Positions 1 through 64,000 of a DNA stretch of 64,000 nt are shown piece by piece. The stretch covers positions 124,001-188,000 of IMG/VR virus record IMGVR_UViG_3300032288_004964; one strand, given 5' to 3'. The notes under the pieces were generated by a model that saw only the letters and a program-made list of their open reading frames with translations, was not told the origin of the DNA and ran no database searches. Positions within the stretch are counted from its first letter, which is position 1, and the number at the start of each line of letters is the position of its first letter. The position numbers and the translations under genes were made by a program. This stretch comes from a virus.

Positions 1-1608
1 GGAGGTACTAGTCTAACAGAAGATCCATATTGGTATTCTGGTCAATCTTTACCTTTAATAATTCATAAAGGTGGTGTTGCTGTAATTGGATATAATTGGT
101 ATTGGTCAGGTGTTGCTGATGCTTATTTTGATAGTGCTGTTGGATCATCAACAATATCATTTTTTGATAGTGCTATTGGATTTAGAACAAGACCTGGATC
201 AGGATCTTTTGTTTATAGTATGTTTGTTTATCCAGGATATGTTGTCTTTTCAGATGCTCTAACTAGTGGTTCAACTAAATCTCCTATGATTAGATCTCAA
301 GGATCTACTTCACATTCTACACAAACAACACCAGATTTTACTTGGTACAACAATGATCAAACTGGTATTTTTAGACCATCAGCTAATGTTATAGCTTTTA
401 CTAATGATGGTTCTGAGTCGGCTAGAATTACAGCAGATGGATCTGTTATTATTGGAACATCTACTGTTACTCCTACTCCTATTCATACACTTACTCTTTC
501 TGAATTACTACTTGGTTATTCTAGTATGTTTCCATCTGTTACTCCAAAATTAAATATTCTTGTTGGTAATTCAATCTCAAATTATGAAGAGCTTATGGTT
601 TTAAGAGGACTTAAAGGTTCTGTTAGTAATACATTAACAAGATTAGGTATTATTATGAAACTTTCTGATGAGTATGATGCTAATGAGTCTAGTAAAATGG
701 GTGGTATGATTTTAGAATCAACACAAGGATACTCTAATTCACCATCATTGTATTTGACTACTGCTAATTCAAAAAGATTGGGTATAGATTATTATGGTAA
801 TGTCCTTATTGGAACAACAACTCCATTTTCATTAGGTACTGGTCAGGATTCTTTATTTACTCTTAATGGTACAGCCAGTGTTACTGCTGTATATCATGGC
901 ACTGGAACTAATAATTGGCCATCTATATCTTTTAAAAATGACCAAAGCACTGGTATTTATTGGGCATCTCCTTATACAATTGGTTTCTCTACTGCTGGCT
1001 CTCAAAGAATGACAATCAGTAATAATGTTGGTATTGGTTTATCAAGTCCTACTTATAAACTTACCGTAAATGGTGTAATACAAGGCAAATCTATTACTTC
1101 AAAAGTAGTTAGTGGGACTACATTAAATGTAGGTGGTAGTTTTTATAATGGTGATGTGCATTTATTATTTGGTCAAGTAAATGGGTCTAATAATTCATTT
1201 ATACAATCTACTTCAGGTGATGTGACTTATAGTGGATCTAATATTGGTACAGCTTCTTACACATTGATGTTAAATCCAGGTGGTGGTGTAGTTCAATACT
1301 TGACTGGTAATCTTGTAGCTATATCAGATTCTCGTGAAAAGAGAGATATAAATTATACATTTAATTATGGCTTAGATGAAGTTAATTTATTAAAACCAGC
1401 CACATTCAAATATCTTAACTCTGATGAATCAGTTATGGGATTTGTTGCTCAAGATATTATGGATATAATTCCTGATTTAATTTCTAAATATAAGATATCA
1501 GAAGATGAGGATAGATTATCATTAAAGGAAACTTCAATTATGCCAATTTTAGTAAAGGCTATACAAGAGTTATCAGATAGAGTTAAATACTTAGAATCTA
1601 ATAATTAA
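1..1608 (+). CDS. Tail fibre protein with C-terminal S74 chaperone domain (5' partial)
   Basis: The frame is open from base 1, so the gene starts upstream; the internal ATG at 220 is not a credible start. The body has at least two fibre repeats of the form 'PDFTWYNNDQTGIF...ITADGSVIIGT' and 'PSISFKNDQSTGIY...NNVGIG', typical of beta-rich trimeric fibres. The last ~100 residues form an intramolecular chaperone (peptidase S74): 'SDSREKRDI', then 'LLKPATFKYL', 'VMGFVAQDI' and a terminal coiled coil. In this family the domain drives trimerisation and then cleaves itself off at the Ser before the Asp. It probably contacts the host surface. It converges with the next gene, their stops abutting. Confidence 0.88.
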   Translation, partial: GGTSLTEDPYWYSGQSLPLIIHKGGVAVIGYNWYWSGVADAYFDSAVGSSTISFFDSAIGFRTRPGSGSFVYSMFVYPGYVVFSDALTSGSTKSPMIRSQGSTSHSTQTTPDFTWYNNDQTGIFRPSANVIAFTNDGSESARITADGSVIIGTSTVTPTPIHTLTLSELLLGYSSMFPSVTPKLNILVGNSISNYEELMVLRGLKGSVSNTLTRLGIIMKLSDEYDANESSKMGGMILESTQGYSNSPSLYLTTANSKRLGIDYYGNVLIGTTTPFSLGTGQDSLFTLNGTASVTAVYHGTGTNNWPSISFKNDQSTGIYWASPYTIGFSTAGSQRMTISNNVGIGLSSPTYKLTVNGVIQGKSITSKVVSGTTLNVGGSFYNGDVHLLFGQVNGSNNSFIQSTSGDVTYSGSNIGTASYTLMLNPGGGVVQYLTGNLVAISDSREKRDINYTFNYGLDEVNLLKPATFKYLNSDESVMGFVAQDIMDIIPDLISKYKISEDEDRLSLKETSIMPILVKAIQELSDRVKYLESNN

Positions 1609-2283
1609 TTATATCTTCTCAAACCACCAATTAAAGTAGATATAATTATCTCCAACTAAGTTGTAATAGTCAGGTCCATATTTTACTATGATTTTATCAT
1701 TATGAGATCTGATTAACTCAATCTCAATTCCTTTTTCCATTTTTAGTTGTTTACCAGTTTCTGTTGAATAACAAACTACTTCATCATTTAAAAGTTTATA
1801 CATTCCTGGCTCGGGTTTTAACCAAGCTTTAATAGTTTTAATTATTAAGCCTTTTGTTTTAATAATCCATTCTTTAGATTGATATAAGTCAAAATCTTTG
1901 AAAACTTCAGATTTGAACTCTGGATTATTCATAATATTTTTAATAACTCCCCAGTATTCTTCTTCTCCTATTATAAAACTAACATAAACATCATAATTAA
2001 TATTATTAGATTTAGAAATTCTAATAACTTTCATGCTTTTTATATCTTGATCCTCAAGAGCTAATTTACTTCTTAGATTTCTATAAACATTTGTACCAGC
2101 AAGTTGATGTAAAATGTCATTAACTCTAGACATCGCTGCTCTAATACCATCTTGAAACTTGTCAAAGGCATTAAGTGATGACTTTGGATCATCAACATGT
2201 GTAGAAGCTTGAGCAGAATCTGGATTCATTCTTTGAAGGTTAAATTCCGTAAATTCTAAAATTAATTTATTCTTGCGTTTCAT
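1609..2283 (-). CDS. Hypothetical phage protein, possible virion cargo
   Basis: A 224-residue protein of no family I recognise. The N-terminus (MKRKNKLILEFTEFN) is Lys-rich then aromatic and loosely resembles the capsid-targeting motif seen in neighbouring genes, but it lacks the clean F-x-E ending. Residues 20-70 look helical, and the C-terminal half is mixed alpha/beta ending in an aromatic stretch (YIYFNWWFEKI). A TTTTAATATATA box lies 9 bases upstream of the ATG. It is divergent from the gene at 2319, and the shared intergenic region carries AT boxes for both directions. Confidence 0.6.
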   Translation of the reverse strand: MKRKNKLILEFTEFNLQRMNPDSAQASTHVDDPKSSLNAFDKFQDGIRAAMSRVNDILHQLAGTNVYRNLRSKLALEDQDIKSMKVIRISKSNNINYDVYVSFIIGEEEYWGVIKNIMNNPEFKSEVFKDFDLYQSKEWIIKTKGLIIKTIKAWLKPEPGMYKLLNDEVVCYSTETGKQLKMEKGIEIELIRSHNDKIIVKYGPDYYNLVGDNYIYFNWWFEKI

Positions 2284-2318
2284 AATTAAATATATATATT
2301 AAAATCTATAACTATAAA

Positions 2319-2636
2319 ATGAAAATTAGAAAATTTAATGAAGATGAAGAAGTAAATATTTCATCTGAAAGAGTTGATGAAATACTAAAAGAATTAAAAC
2401 AATTCTCATCACAATTAGGTGAAAATTCAAAAATGATGGAATCTCTTATTAATGAGCTTTCTAATTATAAATCAGATACTACTAAAGGTAATGATCAAAT
2501 AGATGATTCTATTGCATCATCACAATTTGTTAAATCAAATATTGATGATGCTATTGATAAAGTAGATAATGTGATAAATAACCTTATGGATTATAATGAT
2601 AAAGGTAGAAAATATTTATACACAGAAAATAAGTAA
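2319..2636 (+). CDS. Small coiled-coil protein with capsid-targeting-like N-terminus
   Basis: A 105-residue acidic protein beginning MKIRKFNEDEEV, which matches the recurring K-x-x-K-F-x-E motif of this genome. The rest is predicted helical with heptad-like spacing (VDEILKELKQF, MMESLINELSNY, IDDAIDKVDNVINNL), so an oligomeric coiled coil is likely. No enzymatic motif is visible. By analogy with T4 internal proteins the N-terminus could direct it into the prohead and be cleaved after FNE. The next gene starts five bases after its stop. Confidence 0.65.
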   Translation: MKIRKFNEDEEVNISSERVDEILKELKQFSSQLGENSKMMESLINELSNYKSDTTKGNDQIDDSIASSQFVKSNIDDAIDKVDNVINNLMDYNDKGRKYLYTENK

Positions 2637-2641
2637 TTAAT

Positions 2642-3451
2642 ATGAGATTAAAAGAATCATTAAAAGATTTAATAGTAAATTCCGTTTTATATACAATTAC
2701 TTTAATTAGAAGCCTTTTTGGTAAAATGGAAAAGAGTAACTCTAATATTACTTCTAAAATGGAGTTAATATTTGAGGATAATTTTCAATCATTTAATAAA
2801 GATGTTTGGAGAATTGGTCAACCTTGGGGTAAATTTCATCCAGGTTCTCCTTATCAATATTATGGAGATGAATCTGTTTTTATACAAAATGACTGTTTGG
2901 TATTAAATCAGATATATTCACCTAAACAATTAACTACTTGGGAAGATCCTAAAGTATATGATATACCTTACTCTGTTGGATTGATAACATCATATGAAAG
3001 TTATGGATATGGATTTTATGAATTTGAAGTAGAACTACCTTATGGTTCTGGATTATGGCCAGCAGTTTGGTTAAGTTGTGTTGATTCATGGCCTCCTGAA
3101 ATAGATATTATAGAAGCTTACTCTGATAATAAAGCTAATTATAAGAATAACTTACAATCAAATTTTCATTTCAATATGGAAGACAAAAAGGAGTCTTCTG
3201 GTGCTAGAAATCATCCAGTTAATGTTCCATATGATAAATTGAAATTGGGTTGCTGGTGGACTAAGGATTTCATTAAAATCTACTATAATGGACATCTAGT
3301 TAGACAAATTACATCTGATTATATTTTAAAATGGTTTAGAGATAAGAAAATGTTAATTATATTAAACAATGCTATTAGACCAGAATATACTAAGGATATA
3401 GAATCTCAAATTTCAGAATTTAGGATTTATAGTGTAAAAGTATGGAAGTAA
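2642..3451 (+). CDS. Glycoside hydrolase family 16-like protein
   Basis: Residues 40-269 fit the GH16 beta-jelly-roll (laminarinases, agarases, carrageenases). The catalytic signature E-x-D-x-x-E is intact in 'PPEIDIIEAY' (E153 nucleophile, D155, E158 acid/base), preceded by 'YGFYEFEVELPYGSGLWPAV', a typical GH16 strand pair. The first ~39 residues add a hydrophobic stretch (LIVNSVLYTITLIRSLFG), either a membrane or virion anchor or a weak targeting sequence; Met40 would be an alternative start at the domain border. Such an enzyme could digest a capsule or algal-type polysaccharide during adsorption or lysis. The substrate cannot be told from the sequence. Confidence 0.82.
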   Translation: MRLKESLKDLIVNSVLYTITLIRSLFGKMEKSNSNITSKMELIFEDNFQSFNKDVWRIGQPWGKFHPGSPYQYYGDESVFIQNDCLVLNQIYSPKQLTTWEDPKVYDIPYSVGLITSYESYGYGFYEFEVELPYGSGLWPAVWLSCVDSWPPEIDIIEAYSDNKANYKNNLQSNFHFNMEDKKESSGARNHPVNVPYDKLKLGCWWTKDFIKIYYNGHLVRQITSDYILKWFRDKKMLIILNNAIRPEYTKDIESQISEFRIYSVKVWK

Positions 3452-3714
3452 TCATTGGAAGAAAATCAGATAGTTTGATTGAACAAGGTTATGTTTATGC
3501 TCCTTATATTCCAATTCAAACATCATCTGTTGTAAATGGATATGATTCTAAAAATACAAATAGAAAAAGAAAGATTAATAAGATATTTGGCTTAGGTTTA
3601 AATATTAAAGATGAATTCTTACCAAGTAAATCAATTACAAGTAGATACTCAACAAAGAATATAAATAGTAAATATTACGGAACTATAGAAATTAAAAACA
3701 CCACTCAAATTTGA
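3442..3714 (+). CDS. Stand-alone fragment resembling the C-terminus of T4-type major capsid protein
   Basis: A 90-residue protein starting within the end of the GH16 gene (10-base overlap). It contains 'GYVYAPYIPIQ', followed ~40 residues later by 'FLPSKSITSRY' and 'KYYGTIEI'. That order (YAPYIPL, then F-x-P...TRYG, then a final strand) is what I recall from the C-terminal part of T4-like gp23 capsid proteins. It is far too short to be a capsid protein, so it may be a decoration protein, a partial duplication or a convergent motif. The stop codon lies inside a terminator hairpin. Confidence 0.5.
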   Translation: MEVIIGRKSDSLIEQGYVYAPYIPIQTSSVVNGYDSKNTNRKRKINKIFGLGLNIKDEFLPSKSITSRYSTKNINSKYYGTIEIKNTTQI

Positions 3715-3725
3715 ATGGTGTTTTT
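3694..3725. terminator. Bidirectional intrinsic terminator
   Basis: The arms AAAAACACCA and TGGTGTTTTT flank a short AT-rich palindrome, with T-runs on both strands. It sits between the convergent genes ending at 3714 (+) and 3745 (-), and overlaps the plus-strand stop codon. Confidence 0.85.
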
Positions 3726-3744
3726 AATTTATTTCATATTTTAA

Positions 3745-4083
3745 TTATCTAATATATCCTGTTTTTTCTTCACCAGTTTTAAAGTTATAACAAGTTATTG
3801 AATCATGACCTGGTACAACAATAACATCACCAAATACAAATGGATTCATTATATCATATTCAAAAATAGCAACTTCAATTTTACCGTCTTTTACAATAAG
3901 TACAAACTCTCTACCTTCTTCATCAAATCCTTCTTTTAATTCAGAACCATCTGGTAATTTACTCAAATTTCTTCCAATTTCTATTTCACCTTCTATTTCA
4001 TCTGCTGTTAATGATCCTACTAATTTGAATCCTAAATCATCACCAGATTCCATGTCTTCGTTAAATTTTCTTAAGTGTTTCAT
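3745..4083 (-). CDS. Small acidic protein with capsid-targeting-like N-terminus
   Basis: 112 residues beginning MKHLRKFNEDMES, almost identical at the N-terminus to the next upstream gene (MKHLKKFNEDINF), although the bodies are unrelated. The body is rich in short beta strands and acidic residues (ELKEGFDEEGREFVLIVKDGKIEVAIFEYD). No family recognised. It lies in a minus-strand series with 4114, 4410 and 4988. The shared leader on unrelated bodies is the main clue: it looks like a removable targeting tag (cleavage after FNE) and suggests a virion-internal protein. Confidence 0.65.
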   Translation of the reverse strand: MKHLRKFNEDMESGDDLGFKLVGSLTADEIEGEIEIGRNLSKLPDGSELKEGFDEEGREFVLIVKDGKIEVAIFEYDIMNPFVFGDVIVVPGHDSITCYNFKTGEEKTGYIR

Positions 4084-4113
4084 ATTATTTTATTTTTTTT
4101 AAGTATTGAATCT

Positions 4114-4392
4114 TTATTTCAAATCACTAAGACTCATAATCATTTTTTTAGCTTTTTCGGAAAGACCATTTAAATATTGGTCAACATCTTGAATACTATT
4201 CACATCAGGATATCCATTTAAATCCATTTGCAAATTATCAAATGTAAACTCACCACTTAAACCTCCTTTTTTTAATCCATGTGCAAGTCCTCTATAATAA
4301 GCTTGTTCTATTAAATCGGAAATGTTTTTAATAGTTCTTTCTTCAGCTCTTACGAAGTTAATATCTTCATTGAATTTCTTTAAGTGTTTCAT
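4114..4392 (-). CDS. Small protein with capsid-targeting-like N-terminus
   Basis: 92 residues beginning MKHLKKFNEDINF. After the leader it is mostly helical (IKNISDLIEQAYYRGLAHGL; VDQYLNGLSEKAKKMIMSL), with no catalytic motif. It sits between the ferritin-like gene at 4410 and the tagged gene at 3745 on the same strand. The leader matches the T4-like capsid-targeting pattern; packaging in the head is inferred, not shown. Confidence 0.62.
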   Translation of the reverse strand: MKHLKKFNEDINFVRAEERTIKNISDLIEQAYYRGLAHGLKKGGLSGEFTFDNLQMDLNGYPDVNSIQDVDQYLNGLSEKAKKMIMSLSDLK

Positions 4393-4409
4393 AATTTATA
4401 TTTTTTTTA

Positions 4410-4976
4410 CTAGAAATAAGTTTGTTCAAAGTAAAGAACTTCAAATTTATTCTCATGATTTACTAACATTATCGCATTTAATAAGTCAGAATATTCAGCA
4501 ACTGCATCATTTTGAATATTAACATATCCTTGAATAAAATTAAATGTAGCTGGATGAACATTAAGCGATGATTTTTGACCTTCTGAATATTTTCCAAAAA
4601 GACCATATTCCATTTCATAAGCTAAACCAACAATCTCAACTAAATTATTAAATGTTTTTGTAGTTGGAGCTTGTGGTATAACTGGAAGTAAGTTCCATTG
4701 TGTTAAATAATCTTGAAGACCTTTAGCATGTTCTAATTCTGAACTAGCTTCGGCTTCAAAGAAAGAAGCAGCTTTTTTATAGTTCATATTTTTACACCAG
4801 TTAGCAGCGTTTCTATAGAAATAGTGAGCAGTATATTCATCTCCAATTCTATCATTTAGCATTTTTTCAATTGCCTCTGGAAGTACATTAGGTTTAACTA
4901 CACCACCTTCCATTTTTGTTTCTTCTTCTTGTTGAACTTGTGCCTGAGCTTGTGTTCCGAATTTTTTAATTTCCAT
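4410..4976 (-). CDS. Ferritin-like diiron protein
   Basis: 188 residues. From about residue 33 it follows the ferritin four-helix pattern: 'DEYTAHYFYRNAANWC' (E47 as first iron ligand), 'FFEAEASSELEHAKGLQDYL' with E80-x-x-H83, and later helices with 'LAYEMEYGLFGKY' and 'QNDAVAEYSDLLNAI'. Ferritins oxidise and store iron. The ~30-residue N-terminal extension (MEIKKFGTQ then Gln/Glu-rich) is not part of the ferritin fold and starts like the tagged neighbours, though without a clean F-x-E site. It lies next to a Dps-like gene, so the pair could protect DNA from iron and peroxide. Confidence 0.82.
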   Translation of the reverse strand: MEIKKFGTQAQAQVQQEEETKMEGGVVKPNVLPEAIEKMLNDRIGDEYTAHYFYRNAANWCKNMNYKKAASFFEAEASSELEHAKGLQDYLTQWNLLPVIPQAPTTKTFNNLVEIVGLAYEMEYGLFGKYSEGQKSSLNVHPATFNFIQGYVNIQNDAVAEYSDLLNAIMLVNHENKFEVLYFEQTYF

Positions 4977-4987
4977 GTGTTTGTATT

Positions 4988-5518
4988 TTATTTATTGTAA
5001 GTCAATTTATAAATTGTTCTATAAAGTAAAGCAACAACTTCATCAATTAAATTATGTAGATGTGTGTCTTCTTGTTTAATACAAGTTCTTTCTGTTTTAA
5101 CAAACTCAACAACTTGTTTATAATATTCTAATTTATCAGTTGATTTAGTTTCCTTAGTATCAATTACATCATATTCTTCAATAAGACCGTACTGACCTTG
5201 ATAAGTTTCAACTATTTCATCAATGTGTTCAATTACACCAGTGTAATAAGCTTCTAATGCTAAGTGAGCGGCGTGTGAACCCATATCGCCTTTAACAGTC
5301 CAGTGATAAACTTGAGCCATCTCTCTACTTTCTAATAATTTGGAGATAAACTTAGAAACTGATCCAGCTTCTTTACTTTCTTCTTTTTTATCTTCTGCTT
5401 TCTCTTCCGCTTTTTCTTCAGAACCTTCTGGTAGATTTGCTTTTGGCATACCCGCCATCATATCTTGATCCTCATTTAACTTTTTTAGTGGTGTTTTAAA
5501 ATCTGAAAACTTTTTCAT
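4988..5518 (-). CDS. Dps-like ferritin-family protein with capsid-targeting-like N-terminus
   Basis: 176 residues. The leader MKKFSDFKTPLKKLNED is followed by a Glu/Lys-rich linker (residues 30-50), then a Dps-like helix pair: 'YHWTVKGDMGSHAAHLALEA' (H72, H82, H85) and 'IEHIDEIVETYQGQYG' (D100, E104), matching the Dps ferroxidase order HW...G...H...D..E. Dps proteins bind or shield DNA and detoxify iron and peroxide. The linker plus leader suggests a tethered tag removed in the prohead. It is transcribed with the ferritin-like gene 11 bases downstream. Confidence 0.8.
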   Translation of the reverse strand: MKKFSDFKTPLKKLNEDQDMMAGMPKANLPEGSEEKAEEKAEDKKEESKEAGSVSKFISKLLESREMAQVYHWTVKGDMGSHAAHLALEAYYTGVIEHIDEIVETYQGQYGLIEEYDVIDTKETKSTDKLEYYKQVVEFVKTERTCIKQEDTHLHNLIDEVVALLYRTIYKLTYNK

Positions 5519-5561
5519 ATTGTTTATTATTTTTAATAGAGTATATATTATTTATTTAAAA

Positions 5562-5602
5562 TAAAAAATCCTCATAAGTATATATTAAAAACTTATGAGG
5601 AT
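5562..5602 (-). terminator. Intrinsic terminator
   Basis: A perfect 12-bp stem (ATCCTCATAAGT / ACTTATGAGGAT) with an 11-base loop, followed on the minus strand by a T-run. It lies downstream of the MazG-like gene and ahead of the Dps-like gene. Confidence 0.85.
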
Positions 5603-5623
5603 ATATTTAATTAATGTAAAATA

Positions 5624-6106
5624 TTACATTTTTATTCCATTTAACCACTTATTAACTTGTTTTTCCGCCATATCACATATTTGTTCTTTGGTGAATCCCA
5701 TATGAGCCATTATATCGAATATCATTATTAAACAATCTGTGGATTCTAATAGAATATTATAGTTAATTCTACCTTCATCTTCTGTTGTTCTTTTATATCC
5801 TTTTAATTTAAGAATTTCTGCTGACAGTTCGCCATATTCTTCGCCTAATTTAAGACCTCTTTCAATTAAGCCATGTTTTTCATATTTAGAAGCGTTTATA
5901 ACTAAGTCATAAACATAATCAATTAATGTTTCAGAGATTATTTCTTCTTCTACTGGTTTTGACTTTCTTTCAAACTCTTCTATTAAGATTGTTAAAATTG
6001 AAACTTTATTAGACTCTTCTTTAGATAATTCTACTCCGTGAATAGACTCTAAATACTTTTGAGCCTGTTGATAATCATACTGATTTGTTATTGGTTTTAG
6101 TTCCAT
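5624..6106 (-). CDS. MazG-type nucleotide pyrophosphohydrolase with HigA-antitoxin-like N-terminus
   Basis: 160 residues in two parts. Residues ~85-160 show the all-alpha NTP pyrophosphohydrolase pattern: 'KLGEEYGELSAEILKLKG' (EExxE), 'LLESTDCLIMIFDIMAHMG' (ExxD) and a final helix ending KQVNKWL. Such enzymes hydrolyse NTPs, (p)ppGpp-related or non-canonical nucleotides. Residues 1-55 (MELKPITNQYDYQQAQKYLE ... ILTILIEEFERKSKPV) match the helical N-terminal segment of HigA-family antitoxins, but the helix-turn-helix that normally follows is absent and MazG replaces it. A strong terminator follows. Confidence 0.78.
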   Translation of the reverse strand: MELKPITNQYDYQQAQKYLESIHGVELSKEESNKVSILTILIEEFERKSKPVEEEIISETLIDYVYDLVINASKYEKHGLIERGLKLGEEYGELSAEILKLKGYKRTTEDEGRINYNILLESTDCLIMIFDIMAHMGFTKEQICDMAEKQVNKWLNGIKM

Positions 6107-6129
6107 AATTTGAAAATGTGAAAATTAAA

Positions 6130-6140
6130 TTTAATATATA
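6130..6140 (+). promoter_or_regulatory. Phage-type TTTAATATATA promoter box
   Basis: TTTAATATATA lies 25 bases before the ATG at 6166 and matches the box found ahead of many genes here. It would drive the 6166-6429-7953 series. Confidence 0.5.
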
Positions 6141-6165
6141 CTATGTAAAAAATATAAGATTATAT

Positions 6166-6432
6166 ATGAAATATGTAAAAAAGTTTGAGTCATTTGTTTC
6201 TGAGAAGTTAGTTGCTACTCAACCAGCTCCTTCTAAACCAGAAGTTGCTCCTGATACAATTGAGAAGCCTGCAATGCCAGCTACTCCAACACCTATTAAA
6301 AGAGATAGAACATCTCCAGTTCCTGCTCCAGCAAAAATGGTAAAAGCAACTGCAATGGATGTTGCTGAAAGATTTATAGAACTTGTTAACAAATCAGGAG
6401 ATGATATTAAAAAATATACAGAGATAAAATGA
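6166..6432 (+). CDS. Small Pro/Ala-rich protein with capsid-targeting-like N-terminus
   Basis: 88 residues from the ATG at 6166 (a GTG 48 bases upstream is in frame but precedes the promoter box). It starts MKYVKKFESFVSEKL, a close match to the T4 capsid-targeting pattern ending in F-x-S-E. A Pro/Ala/Thr-rich linker follows (residues 20-60), then a short helix (AMDVAERFIELVNKSGDDIKKY). No family recognised. Its stop overlaps the start of the next gene (ATGA), so the two are translationally coupled. Confidence 0.65.
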   Translation: MKYVKKFESFVSEKLVATQPAPSKPEVAPDTIEKPAMPATPTPIKRDRTSPVPAPAKMVKATAMDVAERFIELVNKSGDDIKKYTEIK

Positions 6433-7946
6433 AAAGCTTTGAACAATTTTTAAAAGAGGAAATTTCTATTAAAGGAAATAAAGGTATACCTTCTGATAAA
6501 ATTTCAGATATTGAAAGACAAGGTGCTGAAAAAATCAGAGGAGTTAACCCACAACAATTAATGGGTCAGATCATGGGATTTCTTAGACAATCTCAATCAT
6601 TTACAAGAGGTAAAGAAAAAGAATTAGAAAAACTTGCAAAAGAAGTTATTGAAGATGCTTTTGGATTAGTTCTTGCTAATGTGGATTTAGACATAAATAT
6701 GTTAAAAGATGGCAACAAAATTGCTGAATTCGCTAAGAAAGAAGATGAAGAGAAAAAAGAGGAAGAAGCTCAAGAAGAAGAGGAAGAAGAGGAAGAATCT
6801 CAAGAAGAACCTGAAAATGAAATTGACTTAGAAGCTCAACCATCAAGAGAAGAAATAAAATTAGCAGTAGATAAAAGAAAGATAATGAATAACATTATCC
6901 AAGGTGAAGCTAAAAACACAAAACATATTTTACACTCTGATAAATGTAAAGAAGGATTAGAAAGAATATATGGTGCTAAATGGAGAGAAATCTTTGATAT
7001 TTGGGACAATATGTCTAAAATAGCTGATAAGTTAGATTGGATTATTCCTATTCAACATAAAGCTAATATGATGGAAAATGCTCCAGGTGGTATGGCTGGT
7101 TGTGTTAGTTGTAGATTTCCTAAAAAGAAAAAGAAAACAAAAGACGAAGAAAAAACAGCTGAAGATATTATTAAATCATTAGAAGATGGTGAAGATATGA
7201 TGGATAAGCAAGAAGATATCAAAAAACTTTTAGGAGTAACTAAACCTACAATTAAAGCTAGAGGTATTGATTTCCCTATGTTATTACATGAAACTGTTAA
7301 AGGTATATATGAAATGATTGCTGATGTTGCAATGCCTAAGGGTAAGAAATTAGCAACAGAAGTTCACAGACAAACTTCTTCATTTGCTGATGAAGCTGAG
7401 GATTTCAGATATGGTCCTTACTTAGCACAAGATTTAACAGATTTTATTGCAAAGAACTCTAAAGTAGACAAATATCCAAATATTAAAGAATATGTATTCG
7501 GTAAATTAATTGATTCTAGTAGATGGTCTGATGAAGAATGTTTATTAAATCTTAAAAATGTATTTTTAGAAAGTCCTGAGGGTAGACAACTAATTGATAG
7601 CTTAATTGATGAGACTATTGAAGAATTAGATGAGTATAATAAACAAATGGCTGAATGGGAAGCTAAAAATAAAGATTATGAAGATTCTAAAAAGAATGAG
7701 CCAAGTATTGAAGAAGTTCCAGAGTGGTGGAAAGAAGAAGGTGATAAATCTGAAGAATCTGAAGAAGTAGATTATTCTAAAATGTCTCAAAGAGAAATTC
7801 AATCAATGATTGATGATGCTTTAGATTCCGGAGATTTTGAAGTAGTTAAAAAACTAAGTCAATATCTTAAAGAAGGAAAAGAAATCTATTTGAAAGAAAT
7901 AGAAAGAATTAATGAAAGTCATAAATTTCATACAAGAATAAAATAA
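6429..7946 (+). CDS. Large acidic internal-type protein with capsid-targeting-like N-terminus
   Basis: 505 residues starting MKSFEQFLKEEI, the closest match in the window to the T4 leader MKTYQEFIAEA. A Glu-rich run (about residues 105-130) and a Lys-rich patch after 'CVSCRFPKKKKK' separate helical regions. The C-terminal third is acidic and helical. No catalytic motif recognised. Size, charge and leader fit an abundant internal head or core protein; a scaffold-like role is also possible. It is coupled to the gene before it and followed six bases later by another tagged gene. Confidence 0.68.
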   Translation: MKSFEQFLKEEISIKGNKGIPSDKISDIERQGAEKIRGVNPQQLMGQIMGFLRQSQSFTRGKEKELEKLAKEVIEDAFGLVLANVDLDINMLKDGNKIAEFAKKEDEEKKEEEAQEEEEEEEESQEEPENEIDLEAQPSREEIKLAVDKRKIMNNIIQGEAKNTKHILHSDKCKEGLERIYGAKWREIFDIWDNMSKIADKLDWIIPIQHKANMMENAPGGMAGCVSCRFPKKKKKTKDEEKTAEDIIKSLEDGEDMMDKQEDIKKLLGVTKPTIKARGIDFPMLLHETVKGIYEMIADVAMPKGKKLATEVHRQTSSFADEAEDFRYGPYLAQDLTDFIAKNSKVDKYPNIKEYVFGKLIDSSRWSDEECLLNLKNVFLESPEGRQLIDSLIDETIEELDEYNKQMAEWEAKNKDYEDSKKNEPSIEEVPEWWKEEGDKSEESEEVDYSKMSQREIQSMIDDALDSGDFEVVKKLSQYLKEGKEIYLKEIERINESHKFHTRIK

Positions 7947-7952
7947 AAATAT

Positions 7953-9920
7953 ATGAAACTACATAAGTATAATCAATTTTTAGGTGAAAAGCCATTAAAT
8001 GAAAATCTTGATAAGGCTAAAAAGTTCTTAAAAGATAGATTTATTATATCTACAGCTGTTAAGGATTTAGATTTATTAAAAGGTGAGCTAGCTGCTCAAA
8101 TGGAACATGGTGAAAAAAGAACTTTAAGTTTAAAAGATTTTACACCAGAACAACAAGATGAACTTAGAAAAAAAATCAGAGAGATTAAACTTACTGATGA
8201 ACAGATAAGAAATATTGAAAGAGAACCTGATTTTGTTAAATTAAGAGAATTATTAAAAGATAATTTAGGTTATTTATATAACTTCACTTATATGTATTTT
8301 GTAGAAATGGTTTCTTTTGATGAGATTAAATCTATGTATGATAGAGTTCTTAGTTATGGTCAATTACTAGACAAACTTCCTAAGAAATTTGATGCTAACT
8401 TTATTGATCCAAATGTTCCAAACAATGCTGAAAAGTTAGTTGATGGTTTAGATACATTAGAAGATTATAAAAAGATTAAAAAAGTAGTTGATAAATTAAC
8501 TCCTGAACTTAAAAGAGATTATACAGCAGCTCCTGAAATGATTAAAGATGAATTTGCTCAAGTAGCAAGAGCATTTAATGATTTAGGTAAGAAAAGTGAT
8601 GGTACTATTGATGAGGTTGAAAGAGAAAAGTTATGGAAAACTTTCTTTGGTGAAGTTAGAATTATTGATTCTGATCAAGTAATTCACGGTAAAGCTTATA
8701 AGAAAGGTGATAAAAGGTATTTTGGTCCACTTTTTAGATATAAAAATATTAGAGAGTTTATTAAAGCCGCTCAAAATCACTTAAAAGCATCTGATAATAA
8801 AGATACTATCGCTTTCTATGATAAGATTAATAAATGTAATGAAAAGTTTGGATATTTAGGCGCTGATGTTATGTTTGATGAAGAAGGTATATTAATAATT
8901 GAAGTTAAATCATTCCCAGCTAATGTATTCTTAAACGGTCACACAAGACACTGTATTAAAGATTACATGAGTCAGTGGGATAATTATGTAGGTAATCATA
9001 ATAATAAACAATATTATATTTATAACTTTAATATTCCTCAATATAATAACTTATCTGTTATTGGTGTTACAATTGAACCAGCTCAAAGAATTAGAGCGGC
9101 TCACGCTAAAGATGATAGTAATGTAGCAGGAACAATTAAAAACATTCTAAAGAATTGGGAAAGTGAGTATAAAATAGATACTGATTTATTTACTAATGCT
9201 CTTAAATCAATGACTAAAGAAGAAATTGATAGAAGAGAAAGAGCTAAAGTAGCTGAAAGAGAAATTGTTAGAAAAGGATTAACAATTGAACAAATACTTA
9301 AATATGTAAAAGAAGACGGTGCTAATATTAATAAAGATAATGCTAAGGCACTTGAAAATGCAGTAGAAGAAGGTAATATAGAAAAAGTAAAGGTTTGCTT
9401 AGAATTGGGAGCTTCTCCTAACTTAAAACCTAAAGGACCAGATGCTATTATATCAAAAGCTAAAGGATTAGATATGATTAAATTATTAGTATCTCATGGT
9501 GCTGAATTAACTGGAGATGTATTCAATCAGGTTCTTAGTGATATGGAAGCTCTTGAATATTGCCTTAAAGCTGGATTGGATCCTAACTTTAGTGCATCAC
9601 TTCCTTTTAGAAAAGTTTGTAAAGGTTCTTGGAAAAACAAAGATGAAATTGGAGAAGGTTATTTTGAACCATTTAAAATGTTACTTAAATTTGGTGCTAA
9701 ATTAACTGATGATAGAGGTAGAAATATGATTATTAAATGGGCAGCTGAATATGGTAGGATAGATTTTATTAAGTATTTAGTAGAAAATGGTTTAGATAAA
9801 TCATTTACTGACGGTGACTGGAAAGAAGCTATTACTTGGATTAATCACGCAAGAAAAATGCCAGAGGCTACTAAGAATGAGGTTGTTAAATATTTACAAT
9901 CTAATATAAAAGAAAAATAA
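7953..9920 (+). CDS. Ankyrin-repeat protein with capsid-targeting-like N-terminus
   Basis: 655 residues beginning MKLHKYNQFLGEKPLNE. Residues 1-240 are helical. The middle (about 280-410) is a mixed domain with 'HTRHCIKDYMSQWDNYVG' and 'KQYYIYNFNIPQYNN' that I cannot assign. The C-terminal ~170 residues hold several ankyrin-type repeats, e.g. 'ALENAVEEGNIEKVKVCLEL' followed by GASPN, and 'RIDFIKYLVENG'. Ankyrin repeats bind other proteins. With the leader, this could be a head-packaged factor that meets a host protein on entry. A strong terminator follows. Confidence 0.75.
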   Translation: MKLHKYNQFLGEKPLNENLDKAKKFLKDRFIISTAVKDLDLLKGELAAQMEHGEKRTLSLKDFTPEQQDELRKKIREIKLTDEQIRNIEREPDFVKLRELLKDNLGYLYNFTYMYFVEMVSFDEIKSMYDRVLSYGQLLDKLPKKFDANFIDPNVPNNAEKLVDGLDTLEDYKKIKKVVDKLTPELKRDYTAAPEMIKDEFAQVARAFNDLGKKSDGTIDEVEREKLWKTFFGEVRIIDSDQVIHGKAYKKGDKRYFGPLFRYKNIREFIKAAQNHLKASDNKDTIAFYDKINKCNEKFGYLGADVMFDEEGILIIEVKSFPANVFLNGHTRHCIKDYMSQWDNYVGNHNNKQYYIYNFNIPQYNNLSVIGVTIEPAQRIRAAHAKDDSNVAGTIKNILKNWESEYKIDTDLFTNALKSMTKEEIDRRERAKVAEREIVRKGLTIEQILKYVKEDGANINKDNAKALENAVEEGNIEKVKVCLELGASPNLKPKGPDAIISKAKGLDMIKLLVSHGAELTGDVFNQVLSDMEALEYCLKAGLDPNFSASLPFRKVCKGSWKNKDEIGEGYFEPFKMLLKFGAKLTDDRGRNMIIKWAAEYGRIDFIKYLVENGLDKSFTDGDWKEAITWINHARKMPEATKNEVVKYLQSNIKEK

Positions 9921-9921
9921 T

Positions 9922-9949
9922 AAAAAACCCACTCTAAAGTGGGTTTTTT
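9922..9949 (+). terminator. Intrinsic terminator
   Basis: AAAAAACCCACT / AGTGGGTTTTTT stem with a T-run, ending the 6166-9920 series. Confidence 0.9.
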
Positions 9950-9966
9950 ATTTGATATATACTTCA

Positions 9967-9974
9967 TATATTTG
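9967..9974 (+). promoter_or_regulatory. Host-type TATATTTG promoter element
   Basis: TATATTTG matches the Bacteroidota -7 consensus TAnnTTTG and lies 4 bases before the ATG at 9979, which implies a leaderless message. The upstream -33 element is poor. Confidence 0.5.
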
Positions 9975-9978
9975 TTAA

Positions 9979-10206
9979 ATGAAAACAGGTTCAAGGGATA
10001 TAAATGGTAATTGGGTTGATGAAACACCACAAGCCAAATTAAGAAATATGTTAGGCTCATTTTGGACTTTATCTGAAATTATAAATGATAATCCAGAAAT
10101 TTTAACAGATAAAGAAGGGTTAGAATTGATAAAACAACTAGCTAAAACTTGTGAAGATCATAAAGATATAATTACAAATCTAATTAGCGAAACATGCAAG
10201 AAATAA
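9979..10206 (+). CDS. Small hypothetical protein
   Basis: 75 residues, no family recognised. An N-terminal 'DINGNWVDETPQ' segment is followed by helices (LRNMLGSFWTLSEIINDNPE; GLELIKQLAKTCEDHKDIIT). The ATG lies 4 bases after a host-type TATATTTG box and just past a terminator, so it is a separate early-type unit. Its end overlaps a 19-codon frame at 10194. Confidence 0.6.
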   Translation: MKTGSRDINGNWVDETPQAKLRNMLGSFWTLSEIINDNPEILTDKEGLELIKQLAKTCEDHKDIITNLISETCKK

Positions 10207-10253
10207 CTTGGGATATATACGGTAATCCTGTTCTTCTAGATATAGAAGAATAA
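10194..10253 (+). CDS. Possible 19-residue micro-ORF or gene remnant
   Basis: ATG at 10194 overlaps the end of the previous gene and reads MQEITWDIYGNPVLLDIEE before TAA. It stops exactly where the convergent endonuclease gene ends. It may be a real small protein, or the stump of a gene cut by arrival of the homing endonuclease. Nothing beyond position and clean composition supports translation. Confidence 0.25.
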   Translation: MQEITWDIYGNPVLLDIEE

Positions 10254-11264
10254 CTACTTTTTAAGTATTTGATGACTCTGAAGTAGTTTATTAAAATCAA
10301 AATAGTCCTTTTCTATTATAAATAGAAAATTATAACCATTCATCACACAATACTTTTCCTTCATTATATTTTTATCCAAATCAATATTATAAGTATAACT
10401 TGATTTTATTTCAATTATCAAATTTAGTTTTTCTATAAAAAAATCAGAATGATATGTGTGATTAGTGTTATTTGATTCTAAGATATATTCAATCGATGGT
10501 CCATTTGAAATTAAATCTATAATATTATTATTTTCACAATAATTCAAAAAATCTAACTCATATGAACCCTGTGTGAATAACTCATCATTATAGTATATTA
10601 TTTTATAAGATGATAGTAATTGTTTTTTAAAAACATTACAATCTTTCATTGGGTTTGTGACACCGTAGTTTAATAAAAAAGAGTTCTTCTTTTTATTCTT
10701 AACCTCTTCTATTTTTGAAACATTATTTACTCCGTAGTTAATTAATAATCTATCAACCATTTTATTTTTTATTTCATCTGATTGACTTGGATGTTTAACT
10801 CCATATCTTCTAATCATTCCTTCGGTCATTAGTTCTCTAATCTTGAAAGGACTATCTACTCCATAATTTAAAAGTGTAGTTTTTGATTTTTTATCTTTTA
10901 TTTCTTTAGATTTAGATGGATTATCTACTCCATAGTTCTTTAAGAAGGTCTTTATTTTTTTATCTTGAAAGTCCTTATTTAGTGATAAGTTATTATTTTT
11001 AAAATAAAATGATCTTTTTTTTAGTCCACAAGTCTTACAACTATAAATTCCATTTCTTTTTACATTTAAATTATATTTTGAATATCTAATTTCAGATTCA
11101 CTATTACATAAATCACAAATAGCAATAATTTTTACTTGAGATGACTTTTTTAAATCAATCACTTTTATTTCAATCTCATCATTTGAAAAGTCATATCCTA
11201 AATTTGAATAGTTTTGTTTTAGACCAGATGTTACTTTAAATTTTATAAATTTATCCTTTATCAT
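10254..11264 (-). CDS. Homing-endonuclease-like protein with YGV repeats
   Basis: 336 residues. It has a zinc-finger-like region (CDLC ... CKTCG, residues ~50-80) and then five repeats of a ~28-residue DNA-binding unit around 'NYGVDNPSKSKEIKDK'. The C-terminal nuclease region has 'YHSDFFIEKLNLIIEIKSS', which fits the Asp and Glu-x-Lys of PD-(D/E)xK or Vsr-like folds. Such repeats occur in free-standing phage homing endonucleases. It sits beside the RuvC-like gene on the same strand. A TTTTAATATATA box is four bases before its ATG. Confidence 0.75.
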   Translation of the reverse strand: MIKDKFIKFKVTSGLKQNYSNLGYDFSNDEIEIKVIDLKKSSQVKIIAICDLCNSESEIRYSKYNLNVKRNGIYSCKTCGLKKRSFYFKNNNLSLNKDFQDKKIKTFLKNYGVDNPSKSKEIKDKKSKTTLLNYGVDSPFKIRELMTEGMIRRYGVKHPSQSDEIKNKMVDRLLINYGVNNVSKIEEVKNKKKNSFLLNYGVTNPMKDCNVFKKQLLSSYKIIYYNDELFTQGSYELDFLNYCENNNIIDLISNGPSIEYILESNNTNHTYHSDFFIEKLNLIIEIKSSYTYNIDLDKNIMKEKYCVMNGYNFLFIIEKDYFDFNKLLQSHQILKK

Positions 11265-11268
11265 AAGG

Positions 11269-11280
11269 TATATATTAAAA
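11269..11280 (-). promoter_or_regulatory. Phage-type TTTTAATATATA promoter box, 4 bases from ATG
   Basis: Read on the minus strand: TTTTAATATATA, then CCTT, then the ATG of the 10254-11264 gene. Confidence 0.55.
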
Positions 11281-11281
11281 C

Positions 11282-11995
11282 CTACATATTCCTTTTGAGG
11301 ATTTGATAGATAGTAAAACTATCATTAACATCCTCATATGGTTTGGGAACTGTTGAGATGCTTAAAATATCTGATTTTACTAACTTACAGTGTTTTGTCC
11401 AATAATCATCCCAGTTTTTATTTTCCACTATGGACATAAACATTTCGGTTTTGGTGAATTTTCCGCCAGAAATTCCTATTGCATTTCTCCAAATGAATTC
11501 CTGTCTCGGTTTCTTACCACCAACCTCTTTAATAATAGGTGGATAAGTTAATTTACAAGATTCTAATTTAAGCGTTGATGGCGAAAGAACTGTGATGTCC
11601 TCAGATACTTTATCAAATAACTTTTTTCTTAAAAGAGTTGAGAATGTAACTAAATCTATAATATCACCTGCAGTTGATGAAAATGAATAACCTTCAATTC
11701 CAATCTTTGTAGGTTTAGTAGGGTCAATATTATCTAAAATGTCTTTGATAATACCATCAGTTATTCTATCATAATCTTTTAACTTTATAAGTTCTCCCTC
11801 TGAATAATCTTCAAATTCTCTATATTCAATAAATCTATAAGTTACATATTGTTCAGCCATTTTGAACCATTTTTTGATTCCGGTTTTACCAAATGCTGAT
11901 GATTCTCTACAATAGTTAAACATCTTGAAAGTATCACCAGAAGTGACAACAAGAGCGGTTGATATTAAAGATGGGTCTATAGCGACAATATTCAT
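11282..11995 (-). CDS. RuvC-like Holliday-junction resolvase
   Basis: 237 residues. The N-terminus 'MNIVAIDPSLISTALVV' carries the first RNase H-fold aspartate (D7), 'KIGIEGYSF' supplies the glutamate and 'YEDVNDSFTIYQ' the C-terminal acidic cluster, in RuvC order. It would cut branched recombination or replication intermediates, as endonuclease VII does in T4 by an unrelated fold, and fits with UvsX nearby. Upstream, TATATA lies four bases before the ATG. It ends 17 bases before the start of the homing-type endonuclease gene downstream. Confidence 0.78.
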   Translation of the reverse strand: MNIVAIDPSLISTALVVTSGDTFKMFNYCRESSAFGKTGIKKWFKMAEQYVTYRFIEYREFEDYSEGELIKLKDYDRITDGIIKDILDNIDPTKPTKIGIEGYSFSSTAGDIIDLVTFSTLLRKKLFDKVSEDITVLSPSTLKLESCKLTYPPIIKEVGGKKPRQEFIWRNAIGISGGKFTKTEMFMSIVENKNWDDYWTKHCKLVKSDILSISTVPKPYEDVNDSFTIYQILKRNM

Positions 11996-11999
11996 AGTC

Positions 12000-12008
12000 T
12001 ATATAGTA
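12000..12008 (-). promoter_or_regulatory. Phage-type TACTATATA promoter box, 4 bases from ATG
   Basis: Minus-strand TACTATATA, then GACT, then the ATG of the RuvC-like gene; a slightly degenerate copy of the TAATATATA box. Confidence 0.4.
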
Positions 12009-12055
12009 AGATTCTACCCTTCTATCAACAAAGCGTTATTTTTATGATATGTGAT

Positions 12056-12067
12056 TTTTAATATATA
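12056..12067 (+). promoter_or_regulatory. Phage-type TTTTAATATATA promoter box
   Basis: Lies 7 bases before the ATG at 12075 of the ADP-ribosyltransferase-like gene. Confidence 0.55.
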
Positions 12068-12074
12068 GATTATT

Positions 12075-12809
12075 ATGAAGTATATTAAGAATTTTAATCA
12101 AATAAATGAATTAGTTAAAAATGTAACTCTTATCAATAGTTACTGTAAATCAATTTATTCAGAAATTTTGAAAATTAACAGTGATGTTAAGATGGATATA
12201 GAAGATGGTAGTATTAAGAGACGTGCGTCCTTTACCGGTCTTAAAGCTCAAGATTCTTCAAATCTTAAGAGGATTTTAAATAAATGGAAATCTTCTTTAG
12301 AAAAAGAAGATATTATTTTATCTTTTCGTGAGCCAACAGAAGAATGGATATCGGTCAACCAACTTGCCATTTACTTTAAAAATAAAATGACTATTAGAGT
12401 TCATCCAAATAGATGGATATTCCATTTTACAAAAGAATCAAAAAAGAATGATATTATAAAGAATGGATTAATACCACATGCTACTGGTGATCCTGGCTCT
12501 GCAACAAAAGGTGGAAACTGGGAGTATCCAAAATCCATATTTGCTATGAATAGTTATGGTAAATCATGGGGAGGTGGACGTGTAATATTCGCTATTAAAA
12601 CTTCTGGATTAAAAAATAAATGGTGGTATGATTTAAATCTCTACGATTCTTCCTCCGGTACAGATGCTATTATGACATTTGAACCTATATCACCAGATAA
12701 CATATATGAAATAAACCCAGAACAATACCGTAGAATTTGCTCATTACCAATGATGGGGTTCTCTGGTGAATCTCTTGATAGAAAGGTGATGGAAATTTTG
12801 GAAAAATAA
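12075..12809 (+). CDS. ADP-ribosyltransferase-fold protein (DarT/KptA-like) with capsid-targeting-like N-terminus
   Basis: 244 residues. The leader MKYIKNFNQINEL matches the targeting motif. Residues ~115-235 resemble the ART fold of DarT and RNA 2'-phosphotransferases: 'WIFHFTKESKKNDIIKNGL' (H-x-T plus the following helix), then 'KSIFAMNSYGKSWGG', 'VIFAIKTSG', 'WWYDLNL' and 'FEPISPDNIYEI'. If active it would use NAD+ to modify nucleic acid or protein. T4 packages its ADP-ribosyltransferase Alt with a comparable leader, so injection with the DNA is plausible. The fold call is by eye; catalytic residues are not certain. Confidence 0.6.
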   Translation: MKYIKNFNQINELVKNVTLINSYCKSIYSEILKINSDVKMDIEDGSIKRRASFTGLKAQDSSNLKRILNKWKSSLEKEDIILSFREPTEEWISVNQLAIYFKNKMTIRVHPNRWIFHFTKESKKNDIIKNGLIPHATGDPGSATKGGNWEYPKSIFAMNSYGKSWGGGRVIFAIKTSGLKNKWWYDLNLYDSSSGTDAIMTFEPISPDNIYEINPEQYRRICSLPMMGFSGESLDRKVMEILEK

Positions 12810-12813
12810 ATTA

Positions 12814-13227
12814 TTAGTGTTTTTTATAATTAAATCTGTTTTGATTCTCAGGAACATGACCTATTTTGGATATTACTAATTCATAGTAAGCATCAGTTGA
12901 TCCAAAGTCTGATGTATAAACTTCTAGCCCATATTGTTTTAATTGAGAACTAACATCTGATATTAATTCAAACACTTTTGGCTCAATATAATGAAGAACA
13001 GGCATATCGGATGGAAAATTAATTGTCTTATCATACAATTCAATTACAAAACAATTATCATCTTCTTCTATTAAAGATGATTGTAATGAGCTTTCAACCG
13101 ACCAATCTAAGTTAGGAAATTCATCAGTAATATAATACATTATTTCTCCTAATTCAGCATATGTAATACCAAAGTCATTTTGAAGAGAGAATTTTTCTAC
13201 TATAAACTGGTGAAATTTCTTTATCAT
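12814..13227 (-). CDS. Small protein with capsid-targeting-like N-terminus
   Basis: 137 residues from the ATG at 13227, which begins MIKKFHQFIVEKF and has the TAATATATA box four bases upstream; longer in-frame starts run through the promoter and into the next gene. The body is acidic, with alternating helices and strands (ITYAELGEIMYYITDEFPNL; CFVIELYDKTINF; LKQYGLEVYTSDFG). No family recognised. The leader suggests head packaging with cleavage after FIVE. Confidence 0.62.
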   Translation of the reverse strand: MIKKFHQFIVEKFSLQNDFGITYAELGEIMYYITDEFPNLDWSVESSLQSSLIEEDDNCFVIELYDKTINFPSDMPVLHYIEPKVFELISDVSSQLKQYGLEVYTSDFGSTDAYYELVISKIGHVPENQNRFNYKKH

Positions 13228-13231
13228 AATG

Positions 13232-13243
13232 TATATATTATTT
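13232..13243 (-). promoter_or_regulatory. Phage-type TAATATATA promoter box, 4 bases from ATG
   Basis: Minus-strand AAAATAATATATA, then CATT, then the ATG at 13227. It decides the start of that gene. Confidence 0.55.
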
Positions 13244-13264
13244 TGATATTCCATATATTTATAG

Positions 13265-13272
13265 TATATTTG
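13265..13272 (+). promoter_or_regulatory. Host-type promoter (TTTTG-N19-TATATTTG)
   Basis: TTTTG at 13241-13245 and TATATTTG at 13265-13272 are separated by 19 bases, the classic Bacteroidota -33/-7 layout. It drives the gene at 13289 with a 16-base gap to the ATG. Confidence 0.65.
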
Positions 13273-13288
13273 TATAAATAAAACCACT

Positions 13289-13741
13289 ATGACAGGACAT
13301 AAATTAAATAACTCAGAAGCTCTTAAATTTATCTTTGCTGGTAAATCAATTGTTACTTTACTTAATTCAAAAACTGGTAATAGATTCACTTTTAAAATAA
13401 AAGCCGCTAAAAATTCTAATCTTTATTTTGTTAGTGTTTTAACTAATCCCGAAACCTACTCCTATATTGGAACTTGCACTGAAGGATTTTTTAGACACGG
13501 TAAGAAATCAGTGATTTCTAAAGAAGCTCAGTCTGTTAAAGTATTTGAATATGTTCTTAATAAATTAAAAATAAATAACCTACCCGACTTTGTTGAGGTT
13601 TGGCATGAAGGAAAGTGTGGAAAATGTGGTAGAACACTTACTGTTCCTTCAAGTATCATCACTGGAATCGGACCAGAATGTGCTAAATCCTTGTCTAAGG
13701 CAGATAAAAGAGACAACTTCCTTAAATTAATACTTTCATGA
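13289..13741 (+). CDS. Zinc-ribbon protein (DUF6011-like)
   Basis: 150 residues. The C-terminal region 'GKCGKCGRTLTVPSSIITGI' followed by GPECA is the signature I associate with DUF6011: a C-x-x-C pair, 'LT-P-S', then 'GIGP-x-C'. It probably binds one zinc. The N-terminal ~80 residues are beta-rich (TLLNSKTGNRFTFKIKAAKN). Function unknown; the family is common in phages. It has a clear host-type promoter and overlaps the next gene by ATGA. Confidence 0.7.
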   Translation: MTGHKLNNSEALKFIFAGKSIVTLLNSKTGNRFTFKIKAAKNSNLYFVSVLTNPETYSYIGTCTEGFFRHGKKSVISKEAQSVKVFEYVLNKLKINNLPDFVEVWHEGKCGKCGRTLTVPSSIITGIGPECAKSLSKADKRDNFLKLILS

Positions 13742-14196
13742 TAAAATTTATATTCTTAACTATTCCTTTTATTTTTGTTATTTTTTTCTTCTTTCTTAAA
13801 AAGAGGAGAAAATCTATTTCTTTTGAGATTAGATATGGTCTTAAATGTTATTCTTGCATGGAGGATCTAACAGAAGATGGGGATTATTTTTTGGGGTCTC
13901 ATTCTAAAGAAGAGATAAAGATATGTAAAGTTTGTAATAGAGAGGAAAAATTTAATACTTTACATGATAAGTTTAATGTTAATAGAGTAAAAAGATTTCT
14001 TCTTTCTAAAAAATCTGAAAAATTTCAAAATATTATTTTGATGTTATCAATTGTATTTATAGCTATAGATGCTACTTTAATTTACAGATATAATATTAGA
14101 TGGTTTTGGATATTTAATAGTATAGCTAACCTAATATTCTGGTTAATTTTCTTTCTAAGATACTATGTTACTACAATAAAAAAACCCTCTAATTAA
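13738..14196 (+). CDS. Membrane protein with cysteine pairs
   Basis: 152 residues. A first membrane segment (residues ~3-20, rich in Ile/Phe/Val) is followed by a basic stop and a cytoplasmic region with 'CYSCMEDL' and 'ICKVCNRE', likely a zinc ribbon. Two further hydrophobic segments lie in the C-terminal half (IILMLSIVFIAIDATLI; WIFNSIANLIFWLIFFL). Coupled to the DUF6011-like gene by overlapping stop and start. Function unknown. The stop codon lies in the loop of a terminator. Confidence 0.65.
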   Translation: MIKFIFLTIPFIFVIFFFFLKKRRKSISFEIRYGLKCYSCMEDLTEDGDYFLGSHSKEEIKICKVCNREEKFNTLHDKFNVNRVKRFLLSKKSEKFQNIILMLSIVFIAIDATLIYRYNIRWFWIFNSIANLIFWLIFFLRYYVTTIKKPSN

Positions 14197-14207
14197 AGAG
14201 GGTTTTT
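14179..14207 (+). terminator. Intrinsic terminator
   Basis: AAAACCCTCT / AGAGGGTTTTT stem. The loop contains the stop codon of the preceding gene. Confidence 0.85.
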
Positions 14208-14240
14208 AGGGCCGACCAATTTTGCCGACGATCCACCACC

Positions 14241-14453
14241 TTATTTTTCTAAACAAGGAAACTTATTTTTATCAATATAATTGACAACTCCTCTTATGAA
14301 TAACTCTTTTATGACTGATTCACAAGTGTATGTTTTGTCATAATAAAACTCAATGTTTTGTTTGACATTCTCCATACCCACTTTATATAAATCATCGACT
14401 GAAAAGTTTTTAACATTTCTTTGTCTTAGTAGTTCTTGAATTAAATGTCTCAT
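14241..14453 (-). CDS. Small hypothetical protein
   Basis: 70 residues, helical, no family recognised (LIQELLRQRNVKNFSVDDLY; VIKELFIRGVVNYIDKN). Last gene of the minus-strand uvsX group, 20 bases after the Hc1-like gene. Confidence 0.5.
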   Translation of the reverse strand: MRHLIQELLRQRNVKNFSVDDLYKVGMENVKQNIEFYYDKTYTCESVIKELFIRGVVNYIDKNKFPCLEK

Positions 14454-14473
14454 TGAATTTAACTTATTTTTTA

Positions 14474-14650
14474 TTATTTTGATGCTTTTCCTTCAGCTGT
14501 TGAAGCCGCTCTATATGGAGTAATTAATTTCTTAATCTCACCTAAAGCCTTACGAGCATCTGCATCAGACTTCTTAGTTGTTTTGTTATGATTAGTATCA
14601 AATGATTCCCATAACTTTTTTAATTCTACATAAAGTTCTTGTTTGTTCAT
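14474..14650 (-). CDS. Histone H1-like protein (Hc1-like)
   Basis: 58 residues from the ATG at 14650 (a longer start is possible). The stretch 'DADARKALGEIKKLITPYR' closely matches the conserved part of the Bacteroidota/Chlamydia histone-H1-like protein Hc1 as I recall it (RARKALLEIEKL). It is Lys-rich and helical. Hc1-type proteins bind and compact DNA. Its place directly downstream of uvsX suggests a role with recombining or packaged DNA. The homology is by eye over ~25 residues. Confidence 0.62.
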   Translation of the reverse strand: MNKQELYVELKKLWESFDTNHNKTTKKSDADARKALGEIKKLITPYRAASTAEGKASK

Positions 14651-14694
14651 ATTATTTATTTTATTTTTGTAACCCAATTAAGGGTTTGGTTTTA

Positions 14695-15927
14695 CTAACT
14701 AAAGATATCATCCGCATCTGCTGAATCAACAAATCCATTTGAATCATCATCTTCATCATCACCCATTACTTCATTAAATTTCTTTTCAACTTCTTCAATC
14801 TCATCTAATGATTTAAATCTGAAATAATCATTTACAATTGGTGCCATTTTTTCTAAAACTGTTGGTGTAAATATCTCAGCAGAAAATAGTTGTTTAGTTG
14901 GAACTGATTTATTTAAGTGATTTACATACCATCTGTTACCACCAGGTACAAAAGTCATTTCTCCTGTTTTCTTATCAACATCCATTTTACCACAAGCAAT
15001 TCCTATTTGATCAAAATACTCTGGTCTACAGAATGCGTCTAATCCAGTATATGGATTCATACCATGTGCAAAAGAGATATCAAATCTAATTTTCTTTGGT
15101 TTAGCCATACGGTTTTTTGATGTTTTGAAAAGAACTGAAATACCTGATTGACCTAAATCCATATCATCTTCTTCTCCTGTTTTTAGTTTAGATTTGCTCA
15201 TAAATCCAATTACTGATGCTGAATACAATAAACCATTACCTCCCTTTAATTTCTCGGCTGGATAGAGATCTAAAGTTAAGTATGTATGGTTACAAACGAT
15301 CATAGGTATTTCCAAATATCCTAAATCTGTATTAATAGATCTGAACATAGATCCTAAAGCTTTTGCTTTTGTCATATCTTGTTTAATATCACCTTTTAAT
15401 AAATCTGCTTTTTCTTTATTTGATGCCATTTGACCAAGTGAGTCAAGTACAATCATTAGTTTAGGTATTTCGTATCCATCTAACTTTTGTTGTTTTAAAT
15501 CATCAACTAGTTGTGTTAATAAAATATTAACATCTTCTACTTTATTAGATCTAATTAGTCTGAATTTTTCTAAAGATGGATCAATTCCAAATTTTGGTAA
15601 ATCTTCTAAGTCAATTGCTTGTTCAGTATCAATATAAATAACTGAATATCCTGCTTTCTGTGCGTGTTTAGAAACAGAATAAGCGATAAATGATTTACCT
15701 GCTCCTGATTCTCCAGCGAATGCTGTTATTCTATTAGTAGCCACACCACCACCTAATAATTTACCAGATAAAGCAGCGTCTAATAAATAAACTCCTGTTG
15801 TGATGAATTTCTTTTCTTTAATTTCTTTTTCAATTTGAATAGGAATTGATTTTGCTATATTATCTAAAATCGAACCAATCTTACTGAATTCGAATTTTTT
15901 TACTTCTTTTGCTTCCTTTTTAGCCAT
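14695..15927 (-). CDS. uvsX: UvsX/RecA-like recombinase
   Basis: 410 residues. Walker A 'GESGAGKS' at residues 72-79, Walker B 'LMIVLDSLG' around 158-166, and a DNA-binding-loop region with 'KLKGGNGLLYSASVIGFM'. A long acidic C-terminus (DDEDDDSNGFVDSADADD) recalls the acidic tails of RecA and T4 UvsX. It catalyses strand pairing and exchange, and in T4-like phages drives recombination-dependent replication. Length is close to T4 UvsX (391). It lies near RuvC-like and Hc1-like genes and is flanked by a homing endonuclease gene, a common arrangement. Confidence 0.92.
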   Translation of the reverse strand: MAKKEAKEVKKFEFSKIGSILDNIAKSIPIQIEKEIKEKKFITTGVYLLDAALSGKLLGGGVATNRITAFAGESGAGKSFIAYSVSKHAQKAGYSVIYIDTEQAIDLEDLPKFGIDPSLEKFRLIRSNKVEDVNILLTQLVDDLKQQKLDGYEIPKLMIVLDSLGQMASNKEKADLLKGDIKQDMTKAKALGSMFRSINTDLGYLEIPMIVCNHTYLTLDLYPAEKLKGGNGLLYSASVIGFMSKSKLKTGEEDDMDLGQSGISVLFKTSKNRMAKPKKIRFDISFAHGMNPYTGLDAFCRPEYFDQIGIACGKMDVDKKTGEMTFVPGGNRWYVNHLNKSVPTKQLFSAEIFTPTVLEKMAPIVNDYFRFKSLDEIEEVEKKFNEVMGDDEDDDSNGFVDSADADDIFS

Positions 15928-15967
15928 TTTTAATTAATTATTTTTATACTTTATATATAAATTTTTC

Positions 15968-16023
15968 ATTCCCCCTTTTAACATTTTTATTAAAATACCT
16001 AAATAAAAATCAAAAGGGGGAAT
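15968..16023. repeat. Long imperfect inverted repeat between divergent genes
   Basis: Outer arms ATTCCCCCTTTT and AAAAGGGGGAAT (12 bp) enclose inner arms ATTTTTAT and ATAAAAAT (8 bp), with a small bulge and a 12-base AT loop. The C/G runs are exceptional in this AT-rich window. It sits between uvsX and the endonuclease gene at 16044, ahead of the latter's promoter box. It could be an operator, an RNA structure or a nuclease-linked site. Confidence 0.7.
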
Positions 16024-16027
16024 ATAT

Positions 16028-16039
16028 TTTTAATATATA
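16028..16039 (+). promoter_or_regulatory. Phage-type TTTTAATATATA promoter box, 4 bases from ATG
   Basis: TTTTAATATATA, then CTAT, then the ATG at 16044. Confidence 0.55.
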
Positions 16040-16043
16040 CTAT

Positions 16044-17108
16044 ATGACTAAGCAAGAATTTCTATATAGAGCTAGAGAAAAACACGGATATAAATATCAA
16101 TATCCCAATCTAAGTGATAAAATTTTATCAAATGATGATATAGATATAATTTATAATGATGTTTTGTATAAGCAAAAAGTAGTTAAACATATAACTTTGG
16201 GTAGATGTCCTGAAAAAAATACACCTAAAAAAACAACAGAGGATTTTATTAGAGAGGCTGAGGAAGTTTGGGGTAAAGGAAAATATGATTACTCATTAAC
16301 AGAGTACAAGGGAGCTCTTAGAAATATTAAAGTTATATATGATGGTATAGTATTTAACCAAATAGCATCTACACACTTAAGATCTGCTCCTGAATTAAAT
16401 ATGAATAGAGATTGGTTTATTAAGAGGTCTCAAGATAAATGGGGAAAAGATAAATATGATTACTCTTTAGTTGAGTATAAACATTGTAAGTCAAAAGTTA
16501 AAATAATATATAATAAGACAGGAGAGGTATTTGAACAAACTCCACACTTACACTTATATAGAGCACCTGAAAATATTAAATTAGCTGTTAGAAAAACAAC
16601 AGAACAATTTATAAAGGAATCAAATATAGTACATGATAATAAATATTTATATGATAAGACAGAGTATATTAAAAATCAAATAAAAGTTATTATAACTTGT
16701 CCTATACATGGTGACTTCTCTCAAATACCACTTTCTCATATACAAGGTAGTGGATGTCCAAATTGTAATGAATCTAAGGGTGAGAAAGAAATTGCAAAGT
16801 TTCTCAATAAGTATGATATAAATTATGATAGACAACATAAATTTTCAGATTGTAAAAATATATTTCAACTACCTTTTGACTTCTATATTCCTTCTATTCG
16901 TACTTGTATTGAGTTTGATGGTAAACAACATTATGAACCAATTGATTACTTTGGGGGAGTAAAAGCTTATGAGTCACTTAAACTAAATGATAAAATCAAA
17001 TCTGACTATTGTGAAGATAATTATATTAGTTTAATTAGGATTAGATATGATCAGATTGATGATATTTGGAGAATACTTTGGGATAATCTAAAGGAACATA
17101 TTAAATAA
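16044..17108 (+). CDS. Homing-endonuclease-like protein with DUF723-type repeats and Vsr-like nuclease domain
   Basis: 354 residues. Residues 55-250 hold repeats of a DUF723-like unit ('EDFIREAEEVWGKGKYDYSL', 'KRSQDKWGKDKYDYSLVEYK', then 'TCPIHGDFSQIPLSHIQGSG' with CPNC). The C-terminal ~100 residues form a Vsr/EDxHD-type nuclease: 'FDFYIPSIRTCIEFDGKQHY' and 'DKIKSDYCEDN'. Such genes spread between phages by cutting cognate DNA. It lies next to uvsX and partly overlaps the convergent oxygenase gene at its end. Confidence 0.8.
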   Translation: MTKQEFLYRAREKHGYKYQYPNLSDKILSNDDIDIIYNDVLYKQKVVKHITLGRCPEKNTPKKTTEDFIREAEEVWGKGKYDYSLTEYKGALRNIKVIYDGIVFNQIASTHLRSAPELNMNRDWFIKRSQDKWGKDKYDYSLVEYKHCKSKVKIIYNKTGEVFEQTPHLHLYRAPENIKLAVRKTTEQFIKESNIVHDNKYLYDKTEYIKNQIKVIITCPIHGDFSQIPLSHIQGSGCPNCNESKGEKEIAKFLNKYDINYDRQHKFSDCKNIFQLPFDFYIPSIRTCIEFDGKQHYEPIDYFGGVKAYESLKLNDKIKSDYCEDNYISLIRIRYDQIDDIWRILWDNLKEHIK

Positions 17109-17661
17109 TTTCCATATCTTCTATATTTCTTGTTACCCACATAGGAACAACAATTCTATCACCAGATTCTATAGTATTTACCTTATGTAAACACCTTTCA
17201 TCACTTGTAAATATAACAATAGAACCTTTTTTTGGAATACTAACATAGTTATCTATAACTGTTTCACCACCTTTGTAATTATCATTTATGTATGTTACTG
17301 ATGAATAATGTCTATTATTAAATTCACTTTGTTCATACCCATTATCTTTATGTAGTTCCATTCTTTTACCACATCTCCATAAAACAATATCTGTGAGAAC
17401 TGGAAATAATACTTCATTATATAAAGATGATGATATATCAGTAACTTTTCTTCTATGGTTGTCTAGAATTTCCTTTACTACTTTATCTTCAACTTTTTTT
17501 ATTGAAATTCTATCACCATCAAACCATGGTAGAGTATCTATGTTATAAGAGTCCTTTTTGCACTTATCTATCATAAAATTTGATAATATATCACATTCTT
17601 GTTCAGTTATAAAGTTATCAAATCTGTGTATTAAAGGATTGTTTGTTTCTACTTTAAACAT
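17101..17661 (-). CDS. 2-oxoglutarate/Fe(II) oxygenase, prolyl-4-hydroxylase-like
   Basis: 186 residues. The iron triad is visible: H104-x-D106 in 'MELHKDNGY' and H159 in 'DERCLHKV', with the 2-oxoglutarate arginine R169 in 'SGDRIVVPMW'. 'NYKGGETVI' and 'KKGSIVIF' are the usual strands between them. Prolyl hydroxylases act on protein proline. The substrate is unknown; a fibre protein is conceivable, though the collagen-like fibre in this window has almost no proline in its repeats. The start overlaps the stop of the gene upstream by a base. Confidence 0.8.
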   Translation of the reverse strand: MFKVETNNPLIHRFDNFITEQECDILSNFMIDKCKKDSYNIDTLPWFDGDRISIKKVEDKVVKEILDNHRRKVTDISSSLYNEVLFPVLTDIVLWRCGKRMELHKDNGYEQSEFNNRHYSSVTYINDNYKGGETVIDNYVSIPKKGSIVIFTSDERCLHKVNTIESGDRIVVPMWVTRNIEDMEII

Positions 17662-18095
17662 TATTTCTTTTTTTCGTGTCTTTCTTTAGCTTCTTCTACT
17701 TTTCTTTTCATCTTATCTTTATAAGATTCTTCTTTTTCAACACCAAGTTCTTTAGCCTTTTTGTCATATTCTTTTTGAAGTTCTTTGATTCTTTTAGCTA
17801 ATTCTTCAAGTTCTTTTTTACTATTAGCATCAACTGACTCATTGAATTCTTCTTCTTTAACATCTAAGTCAAAATAGTTTTTTAGAACTTTAATAGTGTC
17901 TACATCATTTGCCATATACCATAATTCTGGTGGAAGTAAAGAAACTTTTTGATCAGCTATTAACTCACCTAATTCAGCTTCATTTGAAAATAATTCAGCT
18001 TCAGTTTCATTAATATCTAATTTAGCAGATCCATTTGTTTGAGGTCCGGGAACTTGTTTATTTTCATTTACAAACTGATTGTATTTCTTTATCAT
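17661..18095 (-). CDS. Coiled-coil protein with capsid-targeting-like N-terminus
   Basis: 144 residues beginning MIKKYNQFVNENK, then an acidic mid-region and a C-terminal coiled coil very rich in Lys and Glu (KELEELAKRIKELQKEYDKK). No catalytic motif. Its start overlaps the end of the PQ-loop gene by four bases and its stop overlaps the oxygenase start, so the three are coupled. The leader predicts cleavage after FVNE. Confidence 0.65.
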   Translation of the reverse strand: MIKKYNQFVNENKQVPGPQTNGSAKLDINETEAELFSNEAELGELIADQKVSLLPPELWYMANDVDTIKVLKNYFDLDVKEEEFNESVDANSKKELEELAKRIKELQKEYDKKAKELGVEKEESYKDKMKRKVEEAKERHEKKK

Positions 18096-18766
18096 AATTC
18101 TAATTTATTTTGTGGCTTTATTTTATAGTATAAAATAACAGCTAATATTAAGATGTTAGTTGCGTAATTTAGAAGTAATGGTAGGTCTAATTTATCATAA
18201 ACATAAGCTAGTGCGAATATTTCACCAAATGCCCAAAGAAGAACAAATCCCCAAGATATACCATCAGAGTGTTTATCTTTATAAGATTGCCAAGCTTGTG
18301 GAATACCACAGATTGCTAAACAGATTGATCCTAACCAACCCATTATTTCAAATATAGTCATATTTTTAGCCATACTTGCTATACCAGCTTCAGTTAGTTC
18401 ATCTTCAACTTTTTGTTCAGGAACATTATATCCATATTCTGATTCAATATGAGAAGCCAATTTACCGTATAATTCAATAAATTTAGCAGAATCTTTACTA
18501 TTAATATTAGATTTAATTTCATCTAATATTTCTGATAATTTCTCATCTTTAGATTTCTCTTTTCTAATTGTAGATATTTCTTCAATTTGATTTTTATAAA
18601 CTTCTACACCATCTTTTTCAGTTTGAACTGACATAGAGGTTGGTGTTGTAGTTTGAGACATTGCTGGTGAAGTTGCGAGAGCACCCATTAGTCCGGCTGC
18701 TGCGATTCCTCTTCTGAAATCTATTTCTTCATTAATGAAGGTTTCATATGTTTTTAATTTCTTCAT
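18092..18766 (-). CDS. PQ-loop membrane protein with capsid-targeting-like N-terminus
   Basis: 224 residues in three parts. The leader is MKKLKTYETFINEEI. Next comes 'RRGIAAAGLMGALATSPAMS', which looks like a signal peptide or membrane segment, and a helical soluble part (45-125). From ~130 comes a PQ-loop half-transporter (SemiSWEET-like): 'GWLGSICLAICGIPQAWQSY', 'GISWGFVLLWAFGEIFALAY' and a third hydrophobic helix. PQ-loop proteins move sugars or amino acids as dimers. A membrane protein carrying a head-packaging tag would be unusual. TTTTAATATATA lies four bases before the ATG. Confidence 0.7.
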   Translation of the reverse strand: MKKLKTYETFINEEIDFRRGIAAAGLMGALATSPAMSQTTTPTSMSVQTEKDGVEVYKNQIEEISTIRKEKSKDEKLSEILDEIKSNINSKDSAKFIELYGKLASHIESEYGYNVPEQKVEDELTEAGIASMAKNMTIFEIMGWLGSICLAICGIPQAWQSYKDKHSDGISWGFVLLWAFGEIFALAYVYDKLDLPLLLNYATNILILAVILYYKIKPQNKLEL

Positions 18767-18770
18767 AGTT

Positions 18771-18782
18771 TATATATTAAAA
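18771..18782 (-). promoter_or_regulatory. Phage-type TTTTAATATATA promoter box, 4 bases from ATG
   Basis: Minus-strand TTTTAATATATA, then AACT, then the ATG at 18766. Confidence 0.55.
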
Positions 18783-20063
18783 TTTGTGTGGGAAAATATG
18801 TCTCCATTCATGTCCTTGTGGGACATCTTTAGCTTTAACGCCGAATATCTTTTTTTCTGGACAAGTGTCTTTACCATCCATTAAGAAGTTATTATTACAA
18901 GCCCAAACTTCAGCAGTTCTATTTAGAATTTGACCAACTGAGAAAGGGAATCTCATTCCTGTTTCATTTTCAATATTGGTAATTCTACCGTCAGGATTCT
19001 TTTTAACAGTAATTATTAATCTTGGATTTCTTTTATTAGTGAATACTACTTCTCTTTCATATATAGATTCTTTAATTGGTTCATCACCTATTAAATCAGC
19101 CGCTTTATTCATATTAATTTTAATATTTTCAATTCTTTTAGCTTCTTTATCATTTTCATATACTGATTTAACTAACTCAGATAATTCTTTAAGTATTTTG
19201 GCACTAGCTTTACAATTTTCAGGATCACCCTCACAAATTACTTCTAATTTATAAAACTCTCCACTGTTATACTTACATAGGTTTTTACTTAGTAAAAAAT
19301 CCTGTGATCTGGTGTCAAATCCATTTGGTTTAGTAACACACCATATTCTTATAGGAGTGTCATCAAAATCAACTTTAAATTTATCTATTTGATGACTATT
19401 ATTTCCATATATAGCATATCCGTCATCATTTCTTGTAGTAGATTTTTCTATCTTATAAGGTGAGATACCTTTTACTTTTTTTAAACGAGCTATATACTCT
19501 AAGGCAATTTTATCATCTTCAGTTAATTTCTTAGAAAGGAAGTCAAAAAGACCTTCTTCTAATAAATCAGCAGCTGGGTTTATTTCAGTTTGAATTCTTT
19601 CAATTCTTTTTCTTTCTTTATCCTCTTTATAGATTTTGTCTATTAGATGAAATAGTTTTATGCGATAAGATTCTTTAGATCTAATTCTTTCACACAAACC
19701 AGTGTCATTTCCAATAAATAATTTCCATTTATTTACACATTTTTCTTCTTTTACAAACTCGCCAGTTATGGTGTTTACTAAGTTATGTCTATCATTTGAT
19801 ATAAGCAAATCAACATCATCAAATCTAACAACATATATTACACTGTAATATTCTGATTTAACTCTATTTTCAGTAGTATCTGCGGCATTTTGCATCCAAG
19901 CAGGTAACCTCATATCTTCACTCATTATATCATGAATTTCATATGGATTTTTATCTTTAACTTTTTCAAGACGATGTGTCATATCCAATGTGATTTTATC
20001 ATCATTGGTATCTTTCTTAAAATAATCTAAGAAACCTTCATCATATCTTTTTAAGTGTTTCAT
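18777..20063 (-). CDS. Protein with two tandem repeats and capsid-targeting-like N-terminus
   Basis: 428 residues from the ATG at 20063, which begins MKHLKRYDEGF and has the TAATATATA box five bases upstream; a longer frame would start inside that box. Two related units follow: 'EGFLDYFKKDTNDDKITLDM' with 'RLEKVKDKNPYEIHD', and 'EGLFDFLSKKLTEDDKIALE' with 'RLKKVKGISPYKIEK'. Each ends in a helix (ERKRIERIQTEINPAADLL / EAKRIENIKINMNKAADLI). The E-G junctions (YDE|G, LLEE|G) resemble T4 prohead-protease sites, so it could be cut at both. Function unknown. Confidence 0.65.
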   Translation of the reverse strand: MKHLKRYDEGFLDYFKKDTNDDKITLDMTHRLEKVKDKNPYEIHDIMSEDMRLPAWMQNAADTTENRVKSEYYSVIYVVRFDDVDLLISNDRHNLVNTITGEFVKEEKCVNKWKLFIGNDTGLCERIRSKESYRIKLFHLIDKIYKEDKERKRIERIQTEINPAADLLEEGLFDFLSKKLTEDDKIALEYIARLKKVKGISPYKIEKSTTRNDDGYAIYGNNSHQIDKFKVDFDDTPIRIWCVTKPNGFDTRSQDFLLSKNLCKYNSGEFYKLEVICEGDPENCKASAKILKELSELVKSVYENDKEAKRIENIKINMNKAADLIGDEPIKESIYEREVVFTNKRNPRLIITVKKNPDGRITNIENETGMRFPFSVGQILNRTAEVWACNNNFLMDGKDTCPEKKIFGVKAKDVPQGHEWRHIFPHKF

Positions 20064-20068
20064 TAAAC

Positions 20069-20080
20069 TATATATTATTT
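20069..20080 (-). promoter_or_regulatory. Phage-type TAATATATA promoter box, 5 bases from ATG
   Basis: Minus-strand AAATAATATATA, then GTTTA, then the ATG at 20063. It overlaps the last base of the cysK stop codon. Confidence 0.5.
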
Positions 20081-20953
20081 TTAGAAACAAGAAAGATATC
20101 TTTCACCTCTATCACATAATATAGTTATGATATTTCCTTCCATTTCTGGATATTTTTCTAACAATCTTTCTGATGCTAAGATATTAGCACCTGAGCTAAT
20201 TCCTACAAATAAACCTTGTTCTTTAGCTAATCTTATAGCTCTTTCTTTAGCATCCTCAGTTGAGATAACCATAATATCATCAACTTCTTTTAGATCAACT
20301 AAGAATTTAGAACCATCACCAATCCCTTGAATACCATGAAGTCCTGGTTGACCACCTGACATAACTGGCGATTCCGCTGGTTCAACTGCTACAACTTTCA
20401 TTTCGTGATTATACATCTTTAAAACACGAGAAGTGCCCATAAGAGTTCCTCCAGTTCCTGTTCCATCTACAAAAGCCGCAATTCTTCCTTTACTTTGGTG
20501 TAAGATTTCAACACCTGTTCCTTTTTCATGAGCTTCTATGTTTAGTGGGTTATGAAATTGATTAGGGTTAAAGTATCCATTTTCATAAGCCATTTTATCT
20601 CTTAAAGCAATAGCATCATCAAATTTACCATCTGGTACTTCAATTAGTTCAGCACCATAAAGTCTTAACATTTGTTTTCTTTCTTCGCTCATATTAGAAG
20701 GCATAATGATTATACATTTATATCCTCTTTCAGCTGCTATGAAAGCAAATGCGATTCCAGAGTTTCCAGATGTTGCTTCAATAATTGTATCACCTTTTTT
20801 AATAAGGTTATTCTTTTCAGCGTCATTTATTATATAAGATGCCATTCTGTCCTTTATTGAACCACTTGGGTTTTGACCTTCAAACTTTGCGAATATTCTT
20901 TCAGAGATTTTTATAAGTGGTGTTTGACCAACTACAGAGGATAATTTTTCCAT
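20081..20953 (-). CDS. cysK: Cysteine synthase (O-acetylserine sulfhydrylase)
   Basis: 290 residues of a fold-type II PLP enzyme making cysteine from O-acetylserine and sulfide. The PLP lysine is K34 in 'NPSGSIKDRMA'. 'TSGNSG' (61-66) is the substrate-binding loop, 'GTGTGGTLMG' the phosphate-binding loop and 'GISSGAN' the C-terminal signature. It is slightly shorter than the bacterial enzymes (about 300-320) but looks complete. This is a host-type metabolic gene in a phage. It could supply cysteine for the Cys-rich fibre at 56372 or for host sulfur metabolism during infection. Confidence 0.92.
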   Translation of the reverse strand: MEKLSSVVGQTPLIKISERIFAKFEGQNPSGSIKDRMASYIINDAEKNNLIKKGDTIIEATSGNSGIAFAFIAAERGYKCIIIMPSNMSEERKQMLRLYGAELIEVPDGKFDDAIALRDKMAYENGYFNPNQFHNPLNIEAHEKGTGVEILHQSKGRIAAFVDGTGTGGTLMGTSRVLKMYNHEMKVVAVEPAESPVMSGGQPGLHGIQGIGDGSKFLVDLKEVDDIMVISTEDAKERAIRLAKEQGLFVGISSGANILASERLLEKYPEMEGNIITILCDRGERYLSCF

Positions 20954-21048
20954 TAATATGTTTATTTTTATGTTTTATATATCTAAATTATCATAGTTTA
21001 ATCAAAAAAAATTCCATGAGTAAAAGTTAAAAGGGAAAGTCCTTTTTA

Positions 21049-21057
21049 TAATATATA
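21049..21057 (+). promoter_or_regulatory. Phage-type TAATATATA promoter box, 4 bases from ATG
   Basis: TAATATATA, then ACTT, then the ATG at 21062. Confidence 0.5.
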
Positions 21058-21061
21058 ACTT

Positions 21062-21892
21062 ATGAAATGGACAGACGAAGAAATTGAAATTTTAAAAAAC
21101 AACTATGAACAAGGTGCTAATTATCTGACTTCTTTATTAGAAAGAGATAGATCTTCTATACAACATAAATTAAATAGATTGAGACTCTTTGTATCTAAAG
21201 AAACAAAGTCAAAGATATCAAAAGTGAATTCATCTAAAAGAAAATTTGATGATTCATTTTATTCAGTTTGTGATATAACAAAAAATATTAATGAATACTC
21301 AGCTTATATTTTAGGATTCCTATGGACTGATGGATTTCTTCTGAAAAATAGAAAAACTACAGGTATTACAATTATTAAAGATGATATGATTGAGATAAAT
21401 TGGATATTTAACAAGTTTGGAACTTGGTATTCTCAAGATAGAGTTAGAAAGAATAAAAGAGAGTCTAGTACCTTAACCGCATATAATCCATATCTATTAG
21501 ATAGTTTAATTTCATATGACTTTGATAAAAAATCATATATATCTCCTGAAAAGTTATTTAGTTTAATACCACAAAAGTATTTAAAATATCTAATTAGAGG
21601 TATAATAGATGGTGATGGTTGCTTCTATCTGAATACAAAGAGATATACCTATCAATTAACTATTGCTTCTACATATGAACAGGATTGGTCATTTTATATA
21701 GACTTTTTTAATAAATTAGGATTTGAATTTAAAATACAAAAGAGAATAAATAAAAAAAGTAAATCTTCTATAATAAGATTATGTCAACGCCAAAAGATAT
21801 CTGATCTTTCTAAGTGGTTATATGATGGGTATGAGTTTGATAAAATTGGACTCTCAAGAAAATACAACAAATCTATTTTATTTGATAAATAA
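21062..21892 (+). CDS. LAGLIDADG homing endonuclease
   Basis: 276 residues. An N-terminal Myb/SANT-like helix-turn-helix (KWTDEEIEILKNNYEQGANY) is followed by two LAGLIDADG helices: 'AYILGFLWTDGF' (~residue 82) and 'LIRGIIDGDGCF' (~residue 180), each with the catalytic Asp. Two motifs in one chain imply a monomeric enzyme. It is free-standing, divergent from cysK, and no intron is evident around it. Confidence 0.9.
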   Translation: MKWTDEEIEILKNNYEQGANYLTSLLERDRSSIQHKLNRLRLFVSKETKSKISKVNSSKRKFDDSFYSVCDITKNINEYSAYILGFLWTDGFLLKNRKTTGITIIKDDMIEINWIFNKFGTWYSQDRVRKNKRESSTLTAYNPYLLDSLISYDFDKKSYISPEKLFSLIPQKYLKYLIRGIIDGDGCFYLNTKRYTYQLTIASTYEQDWSFYIDFFNKLGFEFKIQKRINKKSKSSIIRLCQRQKISDLSKWLYDGYEFDKIGLSRKYNKSILFDK

Positions 21893-21898
21893 TATCCT

Positions 21899-21906
21899 TA
21901 TATTTG
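21899..21906 (+). promoter_or_regulatory. Host-type TATATTTG promoter element
   Basis: TATATTTG, then TAAT, then the ATG at 21911, implying a leaderless message for the phosphoesterase and the genes after it. Confidence 0.55.
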
Positions 21907-21910
21907 TAAT

Positions 21911-22516
21911 ATGAATATATGGTTTACATCAGACACACATTTTGGACACACTAACATTGCTGGTCCTAAAATTTCTAATTGGTCTTCAGGATACAGAAAC
22001 TTTAACTCTGTACATGAAATGAATATGACACTTGTTGATGGTATCAACAAATATGTTAAAGAAGATGATATACTTTATCATCTTGGTGATTGGAGCTTTG
22101 GAGGATCTCAAAATATATTTCAATTCAGAAATTATCTTATATGTAAGAATATACACTTGATTTTAGGCAACCATGATCAACATATAGTTGATAAAGAGAT
22201 AAACTATCATGATACATCATTTAATCCAGTTGAACTTTTCTCATCTGTTCAAGATGTTCTAACTTTAGATATTGGTAAAACAAAACTATTTTTATCACAT
22301 TATTCACATAGAGTTTGGTTGGGTAGTCATAAGGGTGTTATACATCTTTATGGCCACTCACACGGATCTATTCCCGATTATGGAAAATCTATGGATGTTG
22401 GTGTTGATGTTGCTTTTAAGAAGTTTGGAGAATATAGACCTTTTAATATTGGCGACATCACTAATATTATGTCAAAGAGAAGTATAGAGAAAATTGATCA
22501 CCACGGAGATATGTAG
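21911..22516 (+). CDS. Metallophosphoesterase (calcineurin-like)
   Basis: 201 residues with all metal-binding motifs in order: D8-x-H10 in 'TSDTHFGH', 'LGDWSFGG', 'LGNHDQH', 'SHYSHRVW' and 'YGHSHG'. These place two metal ions for phosphodiester or phosphomonoester hydrolysis. The size fits small stand-alone enzymes such as YfcE-like phosphodiesterases and phage relatives. Substrate unknown. First gene of a long plus-strand series to 31376, expressed from a host-type promoter. Confidence 0.88.
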   Translation: MNIWFTSDTHFGHTNIAGPKISNWSSGYRNFNSVHEMNMTLVDGINKYVKEDDILYHLGDWSFGGSQNIFQFRNYLICKNIHLILGNHDQHIVDKEINYHDTSFNPVELFSSVQDVLTLDIGKTKLFLSHYSHRVWLGSHKGVIHLYGHSHGSIPDYGKSMDVGVDVAFKKFGEYRPFNIGDITNIMSKRSIEKIDHHGDM

Positions 22517-22517
22517 T

Positions 22518-22682
22518 ATGAGAAAATTAGAATCTGAATTATCCTATTATAAAGTTTTAATTAATTCTCAGTATGGTACAAATACCAGTACAACAATGTT
22601 AGATAAAGCCTATCAACTAAGAAGAAAAATTATCACTGTAAAAAATAGAAAAAATAAAATTAAAAAGATATTTAATATATGA
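22518..22682 (+). CDS. Small basic helical protein
   Basis: 54 residues from the ATG at 22518, one base after the previous stop (TAGTATG). Lys/Arg-rich C-terminus (LRRKIITVKNRKNKIKKIF). No family recognised. The next gene overlaps its stop by ATGA. Confidence 0.5.
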   Translation: MRKLESELSYYKVLINSQYGTNTSTTMLDKAYQLRRKIITVKNRKNKIKKIFNI

Positions 22683-23008
22683 TAGATAGATGGGATTGTC
22701 AAAGAGTTGTTTGTATAAAAGAATATAAAACTCTTAAAATAGGTAGTCATTATGATATTAAGGGTAGAGGTAATTTAGAATTTAATGCTGATAAAGAAGT
22801 TGGTGATAAAAGAGGATATGGATATTGTGTAGAAGATGGTCTCTATGGTTCCTACTCTGGTAAAAAAGATTGGTGGAAATTACCATATGCTGAGAAAGTT
22901 AAGTGGTATTATTTTACTGAGGAAGAAATGTCTGAATATTTTATAACAGAAGAAGAAGATTATAAAGTATATTTAAGAGACGAAAAACTAAAACAATTGC
23001 TTAATTAA
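22679..23008 (+). CDS. Hypothetical protein
   Basis: 109 residues, mixed alpha/beta, no family recognised. The N-terminal part looks like a small SH3-like barrel (CIKEYKTLKIGSHYDIKGRG), followed by a Gly/Tyr-rich loop and an acidic C-terminal helix. It overlaps its upstream neighbour by four bases and precedes the next gene by one base. Confidence 0.55.
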   Translation: MIDRWDCQRVVCIKEYKTLKIGSHYDIKGRGNLEFNADKEVGDKRGYGYCVEDGLYGSYSGKKDWWKLPYAEKVKWYYFTEEEMSEYFITEEEDYKVYLRDEKLKQLLN

Positions 23009-23009
23009 C

Positions 23010-23882
23010 ATGAAAGATATAAAAGGATTTTGTAAATTATTTGATTTAAGTATTCCCGAACATGATGAGTTTGATTATTATATCAATCAATTTGTTCGGT
23101 TAGAAAAGTTTAAACATATTAAAGATATGATTCCTCTCTATGAGAAAGCTGAAGAGGAATTTGGTGATATTTTTGCCTTAAAAATTGAAAAGTCTAATCA
23201 GATTGTTCAATTTTTACAATCAACTCGTGCCTTAAATGAGTTAAATGATGATAATTTAATACCTGATCTTCCTACTACAAAGAGCTTTCAATATTCAGAA
23301 GATAAAAAATATATCTCTATTGATATGAGAATGGCTAATTGGCAAGTTCTTAAAAAGTATGATCCTCACTTTGAGAATGAGTTAGGAGATAGTTATATTG
23401 AACTACTTAAAAAGTTTGATGTACCTGAGGTATTTTGGAATTCTAAGCAATTTAGACAATATATCTTTGGTAATATTAATCCTAAGCGACAAGGAAAAGC
23501 TCAAAGAGTAATGATTCAAGAAATACTTGATAAGTATAGTCATTTGAATTTAGAAGTAGCTTGTATTAAGAATGATGAGGTTATTTACTCATTTGACTCA
23601 TTTGATGATATTATTCAAATTATAAATGAAATAGATAGTAAAAGGTTTAAGATTAAACTTTTCACAGTAAAAAGAGTACAAGATTTTCGAATTAATTCTT
23701 ATATGGATGAAAGTGGAAACTTTCTATATAAAGAAATGATTGGATGTAACGGAAATTCATTCTTCTTATTACTTAAACAGTATATTTTTAATGAACCTTT
23801 AGACATAAGAGACCTTTATTTTAGGATGGATGGTAATTTAGCCATTTGGAAAGTAGATGGTCTAAAATTAGAACTAAAATGA
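23010..23882 (+). CDS. Conserved-looking phage protein of unknown function
   Basis: 290 residues. 'KKYISIDMRMANWQVLKKYD' followed ~60 residues later by 'NSKQFRQYIFGNINPKRQG' is a combination I associate with an uncharacterised family in large phages. The strand-Asp-helix at 'SIDMRMANW' recalls nucleotidyltransferase palm motifs, but a second catalytic Asp is not obvious. Function unknown. The next gene overlaps its stop (ATGA). Confidence 0.6.
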   Translation: MKDIKGFCKLFDLSIPEHDEFDYYINQFVRLEKFKHIKDMIPLYEKAEEEFGDIFALKIEKSNQIVQFLQSTRALNELNDDNLIPDLPTTKSFQYSEDKKYISIDMRMANWQVLKKYDPHFENELGDSYIELLKKFDVPEVFWNSKQFRQYIFGNINPKRQGKAQRVMIQEILDKYSHLNLEVACIKNDEVIYSFDSFDDIIQIINEIDSKRFKIKLFTVKRVQDFRINSYMDESGNFLYKEMIGCNGNSFFLLLKQYIFNEPLDIRDLYFRMDGNLAIWKVDGLKLELK

Positions 23883-24502
23883 TAGATATTTTTGATAAGA
23901 AACCGATTGATTTGGCAAATATTATTTGTCACTCTGGTGGTGCTGAAGGCTCAGATACTGCTTGGGAGAAAATTGGTGAAAAGTTTGGTGTTAAAACAAA
24001 AGCTTACTCATATAAAACTAAGGTACATACTTCACCAAACAAAGTAGAAATATCTGATGAAGATTATAAAGAAGGTATTTCTGAAGTCAATAAGGCAAAT
24101 AAGTTTTTGAATAGATATGGAATCCATAAATATATGAATCTCTTAGCACGTAACTGGGCACAAGTTAAATATTCTAAACAAATATTTGCAATAGGAACTA
24201 TTATTAAACCAGGTGAGAAGAATTCAAAGGGTTACTACAATAAAGGTAAGTATGATATAATTGATGGTGGTACTGGATACGCTGTTCAAATGGGTATTAA
24301 TAATGAAAGAGAAGTTTTTGTTTTTGATCAAGTAAGAGATAAATGGTTTAGATGGTCTTATTCTACTCTAAAATTTGTAGAGATTAAAGATATTCCTACT
24401 ATAACTAATAATGATTTTGCCGGTATAGGAACAAGAGAATTAGAACCAAACGGGTTGAAGGCAATTCGTGATGTATATGATAAATCCATAAAAAATAAAT
24501 AA
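23879..24502 (+). CDS. SLOG-family protein (nucleotide- or ligand-binding Rossmann-like)
   Basis: 207 residues from the ATG overlapping the previous stop. The N-terminal 'IICHSGGAEGSDTAWEKIGE' has the Gly-rich loop of SLOG/LOG-like proteins (SGGA-x-G-x-D). 'NLLARNWAQVKYSKQIFAIG' and 'GGTGYAVQMGINNEREVFVF' continue the alternating strand-helix order, and the end 'FAGIGTRELEPNGLKAIRDV' is typical of phage members. SLOG domains bind nucleotide-type ligands in defence and nucleotide metabolism. The specific role is unknown. Confidence 0.7.
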   Translation: MIDIFDKKPIDLANIICHSGGAEGSDTAWEKIGEKFGVKTKAYSYKTKVHTSPNKVEISDEDYKEGISEVNKANKFLNRYGIHKYMNLLARNWAQVKYSKQIFAIGTIIKPGEKNSKGYYNKGKYDIIDGGTGYAVQMGINNEREVFVFDQVRDKWFRWSYSTLKFVEIKDIPTITNNDFAGIGTRELEPNGLKAIRDVYDKSIKNK

Positions 24503-24506
24503 TATA

Positions 24507-24977
24507 ATGACAAAGATGATTTTAACATCAGAAGGTAAAAAGAAGCTATTAGAAGAACTACACTTTTTATCAACAACAGAAAAAACAAGAATGATAAATG
24601 AACTTGCTGATGCTAGAGATAGAGGTGGTGTTTCTGAAAACTCAGAGTATGAAATTGCTAAAGATGAATATCAAAAACTACAAGTTAAAATAGTTAATTT
24701 AGAGGAAAAAATTGCCAATTCGGTTTTGATTAGCACTGCCGGTATTGATACTGAACAAGTTTCTGTTTTATCAACTGTAAAAGTTCTTAATAAGAAAACT
24801 AATACCGAAGTTAAATTCACAATAGTTACTGAAACAGAGATTGATATTAAAGCTGGTAAAATATCCTTAAATAGTCCTATTGCGGTTGGACTGTTAGGAA
24901 AAAAAGTAGGTGAAACTGCAAAAGTTGTTATCCCTGCTGGAACACTTGAGTTTGAAATTTTAGAAATAACTGCGTAA
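24507..24977 (+). CDS. greA: GreA/GreB-type transcription elongation factor
   Basis: 156 residues, the usual GreA length. The N-terminal coiled-coil hairpin carries 'DARDRGGVSENSEYEIAKDE' with the acidic tip residues, and the C-terminal FKBP-like domain contains 'KISLNSPIAVGLLGKKVGET'. GreA enters the secondary channel of RNA polymerase and triggers cleavage of backtracked transcripts. The tip has GGVSEN where host proteins usually have GDLSEN, so cleavage activity could differ. A phage copy could help host polymerase on AT-rich phage DNA. Confidence 0.88.
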   Translation: MTKMILTSEGKKKLLEELHFLSTTEKTRMINELADARDRGGVSENSEYEIAKDEYQKLQVKIVNLEEKIANSVLISTAGIDTEQVSVLSTVKVLNKKTNTEVKFTIVTETEIDIKAGKISLNSPIAVGLLGKKVGETAKVVIPAGTLEFEILEITA

Positions 24978-24978
24978 T

Positions 24979-25374
24979 ATGAAGATAAGTTTTGATTTTG
25001 ACGGAACACTAGATGATGAGTTTGATGGTGGATATAACATCTCAAAGGAAGAGATTCAATCACTTGCTAAAAAATATGTTGATGAAGGAAATGATGTTTG
25101 TATCATAACTAAAAGATATGACTCTAATAATAGACATATGGGTAAAGGAAATGAACACATTATTGTTTATGACTTAGCCAAAGAATTAGGAATTACTAAA
25201 ATTTATTTCACTAACAGAGAAATGAAGTTCTCACATATTCTAAATTTAGGAATTGAAATGCACTTTGAAAACTCTGAATATGAGGTTAGTTTGATAAATC
25301 TAGCTTGTAAACAGAAGGATCATAACTGTATAGTTGTTCACGTGGAAAACCCAAATTGGAGAGAATCTTTATGA
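24979..25374 (+). CDS. HAD-superfamily phosphatase-like protein
   Basis: 131 residues. 'ISFDFDGTLDDEF' contains the HAD nucleophile and acid (D6, D8), 'NDVCIITKR' fits motif II (Thr), and 'IEMHFENSEYEV' lies where motif IV sits, though with E/N rather than the usual DD. It lacks a cap domain. It could act on nucleotides or on nucleic-acid ends. It starts one base after greA and overlaps the next gene (ATGA). Confidence 0.72.
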   Translation: MKISFDFDGTLDDEFDGGYNISKEEIQSLAKKYVDEGNDVCIITKRYDSNNRHMGKGNEHIIVYDLAKELGITKIYFTNREMKFSHILNLGIEMHFENSEYEVSLINLACKQKDHNCIVVHVENPNWRESL

Positions 25375-26225
25375 AGATAATTAAAGCAAAATATTCTAAG
25401 GTAGATGTTACTGATATTATAAAACAAAAAGTTGTAAATGATAGACTTGTTATTAAAGTAGATAACAACATCTGTGGTGATCCTGAAGTTGGAGTTGTTA
25501 AGTCACTAACTATTGATTATGAATTAGAAGGTAAGTTGCTAACAAAATCATGTTTGGAAAACTCTATTTTGTCAATTCCTGATTCTAAATATGACAGACT
25601 TGGTATATTTTATTCTAATAATAACAATCCTGCAACTTATAAAACAATTAATGATTCTTTAGAGTCTATTAAAATTGCTAGTGAGGGAAAAGCTGATATT
25701 TTAACCTGTGTTTGGAATTCAATTCCAACAAATCCATTTATTCAAATAATTGCACAGACTAAAACATCATCACATCTAAATCAAGTTTTACAGATACTAC
25801 AATTACTATATACCGCTAGAAATATCAATCAGTATAAATATGTTTCCTTTTTAGAACATGATTGTTTATATCCTGTTGGTGTATTTGATTACCCTGACTT
25901 TGAAGAAGGATTAATATGTAATATGAATTATATCGGAGTTTGTAAAGGTGGTTGGCAAAAAAGAAATCAAGATGATAAACCTCTATCTCAAATTACTATG
26001 AAGTTTGATGATGCTATTAAACACTTTGAATCTATTTTACCCAATGCTATTTTAACAAACTCTGGATTAGTTGAACCTCAATTAAAAATCAAAGAATGGA
26101 GAAGTGAGAATTCATCGGTTCATGTTAATCACGGTCATCATTTTACATCACATTTTAGTATTTATAGTAAGAATAATTTAATTGAAGAACACTCTTATTG
26201 GGGAAGTTGGAGAAAATATTTATAA
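25371..26225 (+). CDS. Putative glycosyltransferase-like protein with DUF3395-like N-terminus
   Basis: 284 residues from the ATG overlapping the previous stop. Residues 1-60 (KAKYSKVDVTDIIKQKVVND ... GDPEVGVVKSLTIDYE) resemble the DUF3395-type beta domain. Residues ~80-284 look like a GT-A-type transferase: 'DILTCVWNSIPTNPFIQIIA', 'YKYVSFLEHDCLYP' with a possible metal-binding E-H-D, and a C-terminal 'HVNHGHHFTSHF'. Donor and acceptor unknown. Similar two-part proteins occur in phages, from memory. Confidence 0.52.
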   Translation: MKIIKAKYSKVDVTDIIKQKVVNDRLVIKVDNNICGDPEVGVVKSLTIDYELEGKLLTKSCLENSILSIPDSKYDRLGIFYSNNNNPATYKTINDSLESIKIASEGKADILTCVWNSIPTNPFIQIIAQTKTSSHLNQVLQILQLLYTARNINQYKYVSFLEHDCLYPVGVFDYPDFEEGLICNMNYIGVCKGGWQKRNQDDKPLSQITMKFDDAIKHFESILPNAILTNSGLVEPQLKIKEWRSENSSVHVNHGHHFTSHFSIYSKNNLIEEHSYWGSWRKYL

Positions 26226-26242
26226 ATAGTATCTTTGAATAA

Positions 26243-26251
26243 TAATATATA
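26243..26251 (+). promoter_or_regulatory. Phage-type TAATATATA promoter box, 4 bases from ATG
   Basis: TAATATATA, then ATGT, then the ATG at 26256. Confidence 0.5.
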
Positions 26252-26255
26252 ATGT

Positions 26256-26732
26256 ATGATTAAATTCAGTCATATGATAAATGAAAGTGAAAGTTATAAA
26301 TTTAAATTAGGTTTAGATTTACATGGTGTTATTGATTCAATGCCTAAAGAATTTGCATTTCTAACAAATGCTATTGTTTCTGCTGGTGGTGAAGTACACA
26401 TATTAACAGGTGGTTCTTGGACACCTGAATTGGAAAACCAAGTAAAATCATATGGTATAAAATGGACTCACAGTTTTTCAGTTTATGACCATTTGATAAA
26501 AACTGCTAAAACTGTTGGTGAAATACAATTCCCGGATGGTACTATTCAAAAGAAATTTGAGAATGGTGTTTGGGATCATGTAAAAGCTGATTATTGTAGA
26601 GAGAACGGTATATCATTGCATATAGATGATACACTAATTTACAATGATTTCTTTACTACACCATTTGCTAGATTATGGACTCATACTAATACACCAAAGG
26701 GGTCACATAAAGATGTAAGACATTTAGATTAA
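26256..26732 (+). CDS. HAD-like hydrolase with capsid-targeting-like N-terminus
   Basis: 158 residues. The leader MIKFSHMINESE ends in I-x-E like the other tagged proteins. 'KFKLGLDLHGVIDSMP' has the first HAD Asp (D-x-H-G-V-I-D, as in some nucleotidases), 'GGEVHILTGGSW' gives motif II, and 'ISLHIDDTLIYNDFF' gives the DD of motif IV. It could be a nucleotide phosphatase. It has its own TAATATATA box inside the operon, unlike the neighbouring genes, as do most tagged genes. Confidence 0.7.
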   Translation: MIKFSHMINESESYKFKLGLDLHGVIDSMPKEFAFLTNAIVSAGGEVHILTGGSWTPELENQVKSYGIKWTHSFSVYDHLIKTAKTVGEIQFPDGTIQKKFENGVWDHVKADYCRENGISLHIDDTLIYNDFFTTPFARLWTHTNTPKGSHKDVRHLD

Positions 26733-26733
26733 T

Positions 26734-27210
26734 ATGATTAGTAGATGGTTTGATTTTGATCCGTTTGAAAGTAAGATGAAGAAGTCTGCGGGAGTTATTA
26801 TTATATTAAATGGACAAAAGGTTCTACTTTGTCATCCAACTAACTCAAGATGGTTTGGTACTTACTCATTTCCTAAAGGTGGACTAAATAAAGGAGAAAC
26901 AGAAATAGATGCTGCTATTAGAGAATTAAGAGAAGAATCATCAATTGTTATTGATAAATCTAAAATTACAAATCCAAATAGTCCTATTATTGTTGATTAT
27001 GTCAATAAAAAAGGTGAAAAAAAGTATAAACAACTTTATTTATATACAGTTTATATAAATGATATTTCTGAAATTGGATTAGATTCTGAAATAATTCCAA
27101 AAGAAAAACTACAACTATCCGAGATTGATTGGTGTGGATTTTTACCTAAACAAGAAGCCAAACATAGAATTTTCTATAGAGTTGTTCATCTGTTAGATAT
27201 GATAAACTAA
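26734..27210 (+). CDS. Nudix hydrolase
   Basis: 158 residues with a complete Nudix box: 'GGLNKGETEIDAAIRELREE' followed by SSI (G-x5-E-x7-R-E-x-x-E-E). It hydrolyses nucleoside diphosphates linked to another group (candidates: NAD derivatives, ADP-ribose, dinucleoside polyphosphates, capped RNA). The start is one base after the HAD gene. One of two Nudix proteins in the window; the other is at 30810. Confidence 0.88.
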   Translation: MISRWFDFDPFESKMKKSAGVIIILNGQKVLLCHPTNSRWFGTYSFPKGGLNKGETEIDAAIRELREESSIVIDKSKITNPNSPIIVDYVNKKGEKKYKQLYLYTVYINDISEIGLDSEIIPKEKLQLSEIDWCGFLPKQEAKHRIFYRVVHLLDMIN

Positions 27211-27246
27211 ATACTATTTTATAGTATAATAAATAAAAATATTATT

Positions 27247-27591
27247 ATGCTTGATAAAATTGAATTAGATTTAAATAATCCTATATTTGTCGCTTATGTT
27301 GATGTTAAAAATATGAGTAGACAATCGGCAGAAGAATATCTTATCAGAACTAAAGAAAATTTTGAAATTTACAAAAATATCACCGTTTGGACAATTGCTT
27401 CTGATCAAACTAAAATTGAATGTGTTTATGATGGTAAGTCCAAAATTAGAGAAAAAGAATTAAATGACTTAATAAAAGAAATAAATACAAGAATAGATAT
27501 AATGTCTCAATCACATTCTTTTGAAGATTTTAAGATAAATATCAGAGATTGGAGAATAAATAATATTATAGATGGCGATAACCAAAAATAA
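27247..27591 (+). CDS. Hypothetical protein
   Basis: 114 residues, no family recognised. 'NPIFVAYVDVKNMSRQSAEE' followed by 'NITVWTIASDQTKIECVYDG' gives a regular beta-alpha-beta pattern. It overlaps the following gene by 20 bases. Confidence 0.52.
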   Translation: MLDKIELDLNNPIFVAYVDVKNMSRQSAEEYLIRTKENFEIYKNITVWTIASDQTKIECVYDGKSKIREKELNDLIKEINTRIDIMSQSHSFEDFKINIRDWRINNIIDGDNQK

Positions 27592-27781
27592 AACCGAATT
27601 AATTGATAGAACCATATCATTAGAATCCGCTATTGAAGAATACTTTAGTGAAGGATATGATGATTACTATTATGATGATTTTTACTATGGTTGTTGTTGC
27701 TCAGCCTGTAATGGTTATTATACTGATGATTTTGAATATTTAGAAGATGAGAAGTGTAATCTAATTTATTTATTTATTTAG
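27572..27781 (+). CDS. Small Tyr/Asp-rich protein with Cys cluster
   Basis: 69 residues. The middle is a low-complexity acidic/tyrosine run (EGYDDYYYDDFYYG) followed directly by 'CCCSACNGYY'. The Cys cluster could bind metal. No family recognised. The overlap with the preceding gene and its composition make the call moderate. Confidence 0.42.
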   Translation: MAITKNKTELIDRTISLESAIEEYFSEGYDDYYYDDFYYGCCCSACNGYYTDDFEYLEDEKCNLIYLFI

Positions 27782-27794
27782 AAGAGGTATATTA

Positions 27795-27977
27795 ATGTCT
27801 TTTGGCAAAAAACCTCAGATTGGTAGAATGATTGATATGAAAACGGTTTATTCAAAGGATATAATGAGACAAAAAAATATAGATATAGTATTAGGTTTGT
27901 CAAAAGAGTTTCAAAAAATAACAATAGGTGATTTATATGAAGAATATAGAAATATTCAGGGGAAGTTGGACAGTTGA
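27795..27977 (+). CDS. Small hypothetical protein
   Basis: 60 residues, helical, with a basic N-terminus (MSFGKKPQIGRMIDMKT). It overlaps the next gene by 41 bases in another frame. No family recognised. Confidence 0.4.
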   Translation: MSFGKKPQIGRMIDMKTVYSKDIMRQKNIDIVLGLSKEFQKITIGDLYEEYRNIQGKLDS

Positions 27978-29031
27978 TTATGTTAGAAACAACCCTGATA
28001 AAATATTTGTTTATAGTGATAATACATTTAAACAAGGTAAAGTAGGTCAATCTATAATCCGTGATTTACCAAATACTGTTGGTCTTAGAATCAAAAAAGG
28101 ACCAAACACTAAATCGGCCGCTTTTTATACAGACACTGAATTTATACAAAATAGAAAATATATCTTTGAGGATATATTAAAGATTAAAAATTATTTGATG
28201 TTAGGTAAAACAATAGTTTTATCAGAACAAGGGTATGGTAAATTAGATGGGTTAGAAACTAAATGTCCAATAACTTACAAATATATTTGTAGATGTTTGA
28301 AAGACCACTTTCAATATGATAATGAAACTGGTAGAACTTGGATGAGAATTCCATCACATTCTGAGATAATGAATGCAAAAGAGTTTATAATTGAAACTCT
28401 GACATATCAAAAAAACTCAAAAATATTATTAGAAATAGGAATCAATAAAATATTTGATTCTATAAAAGAAAGAAAAAAGATAGCTGTTTCACATGAAGAG
28501 ATATTTAATAATGGTGATATAGTAAAATTTATTTCTAAATGGGGAAATGAATGTATTATTTGTAAAGTAGTAACTGAGTCATATCCAGTTATCTCTATTC
28601 CAAAAGAATATTGGTCATCTTTTGAAGGAATTCCTTATAACTTTTCATATGAAGATGCTAAAACCCAATATCAATTTCAATTTCAATATATTTGCACTGT
28701 AGATATTGCTGGAACTATGACATTTAGTGAAGAATTATTCACTGATCCTGATCCATCAAAAGCTCCTAAAAGAGAAGAACCTAAGAAAGAAAAACCAAAG
28801 GAAAAAGAAAAAATTAAAAAGGAAAATAAAGAAATTGAAAACCAAGTAGCTGCTTCTGATGTTGTATTTTTATTTAATAAATTACAATCAAAAATTGATA
28901 CATTAATAGAACAAAAAAATTCTATTACAATTGATAGTGATGTTTATGATAAGTTAAAAGAACATCTAAAAGATAAGAATATCAGTATAAAAGACTACAT
29001 AGAAAATCTAATAAAAACTTCTTTAAGTTAG
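27937..29031 (+). CDS. Phage protein with DUF7831-like N-terminal domain and Lys/Glu linker
   Basis: 364 residues from the ATG at 27937. Residues 1-130 match a phage domain I recall as DUF7831: 'DKIFVYSDNTFKQGKVGQSI', 'RDLPNTVGLRIKKGPNTKSA', 'FYTDTEFIQNRKYIFEDI' and 'TIVLSEQGYGKLDGL'. It looks like a Rossmann/macro-type ligand-binding fold. A middle region (~180-260) is beta-rich. A Lys/Glu/Pro linker leads to a C-terminal helix pair (LFNKLQSKIDTLIEQKNS). Function unknown. Confidence 0.62.
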   Translation: MKNIEIFRGSWTVDYVRNNPDKIFVYSDNTFKQGKVGQSIIRDLPNTVGLRIKKGPNTKSAAFYTDTEFIQNRKYIFEDILKIKNYLMLGKTIVLSEQGYGKLDGLETKCPITYKYICRCLKDHFQYDNETGRTWMRIPSHSEIMNAKEFIIETLTYQKNSKILLEIGINKIFDSIKERKKIAVSHEEIFNNGDIVKFISKWGNECIICKVVTESYPVISIPKEYWSSFEGIPYNFSYEDAKTQYQFQFQYICTVDIAGTMTFSEELFTDPDPSKAPKREEPKKEKPKEKEKIKKENKEIENQVAASDVVFLFNKLQSKIDTLIEQKNSITIDSDVYDKLKEHLKDKNISIKDYIENLIKTSLS

Positions 29032-29041
29032 AAAAATTCCT

Positions 29042-29049
29042 TATATTTG
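29042..29049 (+). promoter_or_regulatory. Host-type TATATTTG promoter element ahead of the tRNA-like gene
   Basis: TATATTTG ends 10 bases before the first base of the tRNA-like fold. The upstream -33 element is weak (TTTA). Confidence 0.5.
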
Positions 29050-29059
29050 TATAAATAAT

Positions 29060-29129
29060 GGTCCGGTGGCCGAGTGTTAGGCGGAGGCTCGCAAAGCCTC
29101 ATACGGTAGCTCACAACTATCCCGGACCT
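29060..29129 (+). tRNA. tRNA-Cys(GCA)-like gene with unusual loops
   Basis: A 70-base cloverleaf can be drawn. Acceptor stem GGTCCGG/CCGGACC is perfect (7 bp), D stem GCC/GGC, anticodon stem GAGGC/GCCTC (5 bp) and T stem GGTAG/CTATC (one G-U). The anticodon loop TCGCAAA reads GCA (Cys) at 34-36. Loop bases are odd: C instead of U at 33, an 8-base D loop (GAGTGTTA) lacking one of the usual GG pair, and the T loop CTCACAA, with C at 54 and at 58. CCA is not encoded. It is either a functional but divergent phage tRNA or a tRNA mimic. Confidence 0.7.
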
Positions 29130-29142
29130 CTAAATAATATTT

Positions 29143-29535
29143 ATGGGTAAGAAATTTAATAAGATAGAAAATTGGGCAAAATCTCATGGTTATACTGTAA
29201 GATTTTCAATACGTGATGAAGTCAATTATACCGACAAGGAAATAACTCTCCGTAATCACAAGAATAAAGATAAAATGATGTATTCACTTTTGCATGAGTG
29301 TGGACATATAATAGTATCTGATAAAAAATCCTATAACAAAAACTATAAAATCCTTAATAAAGGATATGTAGATGGTAGACACACTAAAGGTCTTCTTTAT
29401 AAGTATAAACAATTAAGAGAGGAGATACAAGCTTGTGAAAGTGGATTTAAGCTTTCTAAGAAACTTGGAATAAAAATAAACAAAGAAGACTATGATAAAT
29501 ATGCTTCTGTTTGTTTTAATACTTACACTAAATAA
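29143..29535 (+). CDS. ImmA/IrrE-like zinc metallopeptidase
   Basis: 130 residues. 'MMYSLLHECGHIIV' contains the zinc motif H51-E-x-x-H55, and 'QLREEIQACESGFKL' supplies the downstream glutamate ligand. Size and layout fit small ImmA/IrrE-type peptidases, which cleave repressors or antitoxins. It starts just after the tRNA-like gene and is followed two bases later by the AbiEii-like gene. Confidence 0.72.
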   Translation: MGKKFNKIENWAKSHGYTVRFSIRDEVNYTDKEITLRNHKNKDKMMYSLLHECGHIIVSDKKSYNKNYKILNKGYVDGRHTKGLLYKYKQLREEIQACESGFKLSKKLGIKINKEDYDKYASVCFNTYTK

Positions 29536-29537
29536 AA

Positions 29538-30104
29538 ATGGATAGATGGTATAGATTAACTCCAGATGAGTTAAAAAAGGAATTTAGAGATTTCAAGCTA
29601 AAAGTTATGGATGATGTTATTGTTTTTAACATCACCAATGATGCTATTGATAATTTAAGTGAAGAATTAGACTTTGTGAAAAATACATTTAGAGAAGATG
29701 ATATTTTAACTGGGTCTATAGCTCTTAGATTATTTGGCCTTTTACATAGAAGATCTAGCGATGTTGACATTCTAATCAAAGATAAGAATAGATACTCTGG
29801 ATATATTAAAGAAAGATATGGTGATGATGAAACATCTACACCAAATAGACTAGGATATCTAAATTTTAAATATAAGCCAGGTATTTTTTATAAAACAAAA
29901 GAATATGAGGTTGATTTTTTTGAAGATTTAGGATCTAATTTTACTGAAATACCTGTTGGTGATTTTTTATATACTAGATATATTAGAATTCATAATCCTA
30001 TTGAGATTTTGGATTTTAAAATGAAAATGGCTATTGATGGTAAATCTGACAAACACAATGAGGATTTAACTAATATATTTCTTGGAACTACCAGTTTAAT
30101 TTAG
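29538..30104 (+). CDS. AbiEii-like nucleotidyltransferase
   Basis: 188 residues. 'LTGSIALRLFGLLHRRSSDV' followed by DIL is the G-S...D-x-D core of the Pol-beta-type nucleotidyltransferase fold, and 'EYEVDFFED' supplies the third Asp. 'EILDFKMKMAIDGKSDKHNE' is the helical region typical of AbiEii/AbiGii-type proteins. Family members add nucleotides to tRNA or protein, as toxins or as abortive-infection factors. The partner antitoxin type is not visible beside it; the neighbours are a peptidase and a ligase. Confidence 0.68.
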   Translation: MDRWYRLTPDELKKEFRDFKLKVMDDVIVFNITNDAIDNLSEELDFVKNTFREDDILTGSIALRLFGLLHRRSSDVDILIKDKNRYSGYIKERYGDDETSTPNRLGYLNFKYKPGIFYKTKEYEVDFFEDLGSNFTEIPVGDFLYTRYIRIHNPIEILDFKMKMAIDGKSDKHNEDLTNIFLGTTSLI

Positions 30105-30112
30105 TATATTTG
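30105..30112 (+). promoter_or_regulatory. Host-type promoter (TTG-N20-TATATTTG), leaderless
   Basis: TTG at 30082-30084 and TATATTTG at 30105-30112 are 20 bases apart. The ATG at 30116 follows after three bases, where transcription would start. Confidence 0.6.
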
Positions 30113-30115
30113 TGT

Positions 30116-30754
30116 ATGCCAAAATATACAAACTATCGATATATTTACCCACCCCGTCCTAGAAATGCAATCCCTGATACAGAGTTAGATTTCTGGGACA
30201 ATGGATCTTTAGTTGCTCAACCAAAGTTAAATGGTTCAAATACTACCATCTATACTAATGGTGTTAAGCATATTGTTATGAACCGTCATAGTCAAAGACT
30301 GACCAACTTCCAACTTACTGATAATGAGATTAAAGATATTTACCGTGGAACTGGTGAATGGATGGTTATCAATGGTGAATATATGAATAAATCAAAATCT
30401 GATGAAAATAATCAGGTATTTAATCATAAGTTTGTTATCTTTGATATTCTAACATTTGATGGTGAGTATTTAGTTGGTGATACTTTTGAACAAAGAATTC
30501 AACTATTGGATAAATTATATGGTCAAGTAGATTCTGAAAAAGACTATCTTTATAAGATATCTCAAAATGTTTATCGCGTTAAATCTTATTATAATGGATT
30601 CAAACCTTTATTTGATAAATTGACTCAAATTGATATGATTGAAGGATTAGTGATGAAAAGAAAGAATGCTAAATTAGAATTAGGTACTTCTGAAAACAAC
30701 AATACTAAAAGTCAATTGAAGTCTAGAAAGTCTACAAAAAACTATAAATACTAA
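30116..30754 (+). CDS. ATP-dependent polynucleotide (DNA or RNA) ligase
   Basis: 212 residues from the ATG at 30116. Nucleotidyltransferase motifs are in order: motif I 'AQPKLNGSN' with the adenylated lysine K37, motif III 'KFVIFDILTFDGEYL', motif IV 'IEGLVMKRK' and motif V 'SQLKSRKSTKNYKY'. Only the adenylation domain is present; there is no OB fold. Small enzymes of this kind include RNA ligases and minimal DNA ligases. A nearby tRNA-like gene and nucleotidyltransferase make RNA repair one option. A terminator follows directly. Confidence 0.82.
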   Translation: MPKYTNYRYIYPPRPRNAIPDTELDFWDNGSLVAQPKLNGSNTTIYTNGVKHIVMNRHSQRLTNFQLTDNEIKDIYRGTGEWMVINGEYMNKSKSDENNQVFNHKFVIFDILTFDGEYLVGDTFEQRIQLLDKLYGQVDSEKDYLYKISQNVYRVKSYYNGFKPLFDKLTQIDMIEGLVMKRKNAKLELGTSENNNTKSQLKSRKSTKNYKY

Positions 30755-30778
30755 CCACCTGAAATAGGTGGTTTTTTT
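30753..30778 (+). terminator. Intrinsic terminator
   Basis: AACCACCT / AGGTGGTT stem with a 5-base loop and a T-run after the ligase gene. Confidence 0.85.
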
Positions 30779-30779
30779 A

Positions 30780-30791
30780 TTTTAATATATA
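30780..30791 (+). promoter_or_regulatory. Phage-type TTTTAATATATA promoter box
   Basis: Directly after the terminator and 18 bases before the ATG at 30810. Confidence 0.5.
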
Positions 30792-30809
30792 AGAAAAACT
30801 TATATTTTA

Positions 30810-31376
30810 ATGAAAAGGTTCAGTAGTTTAAAACCAAAGGATGAATTTAAAGAAGGGAAAGAAAAGGTTCTTTTTTCTGATAAAAATCTAAAAATTGTTC
30901 AATTTGAAGATTGGTCTGTAATAAAAGACCGTGATATTGCTGTTTGTATTCCTTACTTAATTGATACTAATCAAATAATTCTAAGATATGAGTATATTCC
31001 TACATTTAAGTATGTAGATGGTCAAGAATATCATGTTACTTTAATCGGTGGTGGTATAGAAGTTGGAGAAAGTCCAGAAAAAGCTATTGTTAGAGAGTTA
31101 GAAGAAGAAGCTGGTATTGTTTTAAGAGAAGATTTTAAATTAGAAGAAATGAAACCTCTTTTTATGACTAAGGGAACAGCTAATAAATATTATCCTTATA
31201 TTTTAACTTTAACTGAAAGAGATTATCATGAAGTTGTTGCTAAAGGCGATGGTTCTAAAGTTGAAGATATTAGTAAATCAGTAAAGGTAGATGCTAAATA
31301 TATTAAGTCACTTAATCCATCAGATTTAATAACAGATTATATGTTAATGAAAATAAAAGAATATCTTAATCAATAA
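30810..31376 (+). CDS. Nudix hydrolase (ADP-ribose pyrophosphatase-like)
   Basis: 188 residues. Nudix box 'GGGIEVGESPEKAIVRELEE' followed by EAGI is complete. The preceding beta-sheet domain (AVCIPYLIDTNQIILRYEYI) and the overall length resemble ADP-sugar pyrophosphatases. It could degrade ADP-ribose or NAD-derived products, which is notable beside the ADP-ribosyltransferase-like gene at 12075, but the substrate is unproven. It has its own promoter box and converges with the next gene, their stops abutting. Confidence 0.85.
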   Translation: MKRFSSLKPKDEFKEGKEKVLFSDKNLKIVQFEDWSVIKDRDIAVCIPYLIDTNQIILRYEYIPTFKYVDGQEYHVTLIGGGIEVGESPEKAIVRELEEEAGIVLREDFKLEEMKPLFMTKGTANKYYPYILTLTERDYHEVVAKGDGSKVEDISKSVKVDAKYIKSLNPSDLITDYMLMKIKEYLNQ

Positions 31377-32729
31377 TTATTTAGATAAGTATCTCTTTAA
31401 GTCTGAATTAATATCTTTATTTAAAGCTACTGAATCCACATCTCCCCAATCCGAAAAGTGTGGTTCCATAGAATAGTTAAAACCCATTTCTCCGCAATAC
31501 TCCTTGAATAAGTCTACTAAGTCTCTACCCTTTAAATATTCAGCATCTGTATTTTCAGTCCAATCATTATTAAATTGAATTATATAGAATGTCACCATTT
31601 CTTTATACTCTTTTCTGGTTTGATTGCCTTCGGCATCTTTTGTTGTATAATATTTAGTAACTTCTTTTTCTGTTTTAGTGTATGAAAATTCTTTTTCAAC
31701 TATTTCATCAAATTCATCAAGAATTTCTTTATAGTTTGAATCAACATGAGCATTCATTTCCCAGTCTCCAATAGTTTGTCTTACTTCTTGACAGATTTCA
31801 GAATCCTTACATAATTGCTTTAATGTTGTATAAAATCTTTCCTTTAATAAAAAATCAATAACTTCATCTTCTGATTTATCTTTAACACTTTCATATGCTT
31901 CATCTGAACACTCATCACCAATATGATTAATCATACTTTCTAATCCACCAACTTCTTTAATCATAGATTTTACTAATAAAACTCCATTTTCCTTATTTAA
32001 TGTATATTCAAACATTGATAGTGTATCTGGTTGATAATCATGACCATAGTAATTATCATACATATTCTCTTCACCTTTTATTAAAATATCTTTATAATCT
32101 GATTTTCTTGATAACATAGCATCTGCCATATCTTCTATATCAACATGAATATAAACATTATCACCTTTTACTTCACAACTACTTTCCCATTCATAATAAT
32201 CAACTAAGTCAGCTTGTGTGAATTTAACTAATTCTTTTTGTTTAACAAATAGTGCTATATAACCATCAGCTTCTAACAATTCTGGTTCAGATGAATTCCA
32301 ATTATCTGTAAAGAATAAACCTCCTTTAACTTGTATGCCTTCTATATCTCCAATACCACCATCTGTATCATGTATAGATATATCAGCATTAGCTTTTTCT
32401 TTTATTATACTATAAGCAAATTTGATAGAATCACTAACATCTTCATTAGATACTCTATCACTTTCAGATATTCTAATCCAGTAAGCAGGTCTAATAGAAT
32501 CACCGGCTAAAACTTTTTCAGTAAAGACATCTTTTTCGGTTGATGGTTTATTGTAATGATGTTGAGTTACTTTTTGACAAAAGCCAAATTCAACTTCTAT
32601 AATATATCCTTCATCATCTAAATCTCTTAGATAATCTTGAATCTCATCTTCTGTTATTTTCCAGATAGATTGTTCTTCTATATCTTCTTTAATAGATTCT
32701 TTTATGAAGTCTAAATACTTTTTAATCAT
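31377..32729 (-). CDS. Large acidic protein with capsid-targeting-like N-terminus
   Basis: 450 residues starting MIKKYLDFIKESIKED, a near-perfect copy of the recurring leader. The body is acidic with mixed strands and helices (WKITEDEIQDYLRDLDDEGY; DVYIHVDIEDMADAM is approximate in my reading) and a Trp-containing C-terminal region ending 'EPHFSDWGDVDSVAL'. No family recognised. It may be a head-internal protein. The TATATATA box is four bases before the ATG, immediately after a terminator. Confidence 0.62.
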   Translation of the reverse strand: MIKKYLDFIKESIKEDIEEQSIWKITEDEIQDYLRDLDDEGYIIEVEFGFCQKVTQHHYNKPSTEKDVFTEKVLAGDSIRPAYWIRISESDRVSNEDVSDSIKFAYSIIKEKANADISIHDTDGGIGDIEGIQVKGGLFFTDNWNSSEPELLEADGYIALFVKQKELVKFTQADLVDYYEWESSCEVKGDNVYIHVDIEDMADAMLSRKSDYKDILIKGEENMYDNYYGHDYQPDTLSMFEYTLNKENGVLLVKSMIKEVGGLESMINHIGDECSDEAYESVKDKSEDEVIDFLLKERFYTTLKQLCKDSEICQEVRQTIGDWEMNAHVDSNYKEILDEFDEIVEKEFSYTKTEKEVTKYYTTKDAEGNQTRKEYKEMVTFYIIQFNNDWTENTDAEYLKGRDLVDLFKEYCGEMGFNYSMEPHFSDWGDVDSVALNKDINSDLKRYLSK

Positions 32730-32733
32730 AAAC

Positions 32734-32745
32734 TATATATAAAAA
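32734..32745 (-). promoter_or_regulatory. Phage-type TTTATATATA promoter box, 4 bases from ATG
   Basis: Minus-strand TTTTTATATATA, then GTTT, then the ATG at 32729. It overlaps the T-run of the terminator. Confidence 0.5.
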
Positions 32746-32773
32746 AAGAGAGACTATTTTGTCTCTCTTTTTT
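32741..32773 (-). terminator. Intrinsic terminator
   Basis: AAAAAAAGAGAGAC / GTCTCTCTTTTTT stem with a 6-base loop. It ends the SHOCT-domain gene and abuts the next promoter. Confidence 0.88.
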
Positions 32774-32794
32774 AGCTGTTCACTTTATTTAATT

Positions 32795-33796
32795 TTATAT
32801 TTTAGATAATAATTCTGCTTTTTTTGTTGAGAATTCTTCATCTGTTAGGATACCTGCTGAATGTAAATCGGCTAATTTTTTGATTAGATCGATAACATCA
32901 TCAGATTCTCTTTTTAAGATATCTTTTAACTTAACTCCATTTACTTTTACCTTACCTTGTAAGTTAATTTCCTGTTCTTTAATATCCTTAGTTTCAACTG
33001 GTTTTCTACTTTCAGGTAATATCTGAATAATAGTAGAAGCGATATAATTATTTTCAAAGTCCATATCAATTTCAGTGAATTTCTGCGAAGATGATGAACC
33101 CTTTTCAACTCTACCTGTTTCCATATCTGATAACATGTGAGCTGATATAGGAATTGTATTAAGGTTTGAATTATTTAATACATTACTTAAATTTACCGTA
33201 TTTGATGTATAAGTGCAATTTATATTATCACTGCTTGAATACATAGCTGTATCAGAAGTTGTGAATGTGTTATTTGTACCATACAAATTTCCACCAGTTG
33301 TTATTGTAGTACCAATTATTGGTGATGTTGTTCCATACCAAAGTGGTCTATATGATGGATAATAGGTTGGATAATATACAGGATACCATTTTTCAACAAT
33401 GATTTTATCCATTTTAGTTTTCCAATTATCTAAAGTGATAATATCCTCTTTATAGAAGAACACTTCTAAAAGACCATTGTTTTGAGTCGCATCTAATGAC
33501 TCTTGACTTCCATCTATTTGATATGTAGAAAAGATGAATTTCTTTTTATCATCAATAAAACAATCAAGATAGAATCTTTGACCTGGTTTTAAAACTAGTC
33601 CAGTTTTTGAGATTGATTGGCCGTTTAATTTAATATCAGCGAGAACTGAAACGGTTAGTGGGTTAAACAATTCAATTTCGAATTCTTCTCCGTCATTTAA
33701 GAATGTTTTTCCGTTTTTAATTGATTTTCTGCCTCGATCCTTAGGAGAGACAATCCATGCACTTGGTTTAGTGCTACTTTGAGCAATTTTTGCCAT
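32795..33796 (-). CDS. Virion-type protein with C-terminal SHOCT domain
   Basis: 333 residues. An N-terminal beta domain (residues 25-95: 'FEIELFNPLTVSVLADIKLN', 'GLVLKPGQRFYLDCFID') looks like a phage structural fold. A Tyr/Pro-rich segment (WYPVYYPTYYPSYRPLWYG) and a Thr/Asn-rich linker follow. The last ~30 residues are a SHOCT motif ('LIKKLADLHSAGILTDEEFS' then TKKAELL), an oligomerisation or membrane-linked helix hairpin common at protein C-termini. Function unknown. Confidence 0.68.
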   Translation of the reverse strand: MAKIAQSSTKPSAWIVSPKDRGRKSIKNGKTFLNDGEEFEIELFNPLTVSVLADIKLNGQSISKTGLVLKPGQRFYLDCFIDDKKKFIFSTYQIDGSQESLDATQNNGLLEVFFYKEDIITLDNWKTKMDKIIVEKWYPVYYPTYYPSYRPLWYGTTSPIIGTTITTGGNLYGTNNTFTTSDTAMYSSSDNINCTYTSNTVNLSNVLNNSNLNTIPISAHMLSDMETGRVEKGSSSSQKFTEIDMDFENNYIASTIIQILPESRKPVETKDIKEQEINLQGKVKVNGVKLKDILKRESDDVIDLIKKLADLHSAGILTDEEFSTKKAELLSKI

Positions 33797-33911
33797 AGTT
33801 ATTCATTTTATTTTTGACCTATATCTTTGATTCTTTTCAAAATCTCAGCGATATCCAATTGATACCCGACATAAGTTGTAGCGAACAGCTAATATTATAT
33901 ATTGAAAAAGT

Positions 33912-34457
33912 TTATTCTTGTTGTAAACTTGTTCCACATTTTGGACAAAATTTAAAATTATTATTTTCAGTTCCACAATTATAACAGAACTTAATTTCAA
34001 CCGTTGATAATTTTGTTTCCTTAATAGGAGTAATCAAATTCTTTTTTCTTGTCATAAATATTCCATTTGTTGGAATTGTTATTCTACCATCTCTTTTACC
34101 TGGAATAAATACTTGTGGATTTGATACAACCTGATAATCCCAGTAATCCTTTATCCATCTAGTAAATATTTTTGTTTTTTGATTAATTTGTTCTCTATTT
34201 TCACCATTTATAAAAATAATAGCATTTTGGATATTATTCATTTCAGCATATCCCATACTTAACTCTATTAATGTATTCATAATAGTAAAAACTTCTCTAG
34301 CATCACCATCTTCTTTTGATAATTTTATAAAATCAATTGTCCAAAAGCCGGATCCTGGTGCAGTTTCATGTATTTTTGCCATATACGAAATACCAGAATC
34401 GGTGGTATATTTGTAAATACCATCCCATTCCATTCCTCTATCAATAACATAACTCAT
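33912..34457 (-). CDS. Hypothetical protein with C-terminal zinc ribbon
   Basis: 181 residues. The last ~30 residues are a zinc ribbon (CYNCGTENNNFKFCPKCGTS). The N-terminal ~150 residues are a mixed fold (MEWDGIYKYTTDSGISYMAK; ALSMGYAEMNNIQNAIIFIN is approximate) of no family I recognise. TAATATATA lies five bases before the ATG. The 115-base gap on its 3' side holds nothing recognisable. Confidence 0.58.
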   Translation of the reverse strand: MSYVIDRGMEWDGIYKYTTDSGISYMAKIHETAPGSGFWTIDFIKLSKEDGDAREVFTIMNTLIELSMGYAEMNNIQNAIIFINGENREQINQKTKIFTRWIKDYWDYQVVSNPQVFIPGKRDGRITIPTNGIFMTRKKNLITPIKETKLSTVEIKFCYNCGTENNNFKFCPKCGTSLQQE

Positions 34458-34462
34458 ATATC

Positions 34463-34474
34463 TATATATTATTT
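34463..34474 (-). promoter_or_regulatory. Phage-type TAATATATA promoter box, 5 bases from ATG
   Basis: Minus-strand AAATAATATATA, then GATAT, then the ATG at 34457. Confidence 0.5.
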
Positions 34475-34515
34475 ATTTATTGTTACTAATAATTTTGTTT
34501 TTAGTGAAAATTCCG

Positions 34516-34523
34516 TATATTTG
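34516..34523 (+). promoter_or_regulatory. Host-type promoter (TTTTG-N18-TATATTTG)
   Basis: TTTTG at 34493-34497 and TATATTTG at 34516-34523. It drives the peptidase gene, with a 20-base gap to its GTG. Confidence 0.62.
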
Positions 34524-34543
34524 TATAATTAATCTAAATAAAA

Positions 34544-35728
34544 GTGATAAACAAAGATAACTTCATATTTGAAACATTTTTGAAACTAACATCAAATACA
34601 TATCCATATGGATATGAAGAAGTATTAGCAGAAGAAATGATTAAATCAGGTCTTTTTCCCGAACAAATTCAAAAAGACCAACACGGTAACTATTTTATAA
34701 AAATTGGTGAATCTAGAACTGTATTTACCTCTCATTTAGATACCGCTTGTAAAGACCACACTTCTGTATCTCATGTTTTAAGAGGTAACATGATTGAGAC
34801 AGATGGTAAAACTATTTTAGGTGCTGATGATAAAGCTGGTATGACTATTATGTTATGGATGATGTTACATAATATTCCAGGTCTTTATTACTTTTTTATT
34901 GGTGAAGAAGTTGGTTGTATTGGATCTGGATTAGCTTCTAAATACGGAGATTTCAAAGGTAAATATGATAGAATGATTTCATTTGACCGTAGAGGTTTAG
35001 ATTCTGTAATCACTTATCAATCTTCTTCAAGATGTTGTTCAGATGATTTTGGTAAACAATTAGCAAAACAATTAAATAAATCAGGATTAGGATTAGCTTA
35101 TAAAACAGATGATACTGGTGTTTATACAGACTCTGCTGAGTTTGTTGATATTATTCCAGAGTGTACTAATTTATCAGTTGGTTACTATAAAGAACATACT
35201 ACAGGTGAGAAACAAGATATAGAACATTTAAAGAAATTAGCAAAAGCTTGTTTATTAGTTAATTGGGAAGAATTAGTTACCAAGAGAGATATGACTAAAA
35301 CCGAGTATAAATCTCATAACTATGGATATGGTTCATATGGAAGAAAAACAACACCATCACATAGATGGTCTTATGATAATGATAATGATAATTGGAGGAG
35401 TCGTGACTTTGGGACTAAAAAATCGGCTAGAAGAGATTATGGATATCATGATGATTGGTATGACCAAAGTGAGTCTTTTAAGAAACAAGGTAAGAAATAC
35501 TATGACAATGGAAGTGGACTAATTGATATCACTGAAAATAAAAAGATTGTTAATACAAACTCTAATAAAAGAGGAGATTCTTATGAGTGGATTATGTCTA
35601 AATTTGTTGGTAAACTAACAGAAGATGATTTAGATATTATAAAAGAACAATATTTGGATTTAGATAATAACTCAGATAAATTATTTTATACTTACTTAGT
35701 TCAGTATGTTAGCGAGCAAGATCAATAA
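34544..35728 (+). CDS. M20/M28-type metallopeptidase
   Basis: 394 residues starting with GTG. Co-catalytic metal motifs are present in order: 'FTSHLDTAC' (H-x-D), 'LGADDKAGMT' (bridging Asp), 'FIGEEVGCIGSG' (catalytic Glu pair), 'SFDRRGLDS' and a late His in 'YKEHTTGEKQD'. These fit di-zinc aminopeptidases or tripeptidases. The C-terminal ~140 residues are a Tyr/Gly/Arg-rich linker plus a small helical end not found in the enzyme family. It could cleave host peptides. Its end overlaps the convergent gene by 20 bases. Confidence 0.78.
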   Translation: MINKDNFIFETFLKLTSNTYPYGYEEVLAEEMIKSGLFPEQIQKDQHGNYFIKIGESRTVFTSHLDTACKDHTSVSHVLRGNMIETDGKTILGADDKAGMTIMLWMMLHNIPGLYYFFIGEEVGCIGSGLASKYGDFKGKYDRMISFDRRGLDSVITYQSSSRCCSDDFGKQLAKQLNKSGLGLAYKTDDTGVYTDSAEFVDIIPECTNLSVGYYKEHTTGEKQDIEHLKKLAKACLLVNWEELVTKRDMTKTEYKSHNYGYGSYGRKTTPSHRWSYDNDNDNWRSRDFGTKKSARRDYGYHDDWYDQSESFKKQGKKYYDNGSGLIDITENKKIVNTNSNKRGDSYEWIMSKFVGKLTEDDLDIIKEQYLDLDNNSDKLFYTYLVQYVSEQDQ

Positions 35729-35921
35729 TATCTTTTGTCTTTATTATTTCATCTGGAGCATTCTTAATTTTAGAATTAGGAATGTTGTGTGTAACTTTAT
35801 AGGATTGTTTAGATACTTTCTCAAGTATTTTAACAGGTGTAATCATATCATTATACCAATATTCTATAAGAATGATATCACCTTCATTGTAAAAAGATTT
35901 ATATTCAAGTAAAAACTTCAT
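35709..35921 (-). CDS. Small protein with capsid-targeting-like N-terminus
   Basis: 70 residues beginning MKFLLEYKSFYNEGD, then a small beta-barrel-like stretch (IILIEYWYNDMITPVKILEK; QSYKVTHNI). TATATATT lies four bases before the ATG. It overlaps the end of the peptidase gene on the opposite strand. The leader's Y-N-E|G end fits a prohead-protease site. Function unknown. Confidence 0.58.
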   Translation of the reverse strand: MKFLLEYKSFYNEGDIILIEYWYNDMITPVKILEKVSKQSYKVTHNIPNSKIKNAPDEIIKTKDIIDLAR

Positions 35922-35925
35922 AAAC

Positions 35926-35937
35926 TATATATTAAAT
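35926..35937 (-). promoter_or_regulatory. Phage-type TTTAATATATA promoter box, 4 bases from ATG
   Basis: Minus-strand TTTAATATATA, then GTTT, then the ATG at 35921. The plus-strand gene's ATG at 35936 lies inside the same element. Confidence 0.5.
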
Positions 35938-36865
35938 GTTCAAACGGCTTATTTTTAATTCAGAAATGATTGACTTCCTATCAGTTACTTCAGATAGAAT
36001 ATCTGATATTTTATTACATGGTGGTGGTGATTTAATTTCAGAAGAAGGAAACTTTATTAAAAAAGAAGATGATGATTTTCTATCTTATTTACCAAAATCA
36101 AAGTATAGTAAGGTAGATGAATTTGACCCTTATGATAAAGGTATAGGTAGAGTTAAAATAAGAATAGGTAGATTTATTAGAAAGTTTATTTCAGAAAAGG
36201 CTTTTAGTTCCTTTGCAATCAATGACCAATTGATTGAATCTTTTGTTAATTCTTTTAAGTCATATTTCAACTCTACTACAGACTCTATTAAAATAATAGA
36301 AGGTGATGAAATATTAAAATGGTATTTAGAGGAAAATTACTATACACCAAGTGGTAATAGATTTGGATCTTTATGGAATTCCTGTATGAGATATTATGAT
36401 CGTAATAATTATATGAGAATTTATGCTAAGAATTCTAATATCAAAATGGCTGTATTTTTAGTTGATGATAAAGTAAGATGTAGAGCTTTACTTTGGGATA
36501 ATGCTTTTGATCTTGATGGTAATAAACATAAGATAATGGATAGAATTTATTCTGTTTATGACCATGATGTTATCCTATTTAAAAAATGGGCAAGTGAAAA
36601 TGGATATATTCCAAAATGGGTTCAAAGTGCCAAATCCGAAAAGATTTTTGATGTTGGTGGTGTTGCAACTACAATTGATTTAATTGTTAAGTTAGAAAAT
36701 TCTAATTTTAGATACTATCCTTATTTAGATACATTTAAGTATTATAATGAATATAAAGGAACTTTCTCTAATAGTAGAAAGTGGAGTTATGATTATACAC
36801 TAGTTCAAAGTAATGGTTCTGTTGAACCAGAGCCTGAGCCAGATACAGAGTTTGATGAAAATTAA
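35936..36865 (+). CDS. Conserved-looking phage protein of unknown function
   Basis: 309 residues. 'FGSLWNSCMRYYDRNNYMRI' followed by 'MAVFLVDDKVRCRALLWDN' is a combination I have seen in uncharacterised proteins of large phages. A related-looking stretch (TRHCIKDYMSQWDNY ... YYIYNF) occurs in the ankyrin protein at 7953. The C-terminus is acidic (EPEPEPDTEFDEN). Function unknown. Confidence 0.58.
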   Translation: MFKRLIFNSEMIDFLSVTSDRISDILLHGGGDLISEEGNFIKKEDDDFLSYLPKSKYSKVDEFDPYDKGIGRVKIRIGRFIRKFISEKAFSSFAINDQLIESFVNSFKSYFNSTTDSIKIIEGDEILKWYLEENYYTPSGNRFGSLWNSCMRYYDRNNYMRIYAKNSNIKMAVFLVDDKVRCRALLWDNAFDLDGNKHKIMDRIYSVYDHDVILFKKWASENGYIPKWVQSAKSEKIFDVGGVATTIDLIVKLENSNFRYYPYLDTFKYYNEYKGTFSNSRKWSYDYTLVQSNGSVEPEPEPDTEFDEN

Positions 36866-36867
36866 AT

Positions 36868-36894
36868 AAAAAACCCACTTTTTAAGTGGGTTTT
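36868..36894. terminator. Bidirectional intrinsic terminator
   Basis: AAAACCCACTT / AAGTGGGTTTT stem with T-runs on both strands, between the convergent genes ending at 36865 and 36898. Confidence 0.88.
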
Positions 36895-36897
36895 ATT

Positions 36898-37707
36898 TTA
36901 TAAATTATTTTGATATTTATATTTTTCATATCTATCTACTAGATCTATTAAGAATTTATTTCTTACAATATCTTCTACTTCAAATCTATGACTATAAACT
37001 TCCTTTAATTGTGTCTTATAGTTTTGTTGGCTTTTTGTATCATCGGCTTTATAATCATATTCACCAGTTACAATTGAAATAAAATCTAAGAATTTAGAAT
37101 CTCTTTTTTTAATATCATATTGAGAAATATCACCCATCATTATTGCTTTAGAGTTTTTACCTAAACGGGTAGACCATAACATTAATTGATGCATGGTGCA
37201 GTTTTGAGCTTCATCTAATAACATAATAGCATCATCATAAGTAGTTCCTCTCATATAAGCGATTGGTTCAACAACAATTTCACCTATTGATTTCATAAAT
37301 TCAAATGTTTGTTTTCCAATAATTTTTTGAAATGTAGAAAAGTAAGATTGCATATATGGATCAGTCTTTTCTTCAATTGTTCCTGGTAAAAATCCTAAAT
37401 TCTCACCACTTTCTTGAATCGGTTTTGTTAAGATAATTCTTTCTATTTTTTTATCTGCTAATAAACCAAGTGCTGCATAACAAGCAACAAATGTTTTTGC
37501 TGTACCTGCTGGTCCTTGACAGATTGTTAAAGTGTTATTTCTAACTCCTTTATAAAGTTCAAGTTGTTTAGGAGTTAAAGAAATAATATTTTTAACTTTT
37601 TCCCATTCGGTTTTATTAATTCCTGTTTTTCTAGGAGTTCTACTTCGGTTAAAATCATCAACCATGCTGTCTATTTCCCTTTGGTTTTTTTGTTTTTCTT
37701 TACTCAT
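36898..37707 (-). CDS. phoH: PhoH-like ATPase
   Basis: 269 residues. Walker A 'GPAGTAKT' at residues 65-72 follows the PhoH lead-in 'LTPKQLELYKGVRNNTLTIC'. Walker B is 'AIMLLDEAQN', with 'LTKPIQESGENLGFLPGT' and 'MMGDISQYD' as further PhoH signatures. PhoH proteins are RNA-linked ATPases/helicases frequent in phages. Its role in infection is unsettled. Confidence 0.92.
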   Translation of the reverse strand: MSKEKQKNQREIDSMVDDFNRSRTPRKTGINKTEWEKVKNIISLTPKQLELYKGVRNNTLTICQGPAGTAKTFVACYAALGLLADKKIERIILTKPIQESGENLGFLPGTIEEKTDPYMQSYFSTFQKIIGKQTFEFMKSIGEIVVEPIAYMRGTTYDDAIMLLDEAQNCTMHQLMLWSTRLGKNSKAIMMGDISQYDIKKRDSKFLDFISIVTGEYDYKADDTKSQQNYKTQLKEVYSHRFEVEDIVRNKFLIDLVDRYEKYKYQNNL

Positions 37708-37778
37708 TAGAAAGATTATTTTTTATTATATATTGGTGTTAATCAATTACCTTTTATATGTTGATAAGAAGTATAAAG

Positions 37779-37790
37779 TTTTAATATATA
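37779..37790 (+). promoter_or_regulatory. Phage-type TTTTAATATATA promoter box
   Basis: 23 bases before the GTG at 37814. Likely promoter of the structural block that follows. Confidence 0.5.
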
Positions 37791-37813
37791 AGATAAAATT
37801 TGGCTTTTTATAG

Positions 37814-38029
37814 GTGAAAAGTGAAGATGATTTAATATATGATTTGATTTTTTCAGATAAAGTTGATTATAATATAGATATATCTGATTATTCTTCAGAT
37901 ATCTATAAACATAATGAATTTGTTGATAGAATTAAATCTATTCTGAAAAAATCAAAAGTTAAAATTTTAAAAAGTGCGGTTTTATTGGATAGTAAAACTG
38001 TAGTATGGGAATTAAAAGTAAAAAAATAA
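37814..38029 (+). CDS. Small hypothetical protein
   Basis: 71 residues starting at GTG. Acidic N-terminal half and Lys-rich C-terminal half (IKSILKKSKVKILKSAVLLD). It lies three bases before the 1716-residue structural gene and is probably co-transcribed. No family recognised. Confidence 0.5.
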   Translation: MKSEDDLIYDLIFSDKVDYNIDISDYSSDIYKHNEFVDRIKSILKKSKVKILKSAVLLDSKTVVWELKVKK

Positions 38030-38032
38030 CAT

Positions 38033-41000
38033 ATGTGGAAATTAGACGAATACAATAAGTGGTATAGACAAACAGACTCACTAACTAAAGAAAATTATGA
38101 CTATCTAAAACAAACATTAGATAGTGTTAGATTTTATAGTAAATGCTTAAGCGGTGCTACCTATTATCCAGTTAATGATTTAAATAATATCTATGATATA
38201 TTAGGATATTATGTTCCTAGGAATTGGTATGTAGTTAGTCCTTATGGTACACCTACTATACCTGCTACCTATCCAAGAGCAATTTCAGCCACGACTTCAA
38301 CAGAATATTTTGACAAATACTCCGAAGAATATGGACTAACATTAAAAAATCTATTTACTCCAAAAAGATTAATTGATGATTCTCTTAATAACTTTATATA
38401 TGTTGATGTTTGTAGCACTGAGGAAATTCAAAATATAGCTGATGTAAAGATTGGATTAATTATAGATGGTGTTACTTTAAAAGAAGGTCATAGAGTCTTA
38501 GTTAAAGATCAAAGAACAAATGTTACTTTATCTAATCTTATTGACCCTGATTCTTATTTTTATCCAACTAATTATTATGGAGCTGATAATCAAGCTGTTG
38601 GTTCTGTAGATACAGATTACTATTACTATAATGAGTTTAATGGTATTTATATTTATAAAAATAGTAAGTTGGTTAAAGAAACCGACTTAGATGTTTATGC
38701 TGATTGTGTAAGATATAGTATTTGTGTTAAGTTAGGTAGCACAAATAAAGATAAACAGTTTCATTTAACTAGAATGAGAGATGGTTATTATCCCACAACT
38801 TCAGAAAATTTACCAATTGAGTTTAAGGAAAAACACAATTGGATTATAAGAAATAAAGTTGATTACAATAATGTTCTTGATTTAAATTATTATGATATAC
38901 TAAAACATTCTACACAGACATATTATGATTCTGTAACAGATTTCACATATAGTATACCTGAAAGATTAATCGCAGTTGGAGAATTTGGTGGTATTATTAA
39001 CTATCAAAATGAAATAGAACACATTATAAATAATAAGTATAAAGTTAATATAAGAAGTATTACTGAAGTTAATGGGTATTATTGGACTTGTGGTGATGAA
39101 GGAACATTGTTAAAAGTTTCTAAAATAGACTTTAGTATAGAAAAATCAAATATTAATGTTTTATCATCACTTAGATCTATTTCATTTTTTAATGATTTAA
39201 GAGGTGTTTTAGTAGGTGATTTTAATATTATCTATTATACTGATGATGGTGGTCATAATTGGAATCAGATTAATGTAGATGATTTTTCTGGATATAGTTA
39301 CAATAAAGTTATTTACTATTCAATAAATAAATTTTATGTAGGTGGTGATTCTGGAGTTTTCTTAGAATTTATATTGACTAGCGGTGAATGGACAATAAAT
39401 AAGAAAAGAGTTGCCAAGTATATAGATGATGATGATGAGTATATATTAGTTGAAGATATTAATTCAATTGTTCCTTTTACTAGTAGTAATTGGGGATTAA
39501 CTTATTCTTATGGTACATCAAGTATACCATCTTATAAAGAAGGTTTAATGTTAGTTACTAATAATAATCATTTTATTGTTTATAATCTTAATGGGTTTGT
39601 GGATTATGACTTTCTTTATTTAGATTTTGGACCAACTTATAGTTACGGTGATATTAATTCAGTTACTTGGAAATCAGATACTAATGAGTTTTATTTTGCT
39701 GGTCAAGAAATATATTCTTTTGATATTAATAACTTTCAAACTATTGGAAGTTCAATGTCTAATATAATTTATGGTGCAACCGGAGCTACATTGTCACAAA
39801 ATGTTTATGCTAATTCAATTAGAGATTATAATCAATCTGTTCTATTAGTAGCTGGTAATAATTCTTTATTTGATTATGCTACTTATAGTTATTTAATAGA
39901 TGAGGTTTTAGATTCTACTTTTGGTGTTAGATTAAAATCTAAGTTATTATTTTTAGATTATGATATTGCTTCTAAGTTAAACTTCTTTGATGATCAACAA
40001 AACTATAGACTTCCTGATTCTGTTACTTTTTCAACATATTCAACATTCTCTACATCAACTTATCTTAACCTAAAACCTCTTAGTGGTGAAACTAATTGGT
40101 TAACTTACTGGTCTGATAGATTGAAAACATTTGAATATTATAGTAATTCTCCTTTAAGTGATTCATCTAAGGTAGAAATGTCTTTTACATTTAGTCATAC
40201 AAATAAAAATACATCTGTAACATTTACATCATCTATAGTTACAATAAGTTATAATGATATTTATAATTTAGCACCTCATATTGGAGACACCTCAACTTTT
40301 GGACCTGGTGTTACGGGATCTCCACAATTAAGTAGATATAATGGATATGGACTAACTGCTGTATCCGCACCAACATCATCACATTCTTTATTTCTATATG
40401 ATTATCTAATGATAATTAAATCTAATAGTTTAAATTACGTTGGAGTTGGTGATTTGGTTAGATTTGAGTCTGATGTTGTATCTGATAACTTCATTATTAA
40501 TAAAAAAGTTATAATAGGAACTCATAGTTATTTATATTTATACACTGAATTCAATCAAAATATATTAAATGATATTAAATCAAGTACTCAGTCTATTACT
40601 ATTACAAATTTAAATAAGTATGGTAACCTAAGTGAGTTAGAAACTAGATTTAATTTACATCCAATATCAAATGCTTATGAATTTTCTTACACAACAGCAT
40701 CTGTTACAGGTACATCATCATTGTTAAATCATATACAAATTAGTCCTAAGTTTAATTACTTAACATCATATTATAACTTAGCTTCGGAAGTTAATTTTTC
40801 AGGAATAACATATAGCATGTCTTATGAGGATACTTTCTTGAAATTTGGATATAAGCCAACTTATGATATATCCTCGTATTTAGAAAATATCAATAGTTTA
40901 TTATTTAGTCCATCCAAAGAATTTTTAGCTATGCCTAATTACAACTCTATTCCAGGTGTTGACTATCAATACTATACAGGATTTTCGGGATTAACTGCTG

Positions 41001-43183
41001 GTAATATTTATATAGATACTAACTCTTCAACAAATAAATTAGTATTTGGTGAAGATTTAAAATTAGAATGGCAAAGTTTATTACAATATACATATGTTGA
41101 TGTTAGTTTATCAGCTTGGTCTAATATATTGACATCTACCGGTTCTACAACATTTAATACTGATAAATTATTAATTATTAATAAATATGAAACAGATAAT
41201 TTCTTAGGAGGTGGTCAAAAAGCTTATATTATAGAATTTCATAAGAAATTAAATTATAGTTTATACTATGATATTGAGTTTGTTTCTATTACATCTAGAA
41301 GATTTTTATCACAGATTAGTAGTGATTTACAAGATTTGTCTAATACTCAAAGATCATCTTCTACTAAACAAATAGCTACTGGATATACTTATTCTAATTA
41401 TGAATCCGATTTAAACTTTAAGTTTCCTACAGATTCATATGCTAAGATTTTATTATCTGATTCAGATGTTATTGAGAATCTAAGTGGTGTTATATACACT
41501 GACTATAAAAATGAATTAGCACTTAATATAACTAAATTAGATAAAGAAGTTGAGGTTTCTATATTATCAACTACTAATTTTGCAACAGGTTCAAATAACT
41601 ATCTTTATATCGCATGTTCTGATAAACACGGTCTGAAAGAAGGAGATGGTGTTGTTTTAGAATTTACTGGAGGAACTGGTTCTTCTCAAGATTTAAATCC
41701 TCAGTATTTTGGATTTAATACAGTTGGTACTTTTCCCGGTGATGACTATAACTTATTTGTTTATACTCAATTTGGTGTACCTTCTTTAATAGGATCTGAT
41801 CCTGGTACTATTAAATATGTTAGAAAAGATCCTTTCTTTAACTATCAACCTGTTGATTTAATTGACTTAGGTGTTGATAGAAAAACTAAAATATCTATTA
41901 ATTTACAACCAGAAAATACTGATTTGGTTGGAAGTGTACATAAATTAGTTGATGTTGATTATACTAATTATAAATTTAAATTACTTGATGGATTAACACT
42001 TGATATTATTACTACCTTATATCCTTGGTTATTAGAAGCTGAGATATCAGATGCTATTATAGGAATGGATGCTAATATGAATTTAATTTGGTATACTGGT
42101 ATATGGTATTGTGGTAGATGGTTTGGTAGTTCTAATGGTAAATTAGCTACTTGGGTATCTGGTATATGGATATCAGGTGATTGGTATGGTGGTATTTGGA
42201 AATCAAATTCAATTACTAATAAGCTTATTTCAGTGGATATTCAAAAAGTATCAAATACTACAAATTCTAAATGGTATGATGGTAGATGGTATGATGGTGT
42301 TTGGGAAAATGGTACTTGGGAAAATGGTAGATGGTATGGTGGTACTTGGAGTACAGGTAACTGGTTTAATGGTATTTGGAATGATGGTACTTGGATAGAT
42401 GGTAACTTTACCGGTGGTGTTTGGGTTTTAGGAAAATGGAAGAATGGTATATTCAACACAAATAACAAACCTGCTTATTGGTTAGATGGAACTTGGGATG
42501 GTGGTGATTTTGAAAATGGCATTTGGTATAATGGTATCTGGGACCAAAAAAATAACAAAAAATCTAGATTTGGTGTTAAATCATTTAATAGCAGAACTTC
42601 TACATGGCATGCTGGTAAATGGGTCACTGGTGAATTTCATAGTAGATTAAATTTAAATGATCAAGGGTTACCTGATGTCTCATCTGTTCATAAGTTATCT
42701 ATTTGGAGAACAGGAATATGGTCAAGTGGTGATTGGTATGGTGGGATTGCATATAATATTAATTTTAGATCTGGTACATGGCATGGTGGTATTTTAGAAG
42801 ATATACAAATATGTGGTGTAGATACAACTGATAATACATTTCAGTTAAATGGTATATTTAAATTTAATATTGGAGATACCATAAAAGTCATAGATAATCA
42901 ATATGGAGGGTCTTTTTCAGTTTATGGTAGTAATGACATACCAACTACATATACGGTTTTATATCAAACAGAAGACGCTGCTGGTAAATTCTCAACAATT
43001 TATGTTGATGAAAATTTAACAGGAACTTATTCAATAACTGAAAAAGATTTGAATTTAAGAATTGCTAGTTACTTTGAAGGTTCTAATTGGAATTCTGGTA
43101 TCTGGATGAATGGAATATTTAATAATGGATTATGGGATGGTGGTATTTGGTACAATGGTGTATTTAATGGTACTTGGGGATAA
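38033..43183 (+). CDS. Giant structural protein with propeller-like region and Trp-rich C-terminal repeats
   Basis: 1716 residues. Residues ~110-260 contain a phage-structural motif ('KIGLIIDGVTLKEGHRVLVK'). Residues ~310-450 look like Ycf48/BNR propeller blades ('LIAVGEFGGIINY', 'VLVGDFNIIYYTDDGGHNWN', 'FYVGGDSGVFLEF'). The middle is beta-rich. From ~1350 to the end, five-residue units around W-x-x-G-x repeat, e.g. 'GVWENGTWENGRWYGGTWST', broken by one ~90-residue beta insertion. Very few cysteines. Probably a baseplate or tail-fibre component at the head of the fibre block. Confidence 0.75.
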   Translation: MWKLDEYNKWYRQTDSLTKENYDYLKQTLDSVRFYSKCLSGATYYPVNDLNNIYDILGYYVPRNWYVVSPYGTPTIPATYPRAISATTSTEYFDKYSEEYGLTLKNLFTPKRLIDDSLNNFIYVDVCSTEEIQNIADVKIGLIIDGVTLKEGHRVLVKDQRTNVTLSNLIDPDSYFYPTNYYGADNQAVGSVDTDYYYYNEFNGIYIYKNSKLVKETDLDVYADCVRYSICVKLGSTNKDKQFHLTRMRDGYYPTTSENLPIEFKEKHNWIIRNKVDYNNVLDLNYYDILKHSTQTYYDSVTDFTYSIPERLIAVGEFGGIINYQNEIEHIINNKYKVNIRSITEVNGYYWTCGDEGTLLKVSKIDFSIEKSNINVLSSLRSISFFNDLRGVLVGDFNIIYYTDDGGHNWNQINVDDFSGYSYNKVIYYSINKFYVGGDSGVFLEFILTSGEWTINKKRVAKYIDDDDEYILVEDINSIVPFTSSNWGLTYSYGTSSIPSYKEGLMLVTNNNHFIVYNLNGFVDYDFLYLDFGPTYSYGDINSVTWKSDTNEFYFAGQEIYSFDINNFQTIGSSMSNIIYGATGATLSQNVYANSIRDYNQSVLLVAGNNSLFDYATYSYLIDEVLDSTFGVRLKSKLLFLDYDIASKLNFFDDQQNYRLPDSVTFSTYSTFSTSTYLNLKPLSGETNWLTYWSDRLKTFEYYSNSPLSDSSKVEMSFTFSHTNKNTSVTFTSSIVTISYNDIYNLAPHIGDTSTFGPGVTGSPQLSRYNGYGLTAVSAPTSSHSLFLYDYLMIIKSNSLNYVGVGDLVRFESDVVSDNFIINKKVIIGTHSYLYLYTEFNQNILNDIKSSTQSITITNLNKYGNLSELETRFNLHPISNAYEFSYTTASVTGTSSLLNHIQISPKFNYLTSYYNLASEVNFSGITYSMSYEDTFLKFGYKPTYDISSYLENINSLLFSPSKEFLAMPNYNSIPGVDYQYYTGFSGLTAGNIYIDTNSSTNKLVFGEDLKLEWQSLLQYTYVDVSLSAWSNILTSTGSTTFNTDKLLIINKYETDNFLGGGQKAYIIEFHKKLNYSLYYDIEFVSITSRRFLSQISSDLQDLSNTQRSSSTKQIATGYTYSNYESDLNFKFPTDSYAKILLSDSDVIENLSGVIYTDYKNELALNITKLDKEVEVSILSTTNFATGSNNYLYIACSDKHGLKEGDGVVLEFTGGTGSSQDLNPQYFGFNTVGTFPGDDYNLFVYTQFGVPSLIGSDPGTIKYVRKDPFFNYQPVDLIDLGVDRKTKISINLQPENTDLVGSVHKLVDVDYTNYKFKLLDGLTLDIITTLYPWLLEAEISDAIIGMDANMNLIWYTGIWYCGRWFGSSNGKLATWVSGIWISGDWYGGIWKSNSITNKLISVDIQKVSNTTNSKWYDGRWYDGVWENGTWENGRWYGGTWSTGNWFNGIWNDGTWIDGNFTGGVWVLGKWKNGIFNTNNKPAYWLDGTWDGGDFENGIWYNGIWDQKNNKKSRFGVKSFNSRTSTWHAGKWVTGEFHSRLNLNDQGLPDVSSVHKLSIWRTGIWSSGDWYGGIAYNINFRSGTWHGGILEDIQICGVDTTDNTFQLNGIFKFNIGDTIKVIDNQYGGSFSVYGSNDIPTTYTVLYQTEDAAGKFSTIYVDENLTGTYSITEKDLNLRIASYFEGSNWNSGIWMNGIFNNGLWDGGIWYNGVFNGTWG
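42085..43180 (+). repeat. Coding tandem repeats (W-x-x-G pentapeptides)
   Basis: About forty short units around TGG-nnn-nnn-GGT encode Trp/Gly repeats inside the 1716-residue protein, interrupted by non-repetitive stretches at ~42560-42600, ~42640-42710 and ~42800-43080. Confidence 0.8.
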
Positions 43184-43197
43184 AATTAAATTAGAAA

Positions 43198-43207
43198 TTA
43201 ATATATA
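43198..43207 (+). promoter_or_regulatory. Phage-type TTAATATATA promoter box, 4 bases from ATG
   Basis: TTAATATATA, then GTTT, then the ATG at 43212. The GTTT spacer also occurs at 32729 and 35921. Confidence 0.55.
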
Positions 43208-43211
43208 GTTT

Positions 43212-43568
43212 ATGATTAAAAAGTATTTTGAATATATTAAGGAATCTCAAGATGACAATAAATATCAAGAATTAGAGGATAAAGTTATTTCTTTAATTCA
43301 AGATACTGTTGATACTGAAAAACAATATGATTCTGTTGATTCTTTTGTTGATGCCTTTATAAAAAAAGGTGATGTTGAGATAAGAGGTTTGATAAAACAA
43401 GATGATCTTTATCAGTTTTACTTAGATTGGAGAAATGATATAGATGAAATACTAAATAATATCAATTTCTTTGATGAGGTACCAAGTAAGATGAATTCTA
43501 TTGGACTTTATGACTATATCATAGCTGGTGTTAAAAGAGCTGTTAAAGAAGTAGTTAAAATGATTTAG
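43212..43568 (+). CDS. Small protein with capsid-targeting-like N-terminus
   Basis: 118 residues beginning MIKKYFEYIKESQDDN, almost the same leader as at 31377. The rest is helical and acidic (YQELEDKVISLIQDTVDTEK; FYLDWRNDIDEILNNINFFD), ending in a basic amphipathic helix. No family recognised. It has its own TAATATATA box, set apart from the structural genes on either side. It overlaps the convergent membrane-protein gene by four bases. Confidence 0.62.
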   Translation: MIKKYFEYIKESQDDNKYQELEDKVISLIQDTVDTEKQYDSVDSFVDAFIKKGDVEIRGLIKQDDLYQFYLDWRNDIDEILNNINFFDEVPSKMNSIGLYDYIIAGVKRAVKEVVKMI

Positions 43569-44002
43569 AATATCATTTTAATATAACTCCAAGTATCAAG
43601 ATGTAAATGATAATGATTTATAACTAAATATAAATATATTAATAGTTTTGATAAGATAACTATAAATCCTAAAATTTTATCAATAAGTGTAAATTCTATC
43701 GGTCTTTTTACTAAGTTTATAATTAGAGTAATTATAAATAAAGAAAGAAATACATACCAACTATTTGTTAGTAACCCTAAAATGGACCAAGTGAATTCAA
43801 ACATCATAAGTGATGAAAATGAGTTATATAGAATAGACTCTTCTTTACTTCTAAAATCTCTTTCTTTAGGTGTTTTACCAGTTACTTTTTTGAATTTTGT
43901 ATACCACTCTTTAATATTTGTTATTTGTTTAAATTTAACTAATATGGTAAGTAATGATACTACTATGATTAGTCCAAATGTGTAATATATGTGTCCTAGC
44001 AT
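43565..44002 (-). CDS. Multi-pass membrane protein
   Basis: 145 residues with about four hydrophobic helices: residues ~8-24, 62-80, 82-98 and 108-128. A basic loop after the first ('KFKKVTGKTPKERDFRSKEE') would be cytoplasmic. No family recognised. Lone minus-strand gene within the structural block. Confidence 0.6.
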   Translation of the reverse strand: MLGHIYYTFGLIIVVSLLTILVKFKQITNIKEWYTKFKKVTGKTPKERDFRSKEESILYNSFSSLMMFEFTWSILGLLTNSWYVFLSLFIITLIINLVKRPIEFTLIDKILGFIVILSKLLIYLYLVINHYHLHLDTWSYIKMIF

Positions 44003-44111
44003 CTTAAATGATTTTTTATTTTATATATAAATAAGAAGAATAGTTTGCTATTTTTAATACAAACAGAAGTGTGAAATAAATATATATAGATAATAAAATT
44101 AATTTAATTAG

Positions 44112-46871
44112 ATGGCAAGTACACCACTTTATAAGAAACTTAAAGATAATGGCACAACCTTTTATTGTTTTCCAGGTGCTGCAGAAGATATATCAGCAGC
44201 TTATCAGAATCAAAATTATAAAATGTATTTTTCTAAATATGCTTTATTGAATTTTCCAAAACAAAATTTACAAAACATAGGTGGTACACAAGCTACTCCA
44301 ATTTATTGGGATTTTGATGTATTTAAAAAATCATCAAATGCTTCAATTTCAACAGACTACTCTGAGCAATTAGTTGAGTCATTAAGAAACTATGTGGCTA
44401 ACCAAGAGGTGGTTGTAAAAGAATCTAGATTGAATAATAGTCAGTACTATTATGATAATAATGAACCATATACTACCACCGAGAAAATATTTTGGAAGTG
44501 GTGTAAGAAATTAAATGTTATTCAGTTTGAACCTGCTTCTCCAAGTGATGAATACTTTTCAAATTTAGATGAGTTTTCAAGTGCTGATCCAAATGATGAT
44601 ACTTACTTTCCAGAGTATATTTGGAAAGAAAGAGAGATTGTAGATTGGCCTGTTTATACATTTTATGAAAGTTCAAATCAACCTGGGTATTTAGAAGCCG
44701 AATTTTATGCAACAACAAATTTTAGAGTAGGTGATATTGTTAAATTTACTGGTATAAGTTCTTTAACTAATACGGAAATACCTGGTATAGAATCAGATAC
44801 TTTACAAACAACTGTTACTGAATTAATAGCTGCTGGTGCTACACAAGGTCAAAAAGTTATCTTTGATATACCAACAAATGGCTTAGTTTCTGGAACTTAT
44901 TTTGAAAATGGTGATGGCTCTATTGGCTTAGTTTATAACAGATTAGTTCAGTATATTGGTGAGGTAAATGGTATTAATAATGTTCAAGAGGCTAACAGAT
45001 CATATACAGAAGTTTATGCTTTAGTTCCAGATCATACTGGTCAAACTCCTGATATTTTATTTAGATTACATAGTGATAATAATTATAAACCCAATTTAAC
45101 GTTCCCAATTATACCTAGTCAATATCAGCCTGAGATTATAGGAGCTGAATTATTCACATCTCCGATTGTTAACACTCCTCAAAATTACCCTGGTTCATAT
45201 TTTGGTCAGTTTGATACTGAAGATTACACATATGAAGTTTCTAATGGTGACTCTATTAGAAGAAGTGGAGATTATTATGGTGTTAGTGGTGATATAAATA
45301 ATCCTGTTATTGATGGATCAACAATAGATGGTGCTATTTTAGACTTTAATACTACACATTATGTTAAAATGAATATTAATAGTGGAACTATTCAAACATT
45401 TGACCAGTTCAATGCTATGGAGGTTAATAATTTACCACCTAATGATTTTGAATTTAATGCTATTCTATGGTATTATACTATTGAAGATATTAATGGAAAT
45501 ATTTCAACCAATTTATATGGTATATCATTTTTAGATAATCCAATGAATAATCCTGTTACAGAGGAAATTGGCATAAAACTACCAATTTATAAAAAGTTAG
45601 TTTCTAATGGAGTCCATGATGGTACTTCTTATGCTTTTAGTTTAAATTTAAGTTTTAATATAATTAATGAGAATCCACAAGATTCCTATAATCCACAATC
45701 AATTAATACTTTATTTGGTATGGATTTATTTAATACAGCTATGACTAGGTTGGCTTCAATTAATGATACATTCTTAACAATGGTTGCTGAAAATATTGAT
45801 ATTAAGACAGAGATAGATAATATCAGACAATTACTTTATACACAAACTGAACTTGATACAATAAACGCCAAGATTAAAAATCTTGAAAATTTACTAATAC
45901 TTTACAAGACAAATCAATTACAAACTTCGGATACAATTAAAGTTGTTCAACAAGAAACTCCAAGTTTTACAGTTCTAACTTTAGAAAACATTGATACTGG
46001 ATATAAAACAATTACATCAGTTAAAACTACTGACTTATATACAACAACTGGAGTAATTCCTATTAATGTATCAGTTCCTGAGAATAAGGATTTTTTTGTT
46101 AAAATAATTAACAATGATGAGGTTAATTTAACTCTACCCAATGAGGATAGATTAGTTGTTGTTTTAGATAAAGATTTGTCTTATAGACAATCGTGTCAGT
46201 TTGTAATTGATTCAACATCCACATCAACACAAAATAAAAAGCTTGATATTTATATTAAATATGTCTATAATCCTAACTCCAATATTTCAGCAGGTGAAAC
46301 AATTTATATAACTAACACTAATGTATTACCGGTTGAGACACCATTGATAACAAATATTGATTTACCGGTTGCTTTTAATAGTGTTACTCAACAAGCTAAC
46401 TTCTCATATGTAAGTGATAAGTTCAACTTTAATGTTGATTTAAATAATCCTATTATATTAAATGCTGGTAGTATTCTACAAGTTCCTCTTGATACAAATT
46501 ATGTGTTATTAAATAATACATTAAAGTCTGGAGATACACTTATGATGAATGACTTCTTAGTTGGTACTACTTCCGTGTTTAATTTCTCTGGTCAGTATGA
46601 TATTTCAAGTGTTGGTACTACAAGTTCCTATATTTATTTAGATATATCTAGTAATAATGAACTGGTTGCTTATGGAGCAAGTGCTACGCCAAAATATATT
46701 CATGATCCTAACGGATTTATGACACTTGGTACTTATTCAACAGAATTGTCAAATATTCCCTACTTTAGTTTAAATAAAGGATATAGATTTACAATTACTA
46801 GAATATCAGATTCAGATATTTCTTCAATAACTGATAGATATTTAATTCAAACTGAACATCTTTTAAAATAA
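44112..46871 (+). CDS. Large structural (baseplate-type) protein
   Basis: 919 residues. The N-terminal ~180 residues (MASTPLYKKLKDNGTTFYCF, 'KYALLNFPKQNL', 'EKIFWKWCKKLNVIQFEPAS') recall a family of large-phage baseplate proteins, but I cannot name it. The middle has repeated beta segments including a small barrel-like stretch ('RVGDIVKFTGISSL'). A coiled coil (~575-600: 'NIDIKTEIDNIRQLLYTQTE') precedes a beta-rich C-terminus. Position between fibre-type genes supports a tail role. Confidence 0.65.
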   Translation: MASTPLYKKLKDNGTTFYCFPGAAEDISAAYQNQNYKMYFSKYALLNFPKQNLQNIGGTQATPIYWDFDVFKKSSNASISTDYSEQLVESLRNYVANQEVVVKESRLNNSQYYYDNNEPYTTTEKIFWKWCKKLNVIQFEPASPSDEYFSNLDEFSSADPNDDTYFPEYIWKEREIVDWPVYTFYESSNQPGYLEAEFYATTNFRVGDIVKFTGISSLTNTEIPGIESDTLQTTVTELIAAGATQGQKVIFDIPTNGLVSGTYFENGDGSIGLVYNRLVQYIGEVNGINNVQEANRSYTEVYALVPDHTGQTPDILFRLHSDNNYKPNLTFPIIPSQYQPEIIGAELFTSPIVNTPQNYPGSYFGQFDTEDYTYEVSNGDSIRRSGDYYGVSGDINNPVIDGSTIDGAILDFNTTHYVKMNINSGTIQTFDQFNAMEVNNLPPNDFEFNAILWYYTIEDINGNISTNLYGISFLDNPMNNPVTEEIGIKLPIYKKLVSNGVHDGTSYAFSLNLSFNIINENPQDSYNPQSINTLFGMDLFNTAMTRLASINDTFLTMVAENIDIKTEIDNIRQLLYTQTELDTINAKIKNLENLLILYKTNQLQTSDTIKVVQQETPSFTVLTLENIDTGYKTITSVKTTDLYTTTGVIPINVSVPENKDFFVKIINNDEVNLTLPNEDRLVVVLDKDLSYRQSCQFVIDSTSTSTQNKKLDIYIKYVYNPNSNISAGETIYITNTNVLPVETPLITNIDLPVAFNSVTQQANFSYVSDKFNFNVDLNNPIILNAGSILQVPLDTNYVLLNNTLKSGDTLMMNDFLVGTTSVFNFSGQYDISSVGTTSSYIYLDISSNNELVAYGASATPKYIHDPNGFMTLGTYSTELSNIPYFSLNKGYRFTITRISDSDISSITDRYLIQTEHLLK

Positions 46872-46881
46872 AGATTTTTAA

Positions 46882-46893
46882 TTTTAATATATA
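46882..46893 (+). promoter_or_regulatory. Phage-type TTTTAATATATA promoter box
   Basis: 21 bases before the ATG at 46915. Confidence 0.5.
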
Positions 46894-46914
46894 CATTAAA
46901 ATTATTAATAACTT

Positions 46915-48060
46915 ATGGCAGGATGTGGATCATCATTATTTGGAAACAGTAGTCAATTCATTAAAATAAATGGTGGTGACTTTGTAGCTATACAAGGTTC
47001 CGATACAAGAGAAAGGCTTATAACATCTGATTTAAGAATGCCTTATAAGCAAATTTTAAAAAGCAGAGTAATCTTAAAAGTAGGACAAACAAATTATTTA
47101 CTTAATCATTTAGGTCTTGGTGATAATGCTACTTTTCTTTGTCTTAGAGCTACTTATGACCCAAAATCAGTAAATGAAGAAGATAACTATATTAACTGGA
47201 GCTATTATGATGATCCAACTAGAATAAATACATTTGCTCAAATGATGGTTCTAACTGGAAATTCAACACATAGAATTCCTCAACTTTATTTAACAAATCC
47301 AAGTACTAAATATACTGTTTTTATTGATGTTATGGTTGCTGTTATTGATGAAGAATATTCATTCTTCGGTGATGTATTAAATCAATCAGGTACATCTTTC
47401 ACAGGCTTAGAATATACAGATATTAAATCACATATTATTGGAGAATCAATAGTAATTAATGATAAAAATTCACCACCTAGACCTTTAATTTATATACTAT
47501 TAAACAGTATAAATTCTATAGAGAAAAGTGGAACTATATTAATAATTGATAACACAACATATGGTACTTTATTTTTGCAGTTCCTAACTGAGAATGATGC
47601 TTTTCAAGCACATTCATTATTAAATTATATACTTGAAAATCCATCTGTTGATATTGATAGTTTAAGTCCGGTGGGTGATTTAGTTGATCCGGTTCTTCAT
47701 TTTTATAGTAATGTAGGAGCATCTGCTTCTTTAGACTATATTGCATTTAATGGTGATATATATGGTGTTCCTTATAATACTTCAGATGGTTTTACTTTTT
47801 CTACTACTATATCATTGGCACAATCTGGTGTTTCTGGTTCTATAACTAGATCTAGATTAATTGACTTATTAATTGACTACATAGAAGATAATAGAGATGG
47901 TTATATGAACATGAATACATATAATTTAATTATTACTGGAACTAGCGGTGTTGTTACTACAGTTTCAAATCCTGGTACATATTCATTAACATTTGACTTC
48001 TCTGATATAGCACAAAACTATTTAGATGGAGTTATAGTAGATTTAAATATAACAGCTTAA
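46915..48060 (+). CDS. Structural protein of unknown role
   Basis: 381 residues. The N-terminal 'MAGCGSSLFGNSSQFIKING' is Gly/Ser-rich. Residues 25-150 form a beta domain with 'ILKVGQTNYLLNHLGLGDNA', and two further domains follow. No family recognised. It is followed 16 bases later by the collagen-like fibre gene and probably belongs to the same structure. Confidence 0.6.
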   Translation: MAGCGSSLFGNSSQFIKINGGDFVAIQGSDTRERLITSDLRMPYKQILKSRVILKVGQTNYLLNHLGLGDNATFLCLRATYDPKSVNEEDNYINWSYYDDPTRINTFAQMMVLTGNSTHRIPQLYLTNPSTKYTVFIDVMVAVIDEEYSFFGDVLNQSGTSFTGLEYTDIKSHIIGESIVINDKNSPPRPLIYILLNSINSIEKSGTILIIDNTTYGTLFLQFLTENDAFQAHSLLNYILENPSVDIDSLSPVGDLVDPVLHFYSNVGASASLDYIAFNGDIYGVPYNTSDGFTFSTTISLAQSGVSGSITRSRLIDLLIDYIEDNRDGYMNMNTYNLIITGTSGVVTTVSNPGTYSLTFDFSDIAQNYLDGVIVDLNITA

Positions 48061-48076
48061 AAAATAAATAATAGAA

Positions 48077-50365
48077 ATGAGTTATAGTTACGATAGATTC
48101 TTAAGACCGATAACATCAACCGATAGAAATATACAAATCTTAGATAATACTGGTATTATTAAATATACTATTAATCCATTTTCTGTCGTTGAGTCGATGG
48201 TTTCTAATAATTTATTAAAAATTAATATAAAGGGTGCTAGAATTATAACTATAAACTTTTCTACATCCAATGAAGCTAAGTTAGCTTTACCTAGATTACA
48301 ACAGCAAATTGATACATTAACTCAGAAAGTACCACTTGTAATTGATAAAGATATAAAAAATTATATAGATAGTGTAGTTGGAAATACTGGCACAAGTGGT
48401 TCATCTGGATCATCTGGTACATCTGGTGTTGATGGTACTTTTTATGGGTCAAGTGGATCTTCTGGTGTAAATGGCACATCTGGTGTTTCTGGTGCTACTG
48501 GTGCTACTGGATCTAATGGATCATCTGGTACATCTGGTACATCTGGTATATCTGGTGGATCTTATGATTATAGTAATGGAATAACTTTAACTGGATTAAC
48601 TGTTAGTTTAGGTGGTACACTTAGTCAAACCGTGATATTAAATGGTGATCTAAATGATTTACTTTTCACAGGATTTGATAACTTGGTTTTTACTAGTTCT
48701 GTATTTGATGTTGTTTCTGATCTTATTAGTTTAGATTCAAATGATTCTACTCAAATATTATCTATTAATGATATTACAATAAATGCTGGTGGTCAAATAT
48801 CTTTAAGTGGTGATTCTGGATTGGTTTCCATTGGAAATACACAAGGTTTAGTTTATCAATCTGATTATAAATTAGGATTTGTAACACACTCATTAGTTGA
48901 TAAGGGTTATGTGGATTTCGCAATTGAAGGTGTGTCTAAATACAGAGGAACTTCTAGTACTCAAATTGTTGTACCTGAAGCTGGATATGTTGTAACATTT
49001 ACTACACAAACTAATTTAGCTTATACACCTGGTGAAACTATTGTAATGTATGATACCTATCCAAACCTATATATGATTGATGATTATGTAGAAGATGGTG
49101 TTAGTGGTAATATAATAGGTACAGTTGATTCATATAATATACTTACTGGTAGTATATCAGTTGTTGTTGATTATTCAGAATCTATTGGTAATACATATAG
49201 TTATTGGTATATAAATTTAAGTGGTAAAACTGGTGTTGGTTTAATTGGAGCTACTGGAGCTACAGGTTTCAGTGGTACTAATGGTACTTCTGGTACAAGT
49301 GGGTCATCTGGTACAAGTGGATCATCTGGTACAAGTGGATCATCTGGGACATCAGGTTCTAGTGGAACATATGGTTCTAGTGGATCATCTGGGACATCAG
49401 GTTCTTCTGGTCCTTCTGGTTTATCTGGTACTTCTGGTACATCCGGTACTTCTCAAAATGTTTCTGCTAGTTATATGAGAGGTTCTCGTTCTACTCAACA
49501 AACCACTAATTTAACTATTAATAGTTTAGTTGCCTTTACCCAAACTGATAATTCAACTGGATCTGATATATCATTGAACACATCAACTGGTCAAATTACA
49601 CTTGCTGCAAATAGAACTTATAGATTATTAGCTCAAGTACCAACTTGGGAAGGATTGAGTGGTGCTAGACCATCTTTTAGATGGTATGATGAAACGTCAG
49701 CCTCTTATATAGGTAGTTTATCAGCCGCTTATAATCCAGGTGATGCTGGTGCTTATGGTGCATTTGGTGGCACATCCGATGTTGTTATCACAACAACACA
49801 AACAACAGTTGTTTCTTTTAGAATAGTTAATGGTACTAACTTATCTGGACTAGGTGGTAACGGTGATTTTAGTACAGGTGGTTCTTATCCTTGGTTTGAT
49901 ATTGAAGTTATATCTGGATATGTACCAATAGTTAATGATACAAGTTTATCTTTATCAGAAACACTTACAGTTACTGGTACTGCTTCTTTTAATGGATTAA
50001 CTGTTTTACAAGAAGTATCTGAAGTTATAAATTCAACACCTGGGGCTACTGCATCAACTGTTATATATGACTTCTCAACAGGTTCTAATTGGTATCATTC
50101 ATCTGCTACTACTAACTATACTGCTAATTTTACAAATATTCCAACAGATAATAATAGAGCAACAACTGTTACTATAGTTATAAATCAAGGTTCAACTGCT
50201 TATATACCAACTGCTGTTCAAATAGGTGGTACTCCATCAACTGTTAAATGGGCTGGTGGTACTGCTTCTGGGAATGCTAATCAAGTCGATATAGTTGGAT
50301 TTACATTTATTAGAAGTGGTAATGCCTGGGCTCAAGTCTTAGGACAAATAAACACTTTTGATTAA
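48077..50365 (+). CDS. Collagen-like tail fibre protein
   Basis: 762 residues. Two Gly-X-Y stretches are visible: residues ~105-160 ('GTSGSSGSSGTSGVDGTFYG') and ~393-460 ('GTSGSSGTSGSSGTSGSSGT'), almost all Ser/Thr and with almost no Pro. Between and after them are beta domains. A jelly-roll-like domain follows (~465-620, 'SYMRGSRSTQQTTNLTIN'). The last ~105 residues ('SGNANQVDIVGFTF ... AQVLGQINTFD') match the C-terminus of the Cys-rich fibre at 56372, suggesting a shared trimerisation or docking module. Confidence 0.8.
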   Translation: MSYSYDRFLRPITSTDRNIQILDNTGIIKYTINPFSVVESMVSNNLLKINIKGARIITINFSTSNEAKLALPRLQQQIDTLTQKVPLVIDKDIKNYIDSVVGNTGTSGSSGSSGTSGVDGTFYGSSGSSGVNGTSGVSGATGATGSNGSSGTSGTSGISGGSYDYSNGITLTGLTVSLGGTLSQTVILNGDLNDLLFTGFDNLVFTSSVFDVVSDLISLDSNDSTQILSINDITINAGGQISLSGDSGLVSIGNTQGLVYQSDYKLGFVTHSLVDKGYVDFAIEGVSKYRGTSSTQIVVPEAGYVVTFTTQTNLAYTPGETIVMYDTYPNLYMIDDYVEDGVSGNIIGTVDSYNILTGSISVVVDYSESIGNTYSYWYINLSGKTGVGLIGATGATGFSGTNGTSGTSGSSGTSGSSGTSGSSGTSGSSGTYGSSGSSGTSGSSGPSGLSGTSGTSGTSQNVSASYMRGSRSTQQTTNLTINSLVAFTQTDNSTGSDISLNTSTGQITLAANRTYRLLAQVPTWEGLSGARPSFRWYDETSASYIGSLSAAYNPGDAGAYGAFGGTSDVVITTTQTTVVSFRIVNGTNLSGLGGNGDFSTGGSYPWFDIEVISGYVPIVNDTSLSLSETLTVTGTASFNGLTVLQEVSEVINSTPGATASTVIYDFSTGSNWYHSSATTNYTANFTNIPTDNNRATTVTIVINQGSTAYIPTAVQIGGTPSTVKWAGGTASGNANQVDIVGFTFIRSGNAWAQVLGQINTFD
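48391..49455 (+). repeat. Two coding Gly-X-Y (collagen-like) repeat tracts
   Basis: Tracts at ~48391-48560 and ~49246-49455 are built of GG(T/A)-(A/T)C(T/A)-(T/A)C(T/A) codons. They are coding repeats inside the fibre gene, not a CRISPR or satellite array. Confidence 0.8.
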
Positions 50366-50366
50366 T

Positions 50367-52847
50367 ATGTTTAGTAGATTATCATCATTTTCAGGACCAT
50401 TATCGCCTGTTTTTAGACTACCAGGTGGATTTACACTTAATGGTTTAATTTTAAGATATGTTATAGGAGATACTAACTCTTATTCAGGAACTAGTAGTGT
50501 CATCGACTTACAAGGTAATTCTAATGGAACTTTATACAATGGACAAGATATTGTTGGTATTGGTCCAACATATTCACTTAATGGTTACTTAAATTTTGAT
50601 GGAGTCAATGATTATATTATGACAAATACATCACTTAATTCTAAATTGTCACCAGCAAATACATCAACAATAATATCACATTTTATTTGGATATATCCTC
50701 AGGATAATGGTGTTATTGTCACTGAACAAGGTGATACATCTTTAAATGGTGTTGGTTGGCATGATTCACAAATTGAAATAGTTTCAGGAACATTAAAGTT
50801 TGGTGTTTGGAATGGTATAATTATATCTTCGTCTATTTCAATATCTTTATATAATTGGTACTATGTTGGCTTAACTTATGATGGAATAACACTAAGAGGT
50901 TATGTAAATGGTCAACTTGCCGGATCTATTACTGGTAGTAGATCAACTCCTCAATCAGCTGGTAATGGACTACATTATGCTATTGGTGCTAATGATGGTA
51001 CAAGTTTAGGTGACGGTAGTTATGCTAAAATGAAACTTGGTGATTTTCATGTTTATAATACAGCTCTTAGTCAACAACAAATTCTTAATAATTACAATGC
51101 TACTAAAAATGATTATATTTATACAGGTAGTATGTCTATTTGGATTGATGCGAATGACCCAGCGAGTTTTTCAGGTGGTTCAATTAGTGATTTGAGTGGT
51201 AATGGTTATACACACTCTTTAGTTGCTACTTCATCTACAATATTTGGTTTCAAGTCTTTTAATTGCACAGCGGTGTCAAATAATTATATAAGAGTAAACG
51301 GAACAGGTCCATTATTACCTACATCAGGTTATACATATGTTGCTTGGGCAAGAATTTCAGCAGATTCTTCTACATATAGAACATTATATAGAAGTTCTCC
51401 AAATGATCATGCTCTTTTAGTTCAAATAAATACTGATAATTTAGGATTTTGGGATAATGATTCAAATTCTTTTAAAGATTCTGGTTATGATGTAAGCTCA
51501 ATTGAAGAAAAATGGGTTCAATATTCGGTAGTTGGTGATTCATCTAGTAGTATATTCTATATAAATGATGTAGAAGTTGGTGCAACCAATTCCGGTGCTA
51601 GTGGTAATAGACATGATTACTTTGGTGGTATTGATGGACAACCTTTTGGTTATGTTGGTAATATGATGTTATATAATAAAAAATTATCTCAATCTGAAAT
51701 TAAACAAAATTATGATGCTCTTAAAAATGTTTATAAGAATGGTGATTTTGTAATTAGTAATATAGGTATATCTTTACTACCGTCTAATGCTGGTAGTACT
51801 ATTTGGTCCGATTCAAAAGGCAATTTTAATGCCACAATGTCAGGATCGCCATCATATAATAATACTGGTTATACATTTAATGGAACTTCTCAGTATGGTA
51901 GAATTGTTAGTTCTACAGGTATTACCGATTTTACAAATACAAATAATTATACTATCGAGGTATGGACTAAACCATCTTCAGGACAACCAAATTCAACAAC
52001 AACCATTTTGGAAAAATGGAATTTAGGAAATTCATCAAATTATCCTTATACATTAAGATTTACTGAAGGTTCAAGTACTGCTTATTTTGCTTGTTATGAT
52101 GGAACTAATTTCCCTCAAGGTACTTTAACCGGAGTTTCAGTAGGTAACTGGTATCAATTAGTTGGTGTTTTTAATTTCACCACTGATGTTTTAACAGTTT
52201 ATAAAAATGGTATTTCTGCTGGAACTGCAAGTTTAGTTGGGGTTGGTGGTTTAAGTAATACAAGTCCTGTGGGAATTGCTCATAGAGTAAGTATTGACGG
52301 ATCATCTGCTGAGTTTATGTTTAAGGGTTCAATTGGTATTATAAGAATTTATAGTTCTGCTCTCAGCGCCTCTGATGTATCTAAAAACTTTGAGGCAAAT
52401 AGAAATATTTATGGAATTTCAGACTCGATCACTACAACTACTACGACTGTTGCTCCGACAACTACAACTACTACGACTGTTTTTCAAGGTGGTCCAATAA
52501 GTGAAATCTCCGTTAATCTTGGAATTAATGGTGTTGTTTATACACTAGCTGATGGACATGATTTTGAAAGTGGTCCTTTCGAACAAATGTTTTCAACAAC
52601 TACACTAAATATGTTTACTGCGTTAACCAATTATTTAGGTGATACACCTAATGCTGAATTTAATTTAGATATTACTCAAGTATTTGATAATCAAGGAAAT
52701 CTAGATGGTTATTCAATTAATTTATATCTAAGTACCCCAGGGAATGGATACAATGTTGGTGATATTATAACCATACCTGGAAGTGAAATTGGTGGAACCG
52801 ATAACACTGATGATGACTTAATAATAACTGTTACTTCAATATCATAG
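50367..52847 (+). CDS. Adhesin-like protein with three LamG/ConA-type domains
   Basis: 826 residues from the ATG at 50367, one base after the previous stop. The N-terminus MFSRLSSFSGPLSP resembles that of the last gene in the window (MLSKLSTHLGPGSL). Three concanavalin/LamG-type domains follow (~30-250, 255-455, 460-690), each with 'YTFNGTSQYGRI'/'LNFDGVNDYIM' starts and a 'WYYVGLTYDG'/'WYQLVGVFN' core, suited to glycan binding. A Thr-rich linker (TTTTTTVAPTTTTTTTV) leads to a ~110-residue C-terminal domain. Confidence 0.82.
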   Translation: MFSRLSSFSGPLSPVFRLPGGFTLNGLILRYVIGDTNSYSGTSSVIDLQGNSNGTLYNGQDIVGIGPTYSLNGYLNFDGVNDYIMTNTSLNSKLSPANTSTIISHFIWIYPQDNGVIVTEQGDTSLNGVGWHDSQIEIVSGTLKFGVWNGIIISSSISISLYNWYYVGLTYDGITLRGYVNGQLAGSITGSRSTPQSAGNGLHYAIGANDGTSLGDGSYAKMKLGDFHVYNTALSQQQILNNYNATKNDYIYTGSMSIWIDANDPASFSGGSISDLSGNGYTHSLVATSSTIFGFKSFNCTAVSNNYIRVNGTGPLLPTSGYTYVAWARISADSSTYRTLYRSSPNDHALLVQINTDNLGFWDNDSNSFKDSGYDVSSIEEKWVQYSVVGDSSSSIFYINDVEVGATNSGASGNRHDYFGGIDGQPFGYVGNMMLYNKKLSQSEIKQNYDALKNVYKNGDFVISNIGISLLPSNAGSTIWSDSKGNFNATMSGSPSYNNTGYTFNGTSQYGRIVSSTGITDFTNTNNYTIEVWTKPSSGQPNSTTTILEKWNLGNSSNYPYTLRFTEGSSTAYFACYDGTNFPQGTLTGVSVGNWYQLVGVFNFTTDVLTVYKNGISAGTASLVGVGGLSNTSPVGIAHRVSIDGSSAEFMFKGSIGIIRIYSSALSASDVSKNFEANRNIYGISDSITTTTTTVAPTTTTTTTVFQGGPISEISVNLGINGVVYTLADGHDFESGPFEQMFSTTTLNMFTALTNYLGDTPNAEFNLDITQVFDNQGNLDGYSINLYLSTPGNGYNVGDIITIPGSEIGGTDNTDDDLIITVTSIS

Positions 52848-52986
52848 GAACTGATGAATCTGTTAAATAAAAAATTTATTTTTTAATTGATACTTATAAT
52901 ATAATGATATAGCAATTGTCAAGTAGCAAAAAATAGAAAAAATTAATATTTGAAATATAATATATAATAAAAAATAACAATAAAAT

Positions 52987-53220
52987 ATGCAAATATCATT
53001 AACAAATCCGAAGAAAGTAGTTTTACAAGAAGAAAAAAGTAAAACAGTAACGACACTAACAGTATCACGAATTGTGGACTTACCGAAGAAGAAAATGGTT
53101 AGAGCTTTTGTAGAAGAATTAGACGAGCCTGTAGTATTATGGGAAGGCGCGGCTTATGATTCAATTGGTCAATGGACTGATGCAAATGTTGAAGCTAGAT
53201 TAGCTGAATTGTATTCATAA
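52987..53220 (+). CDS. Small hypothetical protein
   Basis: 77 residues, no family recognised. A beta-rich N-terminal half (LTVSRIVDLPKKKMVRAFVE) is followed by 'VVLWEGAAYDSIGQWTDANV' and a short helix. It sits alone between an AT-rich leader (TAATATATAAT near 52968) and a terminator, after the LamG gene. Small virion decoration proteins often look like this; this is inference. Confidence 0.58.
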   Translation: MQISLTNPKKVVLQEEKSKTVTTLTVSRIVDLPKKKMVRAFVEELDEPVVLWEGAAYDSIGQWTDANVEARLAELYS

Positions 53221-53238
53221 TCTCTTTTGAAACTAATT

Positions 53239-53266
53239 AAAACCCTCTTAAAAAGAGGGTTTTTTA
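53239..53266 (+). terminator. Intrinsic terminator
   Basis: AAAACCCTCTT / AAGAGGGTTTT stem plus T-run after the 77-residue gene. Confidence 0.9.
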
Positions 53267-53313
53267 TTTTAAACTAAATTGTAATAAATCATATAATAAA
53301 TAAAACTTTTTTA

Positions 53314-54195
53314 ATGTATTCAATATTTCACATAGAAGGAGGAATTGGTAAGAATATTTTAGCAACCGCAGTTATTGATTCCCTCAAGAAAACAGACCCA
53401 GAAAGAAAAATCATTTTAGTTTCAGCTTGGCCTCAAGTTTGGTTTAACAACCCAAACATTGAACAAATATTCCCAATGGGTCAAGTCGCTAACTTTTATA
53501 AAAACTTTATCAAAGACCAAGATGTAAAAATATTCCGTGTTGATCCTTATCATACAGAAGATTATATCCTAAATAAAAAACATTTAATTGAAATTTGGTG
53601 TGATTTAGTTGGAGCTAAATATGATGGAGAACTACCTAAACTTTACTTTTCACCTTTAGAGTTGGAAGGAATTAGATCAAAAATTTTACAAGGAGTAAGT
53701 AAACCTATTTTTTTACTACACACAAATGGTGGTGGTTCTGGTCCTAAATCAAGACCTTATTCTTGGTATAGAGACATACCAATGCAAAATGCTGTAGATA
53801 TTGTTAACTACTTCAAAAATGATTATCATATCTATCAACTTGGATATCAAGGACAATCTTTAATACCAGGTTGTAATAAATTAACTTTAGAAACTAGAGA
53901 AATTTTAGCAGCTCCTCTTTTTTCTAAAAAGAGATTATTAATTGATTCTTTTTCTCAACATGCTTCAGTTGCACTTGGTATGCAATCAGTTGTTTGTTGG
54001 GTTGGAAATAAACCTGAGGTTTTAGGTTATGATAGTCATCTTAATATAAAACCTGTTGCTAAACCCGTATTTGACACTTACCACTCATCTTACTTAGATG
54101 ATTTTGATATTGGAGGTAATCCAGTTCAATTCCCTTATGATAAATTGAAAGTATTTGATTCAAACGAAATAATAAATAAATTATTAACATTATGA
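53314..54195 (+). CDS. GT9-like glycosyltransferase (heptosyltransferase-type)
   Basis: 293 residues. The N-terminal 'FHIEGGIGKNILATAVIDSL' is the GT-B nucleotide-side loop of GT9-like enzymes. The C-terminal domain shows 'PIFLLHTNGGGSG', 'YHIYQLGYQG' and 'LLIDSFSQHASVALGMQSVV' followed by CWVGNKPEVLGY, the usual D/S...H donor site. It would add a sugar to a glycan or protein. Its stop overlaps the sulfotransferase start (ATGA), so the two are coupled and may act on the same target. Confidence 0.75.
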   Translation: MYSIFHIEGGIGKNILATAVIDSLKKTDPERKIILVSAWPQVWFNNPNIEQIFPMGQVANFYKNFIKDQDVKIFRVDPYHTEDYILNKKHLIEIWCDLVGAKYDGELPKLYFSPLELEGIRSKILQGVSKPIFLLHTNGGGSGPKSRPYSWYRDIPMQNAVDIVNYFKNDYHIYQLGYQGQSLIPGCNKLTLETREILAAPLFSKKRLLIDSFSQHASVALGMQSVVCWVGNKPEVLGYDSHLNIKPVAKPVFDTYHSSYLDDFDIGGNPVQFPYDKLKVFDSNEIINKLLTL

Positions 54196-54998
54196 GAAAA
54201 ATTCATTATATAGGTGGTCTACCGAGAAGTGGGTCAACTTTATTAACAAACATTCTTTTACAGAATCCAAAATTTGCTACAACAGCAACATCTTCTCTTT
54301 TAGACTTTCTCTTACAAGTAAGAGATAATTGGAATAAATTAGAAGGACATAAAGTTTATGAAGAAGGCCAGGATAAATGGGCAGTTATCAGAGCAATTAT
54401 GTATAACTATCACAAAACTGATAAAGAAGTTATCTTCGATAAAAACAGAGGTTGGTCTACACATATTGAATTTATGGAAAAAGCAACTGGTGAAGGAGTT
54501 AAAATAATTGCTTGTGTTAGAAATCTTGAAGATATCTGTTCTTCTTTTGAAAAACTATTTAGAAAGAATAGAGCTGATGGTGAAATACACGGTGAATTTT
54601 CTAATCCTAAAATGAAAAATAGAGAAGGTAGAGTTGGTGTTTGGACATCAGATGAAGGAGTTATAGGAAGACCTTATATTTCTTTATTAGATACAATCCA
54701 AAGAGGTTTAGGTGATAGAATATTATTCTTCCCATATGAAGAATGGTCATCTAATCCTGACTTCTGGTTTAAGAAATTATATGAGTTTGTAGGTGAAGAA
54801 TATTACCAACATGATTTTAATAATATCGAACAAGTTATTAGAGAAAATGATGCTGGTTATGGTTGGGGATCTGATTTGCATGAAATTAAAAATGGTAGAT
54901 TATTACCAGCTAAATCAGATGCTATTGAAATATTAGGTAGAGATTGGTTTGTTAAATTACATGACACAGAATTCTGGAAGACTAAGAAAAAGAAATAA
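54192..54998 (+). CDS. PAPS-dependent sulfotransferase
   Basis: 268 residues. The 5'-phosphosulfate-binding loop is 'GLPRSGSTLLTNIL' (residues 9-22) and the 3'-phosphate motif is 'CVRNLEDICSSFEKLFRK'. The C-terminal 'FFPYEEWSSNPDFWFKKLYE' is the usual conserved helix region. It would transfer sulfate from PAPS to a sugar or tyrosine. It is coupled to a GT9-like gene and faces an APS kinase gene that would make its donor. Acceptor unknown: a virion fibre glycan or the host surface. Confidence 0.85.
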   Translation: MRKIHYIGGLPRSGSTLLTNILLQNPKFATTATSSLLDFLLQVRDNWNKLEGHKVYEEGQDKWAVIRAIMYNYHKTDKEVIFDKNRGWSTHIEFMEKATGEGVKIIACVRNLEDICSSFEKLFRKNRADGEIHGEFSNPKMKNREGRVGVWTSDEGVIGRPYISLLDTIQRGLGDRILFFPYEEWSSNPDFWFKKLYEFVGEEYYQHDFNNIEQVIRENDAGYGWGSDLHEIKNGRLLPAKSDAIEILGRDWFVKLHDTEFWKTKKKK

Positions 54999-55000
54999 TA

Positions 55001-55030
55001 AAAAAACCTCTCAAATTTGAGAGGTTTTTT
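55001..55030. terminator. Bidirectional intrinsic terminator
   Basis: Perfect palindrome AAAAAACCTCTCAAA / TTTGAGAGGTTTTTT between the convergent sulfotransferase and DUF2061 genes. Confidence 0.92.
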
Positions 55031-55237
55031 TTATTCATCCATTTTAATAAATTTATACCAAAATCTTTCATGTATAAAGTAGATAATAGGTTTTAAGACT
55101 AACTCACTAACACCTAATAAAGAAGCAATTTTAAGAGGTGCCCCTAACAATGTAGCTGTTATAACTGTTGTTAAAGTTCCTAAAATTCTATATGTTATAG
55201 TTTTATAAAGGTGTCTCTTTATAGCTTTATCCTTCAT
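55031..55237 (-). CDS. DUF2061-type small membrane protein
   Basis: 68 residues. 'RHLYKTITYRILGTLTTVIT' is the DUF2061 signature (K-x-x-x-Y-R), followed by a second hydrophobic segment and 'KPIIYFIHERFWYKF'. Function unknown. From memory, DUF2061 genes often sit next to cysC or cysD/N in Bacteroidota, which is what is seen here. It overlaps the end of the nucleotidyltransferase gene by 11 bases. Confidence 0.78.
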   Translation of the reverse strand: MKDKAIKRHLYKTITYRILGTLTTVITATLLGAPLKIASLLGVSELVLKPIIYFIHERFWYKFIKMDE

Positions 55238-55685
55238 TTACCATTAGATTTTTTATTACATCTTCTTGTATAGACTCGTGAACCATTGTTCTCCAAGAAT
55301 CATCACCATTCTTAATAGAATCTCTGATTTTTGTAGCTGAGATAAATGCGATGTCACCTGGAGGTGTAAACTCATTTATTTCATAACCAACACCTCTTCC
55401 ATAATTAACAGATTCAATATCAGGGATAATCATTACTTTAACATCATCATTTTTAGCAGCATGATACTTCTCAATCATTTCTACTGTTTGTTCAGTTGTA
55501 AAAGGATTCTTTTCATCTGGTTCGATGTCTCTAACCATAATTAAAGCTGGTATACCTGCATCTAATTTTTGTTGAATTAATTCAATATGTCCATAATGAT
55601 AAGGTTGGTATCTACCTACAAAGATAGCATACTTTTTATCTGGATTCTTAGTGGGTTCTCCACCGTGATTTACTTTTGACCACAT
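55227..55685 (-). CDS. Small HxGH-type adenylyltransferase
   Basis: 152 residues. 'FVGRYQPYHYGHIELIQQ' has the H-x-G-H nucleotide-binding motif and 'FISATKIRDSI' the I-S-x-T-x-x-R motif of the NMNAT/PPAT-type superfamily. 'RDIEPDEKNPFTTEQTVEMI' and 'NYGRGVGYEINE' lie between. ATP sulfurylase shares this fold, so an APS-forming role next to APS kinase is possible, though the protein is less than half the size of known sulfurylases. NMN or another substrate remains possible. Confidence 0.72.
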   Translation of the reverse strand: MWSKVNHGGEPTKNPDKKYAIFVGRYQPYHYGHIELIQQKLDAGIPALIMVRDIEPDEKNPFTTEQTVEMIEKYHAAKNDDVKVMIIPDIESVNYGRGVGYEINEFTPPGDIAFISATKIRDSIKNGDDSWRTMVHESIQEDVIKNLMVNEG

Positions 55686-55686
55686 A

Positions 55687-56268
55687 TTATTTGTTATTTT
55701 TTAATATTAACTCAGTAAGAAAGTTTACATTTTTTTCTAAATCTTCTTCTGTGTTATTTTTTAGTACTGTTGCATTTTGAGGAGTTTCAAAAGGAGATGA
55801 GATTCCTGTAAATTCTTTAATTTCACCAGCTCTTGCTTTTTTGTAAAGACCTTTAGGGTCTCTAGTTTCACAAGTAGAAAGTTCAGCATCAATGAAAATT
55901 TCCATAAATCCTTCACCAATAATTTCTTTAGCTTGGTTTCTATTCTTTTCAAATGGAGAGATAAAAGAACAGATTACAATTAGACCAGCATCATTCATAA
56001 GTTTACAAACTTCTGAAACCCTTCTAATGTTTTCTACTCTTGCTTCTTCTGAGAATCCTAAATCTTTGTTAAGACCCATTCTAGTGTTATCACCATCTAA
56101 AATATAGGTGTGATATCCCAAACTGATTAGTTTTTCTTCAACTAAATTAGCAATAGTTGATTTTCCTGAACCGGATAATCCAGACATCCAAATGGTACAA
56201 GCCTTTTGATTTTTGATAGATTCACGGTTTTCTTTTGTTGTTTTAAAATTGTGCGTAGTTATATTCAT
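55687..56268 (-). CDS. cysC: Adenylylsulfate (APS) kinase
   Basis: 193 residues, the usual CysC length. Walker A is 'GLSGSGKST' (residues 30-38). 'LDGDNTRMGLNKDLGFSEEA' and 'ENIRRVSEVCKLMNDAGLIV' are the APS-binding signature. 'RDPKGLYKKARAGEIKEFTG' and 'SPFETP' complete the lid. It phosphorylates APS to PAPS, the donor for sulfotransferases and an intermediate of sulfate reduction. First gene of a tight minus-strand operon with the adenylyltransferase and DUF2061. Confidence 0.95.
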   Translation of the reverse strand: MNITTHNFKTTKENRESIKNQKACTIWMSGLSGSGKSTIANLVEEKLISLGYHTYILDGDNTRMGLNKDLGFSEEARVENIRRVSEVCKLMNDAGLIVICSFISPFEKNRNQAKEIIGEGFMEIFIDAELSTCETRDPKGLYKKARAGEIKEFTGISSPFETPQNATVLKNNTEEDLEKNVNFLTELILKNNK

Positions 56269-56335
56269 ATGAATTATATTTTACAGAGTCTATTTGTTTT
56301 AAAAAATCACATAAAAGAATTTTTTTACATTATAA

Positions 56336-56347
56336 TTTTAATATATA
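56336..56347 (+). promoter_or_regulatory. Phage-type TTTTAATATATA promoter box
   Basis: 24 bases before the ATG at 56372, in the region divergent from cysC. Confidence 0.5.
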
Positions 56348-56371
56348 CTCTATAAAAAATATTTTTTAACT

Positions 56372-59300
56372 ATGCCAACACAAAGTTTAGTACTTAGAGG
56401 TTTAATCGGAAGAAGACTAACCATCGAAGAAATGGATGGAAACTTCACATATTTAGAGTCATTAGCTCAAGAACAAGGAGATCAACCAAATCATCAAATT
56501 GCAATAGGAACAGGCACTGGTCTGACTTCATCTGAAAATTTTACATTTGATTATGAGTGTAATAATTTAATATCAGGTAATAATACCATTTGTTCTTGTT
56601 CATCAGAATCTAGTATCATTGGTGGTAATAACAATTGTGTTACTTGTTCTTATGAATCTAGTATCATTGGTGGTCATAACAATTGTGTTGTTTGTTCAGG
56701 TGGATCAACAATCATTGGTGGTTTTAATAACACGGTTACCTACTGTGCTGATTATTCTTCAATTGTTGGTGGTAGAAATAATACTATAAATGGTAGTTGT
56801 TATTATAATACTTATTACTCTTCTATAGTTGGTGGTGAGTATAATACTATTGGTTTAGGATCTTGTGATGCTAGTATAATAGGTGGTTCAGATAATTCTG
56901 TTGATTATTCTTGTAAAGCTGGTATCTTTTCTGGTGTTAGTAGTCATATATGTGATTATTCAGAAAGATCTACTATCTTAGGAGGTTCTCAAGATAGAAT
57001 ATCAAATGAATCTTGTAGATCTACTATTGTTGGTGGTTTTAGAAACTGTATTGTTGATGGTTCTTGTAATTCATCTGTTATGTCTGGATGTTGTAATGAT
57101 ATCTGTTATGGATCAGACAACTCTGTGATATCTGGTGGTTATTGTAATGAGATATGTTGTTACTCTTGTGAGTCTTCTATTATTGGTGGTATTCGTAATA
57201 CAATTAATTGTCAAACTTGTCAATCTACTATTGTTGGTGGGTATTGTAATAGAATTTCAAGCAATGAAGGTTCTGTGGTTTTGGGTGGTCGTTATAATGA
57301 TGTTTGTTGTAGTTCAAACTACACTGTAATATCAGGTTCTAATAATAAAATTTGTTGTGAATCTTGTAATTCATCTATTCTTGGTGGTAATTTTAATATA
57401 GTAGACGGATATTCTTGTAATTCATCTATTATCGGTGGTCAATCTAACTGCATTTGTGGTTCTAATTATGTATCTGGTCCTTATTCTTGTAAGTGTGATT
57501 ATGGTTCTTGTAATTCAGTTATTCTTGGTGGATGTTGTAATCAAATAATTTGTGATTCAGACAACACATCAATTATTGGTGGATGTTGTAATCAAGTTGT
57601 TGGTGATGGTGGTTCTGGAAGAAACTCTATTGTAGGTGGTGCTGATAACACAATTTGTTATTCAGATCACTCGGCAATTATTGGAGGTGAACAAAACAAA
57701 ATTTATGGAGAATCAGATTATTCTGTTATTATTGGTGGATGTTATGGTTTTATTTATGAAACACAATACTCTGCTATAATTGGTGGATGTTGTAATACAA
57801 TATGTATAGGTGGTAATAATGGCAATGGATATGGTGTTATTTTAGGTGGTGGTTCCAATACTTTAAATTGCTATTCTAATAATTCTGGAATTCTAGGTGG
57901 ATATTGTAATACTATAGATTGTTACTCAACTAAATCATCAATTATTGGAGGTGAATCAAATTTAATTATTACAAGTGGTCTTACTGCTAGTGATAATTAT
58001 GGTGTTTATAATGTTTGTCTTGGTGGTAACTCAATTATTGGTGGTCTTACAAATAGTATCATTGATTCTGAAAACTCAGTTATCTTAGGTGGTACTGGTT
58101 TAACATTAGCTACTCAAAGTAACACTGTTTTAGTTCCTCACTTAAAAATTAATAATTTAGATGTTTGTAACTCAGATGATAGAATATTAGTATCTGATGC
58201 TTTTGGTAATATTAATTATAGAGAAGCTTCTACATTAGGTGGAGGTGGTTCATTCTATTCTTGTTGTAATACATTGGATAATACTTCGGTTTCAAATATT
58301 ATAGGCGGTTGTTATAACACAATATGTAATTCTTTTGAGAGTACTATAATCGGTGGTGAAAATAACTATTTATGTGAAGTTGGATTAGGATCTACTATTG
58401 TAGGTGGTATTTGTAATACAATTAATAATGGCGTAGATGCTTCTGGTATTTTTGCTGGTAGATGTAATAAAATTTGTGGAAATAGTGATGGAAATTATTA
58501 TTCAGCTATTATTGGTGGTTATTGTAACTTAATATCAGATGGTAATGAAAGTTCTGTAATCTTAGGTGGTTGTCGTAACTGTATATGTGATTATTCTTAC
58601 AATTCTATGATATCATCTGGGTGTTGTAATTATATATGTGAGTCTGATAGAACATCTATTATAGCGGGGCGTTGTAATACAATTTGTTGTTCTTCAGAGG
58701 ATTCTGTAATTATGGGTGGTTGTTATAATAGAATTGATAGAAACTCTGATAGATCATCTATTGTTGGTGGTGGTTGGAACTCAATTTGTACATATTCTTC
58801 TAGATCAGGTATTCTTGCTGGTTCTGGTAATCATATTTATGATGGATCTTGTCATTCTACAATTGTAGGTGGTCATTGTAACCATATTTATAATTATTCT
58901 TGTCATTCTACAATTGTAGGTGGTGAATGTAACACATTATATAATGACGCTATTAACTCTACAATCAATGGTGGATTTAGAAACTGCTTAGATAGTGTTT
59001 ATAACTCATCAATCTTAGGTGGATATAGAAACTGTGCTCACTATACAATCAACTCAACAATTGTTGGTGGATGTAGAAATATGATATATTATGGTTCTAA
59101 TGAAGGTGCTATATTAGGTGGTGGTTGTAATTCTATTTCTGGTAGTTCTTATCAAGCATCAATTGTTGGTGGTAGATGTAATGAAATAAACAATCATTCT
59201 CATGACTCTTCAATAATTGGGGGTTATAATAACTCAATTTATAGTTGTTCGGAAAAATCTACAATTGTTGGTGGTTTTGATAACTGTATTTGTTGTTCAA

Positions 59301-61402
59301 ATAACTCTGGTATAATTGGTGGTTATAATAATGAGATTTTTGAATCAAGTAGATCTTTAATCTTAGGTGGTTCAAATATGACTCTTAATAATGAAGATGA
59401 TACAGTTTTAGTAAATCGTCTTAAAATTGATACTCTTCAAAATGAACCAGGTGATACTAGAATTGTTACTGCTGATTCTGATGGTAGAATTAGATACAGA
59501 ACAGTTTCTGGTTTAGTTCCAGAATTTGGAGGTATTGTAAATGGCGCTACTAATTCAATGACTGGATTTATGAATAGTATTTATAACTCTAATAATGGTT
59601 CAGTTGTTGGTGGTTCTTATAATGGTGTAACATCTTCAAATTCATCTTCAATAATTGGAGGTGATGCTGGTGTAATTAGTTGTTCACCTGAATCAAGTAT
59701 TATTGGAGGTCAATGTAACACTATATGTTGTTACTCTTGTGACTCATCAATTATAGGTGGTTGTAACAACCACCTAAATTGTAGTTCTAGTTTATCATCT
59801 ATAATTGGTGGTGGTTGTAACACTATAAATTGTTTTTCTATTAGCTCAGCAGTAATTGGTGGTTATCGTAACTTTACATGTAATTACGCAATTGAATCAT
59901 CTGTAATTGGTGGTAGATGTAATAGTGTTTATAACACCTCTTGTAAATCATCTGTAATTGGTGGTTACTATAACTGTATTTATAATGGATCTTGTGAATC
60001 ATCTATTATTGGAGGTCGTGATAACTGTATTTATAACGGAGCTTGTGATTCATCTATCATCGGTGGTGAATGGAACAGAGTTGCTTGGGGTACTTATAAC
60101 TCAACAGTTATTGGCGGTGATTGGAATAGAGTATTCGATTCTTGTGGGGCATCAGTAGTTGGTGGAGCTGGTAATAGAGTAAATGAAACTTATAGATCTG
60201 GTATTTTTGAAGGACATTGTAATCATATTTGTTGTTATTCTGATGATTCTACTATTGTAGGTGGTCACTATAACTGTATTGAGTATTATTCTTGCCAATC
60301 TTCTATAATTGGTGGATGTTGTAATGAAATCTGTTGTACTAATTACGCTTCTATTGTAGGTGGTGCTTGTAACCATATCTGTCAGCGTTCTTATTATTCA
60401 TCTATACTTGGTGGATGTTATAACTGCGTTGTTGATTATTCTTGTTATTCATCTATCTTAGGTGGTGGAAGAAACTGTATTTATAACTCTGATTATACAT
60501 CTATAATTGGTGGTAGATACACTTGTTTAGATAACTCTGATTACTCATCTGTAATTGGTGGATGTTGTAATGGTATGTATAATTCAAGCTACTCATCTGT
60601 AATTGGTGGATGTTGTAATAGACAAACATATTCCGATTTAGCATCTATTGTTGGTGGATATTGTAACTGTATCTGGTCAGGTGATTGCTCAAGTATCATT
60701 GGTGGTTATGGTAATCGATTATGTGGTGGTTATTACGGTGATGACTCAAGAGGATCTTCAATTTTCGGTGGTAATTATAACTGTATGTATAATGGTGTTT
60801 GTAGATCTTCAATTATTGGCGGTTATAGTAATGAAATAAAATGTTACTCTTGTGATTCATCAATAATTGGTGGTTGTAATAATGGAATTTGTTGTGCTTC
60901 TTGTCAATCTTCTATTATTGGTGGTTGTAACAATTATATGTGCTGTTCTTGTAACTCAGTTATATTAGGTGGACAAGATTTAGATGTTTGTAATATAGAC
61001 AATACAGTATTCATGAATGGTACAACTTGGTTAAAACAAACAGTTGAGACATCATTTGAAACTACTGTAAGTGCTGCCACTTTTAGTGTTAACTTTTTAG
61101 AGGGTGGTATTAAATACTTATCATCATTAAGTAATGACTTCCAAGTTGACTTTACAAACTTTCCTGATCCTACTATTGCCAACTCTGTTATAACTTATAC
61201 ATTAATCTTAAATCAAGGTGTTACTCCTTATATGATTACTGGATTAACTATAAATGGTGGTGGTACTCAAACAATTAAGTGGAATGGTGGAAATGTTCCT
61301 ACCGGTAACGCTAATCAAGTTGATACAATAGGTTTAATGTTTGTTTATAATAGTACAGGTTTATTAAGTCAAGTATTGGGTCAAGTTGGAACATTTGCAT
61401 AA
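56372..61402 (+). CDS. Giant cysteine-rich tail fibre with GG-N repeats
   Basis: 1676 residues. The N-terminus 'GRRLTIEEMDGNFTYLESLA' is a common phage-fibre attachment motif. Then come dozens of ~15-20-residue units of the form S-S-I-I-G-G-x-x-N-x-I, like YadA-type head repeats, in three blocks (~75-580, 620-1010, 1060-1530). The first two blocks end in a connector ('NTVLVPHLKINNLDV'; 'DTVLVNRLKIDTLQ'), the third in 'NTVFMNGTTWLKQT'. I count about 138 cysteines, often as GGCCN or ICC. The last ~105 residues match the end of the collagen-like fibre at 48077. Probably trimeric. Confidence 0.82.
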   Translation: MPTQSLVLRGLIGRRLTIEEMDGNFTYLESLAQEQGDQPNHQIAIGTGTGLTSSENFTFDYECNNLISGNNTICSCSSESSIIGGNNNCVTCSYESSIIGGHNNCVVCSGGSTIIGGFNNTVTYCADYSSIVGGRNNTINGSCYYNTYYSSIVGGEYNTIGLGSCDASIIGGSDNSVDYSCKAGIFSGVSSHICDYSERSTILGGSQDRISNESCRSTIVGGFRNCIVDGSCNSSVMSGCCNDICYGSDNSVISGGYCNEICCYSCESSIIGGIRNTINCQTCQSTIVGGYCNRISSNEGSVVLGGRYNDVCCSSNYTVISGSNNKICCESCNSSILGGNFNIVDGYSCNSSIIGGQSNCICGSNYVSGPYSCKCDYGSCNSVILGGCCNQIICDSDNTSIIGGCCNQVVGDGGSGRNSIVGGADNTICYSDHSAIIGGEQNKIYGESDYSVIIGGCYGFIYETQYSAIIGGCCNTICIGGNNGNGYGVILGGGSNTLNCYSNNSGILGGYCNTIDCYSTKSSIIGGESNLIITSGLTASDNYGVYNVCLGGNSIIGGLTNSIIDSENSVILGGTGLTLATQSNTVLVPHLKINNLDVCNSDDRILVSDAFGNINYREASTLGGGGSFYSCCNTLDNTSVSNIIGGCYNTICNSFESTIIGGENNYLCEVGLGSTIVGGICNTINNGVDASGIFAGRCNKICGNSDGNYYSAIIGGYCNLISDGNESSVILGGCRNCICDYSYNSMISSGCCNYICESDRTSIIAGRCNTICCSSEDSVIMGGCYNRIDRNSDRSSIVGGGWNSICTYSSRSGILAGSGNHIYDGSCHSTIVGGHCNHIYNYSCHSTIVGGECNTLYNDAINSTINGGFRNCLDSVYNSSILGGYRNCAHYTINSTIVGGCRNMIYYGSNEGAILGGGCNSISGSSYQASIVGGRCNEINNHSHDSSIIGGYNNSIYSCSEKSTIVGGFDNCICCSNNSGIIGGYNNEIFESSRSLILGGSNMTLNNEDDTVLVNRLKIDTLQNEPGDTRIVTADSDGRIRYRTVSGLVPEFGGIVNGATNSMTGFMNSIYNSNNGSVVGGSYNGVTSSNSSSIIGGDAGVISCSPESSIIGGQCNTICCYSCDSSIIGGCNNHLNCSSSLSSIIGGGCNTINCFSISSAVIGGYRNFTCNYAIESSVIGGRCNSVYNTSCKSSVIGGYYNCIYNGSCESSIIGGRDNCIYNGACDSSIIGGEWNRVAWGTYNSTVIGGDWNRVFDSCGASVVGGAGNRVNETYRSGIFEGHCNHICCYSDDSTIVGGHYNCIEYYSCQSSIIGGCCNEICCTNYASIVGGACNHICQRSYYSSILGGCYNCVVDYSCYSSILGGGRNCIYNSDYTSIIGGRYTCLDNSDYSSVIGGCCNGMYNSSYSSVIGGCCNRQTYSDLASIVGGYCNCIWSGDCSSIIGGYGNRLCGGYYGDDSRGSSIFGGNYNCMYNGVCRSSIIGGYSNEIKCYSCDSSIIGGCNNGICCASCQSSIIGGCNNYMCCSCNSVILGGQDLDVCNIDNTVFMNGTTWLKQTVETSFETTVSAATFSVNFLEGGIKYLSSLSNDFQVDFTNFPDPTIANSVITYTLILNQGVTPYMITGLTINGGGTQTIKWNGGNVPTGNANQVDTIGLMFVYNSTGLLSQVLGQVGTFA
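56597..60962 (+). repeat. Coding repeat array (I-I-G-G-x-x-N-x-I units)
   Basis: DNA built from units around ATT-ATT-GGT-GGT followed by TGT-AAT; the unit length varies by a few codons. Two non-repetitive connectors at ~58110-58260 and ~59380-59550 divide it into three blocks. Confidence 0.85.
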
Positions 61403-61419
61403 AAAAAATTAAGAAATAG

Positions 61420-64000
61420 ATGTTAAGTAAACTATCAACGCATTTAGGACCAGGTTCTCTCTTTTCAGGAGATGAACCACTAGTATTGGAATTTAGTAAT
61501 TCAACTTGGATAAGTACAAATGTTGGTACTTATTCATTAGTTGATGCTTGGAATGAATTTTTTGTAACCATAGAAACACCATTCAAAGATGTAAGTATTG
61601 ATGGTAATAAAATTTCACTAATTGGTGGTAAAGATTTAGAATTAAAAACTAGTTGTTTTAGTAGTAGTGACTTAGTTTCAATTAAAGATAATTCTAGAAT
61701 AATTACAACATTAGGTACTTATTCATTTGATGATTGTTCATTATTAACAGATGCTACCTTAAAAGGAGTTACTTATTCGTATGGTGGATCTTTTAGAGAT
61801 AATGTGAGTTTAACAACTATAATTCTTCCTAATTTACAAGAGATTTTAGGTGATGGTTATTTCTTTTATAATTGTGGATCTGTTAGTAACTTCAATTTAC
61901 CTTTACTTAATAGTATATCAGGTGTTTCTAACTTTTATAATTGTAATAGTATGTCAACTTTAAATTTACCTGTTTGTACTACTTTAGGTGATACAGTACT
62001 TAATAATGATAACTTTGATTCTATTACTGGTAAAACAATAGATTTGACAGTAACTCCTGAATTACTTACTTGTAATGGTGGTACTCCAGATGTTGATATA
62101 CAATATCTACAATCTAATAACACAGTAACTATTCATATACCAACTTCAATTACTTCATTTACTCCAACATCAGCTACTTTCTCAGGTACAACTGTTAGTG
62201 TTGTGGGTAAAGGATTCTACGCCATTGATTCAGTAAAAATAGGTGGAGTTGAAGTTGCGACTTATTCACTTGATAGTTTTACTAATTTAAGTTTAGTTAC
62301 AGGTACTGTTTCAGATGGTTCTGTTTCAATTACTGGTACTTATGGTTCAGCTTCCAAATCTGGATTTGAATGGGATGCTACCGTTAAGTTTAGTTATATT
62401 GCCACTCCTTTAAATGTTTTACCAAATACTTGGACTGATTTATCGTCTTACTATAAAGATTTAGAAATTAAATCAGGCGTATCACTTGATACACTATATT
62501 CAGTTTTATTTGATGGTAGTAATTCAGGATATGGAACTTCAAGTCAAATGACTGTAAAATACACAAATGGATTTACAATAGAAACTTGGGTTAATTTCTC
62601 ATCATTAACATCTGCTAATTATATAATGCAGTTTGTTGATCAAGATTATACAAATACTAATCCAGATTTAACTCTACTTACTATTGATAATGATTTAAGA
62701 ATTCAATCAAGTAATTCTGTTAGTTTTTCTACTAATATAACTGCTAATAAATTCATCAAGGCTGTTGTTACATATGATTCATCAAATGGTGAAACTAAAA
62801 CATATATAAATGGTCAATTAACAAATACTAGTACACTTAATTTATCCACAAGCTATAAGAAAACAATTGGTAAACTTTTTGTTGGTAATATAGGATCTAA
62901 TCAACCTATGAGAATAGGCATGTTAAACTTTGTAAATTATATACAAGATTCAACAACTATTCTTAATAATTATAACAATGAAAGAAACACTTATGATGAA
63001 GCTAAAGGAAGTTTCTTATTTAATTCATCAAGTAGTCAATACTTATCATCTAGCTCACCTGATTATGTAATTGGTACAAATAGCTTTACTTTAGAAGCAT
63101 TTGTTAAAACAACATCTCAAAGCGGTTATGATGGTGTGATTTCAATGTTAGATAACAATGCTCCATTTAATGGTGTTTCTATTAATATTTTTGATGGTAA
63201 TTTTGACTTCTATTCTAAAGGTGGTCAATATACTTCATATACTGCTTCTAATGATACATGGTACCATGTTGCTATAGCAAGAGATAATGGAACTATAAGT
63301 TATTTTGCTAATGGTAGATTGGTAGCTCAATACTCTGATTCTTATAATTATACTCTTCAAGATTTAGTTATAGGTAGATATTATACAGATCTTAATGACC
63401 ACTATATAGATGGTGTTATTGCACAACCTAGATTAACAATAGGCACTGCATTATATAATGGTACATTTAGTGTAACTCCTCCATTAACAAGCGGTTCTAA
63501 TACTAAATTATTATTATTAGATGCTTATAATAACCAATTATTAGATTCTTCTGGACTTACACACTCTGTTATCTCTAATAATAATGTTGGTTGGACAAGT
63601 AGTTTACCTTCAACTATAGGAAGTACTTATGTACAAGATGCTCTTCAGTTTTATGTAGATGCTTCATTAAATACATCTTATCCTGGTTCAGGTACAATTT
63701 GGTATGATATATCAGGAAACTCAAGAGATCTTTCTTGGGGTTATGGATTAACTTATGATTCTGCAAATGGTGGTAATATTCATTTTGATGGTACTAATAG
63801 AGCACTAAGTGGTTCTAACTATACAATTAACTTCTCTAATGGAATTACGGTTGAGGCGGTTGCTAAATATCATTCAGGTTTTTATGGTGGTGTATTTGCA
63901 TTCAATGGTGGTGGTGACTATATTAATGTTCAATTTATGTCTTCTGGTACACAACTTAGATTTGAGCTTGATGCGGGTCAATCCTTATACACAACTGGAG
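61420..64000 (+). CDS. Adhesin-like fibre protein with LRR, TIG-like and LamG domains (3' partial)
   Basis: The frame opens at the ATG at 61420 (MLSKLSTHLGPGSLFSGDEP) and runs without a stop past base 64000 (860 codons seen). Residues ~110-195 hold BspA-type leucine-rich repeats ('SLTTIILPNLQEIL', 'FNLPLLNSIS', 'LNLPVCTTLG'). Residues ~245-325 look like an IPT/TIG beta-sandwich ('ITSFTPTSATFSGTTVSVVG'). Then at least three LamG/ConA-type domains follow ('NGFTIETWVNFSSL', 'NSFTLEAFVKTTSQ', 'NGITVEAVAKYHSG'). These modules suit surface binding. The N-terminus resembles that of 50367. Confidence 0.82.
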   Translation, partial: MLSKLSTHLGPGSLFSGDEPLVLEFSNSTWISTNVGTYSLVDAWNEFFVTIETPFKDVSIDGNKISLIGGKDLELKTSCFSSSDLVSIKDNSRIITTLGTYSFDDCSLLTDATLKGVTYSYGGSFRDNVSLTTIILPNLQEILGDGYFFYNCGSVSNFNLPLLNSISGVSNFYNCNSMSTLNLPVCTTLGDTVLNNDNFDSITGKTIDLTVTPELLTCNGGTPDVDIQYLQSNNTVTIHIPTSITSFTPTSATFSGTTVSVVGKGFYAIDSVKIGGVEVATYSLDSFTNLSLVTGTVSDGSVSITGTYGSASKSGFEWDATVKFSYIATPLNVLPNTWTDLSSYYKDLEIKSGVSLDTLYSVLFDGSNSGYGTSSQMTVKYTNGFTIETWVNFSSLTSANYIMQFVDQDYTNTNPDLTLLTIDNDLRIQSSNSVSFSTNITANKFIKAVVTYDSSNGETKTYINGQLTNTSTLNLSTSYKKTIGKLFVGNIGSNQPMRIGMLNFVNYIQDSTTILNNYNNERNTYDEAKGSFLFNSSSSQYLSSSSPDYVIGTNSFTLEAFVKTTSQSGYDGVISMLDNNAPFNGVSINIFDGNFDFYSKGGQYTSYTASNDTWYHVAIARDNGTISYFANGRLVAQYSDSYNYTLQDLVIGRYYTDLNDHYIDGVIAQPRLTIGTALYNGTFSVTPPLTSGSNTKLLLLDAYNNQLLDSSGLTHSVISNNNVGWTSSLPSTIGSTYVQDALQFYVDASLNTSYPGSGTIWYDISGNSRDLSWGYGLTYDSANGGNIHFDGTNRALSGSNYTINFSNGITVEAVAKYHSGFYGGVFAFNGGGDYINVQFMSSGTQLRFELDAGQSLYTTG

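Follow-up and report, generated by a model that had tools for sequence, protein, structure and literature searches.

A cysteine-rich GG-N repeat fibre of a large phage as the extreme of a phage-wide trait

We studied a 64,000-nucleotide stretch of viral DNA (hereafter the window), which corresponds to bases 124001-188000 of the 385-kb IMG/VR record IMGVR_UViG_3300032288_004964. Among its genes (Table 1) is an uninterrupted ORF with an ATG start, encoding a GG-N repeat protein of 1676 aa. A previous sequence-only reading had counted about 138 cysteines in this protein by hand, and the exact number was indeed 138 (8.23%), with 19 CC; TGT coded for 131 of them. The highest Cys content among 17 other window proteins sampled was 2.3%, and the large structural proteins flanking the fibre contained 0-0.5% Cys, in agreement with the contrast drawn earlier with nearly Cys-free structural proteins. 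A wrong frame or chance ORF was ruled out by purifying selection at the protein level.

Table 1. Features of the Cys-rich fibre and its neighbourhood (positions in the window).
Feature	Position	Strand	Basis
Conserved sulfotransferase neighbour, GT9-like	53314..54195	+	by eye only, no Pfam match
Sulfotransferase, PRSGSTLL motif	54192..54998	+	PF13469 1.1e-12, PF00685 5e-10
Nucleotidyltransferase-like protein (CTP_transf_like)	55227..55685	-	PF01467 5.4e-8
APS kinase (adenylylsulfate kinase), divergent neighbour of fibre	55687..56268	-	PF01583 2.2e-65, TIGR00455 8e-72
Cys-rich GG-N repeat fibre, 1676 aa, 138 Cys	56372..61402	+	ORF and count
N-terminal region, aa 1-60, putative virion-attachment part	56372..56551	+	boundary inferred
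GG-N repeat block 1, aa 80-585	56609..58126	+	unit parse, boundaries approximate
Inter-block module NTVLVPHLKI...ILVSDAFGNINYR, nearly Cys-free	58127..58291	+	sequence
GG-N repeat block 2, aa 641-1000	58292..59371	+	unit parse
Second inter-block module, aa 1001-1052, resembles first module	59372..59527	+	sequence
GG-N repeat block 3, aa 1053-1545	59528..61006	+	unit parse and models
C-terminal cap, aa 1546-1676	61007..61399	+	tblastn
LamG/concanavalin-like fibre or adhesin, downstream, extends past window end (L014:7421-10291)	61420..64000	+	PF13385 1.9e-23

Collagen-like and LamG fibre genes were found on both sides of the Cys-rich fibre gene. The N-terminal motif LTIEEMDGNFTYLES is common to the fibre and a collagen-like phage protein in L009, and the C-terminal cap, which carries no Cys excess, has homologs at the C-termini of two fibres that are otherwise different, one from Synechococcus phage S-BM3 (tblastn 2e-9) and one from Actinomycetia phage DSL-LC01 (9e-7). 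From this gene context and from the end modules common to phage fibres we strongly infer that the Cys-rich protein is a virion tail fibre. No Pfam family was matched by it. A trimeric autotransporter adhesin (type Vc) was rejected, as no YadA-type C-terminal membrane anchor was found and the C-terminus is a phage fibre cap. In tblastn and blastn searches against isolated phages only the cap gave matches, the GG-N repeats being unmatched, possibly because of BLAST low-complexity masking, and the 634-kb marine megaphage LR745206 had no detectable relative of the fibre. Within the 38-63 kb region, DNA similarity to an INPHARED record was confined to positions 44063-44580, inside a 919-aa ORF (44112-46871), where the identity to LR745206 was 75% over about 520 bases.

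To describe the repeat, 301 units from the fibre and four relatives were parsed into columns. The unit reads S S I I G G x7 x8 N x10 I x12 x13 x14 S x16 x17 and is mostly 17, at times 16, residues long. Its core is highly conserved (G6 in 298/301 units, I/V at column 3 in 298/301, N9 in 272/301, and I/V/L at column 11). Across the 301 units Cys was absent (0%) from nine structural columns (S1, S2, I3, I4, G5, G6, N9, I11 and the S near the end), whereas it occupied 26% of column 7, 33% of column 8, 16% of column 10, 38% of column 12, 19% of column 13 and 28% of the second-last residue; the two remaining variable columns (L3, R1) contained 2-3%. The recurring GGCCN, ICC and YSC positions pointed out from the sequence are real and fall at columns 7, 8, 12 and 13 and at the second-last residue of the unit. 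When not occupied by Cys, the Cys columns contain Y, N, D, R, S, H, E or K, which makes a surface location likely, and Tyr is common in the variable columns. In AlphaFold models the strands are formed by columns 2-4 and 10-12, with turns elsewhere; columns 10 and 12 should face outward, since both flank the inward hydrophobic residue 11. Judging from residue composition and these models, the Cys columns are very probably solvent-exposed on the shaft surface, and Cys, being limited to variable columns, would not be scattered through a buried core.

The fibre units contain the near-invariant Gly, the spaced Ser/Asn and the inward hydrophobics of the YadA/UspA1-head motif. In a mapping that we made from PMC9543794, the conserved Gly, the x-x-N/S spacing and the next hydrophobic residue of the GG-N unit align with G@8, S@11 and A@13 of the 14-residue YadA motif. 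The heads of UspA1 (3PR7), YadA and BpaC, which are kin to the GG-N unit, are trimeric left-handed parallel beta-rolls of trimeric autotransporter adhesins. The Cys-rich fibre differs from them in its 16-17-residue units (14-15 residues in the heads), in its 8% Cys at surface columns, and in being a presumed phage virion protein in which no membrane anchor was found. The YadA-like kinship proposed earlier was supported via a paralog with the GG-N unit, which matched UspA1 3PR7 at 7.6e-22 over about 160 aa; the Cys-rich fibre itself and its profile gave no match in a PDB sequence search. A single-chain AlphaFold model of aa 1092-1342 (251 aa) was a confident solenoid (pLDDT 92.7, pTM 0.86), although AlphaFold can yield confident solenoids for repeat sequences. 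When this model was compared with the PDB by Foldseek, right-handed beta-helices were retrieved at TM <=0.40, and UspA1 and YadA were outside the PDB top 50 for both a 637-aa and the 251-aa model, whose matches were all of low TM, a single chain of an intertwined trimer being a poor test. A beta-roll homotrimer is the likely fold of the Cys-rich fibre.

Scanning viral contigs with sequence patterns revealed relatives of the fibre on four of them (464, 262, 174 and 178 kb long). The three complete relatives contained 171/1818 (9.4%), 126/1608 (7.8%) and 101/1628 (6.2%) Cys and the partial one 46/503 (9.1%). On the 464-kb relative there is also another Cys-enriched GG-N fibre, which is shorter and has 30 Cys in 594 aa (L058:2754-4538, minus strand). 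At the variable columns the Cys share was 26-29% in every pairwise comparison, and the retention of individual cysteines ranged from 65% in the nearest relative down to 38%. After correction for its high frequency, Cys in the nearest pair was retained somewhat better than the majority of variable-surface residues, and in distant pairs to about the same extent. As far as these comparisons indicate, Cys composition is conserved more than Cys position. Against the nearest relative (72% identical), dN/dS was 0.15 at the core columns and 0.60 at the variable columns.

The previous reading had regarded the fibre as without a described counterpart of such design. Phage GG-N ORFs were collected from IMG/VR in two scans with Cys-free DNA patterns. 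In 169 phage loci the repeat regions contained 2.78% Cys in comparison to 0.79% in the remainder of the same ORFs. The Cys columns matched those of the fibre, with 9-13% at columns 7 and 8 and 0% at G5, G6 and N9; the search expression itself constrained the latter three in part, whereas I3, S1 and column 11, for which the exclusion of Cys was less strict, still contained only 0-0.6% Cys. Cys content formed a continuum from 0 to about 10%, with the family of the Cys-rich fibre at the top. The repeats of other phage GG-N fibres (118 survey ORFs; e.g., L226, L225, L079 and L215) reached 9.0% Cys. These fibres have the GG-N unit and the Cys-bearing columns in common with the Cys-rich fibre, but their units are mostly of 15 residues and their Cys content is lower (median 3.4%), a minority having none; L085, L154, L161 and others are almost Cys-free. 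The design is not unique to this fibre: going by the survey sequences, it is the upper end of a continuum across many phage GG-N fibres, the extreme of a phage-wide trait and not a one-off. It belongs to a known kind, the GG-N/UspA1-like fibres, while the Cys trait itself may lack an earlier description, as no Cys-rich phage fibre was found described in the open-access literature.

As a control, one of the survey patterns was run on 396 genomes of the phylum of a Bacteroidota MAG. Pooled Cys was 3.62% in 83 phage ORFs and 0.19% in 17 Bacteroidota ORFs (Mann-Whitney P=7e-9), and within the GC range 0.33-0.50 the difference persisted (55 phage versus 12 Bacteroidota ORFs, P=3e-6), although both P values suggest more independent events than there are, because the phage loci are not independent lineages. 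More than 1% Cys was found in 72/83 phage ORFs and in 0/17 from Bacteroidota. Type-V-secreted proteins are generally low in Cys (review, PMC8151025). The simplest account of the difference is that export via the oxidising periplasm selects against Cys, while phage repeats are made in the cytoplasm and released by lysis. Cytoplasmic assembly explains why Cys is permitted, whereas its excess over base composition and over the remainder of the ORF calls for a further cause.

That permission might nevertheless be all there is: with selection against Cys lifted, AT-rich and T-rich codons could drift to TGT and the cysteines would have no function. The confinement of Cys to variable columns, the predominance of TGT among its codons and the absence of the trait where export would select against Cys are in line with such drift. 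However, Cys at the variable columns amounted to 27.9%, whereas the base composition of the other (non-Cys) codons at these positions predicts 4.0%, and TGT exceeded TAT at these columns (112 versus 50) in spite of a genome GC content of 29%. Moreover, two GG-N paralogs in the same genome, and thus under an equal mutational regime, stay at about 2% Cys (2.3% in L012:6184-10938, plus strand; 2.0% in L013:6960-11849, minus strand), the variable columns L3 and R1 remain almost free of Cys, and Cys density is kept in all relatives. Mutational bias alone was rejected on the evidence of base composition and of the paralogs, and we consider permissive drift improbable. The paralog cysteines lie mainly at columns also used by the Cys-rich fibre. 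The L012 and L013 fibres are of 1584 and 1629 aa, with units mostly of 18 residues, and the L013 fibre additionally has collagen-like GTSGTSG repeats. A target of a diversity-generating retroelement was also rejected, as no reverse transcriptase was found when the viral record was searched with PF00078. Taken together, we are highly confident of the anatomy described here and of selection on Cys density.

The previous reading also proposed a ladder of disulfides or bound metal along the shaft. Same-column cysteines in successive units of the Cys-rich fibre numbered 45, in comparison to 28.6 in shuffles (z 4.1), but such stacking was weak in the relatives (z 1.2, 2.0 and 1.2). Asn showed a stacking excess comparable to that of Cys, and adjoining units are alike overall, so repeat duplication can explain part of the stacking. 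In a survey of 95 proteins column 8 alone stood out (85 versus 64, z 3.5). Within the unit, Cys at columns 7 and 8 co-occurs, while columns 8 and 10 avoid each other. We then compared Cys spacings in the four complete fibres with those expected when residues are shuffled within columns. CxC was depleted in all four (7 versus 15.7, 9 versus 14.4, 8 versus 12.1 and 3 versus 5.9), CxxC did not exceed expectation (12 versus 13.8, 8 versus 11.2, 5 versus 10.4 and 3 versus 4.6), and CC was observed 19, 26, 20 and 8 times versus 14.4, 17.1, 15.0 and 8.5 expected. No consistent signal of joint retention or loss of adjacent cysteines was detected between the relatives. Programmed disulfide pairs were rejected, since no pair emerged consistently from the joint-retention, co-occurrence and spacing tests; the pair signals 12-R3 and 13-R3 were an artefact of short units, in which two labels denote one residue. 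The spacing and retention tests imply that close pairs fit for intrachain disulfides or chelation are avoided, with no fixed pairing in evidence, and a ladder by design is not upheld. What is selected appears to be thiol density at the surface rather than fixed pairs. Disulfide-bearing beta-solenoids, e.g., Cys-rich ice-binding proteins, are secreted and have programmed Cys pairs. The Cys-rich fibre resembles them in carrying Cys in a repeat solenoid but differs in that no pairing rule was found.

Regarding metal, HxH iron sites are established for T4 gp37 and have been proposed for marine phages (PMC11705849), and the T4 gp37 and alterophage R22Y fibres are like the Cys-rich fibre in the idea of shaft side chains with extra chemistry (PMC11705849). 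By analogy with these iron-loaded fibres, clusters of surface thiols might bind soft metals (Zn, Cu, Fe), whether to stabilise the shaft or to imitate ligands loaded with metal; the high density of surface thiols would suit this, and cysteines across adjoining chains could build sites invisible in the sequence. Unlike gp37 and R22Y, however, the Cys-rich fibre is essentially devoid of HxH (1, 0, 0 and 0 in the four complete fibres), Cys-His proximity is inconsistent, and neither the Cys spacings nor the retention of adjacent cysteines point to metal sites. Motifs of the HxH and CxxC type being not enriched in the four complete fibres, they were rejected, and we regard a metal-binding shaft in general as quite unlikely.

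The faster evolution of the Cys columns, the turnover of positions under a constant composition and the lack of pairing rules would also fit an adhesive surface. The thiols could then mediate attachment by thiol-disulfide exchange or by soft-metal bridges with the host surface or particles, and Cys would be one member of a varied binding alphabet (Y, N, D, R, S, H, C). This is unlikely in our view, though somewhat less so than metal binding, as Cys lies along the whole shaft and not at the tip, and the expected receptor-binding end, the C-terminal cap, is not enriched.

Another explanation is offered by the genes at 53314-56268 (GT-like, PRSGSTLL sulfotransferase, nucleotidyltransferase-like and APS kinase), a cassette conserved in four large phages. 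The APS kinase gene adjoins the fibre gene in 4/4 complete loci, with the sulfotransferase and the GT-like gene nearby in 4/4. No PAPS reductase was found in the genome, which makes PAPS more probable as a sulfate donor than as an intermediate on the way to cysteine; the conserved cassette suggests PAPS-dependent sulfation by the phage. PRSGSTLL-type sulfotransferases were present in 10/88 GG-N loci versus 2/90 survey loci without a GG-N fibre (P=0.017), and in all 10 the fibre contained >1% Cys. Related sulfotransferases of 265-272 aa with this motif were seen beside GG-N fibres in L071, L100, L104, L120, L128, L195, L205, L215, L219, L235, L240, L247, L276 and L284, and Synechococcus phages S-SKS1, S-SRM01 and S-SCSM1 carry distant homologs (26-32% identity) with a sulfotransferase annotation. 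The 462-kb phage LR756500 also has an APS kinase, with no GG-N fibre <=12 kb from it. The fibre could accordingly be a substrate of these enzymes, sulfated on Tyr, which is frequent in the variable columns, or on glycans attached to Ser/Thr/Asn, with Cys either incidental or itself a modified residue. This would leave the raised Cys unexplained; 64/74 Cys-enriched GG-N survey loci had no sulfotransferase within the fetched flank, and against the PDB the sulfotransferase matched protein-tyrosine sulfotransferases at E 0.05 only. We give the substrate explanation a slight chance, and the cassette possibly forms a modification system of its own, directed at the virion or at host glycans.

The explanation that we place ahead of adhesive thiols, metal, drift and a modification substrate is oxidation after lysis. 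The shaft, probably a homotrimer with about 400 thiols, would be coated by thiols at its surface columns, given that the variable columns are the presumed solvent surface. Assembly would take place in the reducing cytoplasm, where the scarcity of close same-face pairs (CxC, CxxC) would help the thiols to stay free. In the oxidising surroundings after lysis, thiols on stacked coils and adjoining chains would oxidise statistically, in a non-programmed manner, and so cross-link and stiffen the shaft, with selection acting on thiol density and not on fixed pairs. The coil-to-coil distance in a beta-roll is about 4.8 Angstrom (PMC9543794), and for 82/117 unit cysteines the adjoining unit, i.e., one coil away, carries Cys at the same column, which makes statistical oxidation between coils or chains possible. 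We also count in favour of oxidation the density of Cys and its confinement to columns, its excess over base composition, its maintenance in relatives, the phage-versus-Bacteroidota gap together with the low Cys of T5SS proteins (PMC8151025), the stacking in the fibre itself, the depletion of CxC and the enrichment of CC. A phage thioredoxin (WCGPC; L060:1486-1812) was found, as were thioredoxins in 4/4 relatives, and these lend weak support. By eye, an SmpB-like gene lies slightly downstream of the L060 thioredoxin and a tRNA gene upstream. Against oxidation we count the missing joint retention of cysteines, the weak stacking in the relatives, the fact that no sulfhydryl oxidase of the Evr1/Alr family was found in the genome, and a fold not settled by single-chain models, which do not retrieve UspA1 or YadA. 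Statistical cross-linking is thus our preferred function for the thiols, but as the least certain step of the argument it is held tentatively.

Surface Cys at 10-38% of specific columns, with exposure as presumed above, is very unusual in a protein working outside the cell. The contrast between phage and bacterium within one repeat family represents a natural experiment on what intracellular assembly and lysis permit. It is conceivable, though somewhat doubtful, that phages, unlike bacteria with this repeat, have repeatedly turned GG-N shafts into redox-switched, thiol-coated rods, selected for density, which are inert while reduced and become oxidation-cured or sticky on release. Should the released fibre cross-link or bind through its thiols, this would be a simple route to harden or functionalise nanofibres, and a new contact point between phages and environmental redox and metal chemistry.
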